From contig NZ_JADIKF010000033.1 in NCBI RefSeq assembly GCF_016904945.1, positions 1 to 64,000 on the forward strand: a DNA stretch of 64,000 nucleotides. Direction: 5' to 3'. Positions 1 to 64,000 of this stretch are shown piece after piece. Numbering within the stretch: position 1 is the first letter of the stretch; each line of letters begins with the position of its first letter. The DNA is from Dyella mobilis (GTDB taxonomy: Bacteria; Pseudomonadota; Gammaproteobacteria; Xanthomonadales; Rhodanobacteraceae). The notes under the pieces are model-generated. The model ran no database searches, was not told the DNA's origin, and was given only the letters and a program-made list of their open reading frames with translations. The position numbers and the translations under genes are program-made.

Positions 1-119
1 GTCGGTTGAATCTTCGTCCTCGCGCCACCCTGGACTACCACTGTCCCGCTGAAATGTTCATGCGCGCATTAGGACGTCATGATCTGGCGGATCAAATTGA
101 TGACGCACTTCTAGATTGA
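1..119 (+). CDS. IS30-family transposase, C-terminal end (5' part lies outside the window)
   Basis: The third frame is open from the left edge to a TGA at 117-119. It reads RLNLRPRATLDYHCPAEMFM and onwards to ...QIDDALLD. The pattern 'LN-x-RPR-x-TL-x-Y-x-x-P-x-E-x-F' is the typical C-terminus of IS30-family DDE transposases, just after the last catalytic acidic residue. Only about 38 residues are visible, so I cannot tell whether the element is intact. No clean terminal inverted repeat could be made out directly downstream. The gene sits in a short stretch of apparently decayed DNA abutting a tRNA-Leu gene. Confidence 0.6.
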   Translation, partial: RLNLRPRATLDYHCPAEMFMRALGRHDLADQIDDALLD

Positions 120-648
120 CTCTGCCATTGTTTTTTTAGGCGCCGTCGCCGCCCGTGCTGGATTCGCTGCCGATTTACGTTGAGGTCGTTTAGGCATGAT
201 GTCCGCCCCTTTGATCGAGAGTTGTGGATGCCTGCAAGTGCCCGAACACACCGAGCGTATCGATGTGCAAGCGCTGGACTTGATGCCTCGTGACCGCTGC
301 CACTGAAGAACAAATACGCCTAGATGACCGTTGCCTTAGAGCAAGCGGATCGCTTTTCTAATCGATGCGAGCGAATGAAAAAGCAGGTAACGACCGGGCG
401 GTGGCCGAGCCTGTGATCAAGCCGGCCGCCGCTACGTCGCCCCCGCGTTCCCGATCCCCTGCCATACAACAAAATTTTGATGAGGCGCCGTGAAAGCTAC
501 GTCAAGAACGGGCAGTACCTTCGGGGGTATTTGAGCGCGCACAAACAATGGGCCTCTACCTCGACGCCCAGACCATGCTTGCTGATAATTGCGGACCAAA
601 TCCAAGATTGCGGACCAAAACACGCAATTGAAAATCGCTGGGAACGGT
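120..648. other. Gene-poor, apparently decayed DNA between transposase tail and tRNA-Leu
   Basis: No frame in this 529-bp stretch gives a convincing protein. The short frames present have mixed composition and no recognisable motif. One visible structure is a direct repeat of ATTGCGGACCAAA at 588-600 and 607-619, 19 bp apart, close to the tRNA 3' end. Multiple short terminal repeats of this sort occur at the ends of some insertion sequences (for example the IS21 family), but no matching transposase is visible. I read the stretch as remains of mobile DNA. Confidence 0.4.
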
Positions 649-736
649 TGGTGCCCGGAGCCGGGATCGAACCGGCATGACCTTGCGGTCGAGAGATTTT
701 AAGTCTCTTGCGTCTACCTGTTTCGCCATCCGGGCA
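649..736 (-). tRNA. tRNA-Leu, anticodon UAA
   Basis: On the minus strand the sequence begins TGCCCGGATGGCGAAA at 736 and ends ...TCCGGGCACCA at 649, so the acceptor stem pairs and CCA is encoded. The anticodon loop reads ACTTAAAAT with anticodon TAA. A long variable arm follows (TCGACCGCAAGGTC region) and the T-arm is GGTTCGATCCC, as expected for a class II leucine tRNA of 88 nt. The 3' end faces the transposase remnant, the usual side for integration of tRNA-targeted elements. Confidence 0.95.
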
Positions 737-833
737 GGAGGCAGCTGCCGAGTGACGAGAGCTGCAGGCGCGCGAATCGTAGCATGCGCCTGAGAATCAT
801 CGGAGCGTGGAATGCTCCGTATGCCTGATTGAC

Positions 834-1073
834 TCAGGCCACTGCTGTTTCGATCGGCATGCCCGGGCGTGCGTACTGCGCCAGGCGAATGGTGGAGGCG
901 GGGCCGGGCATTTCGACACAGGTGCTGCGGCCGGAGCGGTTGTGCTCGTCGCGGGCAGCTTCGCGTGCCAACTGGATGGCAGGGCCCAGCCGCAATTGGC
1001 TGAAAAGGGTCGCCGCATCTCGGCGAATGCTCCAATCCCCGTCAGGGGACTGCCTGAGCGAATAAATCACCAT
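834..1073 (-). CDS. Small conserved-looking hypothetical protein (79 aa)
   Basis: The protein starts MVIYSLRQSPDGDWSIRRD and continues with a helical stretch containing 'LAREAARDEHNRSGRSTCVEM'-like sequence. The arrangement (short strand, 'DGDWxIRRDG-like' turn, helix with spaced alanines, basic segment, second strand) resembles small DUF2188-type proteins that carry a 'W-x-V/I' strand followed by a helix. I do not recognise it with certainty. An ATG four codons upstream (1085) is possible, but the second ATG at 1073 has GGAG seven bases before it, so I use that start. It is a monocistronic-looking gene facing the tRNA. No function is assigned. Confidence 0.5.
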   Translation of the reverse strand: MVIYSLRQSPDGDWSIRRDAATLFSQLRLGPAIQLAREAARDEHNRSGRSTCVEMPGPASTIRLAQYARPGMPIETAVA

Positions 1074-1317
1074 CGGTATCTCCATCGGTTAGTGATTACT
1101 AGCCTTACTGGGGACTGCGAATTGCGTGACTAACTAGTTCCTATATACGGAATAATGACATTTAAATTAGGTTGTGTATGTAAGTAATTTCCTACTCAAC
1201 GTGTCAGGGTTGTAGCTATATGGAAAATCCTTGCCAAACGAGAAGTTACGGGCTTGCATTGCGTCAGCGAGGCGCCTACTTTGACGCTGCACAGCACCTA
1301 ACCAGGGAGGGCGCGCA

Positions 1318-1971
1318 ATGATCGACGTTGTACTCGTGGATGATCACGAGCTGGTTCGGACCGGCTTCAGGATGATCCTGCAGCAGCCGGATATTCGCAT
1401 TTGTGGGGAGGCGGGCACGGCAGAGGAGGGCTTGCGCCTGATCAGGGCGGGCAAGCCGCACATCGCGCTGGTCGACGTACACATGCCTGGGATGAGCGGT
1501 ATCGAGCTGACCGAGCGGGTCGCTCGAGCGAATTTGCCTACACGCGTGATCGTAGTTACGGTCGTGGACGATGCCCGTTTTCCGAAACGGTTATTGGATG
1601 CTGGCGCACATGGGTACCTGACCAAGAGCTGCGCCGCCGAAGAATTGCTCAATGCCGTGCGCCAGGTGGCCAGCGGCAGGCGTTACCTGGCTCCGGCCGT
1701 GGCGCAGCAGTTGGCGCTGGCCACCCTGGATGGGGAAGGGTCGCCATTCGACAACCTGTCCAGCCGCGAGCTGGAGGTGGCGATGATGCTGGTACGCGGC
1801 AAGGCGCTTACGGCCATTGGCGAACAGCTGAATCTGAGTCCCAAAACGGTATCCACCTACAAACAGCGGCTGATGGAGAAGCTGCAGGTGGATCACGTGA
1901 TCAGCCTGGCGCATCTGATGACCGTGCACGGTCTGCTGGATACGCACAACAACCAGGTTGGGGCGACCTGA
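1318..1971 (+). CDS. uvrY: GacA/UvrY-type response regulator
   Basis: A 217-residue NarL/FixJ-class regulator. The receiver domain (about 1-120) has the acidic pair D8/D9, the phosphorylation site D53 in LVDVHMPG, and K103 in GYLTKS. The LuxR-type helix-turn-helix (about 145-205) contains LSPKTVSTYKQRLMEKL. The segment 'RRYLAPAVAQQLAL...SPFDNLSSRELEVAMMLVRG' is very close to GacA/UvrY, which in other gammaproteobacteria is phosphorylated by GacS/BarA and switches on CsrB/RsmY-type small RNAs. No kinase gene is adjacent, so it is an orphan here. GGGAGG sits six bases before the ATG, and a strong terminator follows. The exact orthology (gacA versus a paralogue) is inferred. Confidence 0.8.
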   Translation: MIDVVLVDDHELVRTGFRMILQQPDIRICGEAGTAEEGLRLIRAGKPHIALVDVHMPGMSGIELTERVARANLPTRVIVVTVVDDARFPKRLLDAGAHGYLTKSCAAEELLNAVRQVASGRRYLAPAVAQQLALATLDGEGSPFDNLSSRELEVAMMLVRGKALTAIGEQLNLSPKTVSTYKQRLMEKLQVDHVISLAHLMTVHGLLDTHNNQVGAT

Positions 1972-1992
1972 GCGGATTTTCCTCGCACCCAT

Positions 1993-2022
1993 AAAAAAGG
2001 CCGGACATTGTCCGGCCTTTTT
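1993..2022. terminator. Bidirectional rho-independent terminator between uvrY and rne
   Basis: The hairpin GGCCGGACA-TTG-TCCGGCC is flanked by A-rich sequence on the left and a T-run on the right. It can therefore end both the rightward regulator gene and the leftward rne transcript. Confidence 0.9.
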
Positions 2023-2050
2023 GTTTGTATCGCTGTAATCAACGGGACGG

Positions 2051-5000
2051 TCAGGACAGCCCGCTGTCGTGCTGTTCCTTGCGCACTTCGACTTCTTCCT
2101 CGGAAGAGGGCACATCGGCCTTTTCGTGGCCGTGTTCCGTGCTTTCCGGAGTGTCGTGATGCGGCTGGTGCAGCGGGTGGGAAAGCAGGTCGCCTTGCTG
2201 TGGCTGGTGGAACAGCGGAGCGGGCGCCACGACCACCGGGGCCGTGTGGATGATTTCGGGTTCGTGCGCACGCTCGACCACGACGGTGGGTTCGGTGACC
2301 GCGATGGGCGCTTCGGTGACCACGATCGATTCGGAGGAAGCGGCGACGCTGGCTTCGTTGGCGGCGATCGTTGTCTCGTGCGGCACGCTCACCGTCACCA
2401 CTTCGGCGGGTACTTCACGCGCTTCGTGTGCCGGCTCGCTCTTCGCTTCAACGACCGGCGCCTCGGGAGCTTCGACCTCTTCGCGTACCGGAATAGGCGG
2501 AAGCACCGGCAGGTTGAATGAGGAAGGAGTCGGCGCCGAAGCGATGATCACCGGCTCGGCTGCTTCTTCTTCAACGGAGGGCGTGTAGGCAACGTCGGCC
2601 ACAGCCGGCTTTGCTGCTTCGATCTCGCCAACGGATGTCTTGAACGGTTCGGTGATGGCCGATGCCTCGGCCGCAACCGGAGCCGTCTCTGCGGCAGGTG
2701 CGGGTGCGGGAGCCGGTGCCGGAGCTTTCACCTCGCGCGGTGCAGCCTGCGGCTGCGGCGGGGCGACAGGTTGCGGCCTGGCCTCTGCGTGAGCAGCTTC
2801 GGTTGCTTCCGGTGCGTCATCGTCGCGGTCCTCGTCGTCCACGTCCAGCCCGTCGTTGAGCTGGTCGTTGGACACGACGCCTGCGGCAGTCGCGCTGTCG
2901 TGACGACGGCGACGGCGGCCACCACGACGGCCGCGGCGACGGCGGGACTGTGCGTTGTCGCCGGCTTCGCCAGCGGCGGCGTCCACACCTTCAGGGGTGG
3001 TCACGGCGACCGGAACGGCAACGTCCTCAGCCGGCTTCGGCGTTTCGGCCGGCTTGGTGGCTATCGGCGCGGGCGGCGCAGCTTGCGCAGCCTGTTGCTG
3101 GCGTTCGGCCTGAGGTGCGCGCTGTTGCTGGCGCTCCTGCCGCTCTTGCTGTTGCGGTTTGGCGGCCTGGGCATTCTGCGGCTGCTTCTGGCGCTGCTCG
3201 TTACCGGCGGCTTCAGTAGCGGCCGGCTTGGGCTGACGCTGTTCCTGCTTGTTGCCCTGCTGCGGCTGCTGGCGGTTCTGCTGCGACTGCTGTTCGTTAC
3301 GCTGCCGCTGGCCTGCGTTCTTGCCTTGCTGATTGCGGGTGCCGCCTTGCTGGCCGTCGCGCTGCTGGTTCTGGCGTTGCTGGCCGCCTTCGGCGCGCGG
3401 GCGCTGCTCGTTGCGGCGGTTGCCGCGCGAGTTTTCCGGGCGCGCGGTGCTCGCCGGAGCGGGGGCCGGGGCGGGTTCGGCTGCGGCGTTGCCGCCAAAC
3501 AGACCGCCGAACAGCCTGGAGAAGAAGCCTCCCTGGGTCACGGGAGCCGCGGCCGGCGCGGGAGCCGGTGCAGGCTGGCGCCGGGCGGCCGGAGCCGGTG
3601 CTGCGGCAGGCGCGGTTTCCTCTTCGCGAACCGGTGCCGGGCTGGCCGGTACGATGCCGCTGACGGCAGGCTGTTCGCTGCTGCCCAGCATCTGGCCCAT
3701 CTTGCGGACCACGTCGGCTTCTTGCGCAGTGAGGCGCTCATAGCTGGGCTTGCTGTGCTCGCCCATGTCCGCTTCGCGAATGCGCTGAATTTCGATGTGC
3801 GGCGTTTCGAGCTTGTCGTCCGCCACGATCACCACGTGCACCTTGTTGCGCAGCTCGATCTCGACCACGCTGGCGCGCTTCTCGTTGAGCATGAAGTTGG
3901 CCACGCTGGACGGGGCCTGCACCAGCACCTGGCCGGTGTTGTCCTTCATGGCGTGCTCTTCGATCAGGCGCAGGGTTGAGAGCGACAGCGATTCCACACT
4001 GCGGATGTGGCCGTGGCCTTCGCAGCGGGGGCAGACCATCTGGGTGGCTTCGCCCAGCGAGGGGCGCAGGCGCTGGCGCGACATTTCCATCAGGCCGAAG
4101 CGCGAGATGCGCCCGATCTGGATGCGCGCGCGGTCCAGCTTGGAGGCCTCCTTCAGGCGCTCCTCGACTTCCCGCTGGTGCTTGGGGCTGTCCATGTCGA
4201 TGAAGTCGATCACGATCAGGCCGCCGGCATCGCGGATGCGCAACTGGCGGGCGATCTCGGTTGCCGCTTCCAGGTTGGTATTGAACGCGGTCTCCTCGAT
4301 GTCGCCACCCTTGGTGGCCTTGGAGGAGTTGATGTCGATCGCGGTCAGCGCTTCGGTCTGGTCGATCACGATCGAGCCGCCGGAGGGCAGGCGCACGCTG
4401 CGGTCGAACGCGCTCTCGATCTGCGTTTCGATCTGGTAGCGCGAGAACAGCGGGGTGTCGTCTTTATAGAGCTTGAGCTTGCGCAGGGCGTTGGGCATCA
4501 CCTGCTGCATGAACTCGCGGGCGTCGTGGTACAGCGACTCCTCGTCGATCAGGATCTCGCCGATGTCGCTGCGCAGGTAGTCGCGCAGGGCGCGGATGAA
4601 CAGCTTCGATTCCTGGTAGATCAGGAACGGCGCCTTCTGCGCCTGGGCGGCGCCGGAGATCGCCTTCCACAGCTGGATCAGGTAGTCGAGGTCCCACTGC
4701 AGCTCTTCGGCGTCGCGGCCCATGCCGGCAGTACGCACGATCAGGCCCATGTCGTCCGGAACGGTGAGATGCTCCAGGGCTTCCTTGAGCGCCTGCCGGT
4801 CTTCACCCTCGATGCGACGGGACACACCGCCAGCCTTCGGGTTGTTCGGCATCAGCACCATGTAGCGACCGGCGAGGCTGATGAAGGTGGTGAGGGCGGC
4901 ACCCTTGTTGCCGCGCTCTTCCTTCTCCACCTGGACGACCACTTCCTGGCCTTCCTTGAGGAGTTCGCGGATGTTGGACTTGTAAGGATCCAGGCCCTGC

Positions 5001-5236
5001 GTGAAGTACTCGCGGGCGATTTCCTTCAGCGGAAGAAAACCGTGGCGTTCGGCGCCGTAGTCGACGAAGCAGGCTTCGAGGGATTGTTCAACGCGAGTGA
5101 TGCGGCCTTTGTAGATGTTGGCCTTTTTCTGTTCGCGGGAGGGTATTTCGATATCGAGATCGTAAAGGGTCTGGCCATCAACGATAGCCACACGCAACTC
5201 TTCACGCTGAGTTGCGTTGATCAACATTCTTTTCAT
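2051..5236 (-). CDS. rne: Ribonuclease E
   Basis: A 1061-residue protein, the same length class as E. coli RNase E. It begins [20 protein letters not shown] and contains the S1 domain (about 35-125), the catalytic DNase I-like region with '[11 protein letters not shown]' (Mg-binding aspartates), and the zinc-link CPRCEGHGH near residue 405. The C-terminal half is a long disordered scaffold rich in Ala/Pro/Gln, with glutamine-rich runs and a strongly basic RRRRGRRGG stretch likely to bind RNA. It is the endonuclease of the degradosome, acting in mRNA turnover and in rRNA and tRNA processing at the inner membrane face. It is divergent from rluC, as in many gammaproteobacteria, with a leader of more than 300 bp that may carry autoregulation. 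The scaffold's compositional bias creates several long antisense open frames that are not genes. Confidence 0.97.
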
Positions 5237-5573
5237 TGTGATTCCTCGGCTTGGCCGCGCGTCGCGCGCCGCGGTGGCGCCTGGTGTGGCGGCCTATCCG
5301 GGGATCGCGCCGCTGCGGTAAAGCGGCAAAATAAACGGTAACGTTCCCGATACCGGGGTGATTCTTGGCACGCACGCCGCGCTGTCTGTCTGCACATGAG
5401 ACCGGACAAGCGGCTACCCGAACCGTTACGATTACAGGGTGTTTGCAAGCGGCTGCCGTGATGGCGACCGAACCAAACCTCACCAGCGTTACGGTCAGGC
5501 TCCCAGTCTTTACCAACGTCGGCCGACCGGGATAAGCGCCGGACGAGTATCCTCTTTAGCTAGGTTTTTTTCA
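5237..5573. other. Divergent promoter/leader region between rne and rluC
   Basis: 337 bp with no supportable gene. On the minus (rne) strand it can form a hairpin GCCGC-loop-GCGGC around 5309-5327. In E. coli the rne 5' leader is folded and senses RNase E activity, and such a role is plausible here but not shown. Codons in frame with rluC continue upstream of its ATG, but composition and the lack of a good start there argue that they are leader sequence. Confidence 0.5.
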
Positions 5574-6545
5574 ATGCAGACGGCAACTTCCCCTGATGCA
5601 CCTCAAGGGGTGCGTCAACTCGAGATCGGCCCGGAGCGAGACGGCCAGCGCATCGACAATGCGCTGATGACCATACTCAAGGGGGTGCCCAAGAGCATGA
5701 TCTACCGCCTTTTGCGCACTGGTCAGGTGCGGGTGAACGGCAAACGCGCCAAGCCCGATACCCGTCTCAGCCTGGGTGACATGCTGCGTATTCCCCCGGT
5801 AAGGGTGGCTGAGCGGACAGCCGAACAGGGTGCCGCCCTAGGCGCCATCGCGGCGGCCGCTGACGCGGTGATCTACGAAGACAAGCACTTCCTGGTCATC
5901 GACAAGCCCACCGGCATGGCCAGCCATGGCGGCAGCGGCGTGAGTCACGGGGCGATCGAGCTGCTGCGGCAGGCCCGACCCAAGGAACATCTCGAGCTGG
6001 TCCACCGCCTGGATCGCGATACCAGCGGGGTGCTGGTGTTTGCCCGCACCCGGGCCGGGCTGACCGGATTGCAGGCGGCGATCCGGGCCGGCGAGGTCAC
6101 CAAGCAGTATTTATGTCTGATGGTCGGGCATCCTTCCAAGGCCCGCTTCGACGTGAATGCGCCCTTGCAGAAGTCGATCCTGCAGGGCGGCGAGCGCATG
6201 GTGCGGGTCTCCGAAAGCGGGAAGCCTTCGCTGACCTTCTTCCGGGAAATGGAGCAGTACCCGGGCGCCCGTTTGATGCAGGCCACCCTGGGTACCGGCC
6301 GCACCCACCAGATCCGCGTACATGCGGCCCACATCGGCCATCCGCTGGCTGGTGATCCGAAGTACGGCGATCGTGACGCTAACAAGCGCTTTCGGGACAT
6401 GGGGCTGAATCGCCTGTTCCTGCACGCCTCGCACATGTCCTTCGAGCTCGAAGGGAAGGCGTATGGTTTCTCCGCGCCGCTTCCCGACGATCTGAAGAAC
6501 TTTCTCGATACGCTGGCGGGCCCTAAAGGAAGAAGCGGGCGCTGA
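5574..6545 (+). CDS. rluC: 23S rRNA pseudouridine synthase RluC family
   Basis: A 323-residue protein. The N-terminus holds an S4 RNA-binding domain (IDNALMTILKGVPKSMIYRL...GQVRVNGKRAKPD). The catalytic domain contains the RluA-family signature HRLDRDTSG with the nucleophilic Asp. RluC converts uridines 955, 2504 and 2580 of E. coli 23S rRNA. I chose the ATG at 5574 because it gives the normal RluC N-terminus (MQTATSPDAPQGVRQLE...), although the frame is open back to 5439. The gene is divergent from rne. Its 3' end overlaps the end of the convergent membrane-protein gene by 23 bp, so the two transcripts are complementary at their tails. Confidence 0.93.
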   Translation: MQTATSPDAPQGVRQLEIGPERDGQRIDNALMTILKGVPKSMIYRLLRTGQVRVNGKRAKPDTRLSLGDMLRIPPVRVAERTAEQGAALGAIAAAADAVIYEDKHFLVIDKPTGMASHGGSGVSHGAIELLRQARPKEHLELVHRLDRDTSGVLVFARTRAGLTGLQAAIRAGEVTKQYLCLMVGHPSKARFDVNAPLQKSILQGGERMVRVSESGKPSLTFFREMEQYPGARLMQATLGTGRTHQIRVHAAHIGHPLAGDPKYGDRDANKRFRDMGLNRLFLHASHMSFELEGKAYGFSAPLPDDLKNFLDTLAGPKGRSGR

Positions 6546-8022
6546 CTTCCAGCGACCGAAGCCAGTCGCCTCCCGCAAGTCCCGATTCGACCAGCAGGGC
6601 GCAGACGGCGTGCGCCACCCCGATTGGCAGCACCCTGCGCCAGCGCAAGTAGCACCAGGCCCAGAACAGCTCGGCTGCGAAGCACAGCTGCATCAATACG
6701 CCGTTCGGGGTGTGCAGGAGGGCGAACAGAATCGCCACCGGGATGATGGTAAGTACGCGGCGATGCTCGGCGATCTGCTCGAACCGCCGCAGTACCACCA
6801 CCAACATCAGCCATTGTTGCAACAGCGCCCAGCCGAAATAGGTGAGTACGTGGCCAAGCGGCAATGGGTGCAGCTTGTGTCCGAAGAGGACGATCAGCAC
6901 CACGGTGATCGGCAGCGGTTCCATCGGCCACAGCCAGGCGAGCCGCGGAGCCGAACGCCACAGCCGCGGCAGATGGCGCCGCTCGATAAACAACGCAAAG
7001 GCGAGGCCGCCACCGAAGGCGAGCAGGCCGACGGGGGTGGGATAGAGCCCCCAGTTGAGTCCCATCACCAGCCACAAGGGCCCCAGCAGGCAAGCGCCGA
7101 TTTCCAGCCAGGGCCGCCACGCTCCTTTGACGGGACGCAGTGCGAACCACGCGAGCGCGGCCAGGTAAACCAGGCAGTCGAGCCACGGCGCCAGATCCCC
7201 GGAAGTTTGTGACAACGCTTGCGGCATGGCGCCCGCCGGCACGATCAGCGCCGCGGGCCAGCGGGCGCGCAATGTGTCGCGCAGGCTCAGCATGGCTTCG
7301 GCGCTGAGGCTTTCCGGCAAGCGGAACAGCGGCATGGCCATGGCTTGCGCCGGAGCAAGTGCCGGTTCGACGTTGCCGACAGGCAGATCAATCGGCGCCG
7401 TCGGTACGTCGGTCATGGGTTCGGTGGTGAGCAAGGCAACCGACGCCAGATGCAAAGAAGCGCGTGCCGGCAATTGCACGCGCAAGCGCAGCATCTGCGC
7501 GACGCCCAGCGGTGGGCAGTGGCCGCCGGCCGGCGACTGCCAGGGCAGGTTCCGCAGATCGATACGCAAACTGCGCGTGTCGGGATTGAACCTGGCGGCC
7601 AGGGTAGCCTGGCAGGTCGGTGTGAGTCCGCTGCCCCAGATCAATCCCAGCGTGCCCTTGGCGGTACTTTGCAGTTCTGCTTGAAGGATGGGCCAGTGGG
7701 CAAGATCGAGCGTGGAGGCCACCGGCAAGCCGAGCTCGAAGGCGGTGCCATCCGTGCTCGTCACAGTCAAAGCCTGCGCGTGCCCCGTCACCGTTGCAGA
7801 CCCGAATGCACGGCCTGCAACGAGATCGCGCGGTTTGTGCAGGGACCATTGCCAGCGCGGAAGCCCCGCTTCGACATCCGCCAGTTGTTGATTGGCCTGA
7901 TTGAGCAAGTGCGCGGCGCTGATCCGCGCGGCCAGCCAGCTCAGCGCGACGCAAATGACGATCGTGGCCAGTGCATAGCCGGCGGAGATACCTATTGCGC
8001 CCAGGCGCTGCTGCCGATCCAA
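6523..8022 (-). CDS. CPBP-family (Abi) intramembrane protease-like protein
   Basis: A 499-residue protein with one N-terminal membrane segment (about 8-32), a large periplasmic-looking domain (about 35-265), then seven or so membrane helices. The C-terminal part resembles CPBP/Abi domains: FALLH near residue 430 matches the FxxxH motif, and 'HAVCALLVE' lies near the usual third motif. The first motif, normally EExxR, reads LLQQWLMLVVVLRR, so the glutamate pair is Gln-Gln. CPBP proteins are Rce1-like glutamic proteases or relatives of them. This one may have lost protease activity. It follows phhB by 14 bp and is probably cotranscribed with it. Its end overlaps rluC head to head. The substrate is unknown. 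Confidence 0.65.
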   Translation of the reverse strand: MDRQQRLGAIGISAGYALATIVICVALSWLAARISAAHLLNQANQQLADVEAGLPRWQWSLHKPRDLVAGRAFGSATVTGHAQALTVTSTDGTAFELGLPVASTLDLAHWPILQAELQSTAKGTLGLIWGSGLTPTCQATLAARFNPDTRSLRIDLRNLPWQSPAGGHCPPLGVAQMLRLRVQLPARASLHLASVALLTTEPMTDVPTAPIDLPVGNVEPALAPAQAMAMPLFRLPESLSAEAMLSLRDTLRARWPAALIVPAGAMPQALSQTSGDLAPWLDCLVYLAALAWFALRPVKGAWRPWLEIGACLLGPLWLVMGLNWGLYPTPVGLLAFGGGLAFALFIERRHLPRLWRSAPRLAWLWPMEPLPITVVLIVLFGHKLHPLPLGHVLTYFGWALLQQWLMLVVVLRRFEQIAEHRRVLTIIPVAILFALLHTPNGVLMQLCFAAELFWAWCYLRWRRVLPIGVAHAVCALLVESGLAGGDWLRSLEVSARFFL

Positions 8023-8036
8023 TGCGGCGCCGCCGG

Positions 8037-8378
8037 TCAGCGGGCGAGCAGGGCGTCGACGCGCGCGGCGCAGATGAAGTCGTTCAACGACAACCCGCCG
8101 ACATCATGCGTTGACCAGTGCAGCTTGCAGTGACCGTAGCCAGCCTCGATGTCTGGATGGTGATCTTCGTGATTGGCCATGAAGCCCACGGCGTTGATGA
8201 AGCCCAGCGTGTGATGGAAGTTCTCGAAGCGATAATCCTTCACCAGGCCATCCCCTTTCGTGCTGAGTTTCCAGCCGGGCACCATCGGCAGCAAGGCGCC
8301 CACGGCCGCTTCGTCCAATGCGTGTTCCTTGCCTTTGCGGGGCTGGCAATGCTGGGTGGCAAGCGGAAGGGTGGTCAT
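8037..8378 (-). CDS. phhB: Pterin-4a-carbinolamine dehydratase
   Basis: A 113-residue protein matching the PCD/DCoH family: 'PGWKLSTKGDGLVKDYRFENFHHTLGFINAVG' and the active-site motif 'NHEDHHPDIEAGYGHCKLHWSTHD'. It dehydrates 4a-hydroxytetrahydrobiopterin and so regenerates the cofactor of phenylalanine hydroxylase. phhA is not in the window. The ATG at 8378 has GGAG six bases upstream. An in-frame ATG six codons earlier lacks a site as good. It is probably the first gene of a two-gene unit with the CPBP-like gene. Confidence 0.93.
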   Translation of the reverse strand: MTTLPLATQHCQPRKGKEHALDEAAVGALLPMVPGWKLSTKGDGLVKDYRFENFHHTLGFINAVGFMANHEDHHPDIEAGYGHCKLHWSTHDVGGLSLNDFICAARVDALLAR

Positions 8379-8517
8379 GAGGCTCTCCGTAGTCATTCGT
8401 TGAAGCGCCGAAACTGTACGCGAAAAAACGTGATGGGGACATTCGTGGCGAAACAGGACTAAAATGGTGCTATATAGCCCGGCCTTTCCGGGCACCGACG
8501 ATGTTCCCGGAGCACGC

Positions 8518-9126
8518 ATGATCGAGATTTCCGAACGCGCACAGCAGCATTTCCTGCGCCTTCTCTCGCAACAAGGCATTGAGGGTTTGAGTATCCGCCT
8601 GCACGTCACCGCGCCGGGAACGCCGGCCGCCGACTGCGAGCTGGAGTTCTGCGAGCCGCAGGAACTCACCGGCGGCGAATGGACGGTGGAGTGCCAGGGT
8701 TTCGATTTCCACATCGACGGCGACAGCGCATCGTGGCTGGAAGGCGCCAGTATCGATTTCGAACCGAACCAGACCGGCGGCCAATTGAACATCCGCGCGC
8801 CGAAGATCAAGGGCGAACTGCCCGGCATGGAGGCAGGGTTGGTCGAGCGTGTGCGCTATGTGCTGGAAGCGGAAGTGAATCCGCGCATCGCCGCGCACGG
8901 CGGCCGCGTGAGCCTGCTGGAGATCGACGCCGACGGCGTGGTGCTGCTGCAGTTCGGCGGCGGCTGCCATGGCTGCGGCATGGTGGATGTCACGCTCAAG
9001 CACGGCGTGGAGAAGACCTTGCGCGAGCGCGTGCCTGAAATCACCGAAGTGCGCGATGCCACCGATCACAAAGGCGGCAGCAATCCGTACTACAGCAAAA
9101 AGGAAGGGCAGTCGGCGATGGGTTGA
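8518..9126 (+). CDS. nfuA: Fe-S biogenesis protein NfuA
   Basis: A 202-residue protein with the NfuA layout: a degenerate A-type scaffold domain (about 1-95; MIEISERAQQHFLRLLSQQG...) and a C-terminal NifU-like domain carrying the cluster-binding C150-x-x-C153 in FGGGCHGCGMVDVTLKHG. NfuA carries a [4Fe-4S] cluster to client proteins, notably under oxidative stress or iron limitation. The frame is open upstream to 8464, but the family N-terminus fits the ATG at 8518. It is divergent from phhB. Confidence 0.93.
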   Translation: MIEISERAQQHFLRLLSQQGIEGLSIRLHVTAPGTPAADCELEFCEPQELTGGEWTVECQGFDFHIDGDSASWLEGASIDFEPNQTGGQLNIRAPKIKGELPGMEAGLVERVRYVLEAEVNPRIAAHGGRVSLLEIDADGVVLLQFGGGCHGCGMVDVTLKHGVEKTLRERVPEITEVRDATDHKGGSNPYYSKKEGQSAMG

Positions 9127-9147
9127 GTACGGCGCCGCCGGCGGGGC

Positions 9148-9318
9148 CTATTTTCTTGTGCCATTTTCTTTGCGCAGCAGCCAGATGAAGGCGCCGATCG
9201 AAAGCAGCCCCAGTGCGAGCCCGATACCGCAGCCCCACAGCACGCCGACGGCTCCGCCACACACATAGCCGATCAACGCGCCCAATAAAAAGAAGACGAG
9301 CAGAGGCAGGCAACCCAT
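9148..9318 (-). CDS. Small glycine-rich membrane protein (56 aa)
   Basis: A short reading frame from an ATG at 9318 to TAG at 9148 encodes MGCLPLLVFFLLGALIGYVC... followed by a second hydrophobic stretch (VGVLWGCGIGLALGLLSIGA, then FIWLLRKENGTRK). Two membrane-spanning segments with regular glycines and a basic C-terminal tail are clear. GGGAAAG lies about seven bases before the ATG, which supports translation. It lies tail to tail with nfuA, 21 bp away. I do not recognise the family. Small two-helix proteins of this type are widespread in Xanthomonadales. Confidence 0.6.
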   Translation of the reverse strand: MGCLPLLVFFLLGALIGYVCGGAVGVLWGCGIGLALGLLSIGAFIWLLRKENGTRK

Positions 9319-9365
9319 TGGTCGCTTTCCCGGACATGCAAAGCCCGATCTTCGTGCAAAAAAGC

Positions 9366-9395
9366 GAAAGCCCGCAACGTGTGTCGCGGGCTTTC
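9366..9395 (-). terminator. Rho-independent terminator after the cytochrome c pair
   Basis: Perfect 10-bp stem GAAAGCCCGC / GCGGGCTTTC. On the minus strand it is followed closely by a T-run (the AAAAAA at 9358-9363 read in reverse). It ends the two-gene cytochrome unit. Confidence 0.85.
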
Positions 9396-9421
9396 GTCAC
9401 GTTCCGAGCTGCGATGAGCCG

Positions 9422-9772
9422 TCAATCGCCCTGGATGTGTCCCTTGAGCGTATCGAGCTTGGTCGGCATGGAGGAGAAGTAGGCCGCGATGTCCTCGATA
9501 TCCTGATCGGAAAGATTGCCGACAAAACCCTTCATGATCGCGTTGCCGCGACGGCCGTCCTTGTATTCGTGCAGGGCCTGTTGAATGTATTCGTTGTACT
9601 GGCCGGCAAGGCGCGGATATTGCGGATCGACCGCATTGCCGTCGCTACCGTGGCAGGCGAAGCACGTTGCGGCTTTGGCTTTGCCGTTTTCCGCATTGCC
9701 GCTGGCCAGCAGCGGCGACGAAGCCAGCACGAGAGCCATACCGAACGAGAGCAGCGTAAGCGCGCGTTTCAT
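9422..9772 (-). CDS. Small periplasmic c-type cytochrome
   Basis: A 116-residue protein with a clear signal peptide (MKRALTLLSFGMALVLASSPLLASG) and one haem-binding motif CFACH near residue 37. 'GRRGNAIMKGFVGNLSDQDIEDIAAYFSSMP' supplies the axial methionine region of class I cytochromes (c553/c4-like single domain). It probably carries electrons in the periplasm to a terminal oxidase or peroxidase. It is 21 bp downstream of a second cytochrome gene of the same fold, and the two share the 'LSDQ-x-IEDIAAYxSS' ending, so they look like a local duplication. Confidence 0.9.
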   Translation of the reverse strand: MKRALTLLSFGMALVLASSPLLASGNAENGKAKAATCFACHGSDGNAVDPQYPRLAGQYNEYIQQALHEYKDGRRGNAIMKGFVGNLSDQDIEDIAAYFSSMPTKLDTLKGHIQGD

Positions 9773-9793
9773 GCAGTGGAGTCCTCGGTCCGG

Positions 9794-10117
9794 TTACTTC
9801 GGAGAGATGCTGGAGAGATAGGCGGCGATGTCCTCGATCTCCTGGTCGGAGAGGCTCTGCGCCTGGGCCATCATGGTCGGATGCGTGCGATCGCCCGATT
9901 TGTACTCGTGCAGCGCATTGATGATGTATTGCGCATTCTGGCCGGCGATTTTCGGCACGGGATACTGCGGATAGGCATTGTTGGTGCCCGGAATTCCGTG
10001 GCAACCGTTGCAGGTGTAGATCAACGTACGGCCATTGGCTTTGTCGCCAGTGGCGTTGGCATTACCCGCGAGAAGAACGGCGGCTGCAGCCAGGCCAAAC
10101 AATTGCAATCGAGTCAT
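9794..10117 (-). CDS. Small periplasmic c-type cytochrome
   Basis: A 107-residue protein with a signal peptide (MTRLQLFGLAAAAVLLAGNANA), haem motif CNGCH, and 'LSDQEIEDIAAYLSSISP' at the C-terminus. It is a class I single-haem cytochrome and paralogue of the downstream gene. The frame is open further upstream, but the signal peptide and a GGGGA element before the ATG at 10117 fix the start. The haem pattern and 'GIPGTNNAYPQYPVPKIAGQN' segment match cytochrome c553-like domains. The gene pair forms a transcription unit ending at the hairpin near 9380. Confidence 0.88.
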   Translation of the reverse strand: MTRLQLFGLAAAAVLLAGNANATGDKANGRTLIYTCNGCHGIPGTNNAYPQYPVPKIAGQNAQYIINALHEYKSGDRTHPTMMAQAQSLSDQEIEDIAAYLSSISPK

Positions 10118-10277
10118 CAAGAGGATCCCCACGGTTCCAGCGGATGCATGCAACGTATTCGACCGAGTATAGAGGTGCCTCCGGGCAGTCACAATGGGAT
10201 ACGGCGATAGCAGGAACGCGACAAAAAGCCGCGCTCCCGCCGCAGGGATCGGGCGTCTCCCGGCATGCTTTGCCGAA

Positions 10278-11507
10278 TCAGAGCAGGCTTTTCAGGATGT
10301 GGATGCCCGCGGCGTATTCGCCGATGATGGTGCCCAGGCACACCAGGAAGAAGTTGAGCAGCGTGCGCGCTACGCGGTTGGTCCACCAGCCGCTCCAGTG
10401 CACGATGTCGTCGCGCAGCGATTCGAAATCCGCCACGCGCGGGCGGCGGATCCAGGCTTCGACCATCGCACTGATGCCGCCGGAAGGAATGCCGGGGCGA
10501 AACGGCTTGATCGGGGCCGCGATAAAAGCCGCCAGAACGCTCAAGGGATGCGCTCGTGCTGCGATGGCCCCCAATGCCGCAAAGCCGCCGGTGAACAAAA
10601 CCCAGTCGCGCAATGCCTGCGCGCCCAATGCGGCATTGCGATGGAATGCCACGCCGATCGCGGCGAACACCAGCAGCACCAGGCCGATGGCCAGCCACTT
10701 GGGCCACTTGGCCTTGGGCGGAGTTTGTGCCAACTCGGCAGCCGTCGTGGCGGGATCCGTTTGCTGCGTGCGCAGGTGCTCGCACATTCCTTTGAGGTGG
10801 CCGGCGCCGATGACCACCAGCACGCGATAGGGACGGGGCGAAGCGGAGTTCGCGGCCTCTTCGCGCAGGCGCGCCGCCATGAAGGCGTCGCGTTCGGCGA
10901 TCAGGCTGCGATAAAGCGGCGCCGATTCGCTGGCGAATTCGCTGAAGGCGCTTTCCAGCATGTCGCCTTGCTTGAGCTTTTCGATCTCTTTTTCGTCGAT
11001 CGTTTCGCGCTCGAATACGCTGGCCAGCAGGCCGCCCAGCAATCCGAAACGTTGCCAGAAGCCGACACTGTGCCAGGCGCGCTTGAGCGTGGTGCCCACT
11101 TCGCGGTCGATCAGCCACAGCGAGAGCTGCCGTTGCTCGGCACCATCCATGGCCGCCTTCATTTCCGCGCCGGGCTGGATGCCGTACTGGTCGGCCAGCC
11201 GCTTCTGGAAGGTGGAAAGCACCAGGCTTGCCGCGACCATGCCGGCCTTGCCCTGGCGGATCACCCGGAACAGATCCATCTGCTTGAAAGCTTCCGGATC
11301 GCGCATGCCCTGGGCGCGGCTTTCGCACAGCTCCACGGCAACGGCGTTGAAGGGTTCATGGGCAAGCAATGCCTGCACCGCTTCCACGCTGCTGCGCGAA
11401 ACGTGGGCGGTGCCCAGCACGACATATTCCACCCCATCGCGTTGCACGCGCTCGATCGGCTGACCGTGCAGCCCGGCGGAAGACATATCGGTGTCGGGAA
11501 CGCTCAT
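10278..11507 (-). CDS. TraB/PrgY/GumN-family membrane protein
   Basis: A 409-residue protein. The N-terminal domain has the family signature GTAHVS near residue 32 and a later 'VIGAGHLKG' with a conserved histidine. The C-terminal third has four or five hydrophobic segments (for example WLAIGLVLLVFAAIGVAF and LLNFFLVCLGTIIGEYAAG). TraB-family proteins are related to metal-dependent proteases (Tiki fold). In enterococci the PrgY member limits pheromone activity. The role in this organism is unknown. It stands alone between the cytochromes and aguB on the same strand. Confidence 0.85.
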   Translation of the reverse strand: MSVPDTDMSSAGLHGQPIERVQRDGVEYVVLGTAHVSRSSVEAVQALLAHEPFNAVAVELCESRAQGMRDPEAFKQMDLFRVIRQGKAGMVAASLVLSTFQKRLADQYGIQPGAEMKAAMDGAEQRQLSLWLIDREVGTTLKRAWHSVGFWQRFGLLGGLLASVFERETIDEKEIEKLKQGDMLESAFSEFASESAPLYRSLIAERDAFMAARLREEAANSASPRPYRVLVVIGAGHLKGMCEHLRTQQTDPATTAAELAQTPPKAKWPKWLAIGLVLLVFAAIGVAFHRNAALGAQALRDWVLFTGGFAALGAIAARAHPLSVLAAFIAAPIKPFRPGIPSGGISAMVEAWIRRPRVADFESLRDDIVHWSGWWTNRVARTLLNFFLVCLGTIIGEYAAGIHILKSLL

Positions 11508-11628
11508 GCGATCTAAGCAGCTCAGTTGAAGGGTGGGTCAAGCATGGGGACGCGACAAACGTGGCGCAAGTCGGACAACCCCGGTTGCAAAGTCTAGCCA
11601 GATAAAACGTCGCTCAGCACAACGTGAA

Positions 11629-12519
11629 TCAATCGCGAAAGCGGCGCAGCAAGTCAGCATAGGCGTCGATGCGGCGGTCGCGCAGGAACGGCCAGATCCG
11701 GCGCACGTGCTCGCTGCGCGCCAGATCGACGTCGGCCAGCAGCAGGTGTCGCTGGTCGGTGCCGGCCTGGGCCAGGAACTCGCCCTGCGGACCGGCAACG
11801 AAGCTGCTGCCCCAGAACTGGATGCCGGCGCCCACGTTTGATGCGTCGGCCTCGTAGCCCGTGCGGTTGCAGGCCAGCAGGGGCAGGCCATTGGCAACGG
11901 CATGGCCGCGCTGCACGGTGATCCAGGCATCGCGCTGGCGATCTTTCTCGGCCTGTTCGTCGTTTGGATCCCAGCCGATGGCGGTGGGGTACAGCAGCAG
12001 TTCCGCGCCGGCCAGCGCCATCAGGCGCGCAGCTTCCGGATACCACTGGTCCCAGCACACCAGCACGCCGAGGCGGCCGACCGAGGTGTCGATCGGCTCG
12101 AAGCCCAGGTCGCCGGGGGTGAAATAGAACTTCTCGTAGAAAGCCGGATCGTCCGGGATGTGCATCTTGCGGTATTTGCCGGCGATCGCCGCGGAGCGAT
12201 CGAACACCACCGCAGTGTTGTGATAGAGCCCGGCCGCACGCTTCTCGAACAGCGACGCCACGACGACCAGCTTCAGCTCTTCGGCCAGTTTGCCCAGGCG
12301 CGCCGTGCTGGGGCCGGGAATGCTCTCGGCCTGATCGAATTCGTGCACGGATTCGTGCTGACAGAAATACGGCCCGTTGTGCAGCTCCTGCAGTAGCACG
12401 AGTTCTGCGCCCGCCGCGGCGGCTTCGCGCAGGCCGGCTTCGATGGCATCGAGGTTGGCATCGCGGCTGCCGCGGTGGGTTTCCTGCAGCAGCGCGACTT
12501 TGAGGGTCTTGCGGGTCAT
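11629..12519 (-). CDS. aguB: N-carbamoylputrescine amidase
   Basis: A 296-residue nitrilase-superfamily enzyme. The catalytic triad is visible: E45 in LLQELHNGPYF, K118 in YRKMHIPDD, and C155 in VLVCWDQWYPEAA. The motifs around these residues are those of AguB, which hydrolyses N-carbamoylputrescine to putrescine, CO2 and ammonia, the last step of the agmatine deiminase route. AguA is encoded 1.6 kb upstream on the same strand, with a symporter gene between. Function is secure from motifs plus neighbourhood. Confidence 0.93.
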   Translation of the reverse strand: MTRKTLKVALLQETHRGSRDANLDAIEAGLREAAAAGAELVLLQELHNGPYFCQHESVHEFDQAESIPGPSTARLGKLAEELKLVVVASLFEKRAAGLYHNTAVVFDRSAAIAGKYRKMHIPDDPAFYEKFYFTPGDLGFEPIDTSVGRLGVLVCWDQWYPEAARLMALAGAELLLYPTAIGWDPNDEQAEKDRQRDAWITVQRGHAVANGLPLLACNRTGYEADASNVGAGIQFWGSSFVAGPQGEFLAQAGTDQRHLLLADVDLARSEHVRRIWPFLRDRRIDAYADLLRRFRD

Positions 12520-12604
12520 GCTCGTGTCCTGTTCGCTGCGATCGGCGAAAGGCCATAGTGTACCGGCACGCCTCTTTACCGTCTTGCGACGAGGGACGCC
12601 CCGT

Positions 12605-13933
12605 TCAGGCCGTTTCGGCGGAGGCCGCGCCCGCGGTTTTCATCTGCACGTCCACGACCGTCGCCGTAACGATGTCGCTGCCGGCATTCACCGTGGTGCG
12701 CAGCATGTCGAGGATGCGATCCACGCCCAGCACGATGCCAATGCCTTCCGGCGGTACTCCGAACGTTGCCAGCAGTCCGGCGATCAACGGTAGCGAACCG
12801 CCGGGAATCGCGGCCACGGCGACCGAGCTGAGTACTGCAAGCAGCATCAGGACGCATTGCTGCCCAATGCCCAGCTCGACGCCGAATGTCTGGGCCACAA
12901 ACAACACCACGCAACCTTCGAAGAGCGCCGTGCCGCTCATGTTCATGGTGGCGCCCAGGGGCAGCACGAAACCCGACGTACTGGGTGCGAGCCGCAATTC
13001 GTCGCGAGCTACGGCAAGCGAGGTGGGCAGGGCCGCGCTGCTGGAACTGGTGGAGAACGCCGTCACCAGCACCGGCCTGATCTGCCGGAAATAGGCCCAG
13101 GGCGAGCGTTTTGCCAACCAGCGCAGCCACAAGGACATCGTGCCGAACAAGTGCAAGGCCAGGGCAGCCGCGCAGCCCACCACAAATACCGACAGCGTCA
13201 GCAGCACGCCCATGCCCACTTTGACGATCACGCTGTAGATCATCGCTGGAACCGCGTAGGGCGCGAGTTTCAAGGCGAAACCCACGATCGAGGTCATCAG
13301 GTCGTTGAGCAGATCCAGGCCGGCCTGAAGTTTTTGCCGCCTGGCGTCGTCGAGCCTGGTGCCGGCCGCGCCGATCAGGATGGCAAACACGATCAGTGGC
13401 AATACGTCGCCCAGCACGTTGCGGTTGTTGCCGACAAACGCGCCGAACAGATTTCGCGGCATGAACATGTCGACCAGGATCGCCAGGCTCATGCCGGGCC
13501 GGCTTTGCGCGTGTTCGACGGCGTGCTGGGTGCTGCCACCGTATTCCTGCATCAATAGATCTTTGGATGCCGGGTCCAGGTGGTGGCCCGGTTGCAGCAG
13601 ATTCATCATCAACAGACCGATCCCCACCGCGATCAGCATGTTGGCAGCGAACAGCGCGAACGTGCGCCAAGCCAGTGGCCCCAGCCGATCCAATCGGCCC
13701 AGTTGCGCCACGCCGGACGCCAGCGATGCGAAAACCAGCGGTATGACCACGAAGAACAACGTGCGCAGAAAGACCTGTCCCAGTGGGTCCAGCACCGAGG
13801 TGGACACCGCCTGCATGGTCTTTAGTACGTCGGGATAGAACTGGCCGATGCCCAGCGTGACGATGGCCGCCGCGATGCCGGCGACCAGTGCCCAGAGTAT
13901 CCGGCTGGCGAGAGACGTTGATACTGCACTCAT
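12605..13933 (-). CDS. Dicarboxylate/amino acid:cation symporter (SLC1/DAACS family)
   Basis: A 442-residue membrane protein with the family hallmarks: the serine-rich re-entrant hairpin 'STSSSSAALPTS' near residue 300, 'GATMNMSGTAL' (sodium and substrate site) near 340, and 'GVDRILDMLRTTVNAGSD' near 405. It is related to GltP, DctA and SstT. It lies between aguA and aguB, so its substrate could feed or relieve arginine/polyamine metabolism (for example an acidic amino acid), but that is inference. Spacing to aguB is 85 bp. A perfect palindrome lies in the gap to aguA. Confidence 0.88.
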   Translation of the reverse strand: MSAVSTSLASRILWALVAGIAAAIVTLGIGQFYPDVLKTMQAVSTSVLDPLGQVFLRTLFFVVIPLVFASLASGVAQLGRLDRLGPLAWRTFALFAANMLIAVGIGLLMMNLLQPGHHLDPASKDLLMQEYGGSTQHAVEHAQSRPGMSLAILVDMFMPRNLFGAFVGNNRNVLGDVLPLIVFAILIGAAGTRLDDARRQKLQAGLDLLNDLMTSIVGFALKLAPYAVPAMIYSVIVKVGMGVLLTLSVFVVGCAAALALHLFGTMSLWLRWLAKRSPWAYFRQIRPVLVTAFSTSSSSAALPTSLAVARDELRLAPSTSGFVLPLGATMNMSGTALFEGCVVLFVAQTFGVELGIGQQCVLMLLAVLSSVAVAAIPGGSLPLIAGLLATFGVPPEGIGIVLGVDRILDMLRTTVNAGSDIVTATVVDVQMKTAGAASAETA

Positions 13934-14013
13934 CCGATGAGTCTCCGTATCAGGTAGGAACGCCGCGCGCCGGTTCGTGGCCCGGCGCGGGGAATGATGG
14001 CGAAGCCGCGCAC

Positions 14014-14047
14014 CGCGAGAGATGGCAAACGTTTGCCATCTCTCGCG
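14014..14047. promoter_or_regulatory. 34-bp perfect palindrome between aguA and the symporter gene
   Basis: The half-site CGCGAGAGATGGCAAAC is followed at once by its exact reverse complement, with no central spacer. It lies 63 bp downstream of the aguA stop and 80 bp upstream of the symporter start. There is no T-run on either side, so it is not a standard terminator. It may be a binding site for a dimeric regulator or an RNA hairpin that sets relative expression of the genes. Confidence 0.7.
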
Positions 14048-14110
14048 TCAGTGCTGGAGCTTTACATCAGGGACGCATCCTTGACGATCGGATGGTTCGT
14101 AAATGAGCGA

Positions 14111-15145
14111 TCAGGCAAACAGCCCTTCGGGCAATTGCATGGTGATGCAATGCAGGCTTCCGTTCTGCCAGATCAGCGGCCGGCAAGGCACCTGTACCAC
14201 CACCCGGCCCGGATGGGCCTCGCCGATGATGCGGGCCGCTTCGGCGTCGGCGGCGTCGCCATAAGCGGGAACCAGCACGGCGCCGTTGACGATCAAGTAG
14301 TTGGCATAGGACGCGGCCAGGCGGCGCCCCTCATCCATGACCGGTTGCGCCCAGGGCAACGGATACAGCGTATAAGGCTTGCCTTCGGTGGTGCGCAGCG
14401 CGGCGAGTTCTTCGCCCATGCGTTGCAATTCGTCGTGATGCACGTCGCTGGCGTCGTCGCACGACTGATAGACGATGCGGTCGCCCGGTGCGAAGCGGGC
14501 CAGCGTATCGATGTGCGCGTCGGTATCGTCGCCTTCCAGATAGCCGTAGTCGAGCCACAGGATGCGCGCTGCATGCAGGCTGTTACGCAGGATGGCGCTC
14601 ATTTCCTCGCGCGATTGTTCGGGGTGCCGTTGTGTGAGGCAGCGCCACGTCGTGAGCACGGTTCCCGCGCCATCGCTTTCGATGCCGCCGCCTTCCAGCG
14701 CCCAATCGATGCGCTTGTGCGCCGCCTTGCCGAACACGCCGGCTTCGACCAGGCCGGCGACCAGCGCGTCATCCTGCTCCGCGCCGAACTTGCCGCCCCA
14801 GCCGGTGAAGCGAAAATCGGTGAGCTGGAAAGCCTGGCTGTCGCGCAGGGTGATCGGGCCCGAATCGCGCAGCCAGGTGTCGTCGTAGGGCAGCTCCACG
14901 AAGCGGATGCGTGCCAGATCTGCCGAGGCGCTCTGCAGTTTTGCCGTGACGTGCGCGCGCAGTTGCGCGTCGGCCACCACGATGATCAAGGGCTGGAAGC
15001 GCGTCACCGCTGCGGACAGCGCCACATACGTGGATTCGACCGCTTCGAGCCGCTCGGCCCAGTCGGTATCGGCGTGCGGCCAGGCAATCAGGACGGCGGC
15101 CTGCGGCTCCCATTCGGCCGGCAGGCGCAAGGTGGATTCGCTCAT
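14111..15145 (-). CDS. aguA: Agmatine deiminase
   Basis: A 344-residue protein of the agmatine/peptidylarginine deiminase family. It has the substrate-binding segment 'PYDDTWLRDSGP' (about 87-97), E151-GGG-I, H211 in DTDAHID, and catalytic C333 in 'NGSLHCITMQLP'. It converts agmatine to N-carbamoylputrescine, which AguB then cleaves. Start ATG 15145 gives the usual N-terminus (RLPAEWEPQAAVLIAWPH). It heads the aguA-symporter-aguB series on the minus strand. Confidence 0.95.
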   Translation of the reverse strand: MSESTLRLPAEWEPQAAVLIAWPHADTDWAERLEAVESTYVALSAAVTRFQPLIIVVADAQLRAHVTAKLQSASADLARIRFVELPYDDTWLRDSGPITLRDSQAFQLTDFRFTGWGGKFGAEQDDALVAGLVEAGVFGKAAHKRIDWALEGGGIESDGAGTVLTTWRCLTQRHPEQSREEMSAILRNSLHAARILWLDYGYLEGDDTDAHIDTLARFAPGDRIVYQSCDDASDVHHDELQRMGEELAALRTTEGKPYTLYPLPWAQPVMDEGRRLAASYANYLIVNGAVLVPAYGDAADAEAARIIGEAHPGRVVVQVPCRPLIWQNGSLHCITMQLPEGLFA

Positions 15146-15281
15146 GGAAAAGACACTCGCAAAGAAATGGCGCCCGAAACGTCGCCGGGCGAGGCAAGTG
15201 TCGAAGTTTACGATGGCCGGCGGGTAGGGGGCGAGAGCCCGTGGCGAGGGTGCGTCGCACCCGTCGCCCCCATCCAGCGGT

Positions 15282-15626
15282 TCAGTTCACCGAGCCGGGA
15301 TTGCGGTTGTTGCCGGCCGGCGTATTGAGCACCGAGTGAATCACGTGGCTCCCTTGGAAATACACAATGAAATTGGCGTATTCCCAGCGGTTGATCGTCG
15401 GATGCTTGGGTGCATCGCCGCCGCGGGGGGAAAGCTTGCGCAAGGGTGCGCCGTACGCTTTCTCGACCTGCGCCATGGACATGCCACGGGCCGGCAGATT
15501 CATGCTTTTCTCGTCCTGCACACGCTGGGTCAGCGTTTGCTGGGCGAATGCCGTCTGTGTCACGGCAAGGCCGGAGCCGATGGCGAGCGCTGCCAGCAAG
15601 GGCAGGTATGTATGGTGCTTGAACAT
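15282..15626 (-). CDS. Exported small protein with BamE/SmpA-like motif (114 aa)
   Basis: Starting at the ATG at 15626, which has GAGGGG a few bases upstream, the protein has a signal peptide ending near TQTAFAQ. The mature part holds 'GMSMAQVEKAYGAPLRKLSP...INRWEYANFIVYFQGSHVIHSVL'. That pattern (GMS-x-x-QVE-x-x-YGxP, then W-x-Y and a strand pair) is like the small BamE/SmpA-OmlA fold. It lacks a lipobox cysteine, so it should be periplasmic rather than a lipoprotein. The frame continues upstream to 15770, but nothing supports translation there. A hairpin (GGTGCG-TCGCACC region, about 15245-15260) follows the stop. Function unknown. Confidence 0.7.
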   Translation of the reverse strand: MFKHHTYLPLLAALAIGSGLAVTQTAFAQQTLTQRVQDEKSMNLPARGMSMAQVEKAYGAPLRKLSPRGGDAPKHPTINRWEYANFIVYFQGSHVIHSVLNTPAGNNRNPGSVN

Positions 15627-15875
15627 GGTCCCCTCTCCGCGCGAAGCGTTGCCGCGTCGTTGTAGCAGAACTGTCTGCGCCATGCTACGAGCAAAATCCT
15701 CAGATGTGATCCAGGCGCGCTCTGGGCGGTTTCGAGCAATGCGCCGGCGAGCCGCCGATGGCTGGCCCACCGGTGGCTTGGATCGCCATCACCGGCATGA
15801 AGTGAATCGGAGCATGCCCGTGAGCCGCTATCATGTGCGGCTGCGGGCAGTCAGGCCCGGCCCGAGTTTGTTTCG

Positions 15876-17771
15876 ATGATTGCGTTTCGCCACTTTGCTT
15901 TGCGCCGCGGCAGCCGGTTGCTGCTTTCCGACATCGACCTGGTGATCCAGAGCGGCTGGCGCCTGGGGGTGGTCGGCCGCAACGGCTGCGGCAAGTCGAG
16001 CCTGTTTGCCGTCTTGCAGGGACAGTTGGAGGGCGACGCCGGCGAGCTGGACATGCCGGCCCGTTTGCGGCTGGCCTCGGTGGCGCAGGAAACCCCGGCG
16101 CTGCCAGATCCCGCCATTGAGTATGTGATGGGCGGCGACGTGCAATTGGCGGCGGCGCTGCGCGACGAACTGGATGCCCAGGCCCGCGGCGATACCGAAG
16201 CCATGGCCCGCGCGCACCATCGCATCGAAGAATTGCACGGTTACGACGCGCGGGCACGCGCCGGACGGCTATTGCACGGGCTTGGCTTCAGCCCCGAAAC
16301 GCACGAGCGGGCGGTATGCGAATTCTCGGGCGGTTGGCGCGTACGCCTCAATCTGGCGCGTGCGCTGATGGCGCCCTCCGATTTGCTGCTGCTCGACGAA
16401 CCGACCAACCACTTGGACCTAGACGCCGTGCTGTGGCTGGAAGAATGGCTGCGCCGCTATCAAGGCACCTTGCTGGTGATCTCGCATGATCGCGAGTTCC
16501 TTGACGGCGTGATCACCCATACCCTGCATTTGAATGAAGGCAGGGGAAAGCTCTACACCGGCAACTACAGCTCGTTCGAATTGCAGCGCGCCGAACAGTT
16601 GCGCCTGCAGCAGATTGCGCACGAGCGCGAGCAGGCCGAGCGCGTGCACCTGCAGTCGTTTATCGACCGCTTCAAGGCCAAGGCCAGCAAGGCCAAGCAG
16701 GCCCAGTCGCGCATGAAGCGACTGGAAAAAATGGCGGGCACCGAAGCGGTGCGCGCGGAACGGGCTTTTCGTTTCCAATTTGCCGTGCCAGATCGCGTAC
16801 CCGATTCCATGCTGCAACTGGAAGAGGTCGTGGCGGGTTATCCAGGCGAAGCCGGCGAGCCGTCCGCCATCATCCTGCACGACGTTCGCTTTCGCCTGGA
16901 GGCGGGCGAGCGCATTGGCCTGCTCGGTCCCAACGGCGCCGGCAAATCGACCATGGTCAAGACCCTGGTCGGCGAGCTTGAACTGCTCGGCGGCGAGCGC
17001 AAGTCGCACAAAGATCTGAAGATTGGCTATTTCGCCCAGCACACCGTGGAAAGCCTGCGCGAGGGCGCCAGTCCGTTCGACCATCTGCAAGACAAGGCGC
17101 CCGGTATTTCGGCGCAGGTATTGCGCGATTTTCTGGGCGGCTGGAATTTCGCCGGCGATCGCGCATTCGAATCGGTGGACGGTTTTTCCGGTGGTGAGCG
17201 TGCGCGGCTTGCCCTCGCGTTGATCGCCTGGGACAAACCCAACCTGCTGCTGCTCGACGAGCCCACCAACCATCTCGATCTCGACATGCGCGAAGCGCTG
17301 GCCGATGCGCTGGCCGATTTCGACGGAGCTTTGGTGCTGGTGTCGCATGACCGTCACTTGCTTGGCATGGTCTGCGACAGCTTCTGGCGCGTGGCCGACG
17401 GCAAGGTCGAATCGTTCGACGGCGACCTCGACGATTACGCGCGCTGGTTGCGCGCGCGCGGCAATGCACCCAAGAAAAGCGCAGAAGCCGAAGCCAAACC
17501 GATGGAATCGGCGGCCGATCGCCGCCGCGCCGCCGCCTTGCAGCGCGAGAACGAAAAGGCTACGCGCCAGCGCGTCAAGAAAATCGAGACGCGCGTGGCC
17601 GCAATCGATGTAGACCTCACGACGTTGGAGCAGAAGCTGGCTGATCCGGAAACCTATAACGGCTCCACCGCCGAGCTGATGAAACTGGGGCAGCGCCAGT
17701 CGGAACTGCGCAAGGAGAAGGAAACGCTGGAGGCGGAGTGGCTTGAGCTGTACGAACTGCTCGAGGCCTGA
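15876..17771 (+). CDS. ABC-F family ATP-binding protein (YheS/Uup-like)
   Basis: 631 residues with two ATP-binding cassettes and no membrane segments. Cassette 1 has Walker A GRNGCGKSS, signature 'FSGGWRVRLNLARAL' and Walker B LLLLDEPTNHLD. Cassette 2 has GPNGAGKST, 'FSGGERARLALAL' and LLLLDEPTNHLD. A charged linker separates them, and a basic coiled-coil C-terminal extension follows (about 535-631). Length and the first signature's 'GGW' are like YheS. ABC-F proteins act on the ribosome E-site to relieve stalling. The next gene starts four bases after its stop, so it probably heads an operon with the RpfE-like gene and recJ. Confidence 0.9.
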   Translation: MIAFRHFALRRGSRLLLSDIDLVIQSGWRLGVVGRNGCGKSSLFAVLQGQLEGDAGELDMPARLRLASVAQETPALPDPAIEYVMGGDVQLAAALRDELDAQARGDTEAMARAHHRIEELHGYDARARAGRLLHGLGFSPETHERAVCEFSGGWRVRLNLARALMAPSDLLLLDEPTNHLDLDAVLWLEEWLRRYQGTLLVISHDREFLDGVITHTLHLNEGRGKLYTGNYSSFELQRAEQLRLQQIAHEREQAERVHLQSFIDRFKAKASKAKQAQSRMKRLEKMAGTEAVRAERAFRFQFAVPDRVPDSMLQLEEVVAGYPGEAGEPSAIILHDVRFRLEAGERIGLLGPNGAGKSTMVKTLVGELELLGGERKSHKDLKIGYFAQHTVESLREGASPFDHLQDKAPGISAQVLRDFLGGWNFAGDRAFESVDGFSGGERARLALALIAWDKPNLLLLDEPTNHLDLDMREALADALADFDGALVLVSHDRHLLGMVCDSFWRVADGKVESFDGDLDDYARWLRARGNAPKKSAEAEAKPMESAADRRRAAALQRENEKATRQRVKKIETRVAAIDVDLTTLEQKLADPETYNGSTAELMKLGQRQSELRKEKETLEAEWLELYELLEA

Positions 17772-17774
17772 GCG

Positions 17775-18689
17775 ATGAGCGATCTGCAAACCCGTGCGGT
17801 GGAGTGCTGGCTGCCGGACCTGCAGCGCTTCGATGCCCTGCATCCGCTGCGCTCCTTGCTGCGGCGCGCGGATCGGCTCGATCCGGGTGCGGTCGGCTAT
17901 CTCGGAGGGCTCGCCGCATTTTTCCATTGCGCAGAGGGTTTGCCTGCCGCGGCGCTGATCCGTGAATACCTGGCAGGGGATGCGGCCGATGCGTGCTGGC
18001 TGAGTGCCGATCCGTCCTGGTTGCAACCGGATCTGAGTGGTGCTCGCTTGATGGCTTGCGGGCATTTGCAGTTGAACGCGGACGAGGCGCTGGCACTGGC
18101 CGAAACCCTGAAGCCGGTATTCGCCGATGCTGGCATGGCACTGGACATCTCATCTCCTGATCGTTGGCATCTGCGCTTGCCGCCCGGAACCGCCTTGCCG
18201 GACTTCGACCCGCCGGAAAGCGCCTTGGGCGAAGACTTGTACGAGCATCTGCCCCAGGGCGAGGAAGGACGGCGTTGGCGCGTGCTGTTGAATGAGGTGC
18301 AGGTGCTTTTGCATCAACACCCGATCAATGCCCAGCGCCGCACGCGCGGCCTGCCGCCAGTCAATACTGTGTGGTTGTGGGGGGCGGGTGCGTTGCCGTC
18401 GCAGGTCACCACCAAGCTGACCGGCGTGATCAGCCAAGATCCGCTCCTGCTGGCGCTGGCCAAACGCGCAGGCATTCCTTCGCAACCGCGCGAACAGGTA
18501 TCGGTGAGCGCTGCGGGCCGCGGCTGGTTGGTCGATTTGCAGGACTTGCCCGTTGTTGATCTGGCCTCTGCCTGGTGGCCGGTGTTGCAGGCGCAAGCCC
18601 GGCGACAACCCTTGCTGCTTGCCTTTGCCAGCGGCGAGCGCTATCTGCATCGCCCCTGGCATCGCATGCGCGTGTGGCGAGGATCATGA
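17775..18689 (+). CDS. RpfE-type / phosphoglycerate-mutase-like conserved protein
   Basis: A 304-residue soluble protein. It carries the family core 'LLNEVQVLLHQHPINAQRRTRGLPPVNTVWLWGAG', characteristic of proteins annotated as RpfE-type regulatory protein or archaeal-type phosphoglycerate mutase-like (COG4255-type, from memory). The biochemical role is unproven. In Xanthomonas campestris rpfE lies next to recJ near prfB and lysS in the locus for diffusible-signal control of virulence. Here recJ overlaps this gene's stop (ATGA), and prfB and lysS lie 6-9 kb further on, so the association is kept, but no rpfF/C/G genes are in the window. Confidence 0.7.
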   Translation: MSDLQTRAVECWLPDLQRFDALHPLRSLLRRADRLDPGAVGYLGGLAAFFHCAEGLPAAALIREYLAGDAADACWLSADPSWLQPDLSGARLMACGHLQLNADEALALAETLKPVFADAGMALDISSPDRWHLRLPPGTALPDFDPPESALGEDLYEHLPQGEEGRRWRVLLNEVQVLLHQHPINAQRRTRGLPPVNTVWLWGAGALPSQVTTKLTGVISQDPLLLALAKRAGIPSQPREQVSVSAAGRGWLVDLQDLPVVDLASAWWPVLQAQARRQPLLLAFASGERYLHRPWHRMRVWRGS

Positions 18690-20407
18690 GCACGTTGCAA
18701 ATACGGCGGCGCCCGTTGCTGGGCGAGCCGGTGGGTTGGGGCAATACGCTGCATCCCTTGTTGCAACGCATTTACGCAGCTCGCGGCGTGTTCACTCCCG
18801 AGCAGGCCGAGCATCGTCTGACTCGCTTGCTGTCGCCACAACAAATGGGCGGTTTGCGCGAAGCGGTGGCATTGCTTGCGCAGGCCATTGGCGACGATCA
18901 GTCGATCGTGATTGCCGGCGACTACGACTGCGACGGTGCAACCGGTACCGCGGTTGCCGTACGCGGCTTGCGTCTGCTCGGGGCGCGCAAGGTGGATTAC
19001 GTCGTGCCGAATCGCTTCGTGCACGGCTACGGGCTGACGCCGGAACTGGTGGCGTCGCTGCCGGACCACGTGCAGTTGGTGGTGACCGTCGATAACGGCG
19101 TGGCCAGCGTGGCGGGTGTTGCTGCCGCACGTTCGCGCGGCATGCGCGTGATCGTCACCGATCATCACTTGCCGGGCGAGCTGCTGCCTGCTGCCGATGC
19201 CATCGTCAATCCCAACCTGCATGGGGACGATTTCCCCAGCAAGGCGCTGGCCGGTGTCGGCGTGATGTTCTATGTCCTGCTGGCGCTGCGCGCACATCTT
19301 CGCGAGCAGGGCACCTTCGGTGTGAGTGGTGAACCGGATCTTTCCGTGCTGCTCGATCTGGTGGCCTTGGGCACGGTGGCCGATCTGGTGCCGCTGGATT
19401 TCAACAATCGCGTGCTGGTCGAAGCCGGCATGAAGCGCCTGCGCAGCCGCCGTGGTTGCGCGGGCATCACGGCGCTGGTCGAGGCCAGCCAGCGCAGCGT
19501 GGCGACGTTGTGCACTAGCGATCTGGGCTATGCCGTCGGGCCGCGCTTGAATGCGGCGGGGCGACTGGAGGACATGCGGCTCGGGGTGGAGTGCCTGCTT
19601 ACCGACGATGATCGGCAGGCCCGCCATTACGCCCAGATGCTCAGCGCCATCAATCAGGAACGCCGCGACCTGCAGGCGGCGATGGTGGCCGAGGCCGAGG
19701 TGATGGTGGCGCAAGCTTCGGGTGTCGACGCGAGCACGATGGGTGTGACCTTGTTCGAGCCGAGCTGGCACGCCGGCGTGGTCGGCCTGGTGGCATCCAA
19801 GCTGAAAGAACGCTTGCACCGGCCAGTCATTGCGTTTGCGCCGGCGGGCGAAGACGATCCCGATCATCTGCGCGGCTCGGCGCGTTCGATTCCCGGCTTT
19901 CACATTCGCGACGCCTTGGCAGCGGTGGATGCGCGCCATCCCGGGCTGATCGAGCGTTTCGGCGGGCACGCCATGGCGGCCGGCCTGAGCTTGCGCCTGC
20001 AAGACTACCCGCGCTTTGCCGCCGCTTTCGACGCCGTCGCGCGCGAGTGGTTGAACGAAGAGCAATTGCAGGCCGTGCTCTACACCGACGGCGAAATGCC
20101 CGCGGGCCTGTTTACGCTGGACATGGCGCGTGCGCTGCGTTTTGCCGGGCCTTGGGGCCAGGCGTTTCCTGAGCCGGTGTTCGAAAATCGCTTCGAGTGT
20201 TTCAGCTGGCGTCCGATGGGCGAGAAGCATTTGCGCATGAGCCTGCGCGATCCGCGTGACGATGCGCTCTACGACGCCGTGATGTTCAATGCCTACGAAG
20301 GGAAGCCGCCGCCGGCGGTCATGCGTGCGGCGTTTGAACTGACCATCAACGACTGGCAGGGGCGCGAATCGCCGCGCCTGTTGCTGCGCCACGTGGAACC
20401 GGCCTGA
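18686..20407 (+). CDS. recJ: Single-stranded-DNA-specific exonuclease RecJ
   Basis: 573 residues. The DHH phosphoesterase motifs are clear: D79-Y-D81-C-D83-G, 'TVDNG', and 'VTDHHLPGE'. The C-terminal DHHA1 region has 'GSARSIPGFHIRDAL...RFGGHAMAAGLSL'. RecJ degrades single-stranded DNA 5' to 3' in recombination and mismatch repair. The ATG at 18686 overlaps the TGA of the preceding gene by four bases, which indicates translational coupling. The frame is open upstream inside that gene, but the coupled start gives the normal RecJ N-terminus. Confidence 0.95.
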   Translation: MSTLQIRRRPLLGEPVGWGNTLHPLLQRIYAARGVFTPEQAEHRLTRLLSPQQMGGLREAVALLAQAIGDDQSIVIAGDYDCDGATGTAVAVRGLRLLGARKVDYVVPNRFVHGYGLTPELVASLPDHVQLVVTVDNGVASVAGVAAARSRGMRVIVTDHHLPGELLPAADAIVNPNLHGDDFPSKALAGVGVMFYVLLALRAHLREQGTFGVSGEPDLSVLLDLVALGTVADLVPLDFNNRVLVEAGMKRLRSRRGCAGITALVEASQRSVATLCTSDLGYAVGPRLNAAGRLEDMRLGVECLLTDDDRQARHYAQMLSAINQERRDLQAAMVAEAEVMVAQASGVDASTMGVTLFEPSWHAGVVGLVASKLKERLHRPVIAFAPAGEDDPDHLRGSARSIPGFHIRDALAAVDARHPGLIERFGGHAMAAGLSLRLQDYPRFAAAFDAVAREWLNEEQLQAVLYTDGEMPAGLFTLDMARALRFAGPWGQAFPEPVFENRFECFSWRPMGEKHLRMSLRDPRDDALYDAVMFNAYEGKPPPAVMRAAFELTINDWQGRESPRLLLRHVEPA

Positions 20408-20408
20408 T

Positions 20409-20426
20409 CTAGTGCTAACAGGCCCT
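20409..20426. repeat. Left arm of an 18-bp inverted repeat flanking the STAS-like gene
   Basis: CTAGTGCTAACAGGCCCT begins two bases after the recJ stop. Its exact reverse complement is at 20891-20908, so the pair brackets the gene 20527-20892. A related sequence (AGGGCCTGTTAGC) opens a hairpin repeat at 44161. Confidence 0.85.
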
Positions 20427-20526
20427 GGTTTCCGGCAACGGTAAACGTCGCTTTCACATTTCCTCACTTGTGTGCGGATGCGAATCGCGTTTGGATAGAC
20501 TCCTGCCGTTGCGAGGAGATTTCGAC

Positions 20527-20892
20527 GTGATCGAACAACTTCCCAATCTGCCGGCCGGCGTGCTGGGTTTTCGCATGCGCGGCATCGTTACCGCGGAAGA
20601 CTACGAGAGCGTGATGGTGCCGGACATCGAAGCGGCCTTCGCCCTCAACCGCAAGCTGCGTTCGATCATCCACATCGGCGACGATTTCACCGGCTTCGCG
20701 CCCGGCGCCATGTGGGATGACGTGAAACTCGGCTTTCGCCACATCTCCGGCTGGGATCGCACCGCGCTGGTCACCGACGTAGGTTGGGTGCGTTTCATGT
20801 CCGTTACCTTTGGCGTGGTCATGCCCACCCATTTCAAGCTGTTCGGCAACGATCAATTGGACGAAGCCATGCGCTGGGTGACGGCGCCCTAG
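20527..20892 (+). CDS. SpoIIAA-like STAS-domain protein (DUF3478-type)
   Basis: 121 residues from the GTG at 20527, which has GAGGAG about nine bases before it. Sequence 'MIEQLPNLPAGVLGFRMRGIVTAEDYESVMVPDIEAAF...RSIIHIGDDFTGFAPGAMWDDVKLGFRHISGWDRTALVTD' matches the SpoIIAA-like fold, seen as small single-domain proteins of unknown role in many proteobacteria. The conserved Trp-Asp/Asp-Lys and 'W-x-R-x-A-x-V' elements are present. It is bracketed by an 18-bp perfect inverted repeat, and the right arm overlaps its stop codon. That arrangement suggests insertion as a cassette or simple repeat-flanking. Confidence 0.8.
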   Translation: MIEQLPNLPAGVLGFRMRGIVTAEDYESVMVPDIEAAFALNRKLRSIIHIGDDFTGFAPGAMWDDVKLGFRHISGWDRTALVTDVGWVRFMSVTFGVVMPTHFKLFGNDQLDEAMRWVTAP

Positions 20893-20908
20893 GGCCTGTT
20901 AGCACTAG
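20891..20908. repeat. Right arm of the 18-bp inverted repeat
   Basis: AGGGCCTGTTAGCACTAG is the exact reverse complement of 20409-20426. It overlaps the last two bases of the STAS-like gene's TAG stop and ends two bases before the porin stop codon. It may also serve as a shared terminator-like structure. Confidence 0.85.
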
Positions 20909-20909
20909 C

Positions 20910-22400
20910 TCATTTGATGAAACTGTATTGGATCGAGCCCTGGATGCGGGTGTCGTCGTTGTAGCGGTTGTCCTGCTCCAATAGCCGGCCATGCAGGAGT
21001 TCGATGCCCGTCGTGAAGCTGGGCGAGGGACTCCAGATGAGATTCGCGGCGGCGTAGTTGCTGTCGTGGAAGTCCTCGGCACCAACCAGCGACGAATGCT
21101 GGATGCGCGCAATGCCATAGACCAGATTGCTGCGCCAGTTGCTGCTCCAGTAATGCGCGTAGGCAAGGTGGGCGCCCAGGCCGCTCAGCACGTGCAGTTT
21201 GCCGTCAGGCTCGACCACGGCGTCGAGGTCCAGACCGCCGGTATCGGCCAGATAGCGCGCGATGCCTTTGCCCCAGCCGGCGCCGAACATCAGCAGGTCG
21301 CCGTAGGGATCGGAGGGGCCGACTTTGAACGAGCCGCTCAGCTGTGCACCCCCACCCAGAACCCGGTCGCTTTGTTCGTAGTCGGTGTAGCCGATCTGGC
21401 GCAGCAGGCCGCCCAACTGCAGGTGCCCCCAGCCGCCCTCGGTACGCGCGGCAAGTATCAGATCAGGTATGTGTTGGGTGCCGTGTACGCTATTGACGAT
21501 GATGTCGGGGTAGGCCGGTTGATAGGCGCTTACTTCGGATGTGGGCTGCTCCGCGGCAATCACCAGACTGCTGTTTTCACCCAGGCGAAAAAACTGGTGG
21601 ATGCCAGCCTGGCGCGGTGCGATGGCGCCGGGAGGGCCTTCGAAATCCAGCGTATCGGGCAGCGAATCGAGGTCGGCAAAGGCCGACCAGCCAAAGCCGG
21701 CAAAGGTGTTGCCCAGTTGCCCGTAGGCCTGGCGCAGGCGGAAGCCATAGTTGCCGGCGCCGCCGCCGAACAGGTCGGCTTCCAGGTAAAAACGCAGGTC
21801 TTCATCGAAGATGGTCGGACGCCGCACTTCCATGCCGAAGCGGGTCTGGCGGGCCTGCATGGTGAAATTGCCGCTATCGTCATGGGGCTTGGGCACCGGA
21901 ATGGCCGAGGTCACGAAGGCATCGGAGTAGCCCATGGCGCCAGTGTCATAAATCGCATCCAGCTTGGCGTAGCCGCTCAGGCGGATCAGTGTCTCGGTGC
22001 CGGGGATCTGGATAAACCCCTTGAGATCGGGATTGGTGGGCGGTGCCTCGTTGTCGATGCGCGAGACGGAGTCCTGGTTCTCGGACACGCTTTGCTGTGG
22101 CGGGAGGGGGGAGTGTTCGGCGTCCGTCAGAGCCAGCGCATTGACTTGTCCGCTGGGGACTTCGGTCAGCGTTGCCGGGGGTGCCACGGAGGTTGGCACG
22201 GGAGCTGTAGCCACGGGCGGCGCGGCAGTTTGGGGTTGGGCGGCGCGCAGCGCCTTCACCTCGGCCTGCAGTTCCTTGACCGTGCTTTGCAGGTCGTCCA
22301 CTTCCTTTTGCAGCTTTTGCGTCTGCGTCTGATCCTGGCCGAACGCCGGCGATAGCAGCGCCAGCATGACCAGGCCGCCCAGGTATTTGATCCGCGCCAT
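20910..22400 (-). CDS. DcaP-like outer-membrane porin
   Basis: 496 residues with signal peptide (MARIKYLGGLVMLALLSPAFG). A short coiled coil with heptads (LQKEVDDLQSTVKELQAEVKAL) and a Pro/Ala/Thr-rich linker follow. The rest is a beta-barrel with alternating patterns, ending in an aromatic terminal strand (GSIQYSFIK). The periplasmic coiled coil plus 'LIRLSGYAKLDAIYDTG' at the first strand is typical of the DcaP-like trimeric porins that take up negatively charged small molecules such as dicarboxylates or sulfonates. Substrate is unknown. It is monocistronic on the minus strand, divergent from the asnB leader. Confidence 0.82.
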   Translation of the reverse strand: MARIKYLGGLVMLALLSPAFGQDQTQTQKLQKEVDDLQSTVKELQAEVKALRAAQPQTAAPPVATAPVPTSVAPPATLTEVPSGQVNALALTDAEHSPLPPQQSVSENQDSVSRIDNEAPPTNPDLKGFIQIPGTETLIRLSGYAKLDAIYDTGAMGYSDAFVTSAIPVPKPHDDSGNFTMQARQTRFGMEVRRPTIFDEDLRFYLEADLFGGGAGNYGFRLRQAYGQLGNTFAGFGWSAFADLDSLPDTLDFEGPPGAIAPRQAGIHQFFRLGENSSLVIAAEQPTSEVSAYQPAYPDIIVNSVHGTQHIPDLILAARTEGGWGHLQLGGLLRQIGYTDYEQSDRVLGGGAQLSGSFKVGPSDPYGDLLMFGAGWGKGIARYLADTGGLDLDAVVEPDGKLHVLSGLGAHLAYAHYWSSNWRSNLVYGIARIQHSSLVGAEDFHDSNYAAANLIWSPSPSFTTGIELLHGRLLEQDNRYNDDTRIQGSIQYSFIK

Positions 22401-22695
22401 CGTCTGTTCCTTGAGATTGGAAAGGCCGGCCCTCGTCGACCGGCCGGAAGCGATGCATATCGCCGGCTGCTACTGCAGATTTCCATGACTACAGCGTGTG
22501 CTCGATGCCCCTGCGGATACCCGTTCCCCAGCCAGCGATCCCATCGATGACATCGCTTTCCCTGTCCGGATGCGCGGTCGCTATCTCAGCAGGGACCAGG
22601 CTAAGTGCCTGTGAAAATTCGAGGGCTTGGGATTTCGGGGTATATCCATGCGCCGGCCGCTTGCGCGTGAGCCCGCCACGTGATGTAGTCGAGTC
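22401..22695. other. Divergent control region of the porin gene and asnB leader
   Basis: About 295 bp with no convincing protein. Minus-strand frames here are short and lack start signals. Promoters for the porin (leftward) and for the asnB leader transcript (rightward) should lie here. I could not fix -35/-10 boxes by eye. Confidence 0.4.
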
Positions 22696-22824
22696 ATGAA
22701 CGCTTTCGCCGCCAGCCATCTTTCCTTCATCGCCGCCCACGTGGCCGATGTCGGTTTGGCTGCCTTCGGCCTGAATAACAACGCCAATAACAATACCCGT
22801 CACTACGGGTGGGCCGGCGTGTAG
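22696..22824 (+). CDS. Candidate asparagine-rich leader peptide of asnB (42 aa)
   Basis: The ATG at 22696 opens a 42-codon frame ending TAG at 22822-22824. The peptide begins MNAFAASHLSFIAA and contains GLNNNANNNTRHYGWAGV at its end. Asn codons AAT AAC AAC (GCC) AAT AAC AAT fill 22774-22794. Only one other Asn (codon 2) occurs. The run of six is far beyond chance and lies exactly where a control codon run is expected, just before the hairpins that precede asnB. The ribosome-binding site is weak (CGAG), and a start at the internal GTG (22741) is possible. Role: a ribosome stalling here for lack of Asn-tRNA would switch the RNA fold and let transcription into asnB proceed. Confidence 0.75.
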   Translation: MNAFAASHLSFIAAHVADVGLAAFGLNNNANNNTRHYGWAGV

Positions 22825-22881
22825 ACGAAAGCAACAAACACACACGCAAAAAGGGCCCGCCAAGTGCGGGCCCTTTTTTTT
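22795..22881 (+). promoter_or_regulatory. Transcription attenuator of asnB (competing hairpins plus terminator)
   Basis: Four segments can be drawn. Segment 1 is ACCCGT (22795-22800), right after the Asn codons. Segment 2 is ACGGGTGGGCC (22805-22815). Segment 3 is GGCCCGCC (22854-22861). Segment 4 is GCGGGCCC (22866-22873). 1:2 forms a perfect 6-bp stem with loop CACT. 2:3 pairs GGTGGGCC with GGCCCGCC (seven Watson-Crick pairs and one G-U). 3:4 is the terminator stem GGGCCCGC-CAAGT-GCGGGCCC followed by eight T. The 2:3 pairing excludes 3:4. asnB starts 57 bp beyond the T-run. This is the standard order of a trp/his-type attenuator. Confidence 0.8.
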
Positions 22882-22937
22882 CGCCTCATCACTGCTCGAC
22901 CTGCCAACCGACCACCGACAAATCAAAGGAACCCGCC

Positions 22938-24614
22938 ATGTGTGCCATCTTTGGAATCTTCGACTTGCAGCCAGGCGACGACCTGGCTGCCTTGCGCCAA
23001 CTTGCCCTGGAGCTGTCCCAGCGCCAGCGGCATCGCGGACCGGATTGGAGCGGGGTGTTCGTGGATGCCGGCGTGATCCTGGTGCACGAGCGCCTGGCCA
23101 TCGTCGATCCTGCCAGCGGTGCGCAGCCGTTGCGCTCGCGCAGTGGCCATCTTGCACTGGCCGTGAATGGCGAGATCTACAACCATCGCGAGCTGCGTGC
23201 GAAGAGCCGCTACGACTTCACCACCGGCTCCGATTGCGAAGTCATCAACGCACTCTATGAAGAACACGGCGCGGATTTTCTCGGCAAGCTCAACGGCATC
23301 TTCGCCTTTGCGCTGTGGGATGGCGAAGCGCAGCGCTACCTGATTGCACGCGACCCGATCGGCGTGTGCCCGTTGTATTGGGGGCACGACGCGCAGGGCA
23401 GGGTATGCGTTGCTTCGGAAATGAAAGCCCTGGTCGGTGTCTGTGCGGACGTTGCGCCGTTTCCGCCAGGGCACGTCTATGACAGCGCCAGCGGTGAGTT
23501 GTTGTCTTATTACAGCCGCCCGTGGCGCGATTACGCCGTCACGAAAGGACAAGCACCGGCAGCAGGCCAATTACGCGAAGCGTTTGAGCAGGCCGTGCAT
23601 CGCCAGTTGATGACCGACGTGCCATACGGCGTGCTGCTGTCCGGCGGCCTGGATTCCTCGCTGGTGGCTGCCTGCGCTGCACGCTTCGCCCGTGAACGCA
23701 TCGAAGACGAAGATCGCAGCGAGGCGTGGTGGCCGCGCTTGCATTCGTTCGCCATCGGCCTGGAAGGTTCGCCTGACCTGGCGGCGGCAAAAGTGGTGGC
23801 CGATGCGCTGGGCACCGTACATCACGGCTTCATTTACACCTTCTGGGAAGGGCTCGATGCGCTACCGGAGGTGATCCGCCACATCGAAACCTACGACGTC
23901 ACCACCATCCGTGCCTCCACGCCGATGTATCTGCTGGCGCGGCGGATCAAGGCGATGGGTGTGAAGATGGTGCTTTCCGGCGAAGGCTCGGACGAAATCT
24001 TCGGCGGCTACCTGTATTTCCACAAGGCGCCGTCCGCCGAGGCATTTCACGAGGAGACCGTGCGCAAACTCGATGCCTTGCACAGCTACGATTGCCTGCG
24101 CGCCAACAAATCGATGATGGCCTGGGGAGTGGAGGCACGCGTGCCCTTCCTCGATCTGGAATTCATGGAGGTGGCCATGGGTATGGACGCCGCGCACAAG
24201 ATGGCGGGCAAGGGGCGTATCGAAAAGGCCGTGTTGCGCGAAGCGTTCGACGGCGCCTTGCCCGAGTCGATCCTGTGGCGCCAGAAGGAACAGTTCAGCG
24301 ACGGCGTGGGCTACGGCTGGATCGACGGATTGAAGGCACACGCCGAACAGGCCGTCAGCGACCGCGAATTTGCCGCGGCCGCTGCGCGTTATCCCTTCAA
24401 CACGCCGGCGACCAAGGAGGCGTACCTGTATCGCCGTATTTTCGAAAAGCATTTTCCGGGCGAGGCCTGTGCGGCAACCGTGCCGGGCGGCAAGTCGATT
24501 GCCTGCTCTTCGCCCGCGGCGCTCGCGTGGGATCCGTCGTTTGCCGCCATGGCCGATCCGTCCGGCCGCGCCATTCGCGACGTGCACGCTCATGCGCTGG
24601 ATACCACGGCGTAA
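22938..24614 (+). CDS. asnB: Asparagine synthetase B (glutamine-hydrolysing)
   Basis: 558 residues beginning MCAIFGIF, with the catalytic N-terminal Cys of the class II glutamine amidotransferase domain (about 1-200; 'NGEIYNHRELR', 'GSDCEVI'). The synthetase domain has the PP-loop LLSGGLDSSLVAA near residue 235 and 'MVLSGEGSDEIFGGYLYF' near 350. It makes asparagine from aspartate, glutamine and ATP. AAAGGA seven to eight bases before the ATG at 22938 supports that start over the longer open frame. It is preceded by the Asn leader and terminator described above. A 12-bp hairpin follows the stop. Confidence 0.96.
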   Translation: MCAIFGIFDLQPGDDLAALRQLALELSQRQRHRGPDWSGVFVDAGVILVHERLAIVDPASGAQPLRSRSGHLALAVNGEIYNHRELRAKSRYDFTTGSDCEVINALYEEHGADFLGKLNGIFAFALWDGEAQRYLIARDPIGVCPLYWGHDAQGRVCVASEMKALVGVCADVAPFPPGHVYDSASGELLSYYSRPWRDYAVTKGQAPAAGQLREAFEQAVHRQLMTDVPYGVLLSGGLDSSLVAACAARFARERIEDEDRSEAWWPRLHSFAIGLEGSPDLAAAKVVADALGTVHHGFIYTFWEGLDALPEVIRHIETYDVTTIRASTPMYLLARRIKAMGVKMVLSGEGSDEIFGGYLYFHKAPSAEAFHEETVRKLDALHSYDCLRANKSMMAWGVEARVPFLDLEFMEVAMGMDAAHKMAGKGRIEKAVLREAFDGALPESILWRQKEQFSDGVGYGWIDGLKAHAEQAVSDREFAAAAARYPFNTPATKEAYLYRRIFEKHFPGEACAATVPGGKSIACSSPAALAWDPSFAAMADPSGRAIRDVHAHALDTTA

Positions 24615-24620
24615 AGGGTG

Positions 24621-24664
24621 GCCAGGCCGGCTCTTCTTCCTGTACGGGAGAAAGCCGGCCTGGC
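24621..24664 (+). terminator. Strong hairpin downstream of asnB
   Basis: GCCAGGCCGGCT and its exact complement AGCCGGCCTGGC are separated by 20 bp, starting six bases after the asnB stop. There is no T-run, so termination may need Rho, or the hairpin may protect the 3' end. Confidence 0.55.
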
Positions 24665-24755
24665 GTGGGGCCTGGGCGGTACGGCGGCCGGTTTGTTAAG
24701 ATAACTGTTTGATTCGCGCCCGCCCGGGCGCCCGCCACCTCAGGTTCAACCCACC

Positions 24756-25881
24756 ATGATCGAAACCAATCCGATCCTTGCGCAGATCGCGGACCTCAAG
24801 GGCCGCATCGAGTCGCTTAGGGGGTATCTTTGACTACCCCATCAAGCGTGAGCGCCTGGAAGAAGTAAGCCGCGAACTGGAAAGCCCCACCGTCTGGGAC
24901 GATCCGCCGCGCGCGCAGGAACTGGGCCGCGAACGCGCCCGCCTCGATACCATCGTCAGCGGCATCGACCGCATCACCGCCGGCCTCGACGATGCCGGCG
25001 AGCTGCTGGAAATGGCGGCCGCCGATGGCGACGAGGACACCGTGCAATCGGTGGTCAACGACGTCACCAAGATCGACGGCGAGGTCAGCAAGCTGGAATT
25101 CCAGCGCATGTTCTCCGGCAAGATGGACTCGGCCAACGCCTTCGTCGACATCCAGGCCGGTGCCGGCGGTACCGAAGCGCAAGACTGGGCAGAAATACTG
25201 TTGCGCATGTACCTGCGCTGGACCGAATCGCGCGGCTGGAAGGTCGAGTTGATGGAAGCCAGCGCGGGCGACGTGGCCGGCATCAAGTCCGCCACCTTCC
25301 GCGTGGAAGGCGATTACGCCTATGGCTGGCTGAAAACCGAAATCGGCGTGCACCGCCTGGTGCGCAAGAGCCCGTTCGATTCCGACAATCGCCGCCACAC
25401 CAGTTTCACCTCGGTATTCGTTTCGCCGGAAGTCGATGACGACATCGATATCGAGATCAACCCGGCCGACCTGAAGACCGACGTGTACCGTTCGTCCGGC
25501 GCCGGCGGCCAGCACGTCAACAAGACCGAATCGGCGGTGCGTATCACCCACGTGCCCAGCGGCGTGGTGGTGGCCTGCCAGACCGAACGCAGCCAGCATG
25601 CCAACCGCGATCGCGCGATGAAGATGCTGAAAGCCAAGCTGTACGAGCTGGAGATTCAAAAGCGCAATGCCGAGAAGGACGCGCTGGAAGCCTCCAAGTC
25701 GGACATCGGCTGGGGCAGCCAGATCCGTAACTACGTGCTCGACCAGAGCCGCATCAAGGATCTGCGCACCGGCATCGAACGCACCGATACCCAGAAAGTG
25801 CTGGACGGCGATCTGGACGAATTCGTCGAAGCCAGCCTGAAATCCGGCCTGGACGCCGGCGCCAAGCGCCTGGATGCTTAA
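24756..25881 (+). CDS. prfB: Peptide chain release factor 2, with programmed +1 frameshift
   Basis: Translation starts at ATG 24756 ([20 protein letters not shown]) and reaches CTT TGA at 24828-24833. Directly upstream is the Shine-Dalgarno-like AGGGGG, and the next base after the stop is C: the classical RF2 autoregulatory site. Skipping one base (24831) continues [11 protein letters not shown] through to 25881. The coding sequence is therefore 24756..24830 joined to 24832..25881, 374 residues. The GGQ loop ([15 protein letters not shown]) and the RF2 codon-recognition SPF tripeptide ([16 protein letters not shown]) are present. RF2 terminates at UGA and UAA, and low RF2 favours the frameshift. 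lysS lies about 0.5 kb downstream, as in many bacteria. Confidence 0.97.
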
Positions 25882-25905
25882 TCACACCGAACACGGAGCC
25901 GCCGC

Positions 25906-26250
25906 ATGAAAAGCAAGAATATCTGCACCATCCTGCTGGCGTGTTCCGTGTTCGCGTTGTCCAGCTATCCGGCCATGGCCGACCAGACCGTCAAGCAGGA
26001 TGCGAAAGATGCCGGTCACGCCGTCGGCAATGGCGCGCGCGAAGTAGGGCACGGCACGGCGCACGTCGCCAAGGCAATCGGGCATGGCACGGCCAATGCC
26101 GCCAGGACCGTCGGGCATGGCACCGCGCACGCCGCCAAAGCGGTTGGGCATGGCGCTGCGCAAGCAGGGCACGGCATTGCGCACGGTACGCGCGAAGGCT
26201 GGGATGCCACTAAAAGCGCGGTCAAGGGCGTGTTCCACAAAGGTGATTGA
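25906..26250 (+). CDS. Exported protein with tandem 11-residue Gly-His-Gly repeats
   Basis: 114 residues. There is a signal peptide ([25 protein letters not shown]). The mature part is built of tandem 11-mers starting at residues 48, 59, 70 and 81: [44 protein letters not shown], with a weaker unit before at 37. In the DNA this is a 33-bp tandem repeat. Eleven-residue periodicity with Ala/Lys/Gly is a feature of LEA-like and apolipoprotein-like amphipathic helices. The histidines could also bind metal. It lies 24 bp after prfB and 105 bp before lysS, so it may be cotranscribed. No family recognised. Confidence 0.75.
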
Positions 26251-26354
26251 AGGCAGGCGTTCCGCAGGGAAAACCGCGCCGCACAGTTAGGCCATCAAGC
26301 AATACAAAAAGTCTGCGGCGCCATCCACGAGCGCCGGCTGCCAACGGAATCTCC

Positions 26355-27872
<1,518 letters not shown>

Positions 27873-27896
27873 GAACGCATCCGGGCAGATCCGTAG

Positions 27897-27922
27897 GCTG
27901 GGTTAGCGCAGCGTAACCCAGC
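27897..27922. repeat. REP-like hairpin (copy 1)
   Basis: Stem GCTGGGTTA / TAACCCAGC with loop GCGCAGCG, 25 bp after the lysS stop. A second copy with compensating changes is at 34386-34411. The TGGGTTa-GCGCAGCG-tAACCCA core is a widely dispersed intergenic palindrome in proteobacteria. Confidence 0.8.
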
Positions 27923-27927
27923 AAGCG

Positions 27928-28016
27928 AGGAGCGAGTGGAGGGGAGTGGGAAGTAAGAGAAAGTCGAAGCCATGCCATGGTTTTTTCTTATCTCTCCCCA
28001 TTCTCCACTCACTCCT
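27928..28016. repeat. Imperfect long inverted repeat (MITE-like), copy 1
   Basis: A purine-rich arm (GAGTGGAGGGGAGTGGGAAG, then TAAGAGAAAG; 27934-27963) faces a pyrimidine-rich arm (about 27980-28015) that is its imperfect complement. Together they fold into one long hairpin between lysS and the DUF2461 gene. A 30-bp match to the purine arm (27 of 30 by eye) recurs at 54134. Confidence 0.6.
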
Positions 28017-28075
28017 AAGTTTTCGCGGTTATTGGGTTTCGGGGGTAACCCCACCTGCGTGGCAGCACCGCGAGC

Positions 28076-28762
28076 TTAGAAATCCAGCTCTTGCGAAGCG
28101 CACAGGTAATCGATCATCGGCGCCAGCCGTTTGTAGCTTTCCACCATAAAGGGCAGTAATTCTGCCGAGCACGCCAGCGATTCCTCGAAGCCTTCGCCTG
28201 CGGCGAAATCCTTGCGCTTCAAATCCTCGATCAGTTCGTGTTGCGGATCGAAGCCGCGCGGCGGGCGGGTCAGCGCTTCACCCCAGAATTGGAAGTGATC
28301 GCGGAAGGTCTTGCTCTGCGTTGCGCGTTTCCACGCGGCGGGATTGTCGGCAAGAAAGGCGCGAATGCGCTTTAGTGCATCCGATTCGGGATGCCAGATG
28401 CCGCCGCCGATAAAGCAGTCGCCAGGTTGCAGGTGCAGATAGAACGAAGGCGCCGGAATTTCGTGACGGCGCTCGTGGAAGAATCGCGCGCTGGCCCAGG
28501 GTTTGTAGGGCTCTTTGTCGCCTGAGAAACGTGTGTCGCGATAGATGCGGAACAGCGAGCCACCGTTCTTGCGCGGATCGGCGCGAAAATGCTTGCTGAT
28601 CTTGGCCAGCGGCGCCTGCATGTCGGTGATCAGCTGCAGGAACGGATCGCGGACGTCCTTTTCGAATTCGGCCTTGTGCTTGAGAAACCACTCGCGGTTG
28701 TTGTTGCGCGCCAGCGCGCGCAGGAACTTGAAGGTGGCAGGCGTGAAATAGGTGCTTGGCAT
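28076..28762 (-). CDS. DUF2461 (TIGR02453) family protein
   Basis: 228 residues with the family's opening 'FTPATFKFLRALARNNNREWFLKHKAEFE' and later 'RIYRDTRFSGDKEPYKPWASARFFHER', 'GFYLHLQPGDCFIGGGIWHPES'-like segments. These proteins are widespread and of unknown function. The gene starts 15 bp after the stop of sbcB on the same strand and is probably cotranscribed with it, so a link to DNA metabolism is conceivable but unproven. Confidence 0.88.
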   Translation of the reverse strand: MPSTYFTPATFKFLRALARNNNREWFLKHKAEFEKDVRDPFLQLITDMQAPLAKISKHFRADPRKNGGSLFRIYRDTRFSGDKEPYKPWASARFFHERRHEIPAPSFYLHLQPGDCFIGGGIWHPESDALKRIRAFLADNPAAWKRATQSKTFRDHFQFWGEALTRPPRGFDPQHELIEDLKRKDFAAGEGFEESLACSAELLPFMVESYKRLAPMIDYLCASQELDF

Positions 28763-28777
28763 GAAGGAGTCCGTGGG

Positions 28778-30223
28778 TCAGGCAGCAATGCCGGCGTCGG
28801 CGGCGAGTTGCTCGCCCCATGCCTGCAACTGGTCGAGCAGGGCGGATTTGTCGCTGCGCGCAGGATCGCCGCGCAACGCTTGGAGCTGTTCGAAGTAGCT
28901 GCTTAGCGTCAAGGTGGTCAGCGGTGTGGAGCGCGTCAGCCGTTCGACGCGAAATTGCTCCCAACGTTCGCGCTCGTCGGGTGACAGGGTTTCCGGCCAA
29001 TTGCGGGCACGATAGCGGAATAGCAGTTCGGCGTAGCGTGGATCGCGGAAAGCGAACGGGTGTTGTCCCAGCTGCGCCGGTGGCGTAGAACGCACCTCGC
29101 GCAGCAGGCGTTTGTCGGAGTCGGGCAGAAAGCCGCTGTACAGCGCCAGCTCGGGATCTTCCGGCGGCGGCAGGTTGGCGGCTCGCTGGAAGATGCGGCG
29201 CAGCTTTTCGTTCAACCCCGCGGCGGTGCGTAACGTGTCGGCGTGCGCAAGGCAGCGATCCAGGTCCAGTTGCAGGCGCCCCATATCGACGCCCTTGAGT
29301 ACCGACAGTGGTGCGAGCGCGGGCGAGCGATTGGCGTGCACGGTGCGCAATGGGATTCGTTCCACACCTTCGGGAAGGTCGGCGCGGGCGGTAAAGATGC
29401 GGTCGGCAACGTCGTCGGCATCCAGTGCGAGCAGGTCGGCCGGATCTTGCGCCAGGTCGTACACGATCACTTCGCCCGAGCGGCTGGGGTGGATCGCCAG
29501 CGGGATGATCACCGCCGTGCAATGGCGGCTGGCCGGGTAGCGCGAAGAGACGTGCACCAGCGGGGTCATGCTGGCGACATCCAGCAGTTCGAACACACGC
29601 TGCTTGCGGCGCAACGCGTAGTGCCAATCCCACAGGCGAGGCTGGCGCACGCGGATCAGCCGGGCAAGGCCGATCAGTGCATGCACGTCGGACAAGGCAT
29701 CGTGCGCGCGCTCCTGTTGCAGATGATTGGCGCTGGCCAGATGTTCCAGCTTGAAGCTCGGCGTGCCGTCTTCACGCGTCGGCCACGCGATACCTTCGGG
29801 CCGCAGGGCTTCGCAGGTGCGGACCAGATCGATCAGGTCCCAGCGCGAGTTGCCGTTTTCCCATTCGCGCGCATAGGGTTCGAAGAAATTGCGGTAAAAC
29901 AGCTGGCGCGAAAATTCGTCGTCGAAACGCAGCGAGTTGTAGCCCACGCCGCACGTGCCGGGGGCGCCGAGCTGCTCGTGCACCCTTGCGGCAAAATCGG
30001 CCTCGGTCAGACCATCGTGCTCTGCCTGCTGGGGGGTGATGCCGGTGATCAGGCAGGATTCGGGGCTGGGCAGCGCGTCGCGCGGCGGCTTGCCGTAGAA
30101 CATCACCGGCTCGTCGACGATTTCCAGCTCCAGGTTGGTGCGGATACCGGCAAATTGCACTGGCCGGTCCCGCCGCGTGTCCGTGCCCAGGGTCTCGTAG
30201 TCGTGCCAGAAGAGGGTCTGCAT
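28778..30223 (-). CDS. sbcB: Exodeoxyribonuclease I
   Basis: 481 residues, close to the E. coli length. It begins [15 protein letters not shown], with D8 and E10 as the first catalytic acids of the DEDD exonuclease fold. '[17 protein letters not shown]' gives the later His/Asp pair near residue 180. ExoI degrades single-stranded DNA 3' to 5' and works in repair and recombination. The frame is open 22 codons further upstream but overlaps the orn promoter region, so ATG 30223 is used. It is divergent from orn (64 bp apart). Confidence 0.94.
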
Positions 30224-30287
30224 GGGCGGATCATCGCATGAGGAGCGTCCTATAAGCTCTGTTAAACTGCCCGCTTCGGGAGGACGC

Positions 30288-30848
30288 ATGAGTCAAGCCA
30301 ACGAAGACAACCTCATCTGGATCGATCTGGAAATGACCGGTCTGGATACTGACAACGATTCGATTCTCGAAATCGCCACCATCGTGACCAACAAGGACCT
30401 GGCCATCCTGGCCGAGGGTCCGGTTTTCGCCATCCATCACGAGGTGGAGCGGCTGGAGGCGATGGACACCTGGAATCGCAATCAGCATCGCCGTTCGGGA
30501 TTGTGGGAGCAGGTCATCAACGCCACGGTCACCCACGCGCAGGCCGAGCAGGCCACGCTGGAGTTCCTCAAGGCGTGGGTGGTACCGGGCAAATCGCCGA
30601 TGTGCGGCAACTCCATCTGCCAGGACCGCCGCTTCATGCATCGGCAGATGTCCGCGCTGGAGCGTTTTTTCCACTATCGCAATCTCGACGTGTCTACGCT
30701 GAAAGAGCTGGCGCGCCGTTGGGCACCGGCCGTCGGGCGCGGGTTCAACAAGGATTCCGCGCATACCGCTTTGTCGGATATCCGCGACTCCATCGACGAA
30801 CTGCGTTATTACCGCCAGTTCATGGGGCCGCTGGGCGGCTTGGAGTAA
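30288..30848 (+). CDS. orn: Oligoribonuclease
   Basis: 186 residues, DEDDh exonuclease. '[13 protein letters not shown]' gives D13 and E15, and '[18 protein letters not shown]' gives the C-terminal His and Asp. Orn cleaves di- to pentaribonucleotides, including pGpG from cyclic-di-GMP turnover, which is relevant because a GGDEF-EAL protein is encoded in this window. GGGAGG lies five bases before ATG 30288. folP starts five bases after the stop, so the two are an operon. Confidence 0.96.
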
Positions 30849-30853
30849 CCGGC

Positions 30854-31759
30854 ATGTCGACGGATCTGTTCGCCACCGTGCTCGATTGCAACGGACGCCC
30901 GTTGATGCTGGACCGCCCGCGCGTGGTCGGCATCGTCAATGTCACGCCCGATTCCTTTTCCGATGGCGGCCAGTTCGCCGATACCGACGCTGCGGTGAAG
31001 CACGGCCTGCGCCTGGCAGAAGAGGGCGCGGACATGCTGGACATCGGCGGGGAGTCGACGCGTCCCGGCGCGAGCGACGTTTCCGTCGAGGATGAATTGA
31101 AGCGGGTCATCCCGGTGATCGAGCAATTGGCCGCGCGTACGTCGCTGCCCATTGCGATCGATACCTCTAAGCCGGAGGTGATGCGCGCCGCCGTGGCCGC
31201 CGGTGCCGGCATGATCAACGATATCTATGCCCTGCGCCGCGACGGTGCGCTGGATGCGGCAGCCGAATTGCGCGTACCGGTCTGCCTGATGCACGTGCAG
31301 GGCGAGCCGCGCACCATGCAGGACGCGCCGCACTACGACGACGTGGTGGGCGAAGTGCACCGTTTCCTCACCGACCGCCTGTTTGCCTGCGAGCTGGCCG
31401 GTATCGACCGGCGCAAGGTCATGGTCGATCCAGGTTTTGGCTTCGGCAAGGACCTGGAACACAACCTGGCCCTGCTTCGCCGGCTCGAGCGTTTCAGCGG
31501 CCTGGGCAGCGGCATCTACGCCGGGCTGTCGCGCAAGTCGATGATCGGTACGCTGACCGGCCGCAAGCACCCTGCCGAGCGCGATGCCGGGTCGGTCGCC
31601 GCGGCCCTGATCGCGGTTCAACGTGGCGCCCAAATGGTTCGCGTTCACGATGTGGCGGCTACCGTGGACGCCCTGAAGGTGTGGCATGCGGTGCAATCGG
31701 GTGACAAGCCCGACCGGCGCGACGAGCCGAAGATGCCGCGCTGGCCTGATGACGATTGA
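30854..31759 (+). CDS. folP: Dihydropteroate synthase
   Basis: 301 residues with the DHPS motifs 'GIVNVTPDSFSDGGQF' near residue 22, 'DIGGESTRPGA' near 62, and a C-terminal 'VRVHDVAATVDALKV'. It joins p-aminobenzoate to dihydropterin pyrophosphate in folate synthesis and is the sulfonamide target. The ATG at 30854 is five bases after orn. glmM follows, a folP-glmM order common in gammaproteobacteria. Confidence 0.96.
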   Translation: MSTDLFATVLDCNGRPLMLDRPRVVGIVNVTPDSFSDGGQFADTDAAVKHGLRLAEEGADMLDIGGESTRPGASDVSVEDELKRVIPVIEQLAARTSLPIAIDTSKPEVMRAAVAAGAGMINDIYALRRDGALDAAAELRVPVCLMHVQGEPRTMQDAPHYDDVVGEVHRFLTDRLFACELAGIDRRKVMVDPGFGFGKDLEHNLALLRRLERFSGLGSGIYAGLSRKSMIGTLTGRKHPAERDAGSVAAALIAVQRGAQMVRVHDVAATVDALKVWHAVQSGDKPDRRDEPKMPRWPDDD

Positions 31760-31939
31760 GTGAGTTTTCTGCTTCCTCCCGCCCGAGGTCCGAAGATGGC
31801 TTGATCGGGCAGGGCCATCGGGGGAGGAAAAGCTCCTCGGGCTCTTCGATCTTTTTTTGGAACGTCGGTTGCCCCATCCCGACCCCTCTCGCCTGCAAGA
31901 GAGGCGCAGAATAAAAACAGCAGCGAGGCAGGACAATCC

Positions 31940-33298
31940 ATGACCCAACGCAAATATTTCGGTACCGACGGCATTCGTGGCCGGGTAGGGCAGTGGCCCA
32001 TCAGTGCGGATTTCATGTTGCGGCTCGGGCGCGCGCTCGGCGTAGTGCTTCGGACGCAAAAGAGAATGCCGGGCCGTCCGTTGGTGCTGATCGGCAAAGA
32101 TACGCGCGTTTCCGGCTACATGTTCGAATCGGCCCTGGAAGCAGGTCTTGCCGCTGCGGGTGTGGACGTCCGCCTGTTCGGCCCGATGCCGACCCCAGCC
32201 GTGGCCTTTCTTACCCGCAGCCTGCGCGCCGACGCGGGCATCGTGATCAGCGCCTCGCACAACCCGCACTACGACAACGGCATCAAGTTTTTTTCCGCGT
32301 ACGGCGAAAAGCTGTCCGACGAGATCGAAGAAGCGATCGAGCGTGAAGTCGAAGCCGAGTTCACCACCGTGGATTCGGAATATCTGGGCAAGGTCGTGCG
32401 GGTGACTGACGCCGTGACCCGCTATGCCGAATTCTGCAAAGCCACCGTGCCGGAAGATTTCAGCCTGTCCGGTATGAAGATCGTTCTCGACTGCGCCCAC
32501 GGCGCCACGTATCAGGCTGCCCCGAAGGTGTTTGCGGAACTGGGCGCCGAGGTACACGTCATCGGCGACCGGCCGGACGGCTTCAACATCAATCGCGACG
32601 TCGGCTCCATGCATCCGCATACGCTGCAGCGCGCGGTGCTGGAGCATGGCGCCGACATCGGTTTTGCCTTCGACGGCGACGGCGACCGCGTGCAGATGGT
32701 CGATCGCAACGGTGTGATCGGCGATGGCGACGACATGCTCTACGTGCTGGCGCGCAGCTGGCAACGGCATGGCACCTTGACGGGGCCGGTGGTCGGCACC
32801 TTGATGAGCAATTACGGGTTGCAGCTTGCGCTGGCGAAATTCAACGTCGAACTGGTGCGCGCCAATGTGGGCGATCGCTTCGTGCTACAGCAGCTGAAAG
32901 AACGCGGCGGCGTGCTGGGTGGCGAAACATCCGGACATCTGTTGTGCCTGGACCGAGCCACCACCGGCGACGGTATCGTGGCGGCCTTGGCGGTGCTCGA
33001 AGCCTTGCGGCTGGACGGCCAGGATCTGGTCGATGCGCGCCGCGGGTTGCACAAACTGCCCCAGGTCATGATCAACGTGCGCGCCGACGGTGCCCGCGAA
33101 GCCTTGAACAGCGATGCCGTGCGCGACGCGCTGGCCCGGACCGAACAGGCCCTGGAGGGGCGCGGCCGCGTCGTGCTGCGCGCTTCCGGCACCGAACCCC
33201 TGGTCCGTGTCACGGTGGAGGCGGCAGACGAGGCGGAAGTCAGGCACTTGGCAGAACAACTGGCCGGTGTCGTAAAATCCACAGCCGAACGCTCGTGA
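31940..33298 (+). CDS. glmM: Phosphoglucosamine mutase
   Basis: 452 residues. It opens [14 protein letters not shown]. The active-site phosphoserine is S106 in [13 protein letters not shown]. The Mg-binding loop 'DGDGDRVQM' is near residue 245, and the C-terminal '[15 protein letters not shown]' binds phosphate. It makes glucosamine-1-phosphate for UDP-GlcNAc, peptidoglycan and LPS. The 180-bp gap after folP includes C/G-rich inverted sequence and a T-run near 31852, which might end the folP transcript. Confidence 0.96.
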
Positions 33299-33428
33299 AC
33301 CAGTAGCGCCGCCTGATAACGGGCTGGCGCTGCACCCAGGTCCCCAGGTCGCCAAGGAACAGGCCCGACGTGCACCGCCCCTGCGGTGGCGGAACACCAT
33401 CGACCGCACGCCAACCTGTGGAAATATT

Positions 33429-34376
33429 ATGGACACGTCCCTGAAGAAGGTTCCGACCCTCGACATTCGCCGTTACGACACCGATCGCGAGGCCTTCGTG
33501 GCCGAGCTGGGCGCCGCCTATCGCGAATTCGGTTTTTGCTGCATCAGCGGCCACGGCATCACGGCGCAACTGATCGACGGTGCCTACGACGCATTTCAGC
33601 GCTTCTTCGCGCTGCCCACCGAAACCAAGATGAAATATCACATCCCCGGTTCCGGCGGCGCGCGCGGCTATACCCCTTTCAAGATCGAAACGGCCAAGGA
33701 CAGTCGCTATCCTGACCTCAAGGAGTTCTGGCACATCGGTCGCGAAATCGATCGCAATTCCAGCTTCGCCGAGGTGATGCCGCCGAACATCTGGCCGGCC
33801 GAAGCGCCTGGCTTTCGCGAGTTCGGCTACGAGCTGTTCGAGTCGCTGGATCTGCTGGGCAACCGCGTACTGCGCGCCCTGGCCTTGCACATAGGCTTGC
33901 CGGAAACCTGGTTCGACGACAAGATCGACCAGGGCAACTCCATCCTGCGCCCGATCCATTACCCGCCGATCCAGGCGGAAAACATTCCCAATGTGCGTGC
34001 GGGAGCCCACGAAGACATCAACTTCATCACCTTGCTGGTCGGTGCCAGTGCCGAGGGCCTGGAAGTGCTCACGCGCGAAGGCGAGTGGCTGCCCATTACC
34101 ACCGAGGGCGACGCCATCGTGGTGAATATCGGCGACATGCTGCAACGCCTGACCAATCACGTTTACCCGTCCACCACCCATCGCGTGGTGAATCCGCAGA
34201 ATGCCAACGCGCGTAAACCGCGATACTCGGTGCCTTACTTCCTGCATCCGAACCCGGACGTGATGCTCGACCCGCTGCCGCAGTGCATTTCGGCGGACAA
34301 CCCGTGCCGCTATGACACTCCCATCAGCTCGCACGAGTACCTCATGCAGCGGCTGCGTGAAATCAAGCTGATCTAA
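33429..34376 (+). CDS. Isopenicillin N synthase-like 2-oxoglutarate/Fe(II) oxygenase
   Basis: 315 residues with the double-stranded beta-helix iron triad H194-x-D196 (AHEDINFITLL) and H251 (TTHRVV), and the 2-oxoglutarate-binding R265-x-S267 (PRYSVPYF). The N-terminal DIOX_N region has 'FGFCCISGHGI'. It is a soluble dioxygenase. The substrate cannot be read from sequence, and general family annotations (flavonoid, ethylene or penicillin enzymes) should not be taken literally. It stands alone, 130 bp after glmM. Confidence 0.88.
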   Translation: MDTSLKKVPTLDIRRYDTDREAFVAELGAAYREFGFCCISGHGITAQLIDGAYDAFQRFFALPTETKMKYHIPGSGGARGYTPFKIETAKDSRYPDLKEFWHIGREIDRNSSFAEVMPPNIWPAEAPGFREFGYELFESLDLLGNRVLRALALHIGLPETWFDDKIDQGNSILRPIHYPPIQAENIPNVRAGAHEDINFITLLVGASAEGLEVLTREGEWLPITTEGDAIVVNIGDMLQRLTNHVYPSTTHRVVNPQNANARKPRYSVPYFLHPNPDVMLDPLPQCISADNPCRYDTPISSHEYLMQRLREIKLI

Positions 34377-34385
34377 CTACCGCAG

Positions 34386-34411
34386 GTTGGGTTGGCGCAG
34401 CGTAACCCAAC
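34386..34411. repeat. REP-like hairpin (copy 2)
   Basis: Stem GTTGGGTT / AACCCAAC around the same GCGCAGCG loop as the copy at 27897. It lies 10 bp after the oxygenase stop codon. The changed stem bases are compensated, which indicates selection for the fold. Confidence 0.8.
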
Positions 34412-34446
34412 ACGTTCGTCGCAATGCTGCTCCACGGAATCCGCGC

Positions 34447-35148
34447 ATGGCTGCCAAGCATCATCACACCGAAAAACACTTCACCGCTTCGGACGTCGTG
34501 CGTGACCTGGTCATCGGCATGGCCGACGGCCTTACGGTGCCTTTTGCCTTGGCCGCGGGCCTTTCCGGTGCGGTGGTGGCCAGCCGCGTGGTGGTGGTGG
34601 CCGGCGTGGCGGAGATTGCTGCGGGGGCTATCGCCATGGGCCTGGGCGGCTACCTGGCAGCACGTGGCGACGCCGACCACTATGCGGCCGAGCGCCGCCG
34701 CGAACTGCGGGAAGTGCGTGAGCTGGCGCGCGAGGAAGAGCGCGAGATCGTGCAGATATTTGCGCAGTACGGGCTGGACCACGAAGCGTGCAAGCCCGTA
34801 CTCGCCCACTTTCATCAGGATCACGAAGCCTGGGTGGATTTCATGATGCGCTTTGAGCTGGGCCTGGAAAAGCCCGAGCCAGGCCGTGCCTTGCGCAGCG
34901 CATTGACCATTGGCGGGGCTTATATCGTCGGCGGCCTGGTGCCGTTGGCGCCGTACATGCTGATCGAAGGCCTGCAGCCGGCATTGCGCGTTTCGGTCAT
35001 CTGTACGTTGATTGCCCTGGGTTTGTTCGGCGCGGCCAAGAGCCGCTTCACGGGCATAGGCATGCTGCGAGGCGCCATGCAGACGATGTTCGTCGGCGGC
35101 CTGGCGTCCGCGGCGGCGTTTCTGCTTGCGCGCTGGATCGGCGGCTAG
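34447..35148 (+). CDS. VIT1/CCC1-family iron/manganese transporter
   Basis: 233 residues. The first helix carries 'DVVRDLVIGMADGLTVPFALAAGLSGA', the family signature. A charged cytosolic metal-binding domain (about 85-150: 'ERRRELREVRELAREEEREIVQIFAQYGLD...') sits between helices 2 and 3, followed by three more helices. Yeast and plant members store iron in vacuoles. Bacterial members are thought to export or sequester Fe(II) or Mn(II). ATG 34447 is chosen over the upstream frame, which runs through the REP-like repeat. Monocistronic, tail to tail with the GGDEF-EAL gene. Confidence 0.88.
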   Translation: MAAKHHHTEKHFTASDVVRDLVIGMADGLTVPFALAAGLSGAVVASRVVVVAGVAEIAAGAIAMGLGGYLAARGDADHYAAERRRELREVRELAREEEREIVQIFAQYGLDHEACKPVLAHFHQDHEAWVDFMMRFELGLEKPEPGRALRSALTIGGAYIVGGLVPLAPYMLIEGLQPALRVSVICTLIALGLFGAAKSRFTGIGMLRGAMQTMFVGGLASAAAFLLARWIGG

Positions 35149-35152
35149 GGCG

Positions 35153-38083
35153 TTACAGCCATTGGTCGATCGGGGCTGGGCGTCCCAGCAGGTAACCTTG
35201 CCCCATTTCGCAGCCCATGCTGAGCAGCGTATCGAATTGCGCCTGGGTTTCGATGCCTTCGGCGATCACCTGGATATTCAGCGCATGCGCAAGCGCCAGG
35301 ATGGCGGCGACCACGGTGGTGCTGTTGACGCTGCCTTCCTTGTCGAGTTCGTGCACGAAAGCGCGATCGATTTTCAGCATCCGCAGGGGCAGCGAATGCA
35401 GATAGCTCAGCGATGAATAGCCCGTGCCGAAGTCGTCGAGCGCGGCACCGACGCCGGCGCTGCGCAGGCGGTCGAGCATGGCGCGCACGCTTTCGGGATT
35501 GTCGAGCAACGCGCCTTCGGTCACCTCCGTGACCAGCCTGGACGGCGCCAACCCGGTGCGTTCCAGCATTTTCAGAATGCGCGTATCGAAATCGACGTGG
35601 CGAAGGTGCAATGCCGAAACGTTGAAAGTGATAAAAGGCTCGGCGGGCGCCTTATGCGAGAGCAGACGGCAGCTGAGTTCGAACAATCGCCAGTCGATCG
35701 CCTCGATCAGGCCGCTGTCCTCGGCAATCTGCACGAAGTCAGAGGGCTTGAGCAGGCCGCGTTGTGGATGGTTCCAGCGGATCAGCGTTTCATAGCCGAC
35801 GATCTTGCCATCGGCGAGCCGGAAGATCGGCTGGAAATAGGGCTCGAATTCGTTTTGGCGCAGGGCCTTGCGCAGTTCGCTTTCCATGGTCAGTACATCG
35901 ACCATGTCCTTGGCCAGGGCCTCGTCGAATACGGCAAAGCGCTTGCGCCCCAGTTGTTTGGCCTGATACAGCGCCATGTCGGCGTCGCGGATCAGTTCGT
36001 CCGCGTCCAGATAGCTGGAATCGCCGCAGGCGATGCCTACGCTGACCGAAGGTTCCAGTTCCTTGCCGGAGATGCGCAGCGGCGCCGCCACCGCCTGCAG
36101 CACGCGGTCGGCGATGGCCGTTGCCGTGGCGGTTACCTCGATATCTTCCAGCAGGATGGCGAACTCGTCGCCGGAAAGCCGCGCCACCATGTCCGGTTCG
36201 CGCACGTGCGCCAGCAGGCGCATGGCGATGGCTTTGAGGAATTCGTCGCCGGCCAGATGGCCCAGGCTGTCGTTGATGACCTTGAATCGGTCGATATCCA
36301 GGTACAGCAGCGCGCAACGGCGATGCGGCTCGTGCTGGATCGCGCCAAGCACCGAGTCCAGGCGCTCGCGTAAATAACCGCGGTTGGGCAAGCCGGTCAG
36401 CGGGTCGTGCATCACCTGGTGATGCAGTTGCTGTTGCATCTGCTCGCGGCGGACGATTTCTGCACGCAGTTCGCGTGTGCGCTCCTCCACCCGGTGTTCC
36501 AGGCGCAGGTTGGCCAGGTGCAGTGCCGCGGAAGAGCGGCGCCGGTAAATGCTGTTGGCGATCTGCAAGGCGACGAAGCCGAGCAGCTCTTTGTCCGCGG
36601 CACCGTAGGTGGCACTCGCATCATAGGTCTGCACGACAATCACGCCGATGGTGGCCTCGTCCACCTTCAGCGGTACGCCCAGCCAGCAGGCGCAGGGGTT
36701 GCCGATGCTGTGCGGAACCACTTCGCCGCTATGGGTGAGGGCGACGATGTCGGCGCGGGTGCCAGACCACGCCTCGCCCAGGCGCAGCACGTATTCGCTG
36801 AGTCCGCGGCCCACCGGGCGGCTGAGCACGTGGTGCACGCCGGCATCGATGTAGTAGGGAAATTCCAGTTTGGTGCGATCGTCGCTGAGCAGGGCGATGA
36901 AGAAATTCCTGGCATCCAGCAAGCGACCGACCACGGTGTGGACGCGCTCGTAGAACGTGTTCTCGTCGATATCGGCGGTAGCCAGCTGGGCTACCTGAAA
37001 CAAAGCTTCCTGCAATTGCTCCGCGCGATGCCGTTCGCGTACTTCCTGGCGCAGGCCGCGATTGACCTCGGCGAGTTCTTCGGTGCGCTGGCGTACGCGC
37101 CGTTCCAGTTCGTCTTTGCTTTCCTTGCGCTCAAGGGCGGTAAGGATGTGGCTGCCGACGAATTCGAGCAAGGTCAGTTCGTCGCGCGAATAAACCAGGC
37201 CGGTGTTATAGCTCTGCACCACCAGGGCGCCGTGCACCTTACCGTTGTGCTGCATCGGCACGCCAAGCCAGTCGTCGCTGTCGGGGCCGGCGAGGATCAG
37301 CGGTCCGTTGACCTGTTCCAACAGCTGGTGATCGTCGCCCATCAGCGGCTTGCCCTGGGTAAGCAGGTACCAGGTAAGCGTGTGGCGGCGATCTTCGAGC
37401 CGGATCTCGCGCGTGGTATCGGGCTGGTTTTTGTCCTTGATGTCCGCGTAATACAGGAAACGCATGGTTTCCCGTTCGGGGTTGTAGCGCACGATGAAGA
37501 AATTCTCGGCGTACATCAGCCCGGTGACGATGCGGTGGATTTCCCGCAGCATGTCCGGCATCTCCAAGTTTGAACCGGCGAGGTCGGAGATCGCGAACAA
37601 GGCGCGCTGCAGGTTTTCCGAATGCTCCAACTGGGCGTGCGAGTCGTACAAGTCGGCCAGTTTCATGGCGTGGTAAAGCTGCCGCACGCCCAACTGCAGA
37701 TAGGGACTCATCGCCGCAAGCAGCGCCTTGGCGGCCTGATCGCCGCTCAGGCTCAGCACCAGGACTACGCGCTCCTGGCTGAGCAAAGTCAGCGCATAGT
37801 GACGCCCTTCCTGGGAGTAAACACCTTCGCCGGCCTGCAATGCCGCGTTGGCCAGTTCGAGCTGGGCCGGGTCGGATGGACTCGGAGCAGGGGCGTGTCC
37901 GCCGTAGGGATTGAGCCAGAACACCTGCGCGCGAACGCAGCCAGGCTGCTCTTGCGCCAGTGCTTCGATCAGGCTGCCGACTTCCTCAGGCGTGGTGGCT
38001 TCGATGAGGCGGCCCAGCCACGCCGTGTGTTCCGGCTCATGGGCGGTGCGAGTTTGGATAGGAAGAGTCCGGCTCATGGCCAC
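35153..38083 (-). CDS. GAF-GAF-GGDEF-EAL cyclic-di-GMP protein
   Basis: 976 residues, soluble. An N-terminal sensory region (1-150) is followed by two GAF domains (about 170-325 and 375-535), each preceded or followed by a coiled coil, then GGDEF (about 560-725) and EAL (about 740-975). The diguanylate-cyclase motif is SGDEF, a common active variant. The phosphodiesterase domain keeps the key elements although its signature reads ETL in 'GYETLIRW': 'FNVSALHL', 'TEVTEGAL', 'DDFGTGYSSLSYL', 'LKIDRAF', 'IAEGIET'. The protein may make or break cyclic-di-GMP depending on its GAF ligands. An ATG two codons later (38077) is also possible. It overlaps nothing and has a long 5' gap. Confidence 0.93.
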   Translation of the reverse strand: MAMSRTLPIQTRTAHEPEHTAWLGRLIEATTPEEVGSLIEALAQEQPGCVRAQVFWLNPYGGHAPAPSPSDPAQLELANAALQAGEGVYSQEGRHYALTLLSQERVVLVLSLSGDQAAKALLAAMSPYLQLGVRQLYHAMKLADLYDSHAQLEHSENLQRALFAISDLAGSNLEMPDMLREIHRIVTGLMYAENFFIVRYNPERETMRFLYYADIKDKNQPDTTREIRLEDRRHTLTWYLLTQGKPLMGDDHQLLEQVNGPLILAGPDSDDWLGVPMQHNGKVHGALVVQSYNTGLVYSRDELTLLEFVGSHILTALERKESKDELERRVRQRTEELAEVNRGLRQEVRERHRAEQLQEALFQVAQLATADIDENTFYERVHTVVGRLLDARNFFIALLSDDRTKLEFPYYIDAGVHHVLSRPVGRGLSEYVLRLGEAWSGTRADIVALTHSGEVVPHSIGNPCACWLGVPLKVDEATIGVIVVQTYDASATYGAADKELLGFVALQIANSIYRRRSSAALHLANLRLEHRVEERTRELRAEIVRREQMQQQLHHQVMHDPLTGLPNRGYLRERLDSVLGAIQHEPHRRCALLYLDIDRFKVINDSLGHLAGDEFLKAIAMRLLAHVREPDMVARLSGDEFAILLEDIEVTATATAIADRVLQAVAAPLRISGKELEPSVSVGIACGDSSYLDADELIRDADMALYQAKQLGRKRFAVFDEALAKDMVDVLTMESELRKALRQNEFEPYFQPIFRLADGKIVGYETLIRWNHPQRGLLKPSDFVQIAEDSGLIEAIDWRLFELSCRLLSHKAPAEPFITFNVSALHLRHVDFDTRILKMLERTGLAPSRLVTEVTEGALLDNPESVRAMLDRLRSAGVGAALDDFGTGYSSLSYLHSLPLRMLKIDRAFVHELDKEGSVNSTTVVAAILALAHALNIQVIAEGIETQAQFDTLLSMGCEMGQGYLLGRPAPIDQWL

Positions 38084-38427
38084 CTAACTATCGTGATACC
38101 GCCTATAAATGAGTAGTCGTCGTGCAGAAAACGTGAAATCCCGGCAAGCAAAAGGTGAACACCCCGGAGACGCCACCTTTTTATCGGTTGACGTCCGCCT
38201 GGCCTTGAGCTGCCTCGGCTTGAACGGATTGGTGGCTTCCCCCTGGCTTGCGGGCCCAGCATAGCGTGAATTGCAGCCGTTTGAGCAAGACCGGGCTGGC
38301 GCGCCTGGCCCGGGCAGGAAGCCAATTCAGGTCTTTTTTTCGGGGCAAGTGGCTCTTGGCTCCCGCTGGCGCTCTAAGAAGATAAAGCACAGCTCGGAGC
38401 ACCGAATTCACGGAGCCGGAGGGTGTC
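38084..38427. other. Intergenic region with a U-tailed hairpin
   Basis: 344 bp without a gene. A hairpin AAAAGGTG / CACCTTTTT with a 16-base loop lies at 38150-38182 and has A and T runs on both sides, so it could terminate in either direction. It should also hold the promoter of the GGDEF-EAL gene (leftward) and of the lipoprotein (rightward). No cyclic-di-GMP riboswitch pattern was seen. Confidence 0.5.
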
Positions 38428-38850
38428 ATGAAAACGGGATTGGCCGCAGTTGCCGCCACAATCGCTCTTGCAGGTTGCGTTACCACGGGGGGCAAGGTTG
38501 TCGATAAACAAGTCTTGTCGGCGCTCAAGCCGGGCGTTTCGACGATTGACCAGGTCAAGACCAACCTGGGTCAGCCTTTCCAGGACACCAGGGAGCCGGA
38601 CGGTACCGAGCAGCTGCAGTACATAAGCAAGGTTCGGAAGGTCAATCCGGACGTGCGCACGATCGGCTCCAACATTCCCAGGCAGATCGAGGAAAACGTT
38701 TCCGCCTTGCTGGTATTCGACCAGACCGGCCATTTTCTTCACGCTTGGACGACCGACAAGACCGTGGACGAAAACGTGCCCGGCAATTTGGGCAAGGTGC
38801 AGCAAGGTGACATTAGGCGAGGCGGCGCATTCAGTCGAGGCGGCGGGTGA
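38428..38850 (+). CDS. SmpA/OmlA-like lipoprotein
   Basis: 140 residues with a lipoprotein signal (MKTGLAAVAATIALAGC, lipobox LAGC). The mature part has 'LSALKPGVSTIDQVKTNLGQPFQDTREPDGTEQLQYIS' which fits the small SmpA/OmlA fold, then 'SALLVFDQTGHFLHAWT'. A glycine/arginine-rich tail ends the protein. GGAGGG lies five to six bases before the ATG. Probably anchored in the outer membrane. Role unknown. Two other proteins here (15282-15626 and BamE) share this motif. Confidence 0.8.
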   Translation: MKTGLAAVAATIALAGCVTTGGKVVDKQVLSALKPGVSTIDQVKTNLGQPFQDTREPDGTEQLQYISKVRKVNPDVRTIGSNIPRQIEENVSALLVFDQTGHFLHAWTTDKTVDENVPGNLGKVQQGDIRRGGAFSRGGG

Positions 38851-38909
38851 AGCGGCATTGGATGTGCGTGCGGTGGCCCGCACGATAGACCTTTATCACG
38901 TGTGCGGCT

Positions 38910-39299
38910 TCATTCCGCTACGACAGTGCCCTGGTGATAAACGATCTTCCATCCCTGCGCCGTGCGGCGCCACAGGGTGGCGCGGCGCGTGATGCGTTCG
39001 CCTTGTCGCAGCACGTAGGTAAGCAGATAGTTGTCCGCCGCAATCTCGCGGCAATGGAAGTCGCTGGTTTCCCACGTATCTTCCACGGGATGTCGGGAAC
39101 GCTCTTCCAGCACGTCGAGCACGTAGCTGCGACTGTAACGGCGGCCCGATGCACCGACCTCCCAAAAGTCGGCTTCGGTCATGGCTTCGAAATCGGCGCG
39201 GGTGGTACCGAACTCGGGGCGATGAAAAATCGGCTCGCGCCGCTTCAGTTCATCCAGCACGGGTTGCACGTGCTGCGCGGTGATCGGATCGGATTCCAT
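38910..39299 (-). CDS. SnoaL/NTF2-like protein (DUF4440-type)
   Basis: 129 residues from ATG 39299: 'LDELKRREPIFHRPEFGTTRADFEAMTEADFWEVGASGRRYSR' and 'LLTYVLRQGERITRRATLWRRTAQGWKIVYHQGTVV'. The last pattern, 'R-x-x-LW-R-x-x-GWKIxYHQGT', is typical of DUF4440 cone-fold proteins. Another start (39323) is possible because the region upstream stays open, but no clear ribosome-binding site decides it. A terminator-like hairpin on this strand lies 92 bp upstream. Function unknown. Confidence 0.72.
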   Translation of the reverse strand: MESDPITAQHVQPVLDELKRREPIFHRPEFGTTRADFEAMTEADFWEVGASGRRYSRSYVLDVLEERSRHPVEDTWETSDFHCREIAADNYLLTYVLRQGERITRRATLWRRTAQGWKIVYHQGTVVAE

Positions 39300-39640
39300 G
39301 GCTTGTCGATGTACTCCCTGCATGCACGAGAGAAAGTTGGACGTTGCTGCGCTCATTCCAGCGCAAGTCGGCACACAGTTTCGCATCCACAAAAAAAAGC
39401 CGCCATTGCGGCGGCTTTGGCGGGCGAAGGACCGGGGGCAGGGGAACCCACCGGCGTCTGGGATATCGCCCTTGAGACTATTTTTCTCACAACGAATGTG
39501 ATGATGGCGCAAAGAAAAAACTTGGCTTGAATGCAGCAAGTCGTGAGGGTGTCGTGAAAGAGCGCGTCGTTGGCGACGTGCATCGCGAATGCAGCGGCCT
39601 GGATCGCCAGAGTCCCGGTTGGCTTGCACTCAGTATTTGA
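39300..39640. other. Gene-free region between the SnoaL-like gene and tetR; possible minus-strand RNA
   Basis: No protein is supported. On the minus strand a transcript starting near the tetR operator would run into the U-tailed hairpin at 39391-39419. It could form a TGAGA/TCTCA stem near 39465-39485 and a GC-rich segment just before the terminator. A short minus-strand open frame exists but runs through the terminator, which argues against translation. Confidence 0.35.
39391..39419 (-). terminator. Rho-independent terminator reading leftward
   Basis: On the minus strand AAAGCCGCCGCAATGGCGGC is followed by eight T. No minus-strand gene lies immediately before it, so it ends either a short RNA divergent from tetR or acts within the leader of the SnoaL-like gene. 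Confidence 0.75.
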
Positions 39641-39667
39641 ACGTCGTATATTTTTATACGTCGTATA
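39641..39667. promoter_or_regulatory. Probable TetR operator
   Basis: Two overlapping inverted repeats: CGTATA-TTTT-TATACG (39645-39660) and TATACG-T-CGTATA (39655-39667). They form a direct repeat of ACGTCGTATA (39641-39650, 39658-39667). The site lies 15 bp before the tetR start codon. AT-rich palindromes at this position are the usual autoregulatory targets of TetR-family repressors. Confidence 0.75.
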
Positions 39668-39682
39668 AAAATATGGTGCGGC

Positions 39683-40315
39683 ATGACCAAGGCAGACAGC
39701 CGGCCCGCAGCCGGCCGCCGCGAGCGCAAGCGGCAGGAAACGGCCGACAAACTGGGCGTGGTCGCGATGGGGCTGTTCGAAATCCATGGCTACCAGGAGG
39801 TGACCATGGAGCAGATCGCCGCTGCTGCCGACGTGGCCAAGGGCACGCTCTACAACTACTTCCCGGTCAAAGAAGCCCTGCTGGCTTATCAGTTCCGCCG
39901 CGAAATCGCCGCCGGCATGGCGGCGGTCGCCAGCGAGCTCGGGCGCAAGCGCAGCTTTGCCTCGCGCATGCGCTTTTTGCTCGATGCCTCTGCCGAATGG
40001 AATGCGGCGCGGCGCGCCTATCTGCCGCATTACCTGCGCTTTCGCCTGATCGAGATCGATCCCGATGCGCGCCGTGCCGCGGATGAGGATCAGCAGAGCG
40101 GTGTGAACCGCATCCTCGAGCAATTGCTTCTAGCCGGTCAGCAGCAAGGAGAAGTACGCGGCGATCTGGATGCGCACGAGTTGGCCGGCACGTTCGAGGT
40201 GATGTGCTTGGGCGCCGTCATGGCGTGGCTGCATCACCCCGAGATTGACCTGAAGCAACGCTTTGCGTTGGTGCTGGACGTGTGGCTGCACGGTATTGCC
40301 GGGAAAAAAGCATGA
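39683..40315 (+). CDS. TetR-family transcriptional repressor
   Basis: 210 residues with the N-terminal helix-turn-helix 'GLFEIHGYQEVTMEQIAAAADVAKGTLYNYFPVKEALL' (about 28-68), which is textbook TetR. The C-terminal ligand domain is unassigned. The stop overlaps the start of the next gene (ATGA), so it is the first gene of a three-gene operon with a phosphotransferase-like enzyme and a hydrolase. The palindromes just upstream are likely its operator. The inducer is probably a compound handled by the operon. Confidence 0.93.
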   Translation: MTKADSRPAAGRRERKRQETADKLGVVAMGLFEIHGYQEVTMEQIAAAADVAKGTLYNYFPVKEALLAYQFRREIAAGMAAVASELGRKRSFASRMRFLLDASAEWNAARRAYLPHYLRFRLIEIDPDARRAADEDQQSGVNRILEQLLLAGQQQGEVRGDLDAHELAGTFEVMCLGAVMAWLHHPEIDLKQRFALVLDVWLHGIAGKKA

Positions 40316-42864
40316 GCGGCATGATTCTGGATTGGTCTGCTGCGCGAGAGGCGGGTGCCGCATGCGCCGGTGGCAAGGGTTGGCAATTGGGCGTACTCGC
40401 GGATCTAGGCTTGCCGGTGCCACGCGGTTTTGTGATCGCCGCCGAAGCCAGTGCAGGGCATCGTTGTGGCGATCCTCTGCCCGCACCGGTGATGGATGCC
40501 TTGGCCCATGCGTTGCAACGCCATGGCTGGATCGATCAACCGCTGGCGGTGCGCTCTTCGGCCGTGCAGGAAGATTCCGGGTACGCGTCATTTGCGGGCA
40601 TGCATCGGTCGTGCTTGAACGTGCGCGGGCTCGATGCCGTTGCACGCGCCGTGCAGCAAGTGTGGGATTCGCACGGTTCTCCTGAAGCGGTGGCTTATCG
40701 CCAGCGCCTGGGCATCGTCGACCGCGTTGCCGCCATGGCCGTCGTGGTGATGCCGCTGTTGCCGGCGGTGGCATCGGGCATCGCGTTTACCTGCGACCCG
40801 TTGTCGGGCCGGCGCGATCAATGGCTGATCCACGCAAACTGGGGATTGGGCGAAGCGCTGGTCAGCGGACAGGCGGATGGCGACGAGTATCGGTTGCAGG
40901 AAGCGGGCGACGACGCGCGACTGGTTTTGATTGACCGGCGCGTGGGCGGCAAGGCACGTTTCAGCGCAGCCGCTGAAGCAGGCGGCACGGCGCTGCAGGA
41001 CACGCCGGCGCAGCAAGCAGCTCAAGCCGTGCTGAGTACGGATCAAGTCATTGCGTTGGGCGAGATCGTACGCGAGGTCGCCAACGTGCTCGACTACGCA
41101 AACCCTCATTACGACGTGGAATGGGTATGGGATGGGCATCGCCACTGGGTGGTGCAGGCGCGGCCGGTGACCGTGACCGGGCGATATACCTATTCGGCCC
41201 TGGCCGGTCAGCCGACCATCTGGTCGCGCGGCAATTCGCGCGACGTGGTCCCCGATCCGCTGTCGCCGATGGATGTCAGCCGCACCACATTCGAGCGCAT
41301 CCTGACCCGTACCACGGCGCTGGCCGGTTACCCGACCCTGCCGGGGATTCAGCGCATCGCCTTGCACGCCGGGCGGATCTACTACGACGCATCGATCATG
41401 CAATGGGAGGCTTTCGACGCGTTTGGCGCCGAACCGAAAGCCATTAACGAATTGCTCGGCGGGCACCACCCGGAGATTGCCGTGCCTGCGCCAACCTTGA
41501 AGCAGAAGCTCAAGCGCTTGCAGTACAGCTTGCGTTTTATCCGGCGCATCACCGGCCCGCGGCTTCGCGCGCATCGCCTGATCGCCGGCGTGCGCAAGGA
41601 TGCGGCCGAGCGGCTGATGCAAAGCCTGCCACCCGATAACGCGGCGTTGGCATCCGGCTTGCGCGAACAGATTGCGCGCATGCGCGGTGCAGACGATCTG
41701 TTTTTACTGTGGGCGGCGGGCAGTGCGCTTTATGCCTTGCTTGATGGGATCGAGAAATATTGTCCCGGCGAAAGCCACGGGCTTGCCGCGGCCTTGATGG
41801 CTCGCGGCAAGCCCAGCGTCACGGCAGAGCAGGGCTATGCCTTGCTGGAGTTGTCCCGTGTTGCGGCAACCGATCCGGCCGCACGGGCGTGGCTGCAGAG
41901 TCAGGATCTGGTCGCTTCCGAATGGGCGCAACAATTGCCGCCAGACAGTGCATTTCGGCGAGCCTTTGAAACGTTCATGCGCGAATACGGCCATCGCGCC
42001 ATCTACGAGAGCTATCTGCGCAATCCGCGCTGGCGCGAATCGCCTGGCTATCTGCTGCAAAGCATCGTCGGCCTGATGGGCTGCGATCCGGCAGCGGGGC
42101 GCGAGCGTCAGCAACAGGCGTGGATGGCTGCGCGTAGACGCCTCTCCAAGGCGCTGCCGTGGCATTTCCGGTTGCTGCTGCCGATCTTGGTGCGTTTCGC
42201 AACGGCTGAACGCAACATCCGCGAAGCCTCGCGCAGTGCCTATGTTGCGCAATTGGAAGTGGCCCGGCGCTTGACGCTTGCGCTGGCGCAGCGCATGGCT
42301 GCGCGCGGATGGACGAACGAGGACGATATCTTCAACCTCACCCTTCCGGAATGGCTTTCGCTGGCGGAGGGCCGTCTGCCGATCGCCGTTGCAACCAAGC
42401 GTGCAGCGTGGCGCCGTGCCCAGCTTGAAGTCTTTGCCGCCCATCCGAAGCCGGAAGTGATCATCGAAAAGGGCGGCATGGCCTTCGAGCAACACGCGCC
42501 GGATATCCAAAGTGCTGACGCCCACGTGTGGAGTGGCATTGCCGTCGGTGGTGGCCGCGCCACGGGAGCGGCGCACGTCGCGCACGAGCCCGGTGAAGCC
42601 TTGGGCATGCCGGTCGGTGCGGTGCTGGTCGCGCCCTCCACCGATCCGGCGTGGACACCGCAGTTTCTGAAAGCCGGTGCGCTGGTGATGGAGACGGGCG
42701 GCTACCTGTCGCACGGTGCGATTGTGGCGCGCGAGTTCGGTATTCCTGCAGTGGTCAATCTGCCCGGCATCCTGGGCCACATCGAGAACGGCGACGTGCT
42801 GGATGTGGATGGCAACCGTGGCCGGGTGTATCGCTTGGCGGCAGAAGGAATGGTGGCTGGATGA
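40312..42864 (+). CDS. PEP-synthase/rifampin-phosphotransferase-like enzyme
   Basis: 850 residues with three modules. The first is an N-terminal ATP-grasp 'PPDK_N' domain (about 1-310; 'VPRGFVIAAE', 'AVRSSAVQEDSGYASFAGMH', 'VVQARPVT'). The second is a long helical central region (about 330-740). The third is a C-terminal phosphohistidine domain with H801 in 'GGYLSHGAIVAREFGIPAVV'. This order matches rifampin phosphotransferases and related dikinases rather than classical PEP synthase, which has a C-terminal PEP-binding barrel that is missing here. Such enzymes move the ATP beta-phosphate via the histidine to a bound substrate. The central region would bind that substrate, which cannot be named from sequence. 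It is translationally coupled to tetR (ATGA) and to the hydrolase (ATGA). Confidence 0.82.
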   Translation: MSGMILDWSAAREAGAACAGGKGWQLGVLADLGLPVPRGFVIAAEASAGHRCGDPLPAPVMDALAHALQRHGWIDQPLAVRSSAVQEDSGYASFAGMHRSCLNVRGLDAVARAVQQVWDSHGSPEAVAYRQRLGIVDRVAAMAVVVMPLLPAVASGIAFTCDPLSGRRDQWLIHANWGLGEALVSGQADGDEYRLQEAGDDARLVLIDRRVGGKARFSAAAEAGGTALQDTPAQQAAQAVLSTDQVIALGEIVREVANVLDYANPHYDVEWVWDGHRHWVVQARPVTVTGRYTYSALAGQPTIWSRGNSRDVVPDPLSPMDVSRTTFERILTRTTALAGYPTLPGIQRIALHAGRIYYDASIMQWEAFDAFGAEPKAINELLGGHHPEIAVPAPTLKQKLKRLQYSLRFIRRITGPRLRAHRLIAGVRKDAAERLMQSLPPDNAALASGLREQIARMRGADDLFLLWAAGSALYALLDGIEKYCPGESHGLAAALMARGKPSVTAEQGYALLELSRVAATDPAARAWLQSQDLVASEWAQQLPPDSAFRRAFETFMREYGHRAIYESYLRNPRWRESPGYLLQSIVGLMGCDPAAGRERQQQAWMAARRRLSKALPWHFRLLLPILVRFATAERNIREASRSAYVAQLEVARRLTLALAQRMAARGWTNEDDIFNLTLPEWLSLAEGRLPIAVATKRAAWRRAQLEVFAAHPKPEVIIEKGGMAFEQHAPDIQSADAHVWSGIAVGGGRATGAAHVAHEPGEALGMPVGAVLVAPSTDPAWTPQFLKAGALVMETGGYLSHGAIVAREFGIPAVVNLPGILGHIENGDVLDVDGNRGRVYRLAAEGMVAG

Positions 42865-43814
42865 ACGTGGCAATGACGGCCCTTGCGGCGCTAATTCTTT
42901 TGCTCGCCACACTGGCACTGCTTACGTGGTGGATAACCCGGCAGGCCGAACGCCAGGCGCCGCCGATAGGGCAATTCGCCGAAGTAAACGGTGCGCGGCT
43001 GCACTATCTGGACCAAGGCAGTGGACCCGCCATCGTCGCGTTGCACGGCGTAAACGGCAATCTGCGCGATTTCTATCGACTGATCGACCGGCTTGCCGAA
43101 AACCATCGTGTCATCGCCATCGACCGTCCTGGTTGTGGTTATTCGGTGATGCTGTCCGGACCGCAACCGCCGTTGCGTGCGCAGGCGTCATTGGTGGCTG
43201 CACTGATGGACCGGATCGGTGTGCAAGAGGCGACCGTGGTCGGGCATTCGCTAGGCGGCGCCCTGGCGCTGGCGTTGGCGCTGGATCATTCCAAGCACGT
43301 GCGGTCGCTGGCGCTGATCGCTCCCTTGAGCCAGGCAAAGCTGGCCGTCCCTAGGTTGTTCAAAGCTTTTCAAATGCCGCCTGCGCTGCGGCGTCTCATT
43401 GCGTATACCTCCGTGACGCCAGTGAGCCGGCTGGTGCAGAAGGCCGCTTTGACCTGGAGCTTCGCGCCCGATCCGCCTTGCTACGACTATCTGGTGCAAG
43501 GCGGCGGCGTGCTGAGCGTTCGCCCAGGCAATTTTCTCGCTGCCGCTGCCGATATCGCGAGCGTGCGCGGCGAACTGCTGCAGATGGTGCCGCGCTATGG
43601 CTCTTTGAACATGCCCGTGCACATCATTTTCGGCAGGCAGGACGCCTGCCTGGATGGTTCGATACACGGAGAGCGCCTGGCCGAATCGATCCCTCATGCG
43701 AAGCTGCGGTTGATCGATGGCGGACATCTGATCACCGTTGCGGCGGCCGATGCGGTATACGAGATGATCCGGCAAGCGGCACGCGAGGGATACAGCCCCG
43801 CCGATGATGGCTAG
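42861..43814 (+). CDS. Membrane-anchored alpha/beta hydrolase
   Basis: 317 residues. One N-terminal membrane helix (about 5-25) is followed by an alpha/beta-hydrolase fold: 'VALHGVNGNLRDF' oxyanion region, nucleophile S130 in VVGHSLGGAL, acid in 'FGRQDACLDG' and base in 'IDGGHLITV'. The start overlaps the stop of the phosphotransferase-like gene by four bases, so the two proteins are probably made together under TetR control. The substrate is unknown. It might act on the same compound or on a membrane lipid. Confidence 0.87.
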   Translation: MNVAMTALAALILLLATLALLTWWITRQAERQAPPIGQFAEVNGARLHYLDQGSGPAIVALHGVNGNLRDFYRLIDRLAENHRVIAIDRPGCGYSVMLSGPQPPLRAQASLVAALMDRIGVQEATVVGHSLGGALALALALDHSKHVRSLALIAPLSQAKLAVPRLFKAFQMPPALRRLIAYTSVTPVSRLVQKAALTWSFAPDPPCYDYLVQGGGVLSVRPGNFLAAAADIASVRGELLQMVPRYGSLNMPVHIIFGRQDACLDGSIHGERLAESIPHAKLRLIDGGHLITVAAADAVYEMIRQAAREGYSPADDG

Positions 43815-43859
43815 GTCAGTGCTGGTAACGAAGCGACGTTCTTCGCAGGGATCGTGCGC

Positions 43860-44111
43860 TCAAGGCGAGCGAACGGTGGTTCCGGTCTGCTCCGGCTTGG
43901 CCGAGGGTTTCTCGGCCTGCTTCGGGTTCGGGTTGCGATACGCCAGCACCAGGCCGGCGACGACCATCATCAATCCGCCCACCATTGCCGCGATGGCGCA
44001 GCGGACCTTGGTCGGGTCCCCGCTGAACAGTTCCGGCGTGACCGCGCCGCTGATGATGATGGCCGAGCTGCACAAAACGATTGCCCGGCGGTGCCTAGAG
44101 GAAATTTTCAC
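43860..44111 (-). CDS. Small two-helix membrane protein (83 aa)
   Basis: From a GTG at 44111 the protein reads MKISSRHRRAIVLCSSAIII... with helices at about 10-27 and 38-58 and a charged Pro/Lys-rich tail. AGGA is close (three bases) to the GTG, so the start is uncertain. It lies tail to tail with the hydrolase gene. No family recognised. The basic N-terminus and hydrophobic pattern make it more likely real than a shadow. Confidence 0.5.
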   Translation of the reverse strand: MKISSRHRRAIVLCSSAIIISGAVTPELFSGDPTKVRCAIAAMVGGLMMVVAGLVLAYRNPNPKQAEKPSAKPEQTGTTVRSP

Positions 44112-44160
44112 GTTCCTGGACCCCCGTCCGATTAGGGCTCAGTCTAGCGTAATTCGGCGC

Positions 44161-44255
44161 AGGGCCTGTTAGCTCTATTTTCGTAGCCGGCGTTCTCGTG
44201 CTCTTCCCGCAAACAGCTCCCGGTGCGGGCCGCGAAAATAGGGCTGACAGTCCCT
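44161..44255. repeat. 95-bp stem-loop repeat related to the 20.4/20.9-kb inverted repeat
   Basis: The outer arms of 23 bp start AGGGCCTGTTAGC at 44161 and end GCTGACAGTCCCT at 44255, and they match at 20 of 23 positions when folded. They enclose a GC-rich loop. The arm shares AGGGCCTGTTAGC with the repeats flanking the STAS-like gene. It lies four bases beyond the CLC gene's stop and may be its 3' end structure. Confidence 0.75.
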
Positions 44256-44259
44256 AAAA

Positions 44260-46056
44260 CTACTTCACGTTGCCAAAAAAGCGCTCGCGCACCCGCTCTT
44301 CCTCGTGATGGTGGGTATAGGGCTTCAGCAGGTCGTAGCGGGTCACCATGCCCAGCAGCAGTTGCCGGTCGGCGCTGACCACCGGGATGCGATCAAGCTT
44401 CTCCACCGCCGCGCGGATGGCCACGCTCTTGCAGCTTTCGTCCGGGAAGGAGACGACCGGTTCCTTCCCAAGCACGTCGGCGAGCTGCCGGTTGCCGTCC
44501 GGATCGTCCTGGCGCAATCGGGCCAGTTCCTCTCGATTGATCACGTTGAGCAGGCGCCCATCGCTATCGATGACCGGATAGGCACGGTATTTCTGGTCGG
44601 CGCCGAAATACTTCTGCGACGCTTCGCTTACGCTGATGTTGCCGGGAATGGTCATGATGTCGGTGGTCATCACGTCTTTCACCGTGACGTGCTCAAGCCG
44701 GTCCACCGTGTATTCGCGAAAAATGTCGAAGCCGCGGCGCGCCACTTTCTCGGTAAGAATGGAACGCTTCATCAAGAACACGCTCACGCCATAGGCCGCC
44801 GTGCAGGCCACCAGCAAAGCGGGCAATGCACTCGCGTTGTGCGTGAGTTCCAGGGCAAACATGATCGAGGTGAAAGGCAGGCGCATCACCCCGGCCAGCA
44901 TCGCCCCCATGCCGAGTAGCGGCCACAGCAGCGTATTGCCGCCGGGAAACACCATCGATTCGAGCGCGCCAAGGCCGGCGCCCAAGGCCAACAGCGGAGC
45001 CAACACGCCGCCGGACGTGCCGGAGCCCAGATAGATCACCCACATCAGCGCCTTGGCCAGCATGAAGACCACGATCGCGCTGCCTACCAGCTTGCCGGTC
45101 AGCAGCTGATCGATCACGTCGTAGCCCACGCCCAGCGCTTGCGGCTCGAACCAGCCGCCGATGCTTATGGCGATAGCACCGATGGCCGGCCACCACATCC
45201 AATGGATCGGCAACTTGGTGAAGCCGTCTTCCACTTTGTAAATGGCGGCGGTAAGCGCGGTGGCGAACAGGCCTGCGAGAAAGCCGCACACCGCGGCCAG
45301 GCACAAATCCGTCAGCTGCAGGTGGAATTCCACGTTGAGCGGAAACAGCGGGCCTGCGCCGAGCAGAAACGGCCGCAATGCATCGGCTACGAAGCAGGCA
45401 ATGGCCACCGGAATGGTGCTGCGCGGGCGCCATTCGAACAGCAACAGTTCCACGGCCAGCAAGGTTGCAGCAATAGGGGTGCTGAAAGTGGCCGCCATGC
45501 CGGCGCAGGCGCCCGCCACCAGCAAGGTGCGCCGTTCGATGGAGGTGAGATAGAACATCTGGCCGAACAGCGAGCCCACCGCGCCGCCGGTCATGATGAT
45601 CGGCCCCTCGGCACCAAACGGCCCGCCGGTACCGATGGCGATCGCCGCCGACAGCGGTTTCAAAATCGCCACCTTGAGCATCATCTTGCTCTTGCGGAAC
45701 AGGATGGCCTCCAGCGCTTCGGGAATACCGTGGCCGCGGATGCGATCGGAACCGAAACGGGCCATCAGACCGATGATCAGGCCGCCCACGATCGGCGCCA
45801 GCACGATCGCCCAGGCCGAGTGCCCCAATGATGGCGGCACGAAGTCGAACGACAGACGCTGCAGAAAGGCCAGGTTGGTGACGAAGCCGATCATGCGGTA
45901 AAGCACGAACGCCACGAGTGCGGCGGCGATGCCGACGAACACCGCCATCAGCGATAGCTTGAGGATGCTGACGCTAGGTCGGAAATCGCTCTGGCTGAGC
46001 GTGTCGCGTTTCCACTTCTCGTAGATCTGCCGGGCTAGATGCGTGATGCGGGTCAT
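44260..46056 (-). CDS. CLC-family chloride channel/transporter with CBS domains
   Basis: 598 residues: a CLC membrane domain (about 30-430) and two CBS domains (about 455-590, 'VKDVMTTDIMTIPGNISVSEASQKYF'). Selectivity motifs: G-H-G-I-P at 108-112 where canonical CLCs have GSGIP, 'GPFGAEGP' with gating Glu at 150, and 'SGTSGGVLAPLL'. The internal proton glutamate of exchangers (second Glu of 'IEE' in E. coli ClcA) appears to be Leu in 'LLAVELLLFEW'. CBS domains usually bind adenine nucleotides. Start ATG 46056 is chosen for the family N-terminus over a much longer open frame. Confidence 0.9.
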   Translation of the reverse strand: MTRITHLARQIYEKWKRDTLSQSDFRPSVSILKLSLMAVFVGIAAALVAFVLYRMIGFVTNLAFLQRLSFDFVPPSLGHSAWAIVLAPIVGGLIIGLMARFGSDRIRGHGIPEALEAILFRKSKMMLKVAILKPLSAAIAIGTGGPFGAEGPIIMTGGAVGSLFGQMFYLTSIERRTLLVAGACAGMAATFSTPIAATLLAVELLLFEWRPRSTIPVAIACFVADALRPFLLGAGPLFPLNVEFHLQLTDLCLAAVCGFLAGLFATALTAAIYKVEDGFTKLPIHWMWWPAIGAIAISIGGWFEPQALGVGYDVIDQLLTGKLVGSAIVVFMLAKALMWVIYLGSGTSGGVLAPLLALGAGLGALESMVFPGGNTLLWPLLGMGAMLAGVMRLPFTSIMFALELTHNASALPALLVACTAAYGVSVFLMKRSILTEKVARRGFDIFREYTVDRLEHVTVKDVMTTDIMTIPGNISVSEASQKYFGADQKYRAYPVIDSDGRLLNVINREELARLRQDDPDGNRQLADVLGKEPVVSFPDESCKSVAIRAAVEKLDRIPVVSADRQLLLGMVTRYDLLKPYTHHHEEERVRERFFGNVK

Positions 46057-46370
46057 GGGAATCCCGAATGACTGCCAACCACGGCCCGACCGGTATGGCA
46101 CACCCGCCCGGGGCCAACGCAAGCCTGTGCGAGCCGATCTGGCGGGCAGGAATGCGGCCAGGGCAGGGTAGCGCATTCCTGCCTCGGCATCAGGTATGCC
46201 CATGCAGCCTCGACGAGCGTGGCAACCGTTCGCGTCTTTGCCGCGAAGCAGGAGTGCGTCTGATTCTCGAATTAGTGCTGAAAAAGCCCGCAAAGAAAAA
46301 AGGACGGCGGTGATCAAACCGTCGTCCCCCATTTTGCCGGTCCAACTGGTGGCAGCCAGCTGCCGAATAC
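46057..46370. other. Gene-free gap between clc and the VOC gene
   Basis: 314 bp. The minus-strand frame is continuous with clc, but its sequence is low in regular structure and lacks a start signal, so I leave it non-coding. It should contain the clc promoter. No repeat or hairpin stands out. Confidence 0.4.
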
Positions 46371-46784
46371 TCAGCTGTGCGGCGGAATCGCGCTGGGATC
46401 CATCCACATCACTTCCCAGATGTGGCCATCCGGATCTTCAAAACTGCGGCCGTACATGAAGCCGTAATCCTGGGTCGGCGTCGGATCGGCCTTGCCGCCG
46501 GCACGGGTTGCCTCGTCGACGAGGGCGGAAACCTGCTCGCGGCTATCTGCCGACAGACACAACAGCACCTGTGCCTCGGTATGCGCATCGACAATCCGCT
46601 TGCCGGTGAATTGGCGCCACTTGTCGTGGGTCAGCAGCATCGTGTGAATCGTGTCCGAAATCACCATGCACGCCGCGGTATCGTCAGTGAATGCGGGATT
46701 GTTGACCGCGCCGACGGCCTCGTAAAAGGCTTTTGATCGCTTCAGATCAGTCACCGGCAGGTTAACAAAGATGAGTTTGCTCAT
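46371..46784 (-). CDS. VOC/glyoxalase-superfamily protein
   Basis: 137 residues: 'MSKLIFVNLPVTDLKRSKAFYEAVGA' at the start and 'SFEDPDGHIWEVMWMDPSAI' at the end are the paired beta-alpha-beta-beta-beta signature of the vicinal oxygen chelate fold, of the YaeR/PhnB-like 'lactoylglutathione lyase' type. AAGGA lies before the ATG at 46784, and the longer upstream frame is ignored. It may bind a metal and a small electrophile or drug, but the activity is not predictable. Monocistronic. Confidence 0.87.
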   Translation of the reverse strand: MSKLIFVNLPVTDLKRSKAFYEAVGAVNNPAFTDDTAACMVISDTIHTMLLTHDKWRQFTGKRIVDAHTEAQVLLCLSADSREQVSALVDEATRAGGKADPTPTQDYGFMYGRSFEDPDGHIWEVMWMDPSAIPPHS

Positions 46785-46923
46785 TATCTGGTCCTTGAGA
46801 TGTAAGCCACGGCATGATCGCCGCCGCATGTTAGCGTCGAACGAGCTGGATCGGAATCGACAGCAATGGCGGATTCGATCTCCGCTTGCTGAGAGTGGGG
46901 TATGCGCCAAGGGGCGCCTTCAG

Positions 46924-47481
46924 CTACGGGGACGTGGAAGCCTGCGTATGCTTGAGCTCCTCGCCCCTGCTCGTGAGCCGGATTTTTCGTTCGGCATTCT
47001 GCCTGGCGTCTGCCGGCATGCAGAGCACGAGTTCTTCAAGCTGATCGACGCGGGTAATGGTCTTGAATGTCCTGTCCGCGTCTAGAAAGATCACGGCCCT
47101 CTTTTTCCGCACCAGTAATTCGATGACATTGCGAAGCGTTCCAGGGCTTTTTGTATCCCAAACCATTAGCCCTATGTCGGCTACGTCTGCCATGCGAAGG
47201 TCCTTGGCGGCAAAGAATGCCCGCGAGCTCTTGGCGTGGCGGGTAGCCACCACCTCAACGGGCCATCCCCCACGGTTGTTGCGCGGCGAATCGCCACTGC
47301 AATACACCGTGACCCGTGCGCTGCCGGCGGTGTTCAAGTACGCCTGAATCGCGGCGTCGGCGCCATCGGCATCTCCGATGACAACCTGGAAGCCCGATGC
47401 GACTATGTTGTGGATGCGCGCCTCAACGAGCGAATCGAGATGCCTGATCGTTATCGATCCCGCCATGAACACGGTCGTCAC
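46924..47481 (-). CDS. Putative SLOG-fold (nucleotide-sensor-like) protein
   Basis: 185 residues from a GTG at 47481, with GGGGA about eleven bases upstream. It begins MTTVFMAGSITIRHLDSLVEARI and continues '...GFQVVIGDADGADAAIQAYL' and 'VTVYCSGDSPRNNRGGW', then 'ADIGLMVWDTKSPGTLRNVIELL'. The layout (GS motif after strand 1, GDADGAD, then W-D-x-x-S-x-GT) looks like the Rossmann-like SLOG superfamily related to LOG and DprA, which bind nucleotide derivatives. That assignment is from pattern memory only. An ATG at 47538 is an alternative start. No partner gene of a defence system is adjacent. Confidence 0.55.
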   Translation of the reverse strand: MTTVFMAGSITIRHLDSLVEARIHNIVASGFQVVIGDADGADAAIQAYLNTAGSARVTVYCSGDSPRNNRGGWPVEVVATRHAKSSRAFFAAKDLRMADVADIGLMVWDTKSPGTLRNVIELLVRKKRAVIFLDADRTFKTITRVDQLEELVLCMPADARQNAERKIRLTSRGEELKHTQASTSP

Positions 47482-47762
47482 CTTGCTTGTCCCCACGTAA
47501 ATCGCACAACCCTTCGTCCATGGCAAATTAGAGCCCATCAGCGCGAAACGCCAGCGCTCTTCGCCAAGTGCGGGGCGAGTAGGGTTGGGGTGCGCTCGTG
47601 GTTCGTGCCTGGGCAGCGGCCCATCCGCCGGCCCTGCATCGAAACTCACAGACGGAGGACTTCCGGCACTCAAAAGCAGTCACAGGCCGGTGCATAAAGG
47701 ACTTCGAGCAGAATCCGCTGCAACGATGAACATCGGCATCTCGCTAAACGAGGGCATGCTGC

Positions 47763-48512
47763 ATGGCTGGCGTCCATCCCGAACGATTTTCTCCCAAAGC
47801 TCTGGCCAGGGTTGTCGGCATCCTGTCCCTTGTCGGCATCGTCACTGGTGCCTTCGACATCGGCTACGTAAGAAGCGCTTTGATCGTGGCCGGCAACGCT
47901 GCAGCTACTGCTCAAAATATCGCCGCACACGAAACGTTGTTTCGCCTTGGCTTCACGGCACACATCGTTTTGCTGCTATGTAACATTCCCGCCGAGGTGA
48001 TCGGCTTTATCCTCTTCAGGCGCGTCAATGTCGTCATAGCTGCCATCGCGATGAGCTGCGGCCTGATCGGTACGGCGATCGAGGGCATCGACATGCTCAA
48101 CGCCTATGTGCCGCTCAAGCTGGCTGAAGAGAGCGGTGCATTGGGCATTTTCAGCACCGGGCAGCTGCAAGCCCTTTCTTATCTTTCCCTGCAGTTGCAA
48201 GACACGGGTCTGCTCATTTCCTTCGTGTTCTACGGCTTGGACGAAATGGCCACCGGCTTCAACATTTTCCGCTCCGGCTTTCTGCCAAGGATTCTGGGAA
48301 TTCTGCTGGCGCTCGCCGGGCTCTCTTATTTCGCCGACGGTTTCATCAGCTTCGTGTCGCCTTCGCTGCAGGCACGTTTACTGCCCTATCTGCTTTTTCC
48401 CTGCCTGCCGGGCGAAGGTTCCATCGCGCTGTGGTTGGCGATCGTGGGGCTGAATGTCGAAAAGTGGCGCAGGTGGGTCGTCGATCCGCAAGTTGCGAAT
48501 TGGATTCCTTAG
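47763..48512 (+). CDS. DUF4386 family membrane protein
   Basis: 249 residues with six predicted membrane helices. 'ARVVGILSLVGIVTGAFDIGYVRSALIVAGN' at the start and 'GLDEMATGFNIFRSGFLPRILGILLALAGLSYFADGF' near residue 170 are the DUF4386 hallmarks. Function unknown. Members are common in soil bacteria, often near sensor or stress genes. The neighbouring genes are unrelated orphans, which fits an accessory segment. Confidence 0.85.
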   Translation: MAGVHPERFSPKALARVVGILSLVGIVTGAFDIGYVRSALIVAGNAAATAQNIAAHETLFRLGFTAHIVLLLCNIPAEVIGFILFRRVNVVIAAIAMSCGLIGTAIEGIDMLNAYVPLKLAEESGALGIFSTGQLQALSYLSLQLQDTGLLISFVFYGLDEMATGFNIFRSGFLPRILGILLALAGLSYFADGFISFVSPSLQARLLPYLLFPCLPGEGSIALWLAIVGLNVEKWRRWVVDPQVANWIP

Positions 48513-48539
48513 CGGAGGTAATGCGCGGATACGACGCCT

Positions 48540-49037
48540 CTAAGCGACCCGTTTCGATCGTTGCAGGAAAGAGCCCAGGATGAGAAGCACCACGCCGAAC
48601 GTGATCCCAACGTCGGCGACGTTAAAGATACCCGTCCGCAGATTGCCGACGCCCAGGTTCAAAAAGTCGAACACCTGGCCGCCGTAAATACAGCGATCAA
48701 GCAGGTTGCTGAGGCCGCCACCCAAAATGCTGGCGACGGCAATGAGTTCCATTCTCCTGAGCCGCTCTGAGCGAATCACCCAAATGAGCAGGCCGGCCAG
48801 CAGTGCTATGACGCCATAGGTAAACACCAGGTTGCGAAGCTGCAAGGGCAGGTTGGCTCCCAGGCTGAGAAAGGCGCCATGGTTATAGGAAGGAAGCAGC
48901 AGAAGGCTGCCTGCAAAAAGCGACAGCACTTCATCGGGCTTGAGCATGTCCTTGAAGAACGCCTTGCTCAGTTGATCCGCGACGATCCACGCCAGGGCAC
49001 CCAGCAACGCCCAAATTATTCTCGATTTAAAAAGCAC
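48540..49037 (-). CDS. lspA: Signal peptidase II (lipoprotein signal peptidase)
   Basis: 165 residues, four membrane helices. The conserved family elements are present: 'ADQLSKAFF' near residue 20, 'YNHGAFLSLG' near 51, the two catalytic aspartates D114 (GGLSNLLDR) and D142 (FNVADVGITFG). It cleaves the signal peptide of prolipoproteins at the inner membrane. In gammaproteobacteria the housekeeping copy usually sits between ileS and ispH. This one stands alone among orphan genes, so it may be an accessory paralogue. GTG start at 49037. Confidence 0.85.
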   Translation of the reverse strand: MLFKSRIIWALLGALAWIVADQLSKAFFKDMLKPDEVLSLFAGSLLLLPSYNHGAFLSLGANLPLQLRNLVFTYGVIALLAGLLIWVIRSERLRRMELIAVASILGGGLSNLLDRCIYGGQVFDFLNLGVGNLRTGIFNVADVGITFGVVLLILGSFLQRSKRVA

Positions 49038-49397
49038 TAAATAATCCTCAACGTGGGCCAGGTAATGCGCGAAATGCTAGAGCATTCCCATTGAATGTTT
49101 GCGCCATGATGCGCTTCGCAGACAGCAAACGGTTGTGTGAGTACAAACCCTACCTTTTTTGCGCTCCGTCTGAATCGATGCCCGCGGTTCCCAAACGCAA
49201 AACTTTCCGCTTCGTCCAATTGCCCGTGTCCATTATGTCAAGGAAATGTGATGACGAACCTTTTGCCTCGAAATAAACTGTTTATTCGGTAAATAAGGTG
49301 CGATATCACCCAGCGAAAGGCACGAGTTTTTGATGGTTTTACTGCTAAATTCACCGTGGCAATCGTGCCATTAATTTTTTTTTGGAGAGGGGGCAGT
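49038..49397. other. AT-rich divergent region between lspA and the secreted-protein gene
   Basis: 360 bp with no gene. It contains the AATAAACTGTTTATT palindrome (49272-49286) and a distant inverted repeat GGCACGA (49319-49325) / TCGTGCC (49363-49369) followed by ATTAATTTTTTT, just upstream of the secreted-protein start. The latter could work as a weak conditional terminator. The base composition is lower in GC than the surroundings. Confidence 0.45.
49272..49286. promoter_or_regulatory. 15-bp AT-rich palindrome (putative operator)
   Basis: AATAAAC-T-GTTTATT is perfectly symmetric and lies 112 bp before the start of the 49398 gene. Sites like this are typical of dimeric repressors. Which regulator binds is unknown. 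Confidence 0.45.
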
Positions 49398-49832
49398 ATG
49401 CGATTCAATGTGACCCTGCGGGCCGGGCTTGCGCTTGCCCTAGTTGTACTGTCTGGCGCGACCTTCGCGCAGACTTCTACTTCTGCACTGTCCAGTGGCC
49501 TTGGCCAGGCCTGGCCGAACGTTGCGGACCAATCCTTGAGTCCGAACTGGCATGCCTATGTTTTTACCCTTGGCGGGGTGGAATACGTTCAAATTAACGA
49601 TGTGAACGGCAACGTTCAGGGCGCGGTGGGCACGGCAGGGGGCACTCAGTTTGTCCTGCCCATGGGCGCGAACGCTCAAAACGTCATCGCTAACGCATCG
49701 GTCTCGAACGCGAGCAACGCGACGACGGTCTACCAGGACGCCAATATCACCATCTTGGCAGTTCCATCGGCGCGAGGTGTCACGCTCGAGTCGACGTGTG
49801 GCTCCAGCGTACAGTGCCAGGGCGGCCATTGA
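49398..49832 (+). CDS. Small exported protein (144 aa), unknown
   Basis: From ATG 49398 (GGAG ten to fifteen bases upstream, GGGGGC nearer) the protein has a signal peptide MRFNVTLRAGLALALVVLSGATFAQ. The mature part includes 'WHAYVFTLGGVEYVQINDVNGNVQGAVGTAGGTQFVLPMG' and ends with two cysteines (STCGSSVQCQGGH). It is Gly/Ala/Asn/Val-rich and probably a periplasmic or secreted beta-protein. A good terminator follows 18 bp later, so it is a single-gene unit. No family recognised. Confidence 0.75.
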   Translation: MRFNVTLRAGLALALVVLSGATFAQTSTSALSSGLGQAWPNVADQSLSPNWHAYVFTLGGVEYVQINDVNGNVQGAVGTAGGTQFVLPMGANAQNVIANASVSNASNATTVYQDANITILAVPSARGVTLESTCGSSVQCQGGH

Positions 49833-49850
49833 GGCCACCAGCCGCGAACG

Positions 49851-49881
49851 GAAAGGGAGCATTTCTGCTCCCTTTCTTTTT
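49851..49881 (+). terminator. Rho-independent terminator of the secreted-protein gene
   Basis: GAAAGGGAGC-ATTTCT-GCTCCCTTTC followed by five T. The stem is perfect over 10 bp. Confidence 0.9.
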
Positions 49882-49919
49882 GCCTGAAATGACAGTGTGC
49901 GGTGCCGGGGCGGCGCCAA

Positions 49920-51572
49920 TTAGCCAGCCCACAAGCGGAACGGAGAGGAGGTGCTGTGCTCCTTCTCTTTTTGCGCGGCATCTATCAGAAGCGTCGTGAT
50001 GCGTAGACTCTTGGGATTTGCGCGGACGTGCAGCTCGCCATCGAAGAGGCGGGCGTTGTCACGGAGCTGATGCAAATCAAGGCCCGTTGCCCCGAGCTTC
50101 GATGCAAGCTGATTCTGTTGGCCTTCAAGCACAAAAGAATCGTTGGCCAACCCGTCTTCCAACAAGCCTTCGACTCGAAGAGCGACGATGCGCTGTCCGT
50201 CTACGTAAGCGCCACGCAGAAGAATGCTTACGCGCGAGCAATGAAGGTTGCCGCACACATAAACGACCGCTTCGCGCGCAAGCCGATAAATCATCGTGTG
50301 CAGGCCATTACCGACTTGGGACAGACCGCGCCCAGTGACCTTGCACTGGTACGCAATGCCCATCTCATCCAGCGCACGGCCGATGTTTTCCTTGAGCGCA
50401 GCGCTCATGCCCCTGCGCCGCCAGGCGATGGGGTGCATGCTGTCGGCAAGCTTGTAGACCTTTTCTTGCGCGGTGACGGCCTGCTTGGTGAGCGTCTGGC
50501 TTTCATTCGCCGGAAGCATCAGCCGGAAACGCGACAGGAGGCGATTGCTGTTGATTTGCATCTCGCCAACTACTTGTTCCAACGTTTCCGATGCCTGGCG
50601 CATGCGAAGTTCGCTGACCAGCATGCTTTGCCGCGCCAACTGCAATGCCTGCCGTGCGTTGGTCTTTTCAACCTCGTCTGCTTGATGCATGGCGCTGATT
50701 CGCGCGCCCATGGCAAGCAGGCAAGTGATGGAGAACGCAATGATGGCCTGCACCTGGACTACGTCTGCATCGGGAATATTGCCACCCCAGCTAAAGAGCA
50801 GGCAGATGCTGGCCACCGTCATGGTTCCACCCATCACGGTTCCCCTCCAGCCATGGCGCAGAGTCAGCCAAGCTACGGGTGCAAACTCAAAGAGCGCCCA
50901 GATTGGTTTGGTGGCTTCAGCGGAGCGGTAAGTGAGCCACGAGAGGATGAGCAGGGCGGGGAGCACTACCAGTCCGGTATCAAAGAATATGGGGCTGCGA
51001 AAGAAGGTGTGCAGGCCCTTCTTCAGGGTCCCGGCCCGGTATCCCAGCTTTGCCATGATGATCCACGGCACGATCGTGAGGAGTGCGACGTAGCTGCCGA
51101 TGAGCAACGAGCCAAACAGCATCGCGTCGATGCTGTATCCCCGGTGAGGGATGAGCCAGAGCCCTGCGGCGTTATACAGACTCCAGAGGGTCGAGCAGGC
51201 AAGCGAGCATAGAATGAGCGTATTGAAGTTAATTAGGCGCTTGGTGGGGAAGAGCGCTAATTTTTCTTTGCAATACCACACCACAGGCATGGCAACCGCA
51301 GTCAGTGGGAAGGGGTATTGCAAGCTCCAGATAAACCCAAACTGGGGCTCACACTCAATTGCTTGAGGGAGCGAATACAAGCCATCCCCCAACGCGAGCG
51401 CAAACCAATAGCGGTAGGGAAAGAGGAGAAGAGCGGAAAGGCGAAGGCCTGCCGTAAGGCTCCAATGGGCATCCGATAGCGGGCGGATACAAGCGAAAAC
51501 CGCGATGTAGCCCCCAGCGACGCCAAGCTGCTTGAGCAAGGTCGGCCACGTTTCCAATTTATTCCACACCAT
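49920..51572 (-). CDS. Degenerate MASE1-type sensor kinase (probable pseudokinase)
   Basis: 550 residues from ATG 51572 (GGGGGGT shortly upstream; the longer frame starts only at TTG). The N-terminal half has about eight membrane helices and the MASE1-like segments 'LRLSALLLFPYRYWFALALGDGLY' and 'FAPVAWLTLRHGWRGTVMGGTM', parallel to the intact kinase at 56821-58428. A coiled coil and a HATPase-like C-terminal region follow. The dimerisation helix lacks the 'ELHDELGQ' phospho-acceptor histidine (it reads QVVGEMQINSNRLLSRF). The N-box equivalent is 'LAREAVVYVCGNLHCSRV' with no Glu/Asn pair, and no DxGxG loop is seen. It could modulate another kinase rather than phosphorylate. Confidence 0.75.
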   Translation of the reverse strand: MVWNKLETWPTLLKQLGVAGGYIAVFACIRPLSDAHWSLTAGLRLSALLLFPYRYWFALALGDGLYSLPQAIECEPQFGFIWSLQYPFPLTAVAMPVVWYCKEKLALFPTKRLINFNTLILCSLACSTLWSLYNAAGLWLIPHRGYSIDAMLFGSLLIGSYVALLTIVPWIIMAKLGYRAGTLKKGLHTFFRSPIFFDTGLVVLPALLILSWLTYRSAEATKPIWALFEFAPVAWLTLRHGWRGTVMGGTMTVASICLLFSWGGNIPDADVVQVQAIIAFSITCLLAMGARISAMHQADEVEKTNARQALQLARQSMLVSELRMRQASETLEQVVGEMQINSNRLLSRFRLMLPANESQTLTKQAVTAQEKVYKLADSMHPIAWRRRGMSAALKENIGRALDEMGIAYQCKVTGRGLSQVGNGLHTMIYRLAREAVVYVCGNLHCSRVSILLRGAYVDGQRIVALRVEGLLEDGLANDSFVLEGQQNQLASKLGATGLDLHQLRDNARLFDGELHVRANPKSLRITTLLIDAAQKEKEHSTSSPFRLWAG

Positions 51573-51849
51573 CCGCACACCCCCCAATCGGAATGCTTTG
51601 AAGCTATTCAAAAATGCGGGCCGTGAGCCAGGCCCTCACCGGATAAGCCCCGCCTCCCTCCAGGCGGATGGTCAATGATATCGAGTTGAGTGGGGTTTCG
51701 CGTGAAGGCGGTCTACACGTCCTTCGTCACGCTTTGGCTCGTAATAGCTTAAATACAAAGCCTTTTTGGATATGCATTCAACCCCGAGAAGTCGATCCAG
51801 CGTGAAGGCTTCGCAACGATGTGGCGCAGGCAGTGGTTCCCAGTTAAAA

Positions 51850-51883
51850 CAAAAAAGCCCCAAGCGATCGCCTGGGGCTTTTT
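51850..51883 (-). terminator. Terminator after the small Cys-rich exported protein
   Basis: AAGCCCCA / TGGGGCTT stem with a run of six A on the left and five T on the right. It can serve both strands, and the nearest transcript ending here is the minus-strand gene at 51940. Confidence 0.85.
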
Positions 51884-51939
51884 GCCATACGGCTGTTTCA
51901 CTAACTTATATTCAGCGACAGGGTCGCTCTATTTCAAAT

Positions 51940-52188
51940 TCAACGAGGTTGCATCAGGCTCTTATCGCTCTTGTTCGGCGACGTGCCGCCCAGGATCGAT
52001 CCAGCCGGAGCTTCCCCACGGCAACCTCTGTCATAGATTACGCAGGCTTGTTGGTTGCCTTGACCGCACTCCTTTGCAAGTTGAAAGCAGGTACTGACAG
52101 GCAGTTCTGCCCTGACCGGTGCCGACTGCACCATGGCACCGACGCCAACAAGCAACGCGGCCATGGGGACCGTGGAAAAGATCTTCAT
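51940..52188 (-). CDS. Small exported four-cysteine protein (82 aa)
   Basis: From ATG 52188 the protein has a signal peptide MKIFSTVPMAALLVGVGAMV ending near APVRA. The mature part has four cysteines, C34-x6-C41-x7-C49-x6-C56, within 'VSTCFQLAKECGQGNQQACVIYDRGCRGE', then a Gly/Ser/Pro tail. The spacing suggests two disulfide bonds. An AGGG element lies 10-12 bases before the start, and a terminator follows the stop. No family recognised. It might be a small periplasmic or secreted disulfide protein. Confidence 0.6.
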   Translation of the reverse strand: MKIFSTVPMAALLVGVGAMVQSAPVRAELPVSTCFQLAKECGQGNQQACVIYDRGCRGEAPAGSILGGTSPNKSDKSLMQPR

Positions 52189-52706
52189 AGATAAAAATCC
52201 CTTTATGCGTGGTCTATTACCACCCGCTTTTTCTAGTGAAGAGTAAGTGAAGATATCGTGAGGCGTAATTTTTCGTTCGACGGAGCTCTTATTTTCTCGG
52301 CACGTTTAATTTGCTTTTCAAGCGTAAATGCTGAGATGACTTTGAATGCGCGGAGGGTGATATTTATATGCCGCGATGCGCCAACGTGGCGGGATAGTCG
52401 GAAGGTGTGCAGGGCAGTCTAAATAGGCACGAGGAGTGTGGCCATCAGAGTTTCCGCCCAGGGAACTTTGCACGAAAAAGTCGAAGTTCAACGAAGAATA
52501 GATCGTTCGGATTCTCAAAGAGGTTGAGGCGAGGGCAAGAACGTGAAGGTAAGCCCTGAGCACAAACGTCCTTCAATTCAAGACTTTTAAAAAGCTGCAC
52601 GATCTTGTGGTCGGCCCACTGCTTGTATTGATCACATGCAATAACGGTTTCAGGTCGGCTTATTTTTGAGGCTATGAGGCGTCCAAGATTGCGGATCGTC
52701 AGTTGC
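52189..52706. other. 518-bp AT-richer gene-free region
   Basis: Composition is visibly lower in GC than the flanking genes, and no frame has a start plus a plausible protein. An 81-codon minus-strand frame (52318-52563) looks like random sequence. The stretch 'CCAAGATTGCGGA' near 52682 repeats a motif from the decayed region at 603-613. I see no other structure. Confidence 0.45.
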
Positions 52707-53495
52707 TCAAGTTACCCCGGGATGCTGTGTGCCGTCTTCGACCGGAATCTGGCCAGATGCCCATGCCGCAAGCTCCTCATCGTCATGCAGAACGCTCGCC
52801 AGGAATGTGTTCATCTCGAGGAAGTGCGGAGTTCCACTCGGCCGCAAAGCGTGATGGAACGATTTGCGGATCAGATCGTCGAAAGGGTAGGTGAACACCA
52901 CTTCCTCGCCCGCATTCCGGCCCAGCCGGATACGGTCCTCGCAAGCCGTTATCGAACACGAGCGATGGGTGCGACAGTTGATGGGGCGCGCCGCGTAAAG
53001 GGTGCACAGGCCCTGTTCGCCCAACAAGCCACATCGCGAACCAGGTCCGGATTTTCCGAGTGAAGGAAGTCGGTGGGCGATCTCTGCTTTTTCCGGCTCG
53101 GTGAGTTTGAGCAATTCCCTCGCAATAACGGCAGCTTCCTGCGCGCTAAGAACGATGCGCATGTGTGTACAACACGCGGAGCATCCGCCGTCATCCGGGC
53201 ATGCCGGCCTGGGATAACGGTCGCTGTCCAGCTCGTCTTTGACGATGGTATCGGCAAGGTTGAACAGGGCATGGATCTGATTGAGTGAGTCATTGTCGGG
53301 CCCGTCGCCTTCACCTGGGCCAACGATGAGGCGTGCGACGATCCTGTGCGCGCGTTCCTCAAGCAGCGGCCGGTATCGACGCATGCCTTCTTCGGATGCG
53401 CATCGCTCCTCGAGCACGGCATCGATGATTTTCGCTTCGAGCGTGTCCGGCAGTTCTTTCACGGGCGATGGATGGTCGGTATGTATCTTTTCCAT
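52707..53495 (-). CDS. YkgJ-type cysteine-cluster protein
   Basis: 262 residues. A helical N-terminal part (1-95) is followed by a cysteine cluster: 'ACPDDGGCSACCTHMRIVLS' (C-x-x-x-x-x-C-x-x-CC, near residues 98-110), 'CGLLGEQGLCTLYAARPINCRTHRSC' (near 155-180) and a further Cys in 'ITACEDR'. These are the YkgJ family marks (CxxCxxCC, putative Zn/Fe chelate). The family is widespread with no proven function. Members may be metal-carrying or modification enzymes. Monocistronic, 230 bp from ssrA. Confidence 0.85.
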   Translation of the reverse strand: MEKIHTDHPSPVKELPDTLEAKIIDAVLEERCASEEGMRRYRPLLEERAHRIVARLIVGPGEGDGPDNDSLNQIHALFNLADTIVKDELDSDRYPRPACPDDGGCSACCTHMRIVLSAQEAAVIARELLKLTEPEKAEIAHRLPSLGKSGPGSRCGLLGEQGLCTLYAARPINCRTHRSCSITACEDRIRLGRNAGEEVVFTYPFDDLIRKSFHHALRPSGTPHFLEMNTFLASVLHDDEELAAWASGQIPVEDGTQHPGVT

Positions 53496-53690
53496 TTTTA
53501 CACTTGTAGAAGGTTATAAAAAACGACATTCCTTCTGTGCCGCGACAGGGATGTTTTGTCATTGTGGCTGCCGTAAACCACCGGGTGAAGGCGATGGTTA
53601 AGTCGCTTTTTTAACTACCGATGTCCCGTTTTTTCCTTGATCCGGAGTATGCAGGTCCATGCGCTCTCCATGATCTACCCGATATCACCA

Positions 53691-53724
53691 AAAAAACGCC
53701 CGGTGATTTCTCGCCGGGCGTTTT
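53691..53724 (-). terminator. Terminator of ssrA
   Basis: CGCCCGG / CCGGGCG hairpin followed on the minus strand by a U-run (six A at 53691-53696). It lies eight bases past the tmRNA 3' end. Confidence 0.85.
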
Positions 53725-53731
53725 GCTTCAT

Positions 53732-54083
<352 letters not shown>

Positions 54084-54133
54084 GGGGAAAGAAACTGCTT
54101 TAGCTCAACGAGTATATCACTGTGCCTGGGAGT

Positions 54134-54164
54134 GAGTGGAGAGGAGGGAGAAGTAAGAGAAAGC
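54134..54164. repeat. Second copy of the purine-rich repeat seen at 27934
   Basis: GAGTGGAGAGGAGGGAGAAG then TAAGAGAAAGC matches 27 of 30 bases of 27934-27963. It lies between ssrA and the smpB stop. The complementary arm is less well preserved here. Confidence 0.6.
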
Positions 54165-54207
54165 ATCACGAGCTCTGTTCTCACCACTCGCCGCGCTCTC
54201 TTCGCTC

Positions 54208-54702
54208 TCAGGCGCTGCGGTTGTGCGAGCGCATGGTGCGCTGTTTTTCGCGCTGCCAGTCGCGTTCTTTGTCGGCATTGCGCTTGTCGTGCTCCTGCTT
54301 GCCGCGCGCCAGGCCGATTTCCACTTTCACCTTGTTGCCCTTCCAGTACATGGCGATGGGCACCAGGGTGTAGCCCTTGCGTTCCACCGCACCGATGAGC
54401 TGGTCGATTTCCTCCTTGTGCAGGAGCAGCTTGCGGGTGCGGCGGTCCACGGCCACCACGTGGGTGGAGGCGCTGATCAGTGGCGGGATGGAGGTGCCGA
54501 CCAGGAAGATTTCGCCTTTGAGCACGACGGCATAGCCGTCGCCGAAATTGATCCGGCCGGCGCGCAATGCCTTCAGCTCCCAGCCTTGCAGGGCGATACC
54601 TGCTTCATAGCGCTGGTCGATGTGGTATTCATGCCGGGCGCGCTTGTTGAGCGCGATGGTGCCGCCGGCATTTTTCTTTTCCTTGTCCTTCGCTTTTGCC
54701 AT
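54208..54702 (-). CDS. smpB: SsrA-binding protein SmpB
   Basis: 164 residues: 'GTIALNKRARHEYHIDQRYEAGIALQGWELKALRAGRINFGDGYAVV' and 'RTRKLLLHKEEIDQLIG', then the basic C-terminal tail (ARGKQEHDKRNADKERDWQRE) that enters the mRNA channel. It delivers tmRNA to stalled ribosomes. The ATG at 54702 (MAKAKDKEKKNAGGT) gives the family N-terminus. The frame open upstream overlaps ratA antisense. smpB and ssrA are in tandem, separated only by a repeat copy. Confidence 0.96.
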   Translation of the reverse strand: MAKAKDKEKKNAGGTIALNKRARHEYHIDQRYEAGIALQGWELKALRAGRINFGDGYAVVLKGEIFLVGTSIPPLISASTHVVAVDRRTRKLLLHKEEIDQLIGAVERKGYTLVPIAMYWKGNKVKVEIGLARGKQEHDKRNADKERDWQREKQRTMRSHNRSA

Positions 54703-54783
54703 GTCCGTTAAACTTTGGGCCTGTCGCCCCTGGGCAGGGTATCTGCACCTGGGCTTTAGCTGGATTCTTGTAAAGAGGCTACT

Positions 54784-55215
54784 GTGATCGAAATTCGCCG
54801 CAGCGCCCTGGTGAAATTCTCGCCGGCGCAAATGTTCGACCTGGTCAATGAGGTTGAAGCATACCCAAAGCGTTTCGCCTGGTGTGCCAGCGCCGAGGTG
54901 ATCGAGCGCGGGGAGAACATGTTGGTGGCGCGGCTGGATCTCAAGTTTGCCGGCTTTCATCACAGCTTTACTACCCGCAATACCATCGCTCGTCCGAATC
55001 GCCTGCAGGTAAGCTTGGTGAACGGGCCTTTCCGCAGCCTGGACGGGTTCTGGGATTTCATCCCGCTGGGCACCGACGGCTGCAAGGTGGCCCTGGAGCT
55101 GGATTTCGACTACGCCGGGCGGTTGGGCGGCACGGCGTTGAAGCTGGGTTTCCAGGGGCTGGCCAATCGCATGGTCGACGATTTCTGCCGCGAGGCGGAA
55201 CGTGTCTACGGATAA
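54784..55215 (+). CDS. ratA: RatA-type START-domain protein (ubiquinone-binding/ribosome association)
   Basis: 143 residues from a GTG start: 'IRRSALVKFSPAQMFDLVNEVEAYPKRFAWCASAEVIERGE' and 'GPFRSLDGFWDFIPLG' are the RatA/COQ10 START-like signature. In E. coli RatA overexpression blocks 70S formation, and the mitochondrial relative binds coenzyme Q. It overlaps ratB by 14 bp and lies head to head with smpB, an arrangement (smpB / ratA-ratB / bamE) conserved in gammaproteobacteria. Confidence 0.93.
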   Translation: MIEIRRSALVKFSPAQMFDLVNEVEAYPKRFAWCASAEVIERGENMLVARLDLKFAGFHHSFTTRNTIARPNRLQVSLVNGPFRSLDGFWDFIPLGTDGCKVALELDFDYAGRLGGTALKLGFQGLANRMVDDFCREAERVYG

Positions 55216-55498
55216 CCCCGAAACCGCCAGCACCGTTACTGTCGAGGTCGTCTACGCCACCGAGGCGCGGCATTGGCTGCGCCGGCTCTGCTTGCCCAGA
55301 GGCAGCACGGTGATGCAGGCGGTGGAGCAATCGGGCTTGTTGCAGGAACTGCCGCAGTTGGAGGTGGATCCTTCGCGCCTTGGCGTTTTTTCCCGTCGTG
55401 TGGCGCCGGACGACGCGCTGCACGATGGCGACCGGGTGGAAATCTACCGGCCGCTTACTCTGGATCCGAAGGATGCTCGCCGGCGCCGCATGCGTTAG
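55202..55498 (+). CDS. ratB: RnfH-family protein RatB
   Basis: 98 residues, ubiquitin-like fold: 'VTVEVVYATEARHWLRRLCLPRGSTVMQAVEQSGLL' and 'RVAPDDALHDGDRVEIYRPLTLDPKDARRRR' are the RnfH/RatB signature. GTG start inside ratA, so it is translationally coupled. Role unproven. It accompanies RatA and has been proposed as an antitoxin-like partner, though that is debated. Confidence 0.92.
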   Translation: MSTDNPETASTVTVEVVYATEARHWLRRLCLPRGSTVMQAVEQSGLLQELPQLEVDPSRLGVFSRRVAPDDALHDGDRVEIYRPLTLDPKDARRRRMR

Positions 55499-55525
55499 GG
55501 CCGCTCAGGCTTTCAAACCCGGCGA

Positions 55526-56011
55526 TCAGTTGCCGCCGTTGTCGCCGCCATTGTCGCTGCCGCCGTTATCGCCACCGCTATCGCCGCCACTGCTGCCGCC
55601 GTTGCTCTTGTCGCCGGAGGTGTCGTTGACGTTGTAGTTGGTCTTGTACTTGTTGCTTTCCTTGACCAGCTTCTGCGCATCCTGGAAGTACAGAGTGCCT
55701 TCGGTGCGAACCAGCACGTCGTTATTGAAGTACAGGCTCATCGACTGCATCTTCATCTTCTCGCCGCGGTGCGAGTAAGTGGAGACGTAATCCCAGCGGT
55801 TCTGGTTGAACGGCGTGGCCACGGAAGGCGTGCCCAGCAGCACCAGTACCTGACGCTTGGTGAGACCCGGCTTGAGCTGATCGGCGAGATTCTTGTCGAT
55901 GGTCTTGTCGAACAGATTGCCCTGGGCCACGTCGGGGGTATACACGATATGGCAGCCGGCCAGTGAAAGTGCCAGCGTGGCGAAGCCCAGCGTGCGAATC
56001 AGCTTTTGCAT
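55526..56011 (-). CDS. bamE: Outer membrane assembly lipoprotein BamE (OmlA) with a low-complexity tail
   Basis: 161 residues with lipoprotein signal (MQKLIRTLGFATLALSLAGC). The BamE core is 'QGNLFDKTIDKNLADQLKPGLTKRQVLVLLGTPSVATPFNQNRWDYVST' and 'LYFNNDVLVRTEGTLYF'. BamE supports the BamABCD barrel-insertion machine. Unusual: the last 26 or so residues are Gly/Asn/Asp/Ser repeats (SNGGSSGGDSGGDNGGSDNG...), from a GCC-rich minisatellite-like stretch at 55526-55615. It is divergent from fur (76 bp between starts), the arrangement known for omlA/fur in Xanthomonas and Pseudomonas. Confidence 0.94.
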   Translation of the reverse strand: MQKLIRTLGFATLALSLAGCHIVYTPDVAQGNLFDKTIDKNLADQLKPGLTKRQVLVLLGTPSVATPFNQNRWDYVSTYSHRGEKMKMQSMSLYFNNDVLVRTEGTLYFQDAQKLVKESNKYKTNYNVNDTSGDKSNGGSSGGDSGGDNGGSDNGGDNGGN

Positions 56012-56086
56012 TCGTAGTGCGTCCGGATCGTGAAGGTGTCGATGATACACTAATGGCTTGATTCCACCGTGTACCGGGAGCTCGTC

Positions 56087-56509
56087 ATGGAGCAGGAAAC
56101 TCAGGAACTCCGTAAGGCCGGCTTGAAAGTCACCCACCCCCGGATGCGGATTTTGCAGATTTTCGAAGAAGACGGCGTGCGGCACCTGACCGCCGAAGAC
56201 GTCTACAAGAAACTGCTGGCCTATCAGGAAGACATCGGCCTGGCCACGGTGTATCGGGTGCTGACCCAGTTCGAGGCCGCCGGCATCCTCAGCAAGCACA
56301 ATTTCGAGGGCGGCCAGGCGGTTTACGAACTGGATCGAGGCCAGCACCACGATCACATGATCGATGTGGACAGCGGAAAGGTGATCGAGTTCGTCAGCGA
56401 GGAGATCGAGCGCCTGCAGCGTGAGATTGCCGCCCGCCACGGTTACGAGATCCAGGACCACAGCCTGGTGCTGTATGTCCGGCCGCTCAAGGGTGATGCC
56501 CGCAGGTAA
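56087..56509 (+). CDS. fur: Ferric uptake regulator Fur
   Basis: 140 residues. The winged helix is 'GLKVTHPRMRILQIFEEDGVRHLTAEDVYKKLL' and 'IGLATVYRVLTQFEAAGIL', the metal-binding histidine cluster GQHHDHMID, and the dimerisation domain follows. It lacks a strongly cysteine-rich tail. Fe(II)-Fur represses iron uptake genes. GGGAG seven bases before ATG 56087 decides the start over the GTG at 56069. It is divergent from bamE. Confidence 0.95.
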   Translation: MEQETQELRKAGLKVTHPRMRILQIFEEDGVRHLTAEDVYKKLLAYQEDIGLATVYRVLTQFEAAGILSKHNFEGGQAVYELDRGQHHDHMIDVDSGKVIEFVSEEIERLQREIAARHGYEIQDHSLVLYVRPLKGDARR

Positions 56510-56567
56510 GAGGACGGCAGGGTGTCGGTTTTTGGCCTCAGGCGTCCAAACCCCGGATTTCAGGCAT

Positions 56568-56790
56568 AAAAAAAGCCGCGGGAGGACTCCTGTCCACCCT
56601 ACGGCTTACCGTTGTCCCTTGACTGCTGTGTATCCGAGTTGCTCGCGATACGTGCATTTGTCCAGACTCCGGCGGAATGGCTCCCTGCCATTCTTCGGGC
56701 CCGCCGTCCCCACGGCCGACCCGTGCTCACCATCTTGCGATGGCGGCTCCCCCACATCGATGGAGAGATCGTAACGAACCCTTTACGGAC
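56568..56790 (-). ncRNA. Candidate GGA-rich small RNA (possible CsrA/RsmA-binding RNA)
   Basis: The gene-free 311 bp between fur and the sensor kinase look structured on the minus strand. Reading leftward from about 56790 there are nine GGA triplets in about 200 nt. Hairpins: GCCATC-GCAA-GATGGT (56729-56744), AATGGC-AGGGA-GCCATT (56676-56692), and GGGTGGAC-AGGA-GTCCTCCC (56580-56599) with the CsrA-type ACAGGA core in the loop. The last sits inside a GCCG/CGGC stem followed by seven U, a rho-independent terminator (56568-56605). No open frame fits. GGA in hairpin loops plus a 3' terminator is the hallmark of CsrB/RsmY-type RNAs. It could also be just the 3' UTR of the kinase mRNA. The 5' end is undefined. 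Confidence 0.45.
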
Positions 56791-56820
56791 CTGGTATTGG
56801 AAAATTTCCTAGTTACAGTG

Positions 56821-58428
56821 TCACAGGTCACTTGTTTCGCGGCGTGCGATGGTGCTACGCAGCAATATTCGCAGGTGAACACCTTGTTGATCGGGGCGCA
56901 GGCGAAACAGGCCGCCTAGCGAGGTCACGCGGTCGCGCATGCCTTGCAGCCCGCGTCCGCCGCGCGGCACGCGCTCGGGCAGGCCGATGCCGTTGTCGCG
57001 GATATCCAGTAGGGCCAGGGCGGTGCCGCCACGTTCGCCGATACGCAGGCGCAGGCGGAATTCGTTGGCCTGCGCATGCTTGACGGCGTTGGTGGCGCTT
57101 TCCTGGGCCAGGCGATAAATGGCGGTGCGGATGTCTTCTTCCAGCAGGCGCGGATCGCCATGCAGTTCGGTGTGGTAGGCCATGCCGGCGGTGGCCATCA
57201 GGTCGCGGATCGGACCTTCGTCGAGGGCGCGCATCAGGCCGAATTCGTCGAGCACGGCGGGGCGCAGGTCGTCCAACAGACGGTGCAGGGCGCGGCGCAT
57301 GTGGCCAAGAATGCTGTTGATCGAAGTGCCGATGTCTTCCAGGCCGGCCTGCTGCAAGCGGTTTTGCGCCAGCTTCACGTGGGTCTGGATGGCGGTGAGG
57401 TTCTGGCCTAGCTCGTCGTGCAGTTCTGCGGCGACGTGGCGGCGCTGGTTTTCTTCCGCTTGCATGTTGCCGCGTGCAGCGTCGCGTAGTTGCCGCGCCA
57501 GGTGATCGAGGCGTCGGTTCACGGCGGCCAGGTACACATTCTGCTCGGCTACGCGCGCACTGCTGCGGCGTAGCGCATCGGTGGCCGAGCCGAGCATCAG
57601 CGCGCCGGTACCGGCAACGGCAAGAAACAGGTGCGAAGAAGCGGTGGGGATGACGTGCGTGAACACGCGGTCCACCAAGGCCATGCCCAGGCTGGAAACC
57701 AGCATGGACAGGCTGGCGCCGCGCCAGCCGTGGCGAAAGGCAAAAAACAATACCGGCGCCAACGACAGCACGCGGGCAAATTCGCGCTGCGGTGCTGCCT
57801 GCTCGGTAAGGATCAACAAGATGACCAGTGCCGGCAGCATCACCAGCAGGCCGTCCATGAGCAGCTCTGACATCTCCTGTTTGGAGGGCCGCGCACGCCA
57901 GATCATGATCAACGGCGGCACCAGCAATAGCAGGCCCACGTAGTTGCCGAGCAATTCGTCGCCCAAGGCGTGCAGCAGGCCTGCCGGCGGCAGTTCGTGC
58001 ACCAGCGCCATCATCAGCGCATCGGTGGCGGTGGCGGCAATCACCGTAAAGCCGGCGGAGAGCAGCAGGCGCGAGACTTCTTCCGGGTCGCGCAGGCTCG
58101 GGCGCAGATTCGCGCGGCGCAGCAGCCCCAGGCAAAGCGCCACGACGATCGGTTGCGGCAGGTCGCCGTACACGAACACCCGCCAGCCCATGGAGTAGCC
58201 GTGCAAGTAATCGATCAACCCCGCGGCGATCAGTTCGCCGCCGATCAGCCAGCTCCAATAGCGCATGGGCGACAACAGCAGCACGCCGAAGCGCAGGCCG
58301 AATTGCAGGGTCCAGTCGGGTTGCGAGGTAGGCCACAGCAACGCCCAGAGCAGGGCGTAGCCAAGGCCGATGAGCGGGCCGGGGGTAAGGGGCAGGGCGG
58401 ATTTCAGGCGCATGCGGAGATGGTACAC
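56821..58428 (-). CDS. MASE1-type sensor histidine kinase (UhpB/NarX-like, HisKA_3)
   Basis: 535 residues. There are about eight N-terminal membrane helices (MASE1 type, 1-285), then a coiled coil. The HisKA_3 dimerisation domain carries H337 in 'RHVAAELHDELGQNLTAI'. The HATPase has the N-box 'LAQESATNAVKHAQANEF', 'DIRDNGIGLP' and 'GRGLQGMRDRVTSLGG'. It autophosphorylates and passes the phosphate to the divergently encoded NarL-type regulator (43 bp away). The signal is unknown. A GTG start at 58428 or ATG at 58413 are both possible. A degenerate relative is at 49920. Confidence 0.92.
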   Translation of the reverse strand: MYHLRMRLKSALPLTPGPLIGLGYALLWALLWPTSQPDWTLQFGLRFGVLLLSPMRYWSWLIGGELIAAGLIDYLHGYSMGWRVFVYGDLPQPIVVALCLGLLRRANLRPSLRDPEEVSRLLLSAGFTVIAATATDALMMALVHELPPAGLLHALGDELLGNYVGLLLLVPPLIMIWRARPSKQEMSELLMDGLLVMLPALVILLILTEQAAPQREFARVLSLAPVLFFAFRHGWRGASLSMLVSSLGMALVDRVFTHVIPTASSHLFLAVAGTGALMLGSATDALRRSSARVAEQNVYLAAVNRRLDHLARQLRDAARGNMQAEENQRRHVAAELHDELGQNLTAIQTHVKLAQNRLQQAGLEDIGTSINSILGHMRRALHRLLDDLRPAVLDEFGLMRALDEGPIRDLMATAGMAYHTELHGDPRLLEEDIRTAIYRLAQESATNAVKHAQANEFRLRLRIGERGGTALALLDIRDNGIGLPERVPRGGRGLQGMRDRVTSLGGLFRLRPDQQGVHLRILLRSTIARRETSDL

Positions 58429-58471
58429 GTGAACCGCTTCCGTCCGTCGTGCAGACTGTTACAGTGCACCC

Positions 58472-59107
58472 ATGCACAGCATAGTTCTGGTCGACGATCA
58501 CGCCATCGTCCGCGAGGGGTTCAAACGGCTTATCGAGATGGAGCCCGATCTTGAGGTCGTGGCCGAGTGCCGCAATGCCGACGACGCGGTGGAAGCCATC
58601 AGCCAGCGCCGCCCGGATCTGGTGGCGCTTGATCTGTCATTGCCGGACGGCAGCGGCCTGCCCTTGATCGAGCATTTGCGCAGCGTTGCCATCGGCACGC
58701 GCATCGTGGTGCTGAGCATGCACGATGGCGAACCTTATGTATCCGAAGCGCTGCGTCGCGGCGCCAGTGGCTACGTCACCAAAGGCGCGGCGCCGGAAGA
58801 ACTGGTGGCCGGATTGCGCGCGGTGATGCGCGGTGAGCAGTTTTTGAGCTCCGACTTGCGCCAGCGCCGTGCCGAACGGCCCAACGACACGCTGGATCCG
58901 GTCGACCGGCTTACTGCTCGCGAACACGAGGTGTTCCTGCTGCTGGCAGCCGGGCGTGCGCCGAAGCAGGTGGCAGCGGAATTGGGCATCGGCCAGAAAA
59001 CGGTGTACATCCACCGCGCCAGCTTAATGGGCAAGCTGGGCGCGGGTTCGGAATTGGATCTTTATCGGATTGCCAGCGAGCGCGGCTTGCTGCCCATCAG
59101 GGGTTGA
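58472..59107 (+). CDS. NarL/FixJ-family response regulator
   Basis: 211 residues. The receiver domain has D8/D9 and phospho-acceptor D54 (VALDLSLPDGSG), Lys in 'GYVTKGAAPEEL', and a LuxR-type helix-turn-helix 'LTAREHEVFLLLAAGRAPKQVAAELGIGQKTVYIHRASLMGKL'. The divergent neighbour is a MASE1 histidine kinase of the class that pairs with such regulators (UhpA/UhpB-like). Target genes unknown. It ends 16 bp before the convergent recN stop. Confidence 0.93.
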   Translation: MHSIVLVDDHAIVREGFKRLIEMEPDLEVVAECRNADDAVEAISQRRPDLVALDLSLPDGSGLPLIEHLRSVAIGTRIVVLSMHDGEPYVSEALRRGASGYVTKGAAPEELVAGLRAVMRGEQFLSSDLRQRRAERPNDTLDPVDRLTAREHEVFLLLAAGRAPKQVAAELGIGQKTVYIHRASLMGKLGAGSELDLYRIASERGLLPIRG

Positions 59108-59123
59108 GGGGCGGCAGGCGAGT

Positions 59124-60797
59124 TCAAGCCGTTTGCGCTTGCTCCAGCATCTTCTTCGCATGAGCCCGCGTTTCGCGGGTGATTTCCACGCCACCCAGCA
59201 TGCGGGCGAGTTCGTCGCGCCGCCCTTCGGTGCTCAGGGATTCGATGCGGGTCTGGGTGCTGTTGCCTTCGCTGTGCTTGCTTACGCGCAGATGCGAATG
59301 GCCCTGCGCTGCCACCTGAGGAAGATGGGTGACGCATAGCACCTGGCAGCGCGAGCCCAGTGCGCGCAGCTTCTGGCCGACGACTTCGGCCACGGCGCCG
59401 CCGATGCCGGTATCTACTTCGTCGAAGACCATGCAGCCGATGGTGTCTTTGCCCAGAGTGGCAACTTCGATCGCCAGGCTGATGCGGGCCAGCTCGCCGC
59501 CAGAGGCGACCTTGCGCAGGGCGCGCGGCGGCTGGCCGGGGTTGGCGCTCACCAGCAATTCGCAGCGTTCGTGGCCTTGCGGGTCCGGATCGTCGTTGTC
59601 GGCCGGTTCCAGTGCCACTTGCAGCATCCCGCCGGCCATGCCCAGTTCGCCCATCAGCGCACTGACTTCCTTGCCCAGCCGCTTGGATGCGGTCTGGCGC
59701 GACTTGCTCAGCGCTTCGGCGGCTTTGTCGTAGTCGCGCTGCAACTGGTCCCGCTGGGCCGTCAGCCGCTCGATCGCGTCGCCGGCGTTTTCCAGTTCGG
59801 TCAGTTCGACTTGCAGAACGACGCGTTTGTCGTCGAGCTCGCCCACCGGCAAGCGGTGTTTGCGCGAAAGCTCGTGCAGGCGCGTGAGATGGGTGTCGAC
59901 TTCGGTATAGCGTTCGGGGTCCAGGTCGACGTTCTGGGCGTAGTGCTCCATGCCGTCGACGGCTTCGTTGAGCTGGATCTGGGCGCCATCGAGCAGCTCC
60001 AGTATCGGTGCCAGCCGATCGTCCAGCGCGGCCAGTCGGCCCAGTTCGGCATGGGCCCGGCTCAGTGATTGGCGCAGCGCGAACTCGCTGTCGCCATCGA
60101 CCAGTTCGACCACGCCGGTGATGCCTTCGGTCAGCTTGCTGGCGTTGGCCAGGCGCTTGTGGCTGGCTTCCAGTTCGGCCAGCTGGGCGGACGGGAGCGC
60201 CCACTTTTCCAGTTCGGAAAGCTCGTGGCGCAGCAGCTCCAGCCGGTGTTCGCGGTCTTCGCCGCCGGCCAGCTTGCGGATGCGCGCGCCGATGTCGCGC
60301 CACTGCATGGCTGCATCGCGTACCTGGGCCAGCACTTTGTCGTTTTCCGCGTAGGCATCCAGCAGGCTCAGCTGATGCGATCGATCCAGCAGTGCCTGGT
60401 GCTCGTGCTGGCCGTGGATCTCCACCAGCAGTGCCGCAAGATCGCCGATCTGGCCGATGGTGGCGGGGCGTCCGTTGATCCAGGCGCGGGAACTGCCTTC
60501 GGCGCGCACCACGCGGCGCAGTTGGCAGGCGTTGTCTTCGTCCAGCTCCTCGCGCTTGAGCCAGTCGCGGGCTTCGGGCAGGTCTTTCAGGTCGAACTCG
60601 GCCACCAGTTCGGCCCGGTCGCTGCCGGCACGCACGATGCCGCTGTCGGCACGGGCGCCGGCCAGCAGCATCAGGGCATCGACCAGCAGGGATTTGCCGG
60701 CACCGGTTTCGCCGCTGACCACGGTCAGGCCGGGGCCGAAATTGATATCGGCCTGTTCGACGACGGCAAGATGACGGACGTAGAGGGAAGTAAGCAT
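59124..60797 (-). CDS. recN: DNA repair protein RecN
   Basis: 557 residues, SMC-like. Walker A is in 'LTVVSGETGAGKSLLVDALMLLAG' at the N-terminus, coiled coils occupy the middle (about 150-370), and 'VASGGELARISLAIEVATLGKDTIGCMVFDEVDTGIGG' gives signature and Walker B at the C-terminus. RecN acts in double-strand-break repair and belongs to the SOS response in many bacteria. The ATG at 60797 (MLTSLYVRHLAVVEQADINFG) is the family start. It is divergent from hrcA. Confidence 0.95.
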   Translation of the reverse strand: MLTSLYVRHLAVVEQADINFGPGLTVVSGETGAGKSLLVDALMLLAGARADSGIVRAGSDRAELVAEFDLKDLPEARDWLKREELDEDNACQLRRVVRAEGSSRAWINGRPATIGQIGDLAALLVEIHGQHEHQALLDRSHQLSLLDAYAENDKVLAQVRDAAMQWRDIGARIRKLAGGEDREHRLELLRHELSELEKWALPSAQLAELEASHKRLANASKLTEGITGVVELVDGDSEFALRQSLSRAHAELGRLAALDDRLAPILELLDGAQIQLNEAVDGMEHYAQNVDLDPERYTEVDTHLTRLHELSRKHRLPVGELDDKRVVLQVELTELENAGDAIERLTAQRDQLQRDYDKAAEALSKSRQTASKRLGKEVSALMGELGMAGGMLQVALEPADNDDPDPQGHERCELLVSANPGQPPRALRKVASGGELARISLAIEVATLGKDTIGCMVFDEVDTGIGGAVAEVVGQKLRALGSRCQVLCVTHLPQVAAQGHSHLRVSKHSEGNSTQTRIESLSTEGRRDELARMLGGVEITRETRAHAKKMLEQAQTA

Positions 60798-60901
60798 GGG
60801 TGAGCGCGGCAGTGGTTCGTGCGATTGTAAGGTGAGGCGGGGAACCGCGAACAGGGAACACCCGGAGGGCCGCCGCCCCCCGTCTCGGTCCCCAGCTCTT
60901 T

Positions 60902-60930
60902 CTTGCATTCTCCCGTCCCAAACCTTATTT
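60902..60930 (+). promoter_or_regulatory. Possible RpoH (sigma-32) promoter of hrcA
   Basis: CTTGCA (60902-60907), a 15-bp spacer, then CCTTATTT (60923-60930) approximates the sigma-32 consensus CTTGAA / CCCCATNT with mismatches. It lies 30 bp before the hrcA ATG. Weaker than the dnaK promoter and offered only as a candidate. Confidence 0.4.
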
Positions 60931-60959
60931 CTTTAGCGTCTCACGGATTGCCACAGCGC

Positions 60960-62009
60960 ATGCCCAACCATCACGAACTCGACATTCGCGCCCGGCGCCT
61001 GTTGCGCACGCTGATCGCGCAATACCTGGCCGACGGCGAGCCGGTGGGGTCGCGCACGTTGTCGCGCTCCTCGGGGTTGGACGTGAGCCCGGCGACGATC
61101 CGCAACGTGATGGCCGACCTGGAAGAGGCCGGGTTGGTGTCCTCGCCGCATACCTCCGCCGGGCGCATTCCCACGCCCCGCGGCCTGCGCCTGTTCGTGG
61201 ACAGCTTGATCGAATTGCAGCCGCTGCCGCGCGAGGAAATGGTGCGCCTGCAGCGCGAGTTGCCGCCGGGGCCCACCACCGTGCGCGATCTGGTCGGCAA
61301 CGCGTCCACGCTGTTGTCGGCGATGACTCACTTCGCCGGCGTGGTGACCGTGCCGCGCCAGACCGATTTCCCGCTGCGCCACATCGATTTCGTGGCGCTG
61401 CCCGATGCGCGGGTGCTGGTGATCCTGGTGTTCTCCGACAACCAGGTGCAGAACCGCGTCATCCAGTTGGCCAAGCCGCTGGACGGCCGCGAGCTGGAGC
61501 AGGCCGCCAACTACATCAATGAGCATTTCGTGGGCCTGCGCGTGGACGACATCCGCGCGCACCTGCTGCGCGAATTGCGCGAGGCGAGCAGCGAATTGCA
61601 TCAAATGCTGTCGAGCGCGGTGGACCTTGCGGCGGCTTCCTTTGCGCCGCAAAACGAAGACGTGCTGGTCAGTGGCCAGACCAACCTGATGGCTTATTCG
61701 GAATTGGCCAACCTGGATCGCCTGCGCGAGCTGTTCGAGGCCTTCCAGCAGAAAAATGAGCTGCTGCAGTTGATGGAAGTCTGCGCGAAGGCGCCGGGCG
61801 TGAGACTATTCATCGGCGAGGAGTCGGGCTTTGCGGCGCTGGATGGCTGCAGCGTGGTCACCGCCAGCTTCGGCGCACAGGGCAGACTGCTGGGTGCCGT
61901 GGGGGTGATCGGCCCGACGCGGATGGCGTACGAGCGGGTCATTCCGGTGGTACAGGCGACGGCAGGTTTGCTGAGCGAAGCCTTGAATCGCGCCGCGACG
62001 GCCTTATAA
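60960..62009 (+). CDS. hrcA: Heat-inducible transcription repressor HrcA
   Basis: 349 residues. The N-terminal winged helix 'DIRARRLLRTLIAQYLADGEPVGSRTLSRSSGLDVSPATIRNVMADLEEAGLVSSPHTSAGRIPT' is diagnostic, followed by the GAF-like domain and 'GVIGPTRMAYERVIPVVQATAGLLSEAL' at the end. HrcA represses chaperone genes by binding CIRCE elements, and GroEL assists its folding. I did not see a CIRCE palindrome in this window, so its target is probably groESL elsewhere. ATG 60960 is used. It is followed by grpE and dnaK. Confidence 0.95.
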   Translation: MPNHHELDIRARRLLRTLIAQYLADGEPVGSRTLSRSSGLDVSPATIRNVMADLEEAGLVSSPHTSAGRIPTPRGLRLFVDSLIELQPLPREEMVRLQRELPPGPTTVRDLVGNASTLLSAMTHFAGVVTVPRQTDFPLRHIDFVALPDARVLVILVFSDNQVQNRVIQLAKPLDGRELEQAANYINEHFVGLRVDDIRAHLLRELREASSELHQMLSSAVDLAAASFAPQNEDVLVSGQTNLMAYSELANLDRLRELFEAFQQKNELLQLMEVCAKAPGVRLFIGEESGFAALDGCSVVTASFGAQGRLLGAVGVIGPTRMAYERVIPVVQATAGLLSEALNRAATAL

Positions 62010-62090
62010 CCGGCCCGGGAGGCGGGATTACCCGCAAGATTTTGGAGGTCGGTACGACGTACCGGCCACGGACGAGGTTTGGAGTCATTC

Positions 62091-62624
62091 ATGCACAACA
62101 GCGATTCGCAGTCGCCGAACGAAACGCCGGAAAGCGGCACGCAGGCTGCCCCAGGCAGTGAACTGGAGGCCATCAAAGCCAAGCTGGCCGAACTGGAGGC
62201 GAGCAACAAGGACCTGCGCGAGGTGGTGTTGCGCGAGAAAGCCGAGCTGGAAAACCAGCGTCGCCGCCTGCATCGCGATCTGGAGCACGCGCGCCGTTTT
62301 GCCAATGAGAAGCTGCTGAACGAGCTGCTGCCGGTCTACGACAGCCTGGAACGCGGGCTTTCGGTAGAGGGTGGCGACGTGGCTTCGGTGCGCGAGGGCA
62401 TCAGCCTTACGCTCAAGGAACTGCTGCGCATTGCCGGCAATAACGGATTGGTGCAGGTGGATCCGCTGGATCAGCCGCTGGATCCGGAGCGGCATCACGC
62501 GGTGAGCATGGTGGAGGCGCCGGGCAAGGCGCCAGGCACCGTGGTCACCGTGCTGCAGAAAGGCTATGTGTTGAACGATCGCTTGCTGCGCCCGGCCCTG
62601 GTGGCCGTGGCCAAGGACGACTGA
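62091..62624 (+). CDS. grpE: Nucleotide exchange factor GrpE
   Basis: 177 residues. An acidic, disordered N-terminus and a long coiled coil (SELEAIKAKLAELEASNKDLREVVLREKAELENQRRR) are followed by the beta-wing with the GrpE signature 'PERHHAVSMVEAPGKAPGTVVTVLQKGYVLNDRLLRPALVAVAK'. GrpE releases ADP from DnaK. GGAG lies six bases before ATG 62091. It is 81 bp after hrcA and 234 bp before dnaK. Confidence 0.96.
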   Translation: MHNSDSQSPNETPESGTQAAPGSELEAIKAKLAELEASNKDLREVVLREKAELENQRRRLHRDLEHARRFANEKLLNELLPVYDSLERGLSVEGGDVASVREGISLTLKELLRIAGNNGLVQVDPLDQPLDPERHHAVSMVEAPGKAPGTVVTVLQKGYVLNDRLLRPALVAVAKDD

Positions 62625-62779
62625 GTCAAGAGAGCCTGTTCCCCATCTCCCCGCAGCCTGCGTGGCCCCGAGTGGCCGCCGCGTGGCGCGCGGCCTGACC
62701 GGGCCACTGGTCAGGCGCTGCACGTGGCCGGGATGTTGAACGGGCTCCAACAATTTCAACACTGCAGGGTTTAGCTGAT

Positions 62780-62808
62780 ATTGAACCGTTTTCAGTCAAA
62801 CCCCATCT
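62780..62808 (+). promoter_or_regulatory. RpoH (sigma-32) heat-shock promoter of dnaK
   Basis: ATTGAA (62780-62785) and CCCCATCT (62801-62808) are separated by 15 bp. The -10 box matches the sigma-32 consensus CCCCATNT exactly and the -35 box matches CTTGAA at five of six. It lies 51 bp before the dnaK ATG, so dnaK has its own heat-shock promoter inside the hrcA-grpE-dnaK cluster. Confidence 0.8.
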
Positions 62809-62858
62809 GACAAACATTCGCGGCCGAGGGGCCGCATGCGAGATTCCGGAGCATACAC

Positions 62859-64000
62859 ATGGGCAAAATCATCGGCATTGACTTGGGCACGACCAACTCG
62901 TGCGTCGCCATCATGGATGGCAGCAGCGCCAAGGTTATCGAGAACGCGGAGGGCGATCGCACCACGCCGTCCATCGTCGCGTTCACCAAGGACGGCGAAG
63001 TGCTGGTCGGCGCGCCGGCCAAGCGCCAAAGCGTCACCAATCCCAAGAACACGTTCTACGCGGTGAAGCGCCTGATCGGCCGCAAATTCACCGACGCCGA
63101 AGTGCAGAAAGACCTGCACATCGTGCCCTACGGCATCATCGCCCACGATAACGGCGACGCCTGGGTGCAGACCTCCGACGGCAAGAAGATGGCGCCGCAG
63201 GAAATTTCCGCCAAAGTGCTGATGAAGATGAAGAAGACCGCTGAGGACTACCTCGGCGAGACGGTCACCGAGGCGGTGATTACCGTGCCGGCCTACTTCA
63301 ACGACAGCCAGCGCCAGGCGACCAAGGACGCCGGCAAGATCGCCGGCCTGGAAGTGAAGCGCATCATCAACGAGCCGACCGCGGCCGCGCTGGCCTACGG
63401 CCTGGACAAGAAGGGCGGCGACCGCAAGATCGCGGTGTACGACCTCGGCGGCGGTACCTTCGACGTGTCGATCATCGAGATCGCCGAAGTCGACGGCGAG
63501 AAGCAGTTCGAAGTGCTGGCCACCAACGGCGACACCTTCCTGGGTGGCGAAGACTTCGATATGCGCGTCATCGACTACCTGATCGAAGAATTCAAGAAGG
63601 ACCAGGGCATCGACCTGCGCAAGGATCCGCTGGCGCTGCAGCGCCTGAAGGATGCCGCCGAGCGCGCCAAGATCGAACTGTCGTCCGCGCATCAGACCGA
63701 AGTGAACCTGCCGTACGTCACGGCGGATGCTTCCGGTCCGAAGCATCTGAACATCAAGCTCACCCGCGCCAAGCTCGAAGCGCTGGTGGAAGACCTGGTC
63801 AAGAAGACCATCGAACCCTGCCGCACCGCGTTGAACGACGCTGGCCTGCGCGTGTCCGACATCAACGAAGTGATCCTCGTCGGTGGCCAGACCCGCATGC
63901 CGAAGGTGCAGGAGTCGGTGAAGGACTTCTTCGGCAAAGAGCCGCGCAAGGACGTCAACCCGGATGAAGCCGTAGCCGTGGGCGCTGCGATCCAGGGCGG
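62859..64000 (+). CDS. dnaK: Chaperone protein DnaK (3' end outside the window)
   Basis: The first 380 residues are present: '[21 protein letters not shown]', '[20 protein letters not shown]', '[15 protein letters not shown]', '[15 protein letters not shown]' and '[11 protein letters not shown]' cover the Hsp70 nucleotide-binding domain. The substrate-binding domain lies beyond the edge. CGGAG is ten bases before ATG 62859. It is preceded by a consensus heat-shock promoter and by grpE. Confidence 0.97.

What the first reader, a model, noticed from the sequence alone, without database searches (positions are those of the whole stretch)
22696..22937. Asparagine leader peptide and attenuator in front of asnB
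Seen: a 42-codon ORF with Asn codons AAT AAC AAC GCC AAT AAC AAT (22774-22794). Directly after them a pause hairpin ACCCGT/ACGGGT forms. Segment GGTGGGCC can pair with GGCCCGCC, or the latter can form the terminator GGGCCCGC-CAAGT-GCGGGCCC plus eight T (ends 22881). asnB begins 57 bp later. Known: trp, his, leu, thr, ilv and phe operons use this layout, with control codons for the product amino acid. Inference: low Asn-tRNA stalls the ribosome over segment 1, frees segment 2 to pair with 3, and lets RNA polymerase reach asnB. With enough Asn the ribosome reaches the stop codon, masks segment 2, and the terminator forms. I know of no characterised asparagine attenuator of this class. The product of the downstream gene matches the control codon exactly.
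Basis: partly seen in the sequence, partly recalled or inferred. Interest (0 to 1): 0.9.

Follow-up and report, generated by a model that had tools for sequence, protein, structure and literature searches.

The report
Leaderless asparagine attenuator before asnB
In front of the asparagine-making gene asnB, Dyella and many related bacteria carry a short reading frame packed with asparagine codons and a hairpin with a T-run that looks like a transcription stop, an arrangement that likely switches the gene on when asparagine runs short and that is predicted to start translation at the very first base of the message.

Summary
Of 176 distinct asnB upstream regions, 131 have at least 4 Asn in 12 codons: 84 of 90 in the window's family, 42 of 44 in a second, 4 of 4 in L028 and f3, and 1 of 38 in more distant asnB loci. 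A terminator follows in 126 of 131. The antiterminator arms differ between families but stay complementary. The genome has asnS but no asnA or gatB match, so Asn-tRNA should report asnB output. New here: promoter-like boxes end 6-7 nt before the leader ATG and a Shine-Dalgarno is lacking, so the leader is predicted to be leaderless; leuA leaders of the family have the same layout. No earlier Asn leader turned up in the open-access papers searched. Verdict: a new, Asn-specific and predicted leaderless variant of ribosome-mediated attenuation.

The parts
22661..22689 (+). predicted promoter: -35 TTGCGC 22661-22666, 17 nt, -10 TGTAGT 22684-22689
   Evidence: TTGnnn-16..18-nnnnnT placed 5-9 nt before an in-frame leader start in 113 of 131 leaders; not listed by the generic consensus scan
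22696..22824 (+). leader ORF MNAFAASHLSFIAAHVADVGLAAFGLNNNANNNTRHYGWAGV*, predicted to be translated from a leaderless 5' end
   Evidence: conservation
22774..22794 (+). control codons AAT AAC AAC GCC AAT AAC AAT (six Asn in seven codons)
22795..22810 (+). candidate 1:2 (pause) hairpin ACCCGT-CACT-ACGGGT
   Evidence: covariation in A1; not above shuffles over 126 relatives
22808..22822 (+). antiterminator 5' side: GGTGGGCC 22808-22815 (outer helix) and GCGTGT 22817-22822 (inner helix)
22842..22861 (+). antiterminator 3' side: ACACGC 22842-22847 (inner) and GGCCCGCC 22854-22861 (outer, overlaps the terminator 5' arm)
22848..22881 (+). predicted intrinsic terminator AAAAAGGGCCCGC-CAAGT-GCGGGCCCTTTTT, T-run to 22881
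   Evidence: conserved
22938..24614 (+). asnB, glutamine-hydrolysing asparagine synthetase B (the gene predicted to be controlled), with SD-like AAAGGA upstream

Best explanation
The leader of asnB holds an Asn-codon-rich short ORF followed by two mutually exclusive pairings predicted for the same RNA arm, and it likely works as a ribosome-mediated transcription attenuator that would read the charging of Asn-tRNA. Shown by sequence and comparison: the Asn run, the two complementary partners of the arm, the hairpin with T-run, the conserved promoter-like boxes, and that the genome has asnS but no asnA or gatB match. Inferred: transcription starts at or within a base or two of the leader A22696 and a 70S ribosome starts on this leaderless AUG. 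When Asn-tRNA is short the ribosome stalls in 22774-22794; even at the last Asn codon it leaves 22805 onward uncovered (assumed footprint). Segment 22808-22822 then pairs with 22842-22861, the terminator arm is occupied, and RNA polymerase reads on into asnB. When Asn-tRNA is plentiful the ribosome runs to the stop codon at 22822, covers segment 22808-22822, the terminator 22848-22881 forms and transcription ends before asnB.
For: Asn clusters: 60 of 176 regions have 7 or more Asn in 12 codons, against at most 15 for any other amino acid (Arg) and 0 for Asn on the antisense strand. At 4 or more: 84 of 90 f1, 42 of 44 f2, 1 of 1 (L028), 3 of 3 f3, 1 of 38 others. Terminator in 126 of 131. Antiterminator: A1 (22 sequences) 96.2% of cells paired against 28-56% for slid versions, one inner pair CG:12 UA:9 UG:1; A2 (19 sequences) 86.1% against 22-41%, four pairs with changes on both sides; swapping arms between families costs about 6-7 kcal/mol on average. 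Ribosome-position model: arm held 0.83 on Asn codons, 0.25 at stop, same direction in 126 of 126; in the window the switch lies 2-3 codons after the last Asn. AAT/AAC vary while Asn is kept. Promoter-like boxes at the start in 113 of 131; SD-like 4-mer in 4 of 113 leaders against 108 of 113 asnB starts. Signal logic: asnS yes, asnA and gatB no.
Against: No transcript, 5' end, read-through or translation data. Pair-count shuffles do not remove relatedness, and not every measure beats them: in A1 'pairs changed on both sides' is reached by 87 of 500 and 'further pair types' by 478 of 500 shuffles, in A2 the latter by 443 of 500. Of 126 own segment-arm pairings 44 are not in the best 5% of dinucleotide shuffles. 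Luteibacter antiterminators are weaker and mismatched. The 1:2 hairpin is not above shuffles. Promoter and start were chosen together by score; 18 of 131 leaders do not fit. The folding model is thermodynamic and its ribosome footprint is assumed.
Confidence: 0.92

Rival explanations
1. An attenuator that senses translation in general (or leaderless initiation) rather than asparagine: any slow or absent ribosome keeps asnB on, and the Asn run only tunes it.
For: The model predicts antitermination also with no ribosome on the leader (96 of 109) and, in the window, with stalls anywhere upstream of the Asn run.
Against: The Asn run is kept in 130 of 138 close orthologs with synonymous variation; in the window it ends two codons before the point from which a stalled ribosome would cover segment 2.
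Confidence: 0.05
2. The ORF encodes a functional small Asn-rich peptide, or the RNA is a stand-alone sRNA ending at the terminator, with asnB transcribed from its own promoter.
For: Termination would release an RNA of about 186 nt; Rfam asX2 (a Xanthomonas sRNA) gives a sub-threshold match on the other strand (25.9 bits, gathering 70).
Against: Outside the Asn run and the C-terminal codons that double as segment 2 the peptides listed differ in length and sequence; the generic scan shows no promoter between terminator and asnB, though it also misses the boxes proposed here; the antiterminator arms would have no reason to change together.
Confidence: 0.02
3. A T-box or other ligand-binding riboswitch controls asnB and the ORF is incidental.
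For: T-boxes control asn genes in Gram-positive bacteria (recalled).
Against: No T-box or riboswitch family at gathering score in the window nor at E up to 1 in 22600-22960; Asn run conserved as amino acid.
Confidence: 0.01

Closest known systems
Ribosome-mediated leader-peptide attenuators of Proteobacteria (trp, his, leu, thr, ilv, phe)
   Same: Control codons for the product amino acid, alternative antiterminator and terminator, structural gene directly downstream; mechanism as described in PMC9413887 (passages seen).
   Different: Asn codons and asnB as target; promoter-like boxes ending 6-7 nt before the leader ATG and hardly any Shine-Dalgarno; predicted antitermination without a ribosome, whereas the untranslated trp leader terminates (recalled).
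Branched-chain leader in front of leuA in the same family (27 of 28 leuA loci examined)
   Same: Present in the window's genome too; leader before leuA with a promoter-like pair ending 6-8 nt before ATG in 26 of 27.
   Different: Leu/Ile/Val codons, TTGACA-type -35 box, unrelated peptide; 5 of 27 have an SD-like 4-mer.
Leaderless polycysteine ORFs of mycobacteria (Canestrari et al. 2020; seen only as described and cited in PMC9031893, passages)
   Same: Leaderless short ORF with a run of one amino acid's codons acting as attenuator.
   Different: Described there as regulating translation of downstream genes; here a predicted intrinsic terminator; mycobacteria, not Gammaproteobacteria.
T-box control of asn genes in Firmicutes (recalled)
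   Same: Would sense Asn-tRNA charging.
   Different: tRNA binds the RNA directly, no leader ORF; no T-box match here.

Membership tests
ribosome-mediated transcription attenuators (leader-peptide type) | short ORF with clustered codons for the amino acid made by the downstream gene | tested here: met
ribosome-mediated transcription attenuators (leader-peptide type) | intrinsic terminator between ORF and gene | tested here: met
   by sequence only: 126 of 131; termination itself not measured
ribosome-mediated transcription attenuators (leader-peptide type) | mutually exclusive antiterminator conserved by compensatory change | tested here: met
   with the limits told there
ribosome-mediated transcription attenuators (leader-peptide type) | control codons placed so that a stalled ribosome leaves, and a ribosome at stop covers, the antiterminator segment | tested here: met
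   model, 126 of 126
ribosome-mediated transcription attenuators (leader-peptide type) | conserved 1:2 (pause) hairpin | tested here: inconclusive
   covariation in A1, not above shuffles in 126 relatives
ribosome-mediated transcription attenuators (leader-peptide type) | read-through rises when the amino acid or its charged tRNA is short | not testable with these tools
   no expression data
Rfam Thr_leader, Leu_leader, Phe_leader, Trp_leader | score at or above gathering threshold | tested here: not met
   25.7/55, 22.5/50, 22.1/55, 20.9/41 bits
leaderless mRNA | promoter ends 5-9 nt before the start codon and no Shine-Dalgarno | tested here: met
   by sequence: 113 of 131, SD-like in 4 of 113
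leaderless mRNA | mapped 5' end at the start codon | not testable with these tools
   no transcript data
T-box riboswitch | Rfam T-box match | tested here: not met

The most novel reading that the evidence does not exclude
In this order of Gammaproteobacteria attenuation is built on leaderless mRNAs: the promoter fires at the A of the leader AUG, a 70S ribosome loads on the bare 5' end, and the untranslated leader antiterminates by default, so that only a ribosome that gets through the Asn (or Leu/Ile/Val) codons can switch the gene off. Amino-acid supply and leaderless initiation are thereby read by one RNA, the reverse of the trp default.
Probability: 0.55. Interest if true: 0.82.

Novelty: new variant of a known kind. 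Interest (0 to 1): 0.74.

Why it matters
It would add asparagine to the short list (recalled) of amino acids sensed by leader-peptide attenuation, in a genome where asnB looks like the only de novo Asn route. It would also join two fields, classical attenuation and leaderless translation. Two unrelated leaders (asnB, leuA) with the same promoter-to-AUG spacing make the question 'can attenuation start on a leaderless mRNA?' directly testable by mapping one 5' end and changing a few codons.

Tried and rejected
The generic promoter/terminator scan listed neither element; conservation was used instead. Rfam at gathering score gave no leader family. The pause hairpin as a general feature was tested and not supported by shuffles. 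A Gammaproteobacteria-wide search for this asnB at E 1e-150 found it in 4 of 187 genomes: the window's own, two of the same order, and G429; so a wider comparison was not possible. Of 20 further upstream regions, the three f2 ones (L223-L225) have 6-8 Asn, 15 others (f8, f10, G429) at most 3, and in two (L210, L211) no start was located; two of the 15 were short. A quick scan with ad hoc thresholds on three loci of the own genome found a leader before leuA but none by hisG or ilvB.

Papers: ten searches, four of which named asparagine or asnB, two attenuators in Xanthomonads and four leaderless mRNAs. Searches gave no paper; one search gave 36, of which I saw 20 as a listing and opened none; one search gave two, of which PMC5009743 (passages) speaks of Asn codons only for tRNA modification, and the other was not opened. 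PMC2965389 has no 'asparagin' or 'asnB' in its main text. The survey of Proteobacteria attenuators by Vitreschak et al. 2004 could not be opened (identifier from memory) and is recalled as not listing Asn. Subscription papers are not covered.

Rows dropped: 3 loci without the asnB start (L013, L027, L036) of 202 records, and 23 duplicates of 199 upstream regions. Family labels are the G-handle codes; for named loci (L001-L021 to f1, L022 to f2) I assigned them myself, some by identical contigs. A1 holds 22 of 32 and A2 19 of 24 non-redundant sequences; I left out L015, L016, L095, L108, L111, L121, L122, L127, L158, L165 and L164, L171, L177, L180, L184 by hand; the first ten are mostly the more divergent ones, which favours A1. 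For leuA 28 of 31 genomes were examined; three with weak matches only were left out.

Full report
What is there. On the + strand the sequence shows TTGCGC 22661-22666, 17 nt, TGTAGT 22684-22689, six nt, then ATG 22696 of a 42-codon ORF ending at TAG 22824, with AAT AAC AAC GCC AAT AAC AAT at 22774-22794. It is followed by GGTGGGCC-G-GCGTGT (22808-22822), ACACGC (22842-22847), the hairpin AAAAAGGGCCCGC-CAAGT-GCGGGCCCTTTTT with T to 22881, and ATG 22938 of asnB. asnB scores 864 bits against NF006949 (cut-off 499) and aligns over nearly its whole length with E. coli AsnB 1ct9.

Is it chance? The pattern AAYAAYAAYNNNAAYAAY occurs once in the 5.18 Mb genome, here; the backward-read control also gives one match, and this run contains such a match itself. 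In 16 genomes of the genus every one has 1-5 matches, partly in other places. asnB orthologs came (37 named loci; 117 genomes of the family; 250 genomes of the order), with upstream stretches: 202 records with the window, 199 with a located asnB start, 176 distinct. Of these, 131 have at least 4 Asn in a 12-codon sense window at 20-400 nt before asnB. Sixty have 7 or more; no other amino acid has more than 15 regions at that level (Arg 15, Ala 14), and Asn on the antisense strand has none.

By lineage: family f1, with the window and the named Dyella, Rhodanobacter and Luteibacter loci, 84 of 90; family f2 (to which I assign Thermomonas L022) 42 of 44; L028 1 of 1; f3 3 of 3. The rest together 1 of 38: more distant asnB of f1 genera g13/g25 0 of 12, f10 0 of 10, named outsiders 0 of 12, f2 genera g64/g82 0 of 2, f8 1 of 2. 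The eight close orthologs under the threshold still carry a leader, seven with three Asn and L084 with six Asn farther upstream; seven of the eight have the terminator motif. The feature goes with one clade of asnB.

Selection on the amino acid. In 26 leaders with NNNANNN the Asn codons vary between AAT and AAC (nine nucleotide versions) while Asn stays. Among Asn codons of the last 25 leader codons 399 of 821 are AAT, against 39 of 280 in the asnB genes held; the reason is unknown.

Two alternative pairings. 126 of 131 have a terminator. In most f1 genomes the segment is GGYGGGCC against GGCCCGCC, in many f2 genomes GATGCGGGT against ACCCGCATC, and in two f2 genomes of different genera GCAGG against CCTGC. 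Own pairing averages -20.0 (f1) and -22.2 (f2) kcal/mol; f1 segments with f2 arms give -13.8 and f2 segments with f1 arms -15.6; swaps inside a family cost 0 to 2. Own is better than the mean cross-family arm in 79 of 80 and 38 of 43. RNAalifold on A1 brought up an inner helix (columns 52-55 with 84-87) that is not part of the terminator, with one pair CG in 12, UA in 9, UG in 1. The whole antiterminator keeps 96.2% of cells paired in A1 (slid versions 28-56%) and 86.1% in A2 (22-41%). The terminator in A2 keeps 96.5%, with eight pairs changed on both sides. Against: some of the five measures do not beat the shuffles, only 82 of 126 segments pair better than 95% of dinucleotide shuffles, and Luteibacter pairs less well.

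Ribosome positions. I folded the RNA downstream of a ribosome (leading edge 13 nt after the first base of the A-site codon, an assumption) up to the terminator loop. The terminator 5' arm is held by upstream RNA with mean probability 0.83 with the ribosome on Asn codons and 0.25 at the stop codon; stalled exceeds stop in 126 of 126. In the window it is 0.87 at the last Asn, 0.62 at CGT two codons on and 0.09 at the next codon. With no ribosome the arm is held in 96 of 109, unlike trp, where an untranslated leader terminates (recalled).

Leaderless start. 113 of 131 leaders have TTGnnn-16..18-nnnnnT ending 5-9 nt before an in-frame start (6 or 7 nt in 107); the other two frames show no favoured spacing. 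An SD-like 4-mer lies before 4 of 113 leader starts and 108 of 113 asnB starts; 21 leaders have no other in-frame start. As an independent check, 27 of 28 leuA loci of the family have a Leu/Ile/Val-rich leader, with a promoter-like pair ending 6-8 nt before ATG in 26 of 27; 5 of 27 have an SD-like 4-mer. 5' ends are not mapped, so this step is predicted.

Logic of the signal. The genome has asnS over cut-off and no match to asnA or gatB, for which 2 and 12 of 14 control genomes ring. Asn-tRNA should thus come from AsnRS and free Asn, and asnB looks like the only de novo source; four weaker asnB-like matches in the genome were not examined.

Comparison with what is known. It works like the leader-peptide attenuators of amino-acid operons and meets the defining features tested, except that the 1:2 hairpin stayed inconclusive; the response itself was not testable. 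It does not reach the gathering score of any Rfam leader family. Leaderless short ORFs as attenuators are known for cysteine in mycobacteria (as cited in PMC9031893; the original was not held). No Asn leader-peptide attenuator turned up in the searches listed under Tried and rejected.

Verdict.

Noticed in passing
L226:1191-1328 (window's own genome, upstream of leuA): Leader MPQRNSHRHMTCAIRPPSDIGMLQLGGLLLISLVLVLLITNGGAG with a terminator-like hairpin behind it and TTGACA-18-TACGGT-7 nt-ATG: a second predicted leaderless attenuator; similar leader in 27 of 28 leuA loci of the family, spacing 6-8 in 26 of 27.
   Followed up: partly
   Followed up: no
22809-22937: An in-frame GTG at 22809 opens asnB upstream through the terminator (601-aa ORF); gene callers could start asnB too early. 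The Met-Cys start at 22938 fits the glutaminase Cys (recalled).
   Followed up: no
leader Asn codons of 126 relatives: AAT makes up 399 of 821 Asn codons in the leaders but 39 of 280 in the asnB genes held; a possible effect on decoding speed was not tested.
   Followed up: partly
24756-24830: ATG 24756 and AGGGGGTATCTT 24819-24830 before the long ORF to 25881, which looks like release factor 2 (prfB) with its usual programmed frameshift site (name and motif recalled).
   Followed up: no
25906-26250: Small secreted-looking protein with repeated HGTA/HGAA-type units, between the prfB-like ORF and a lysS-like ORF (names recalled).
   Followed up: no
53732-54083 (-): tmRNA gene (Rfam RF00023, 198.7 bits).
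   Followed up: no
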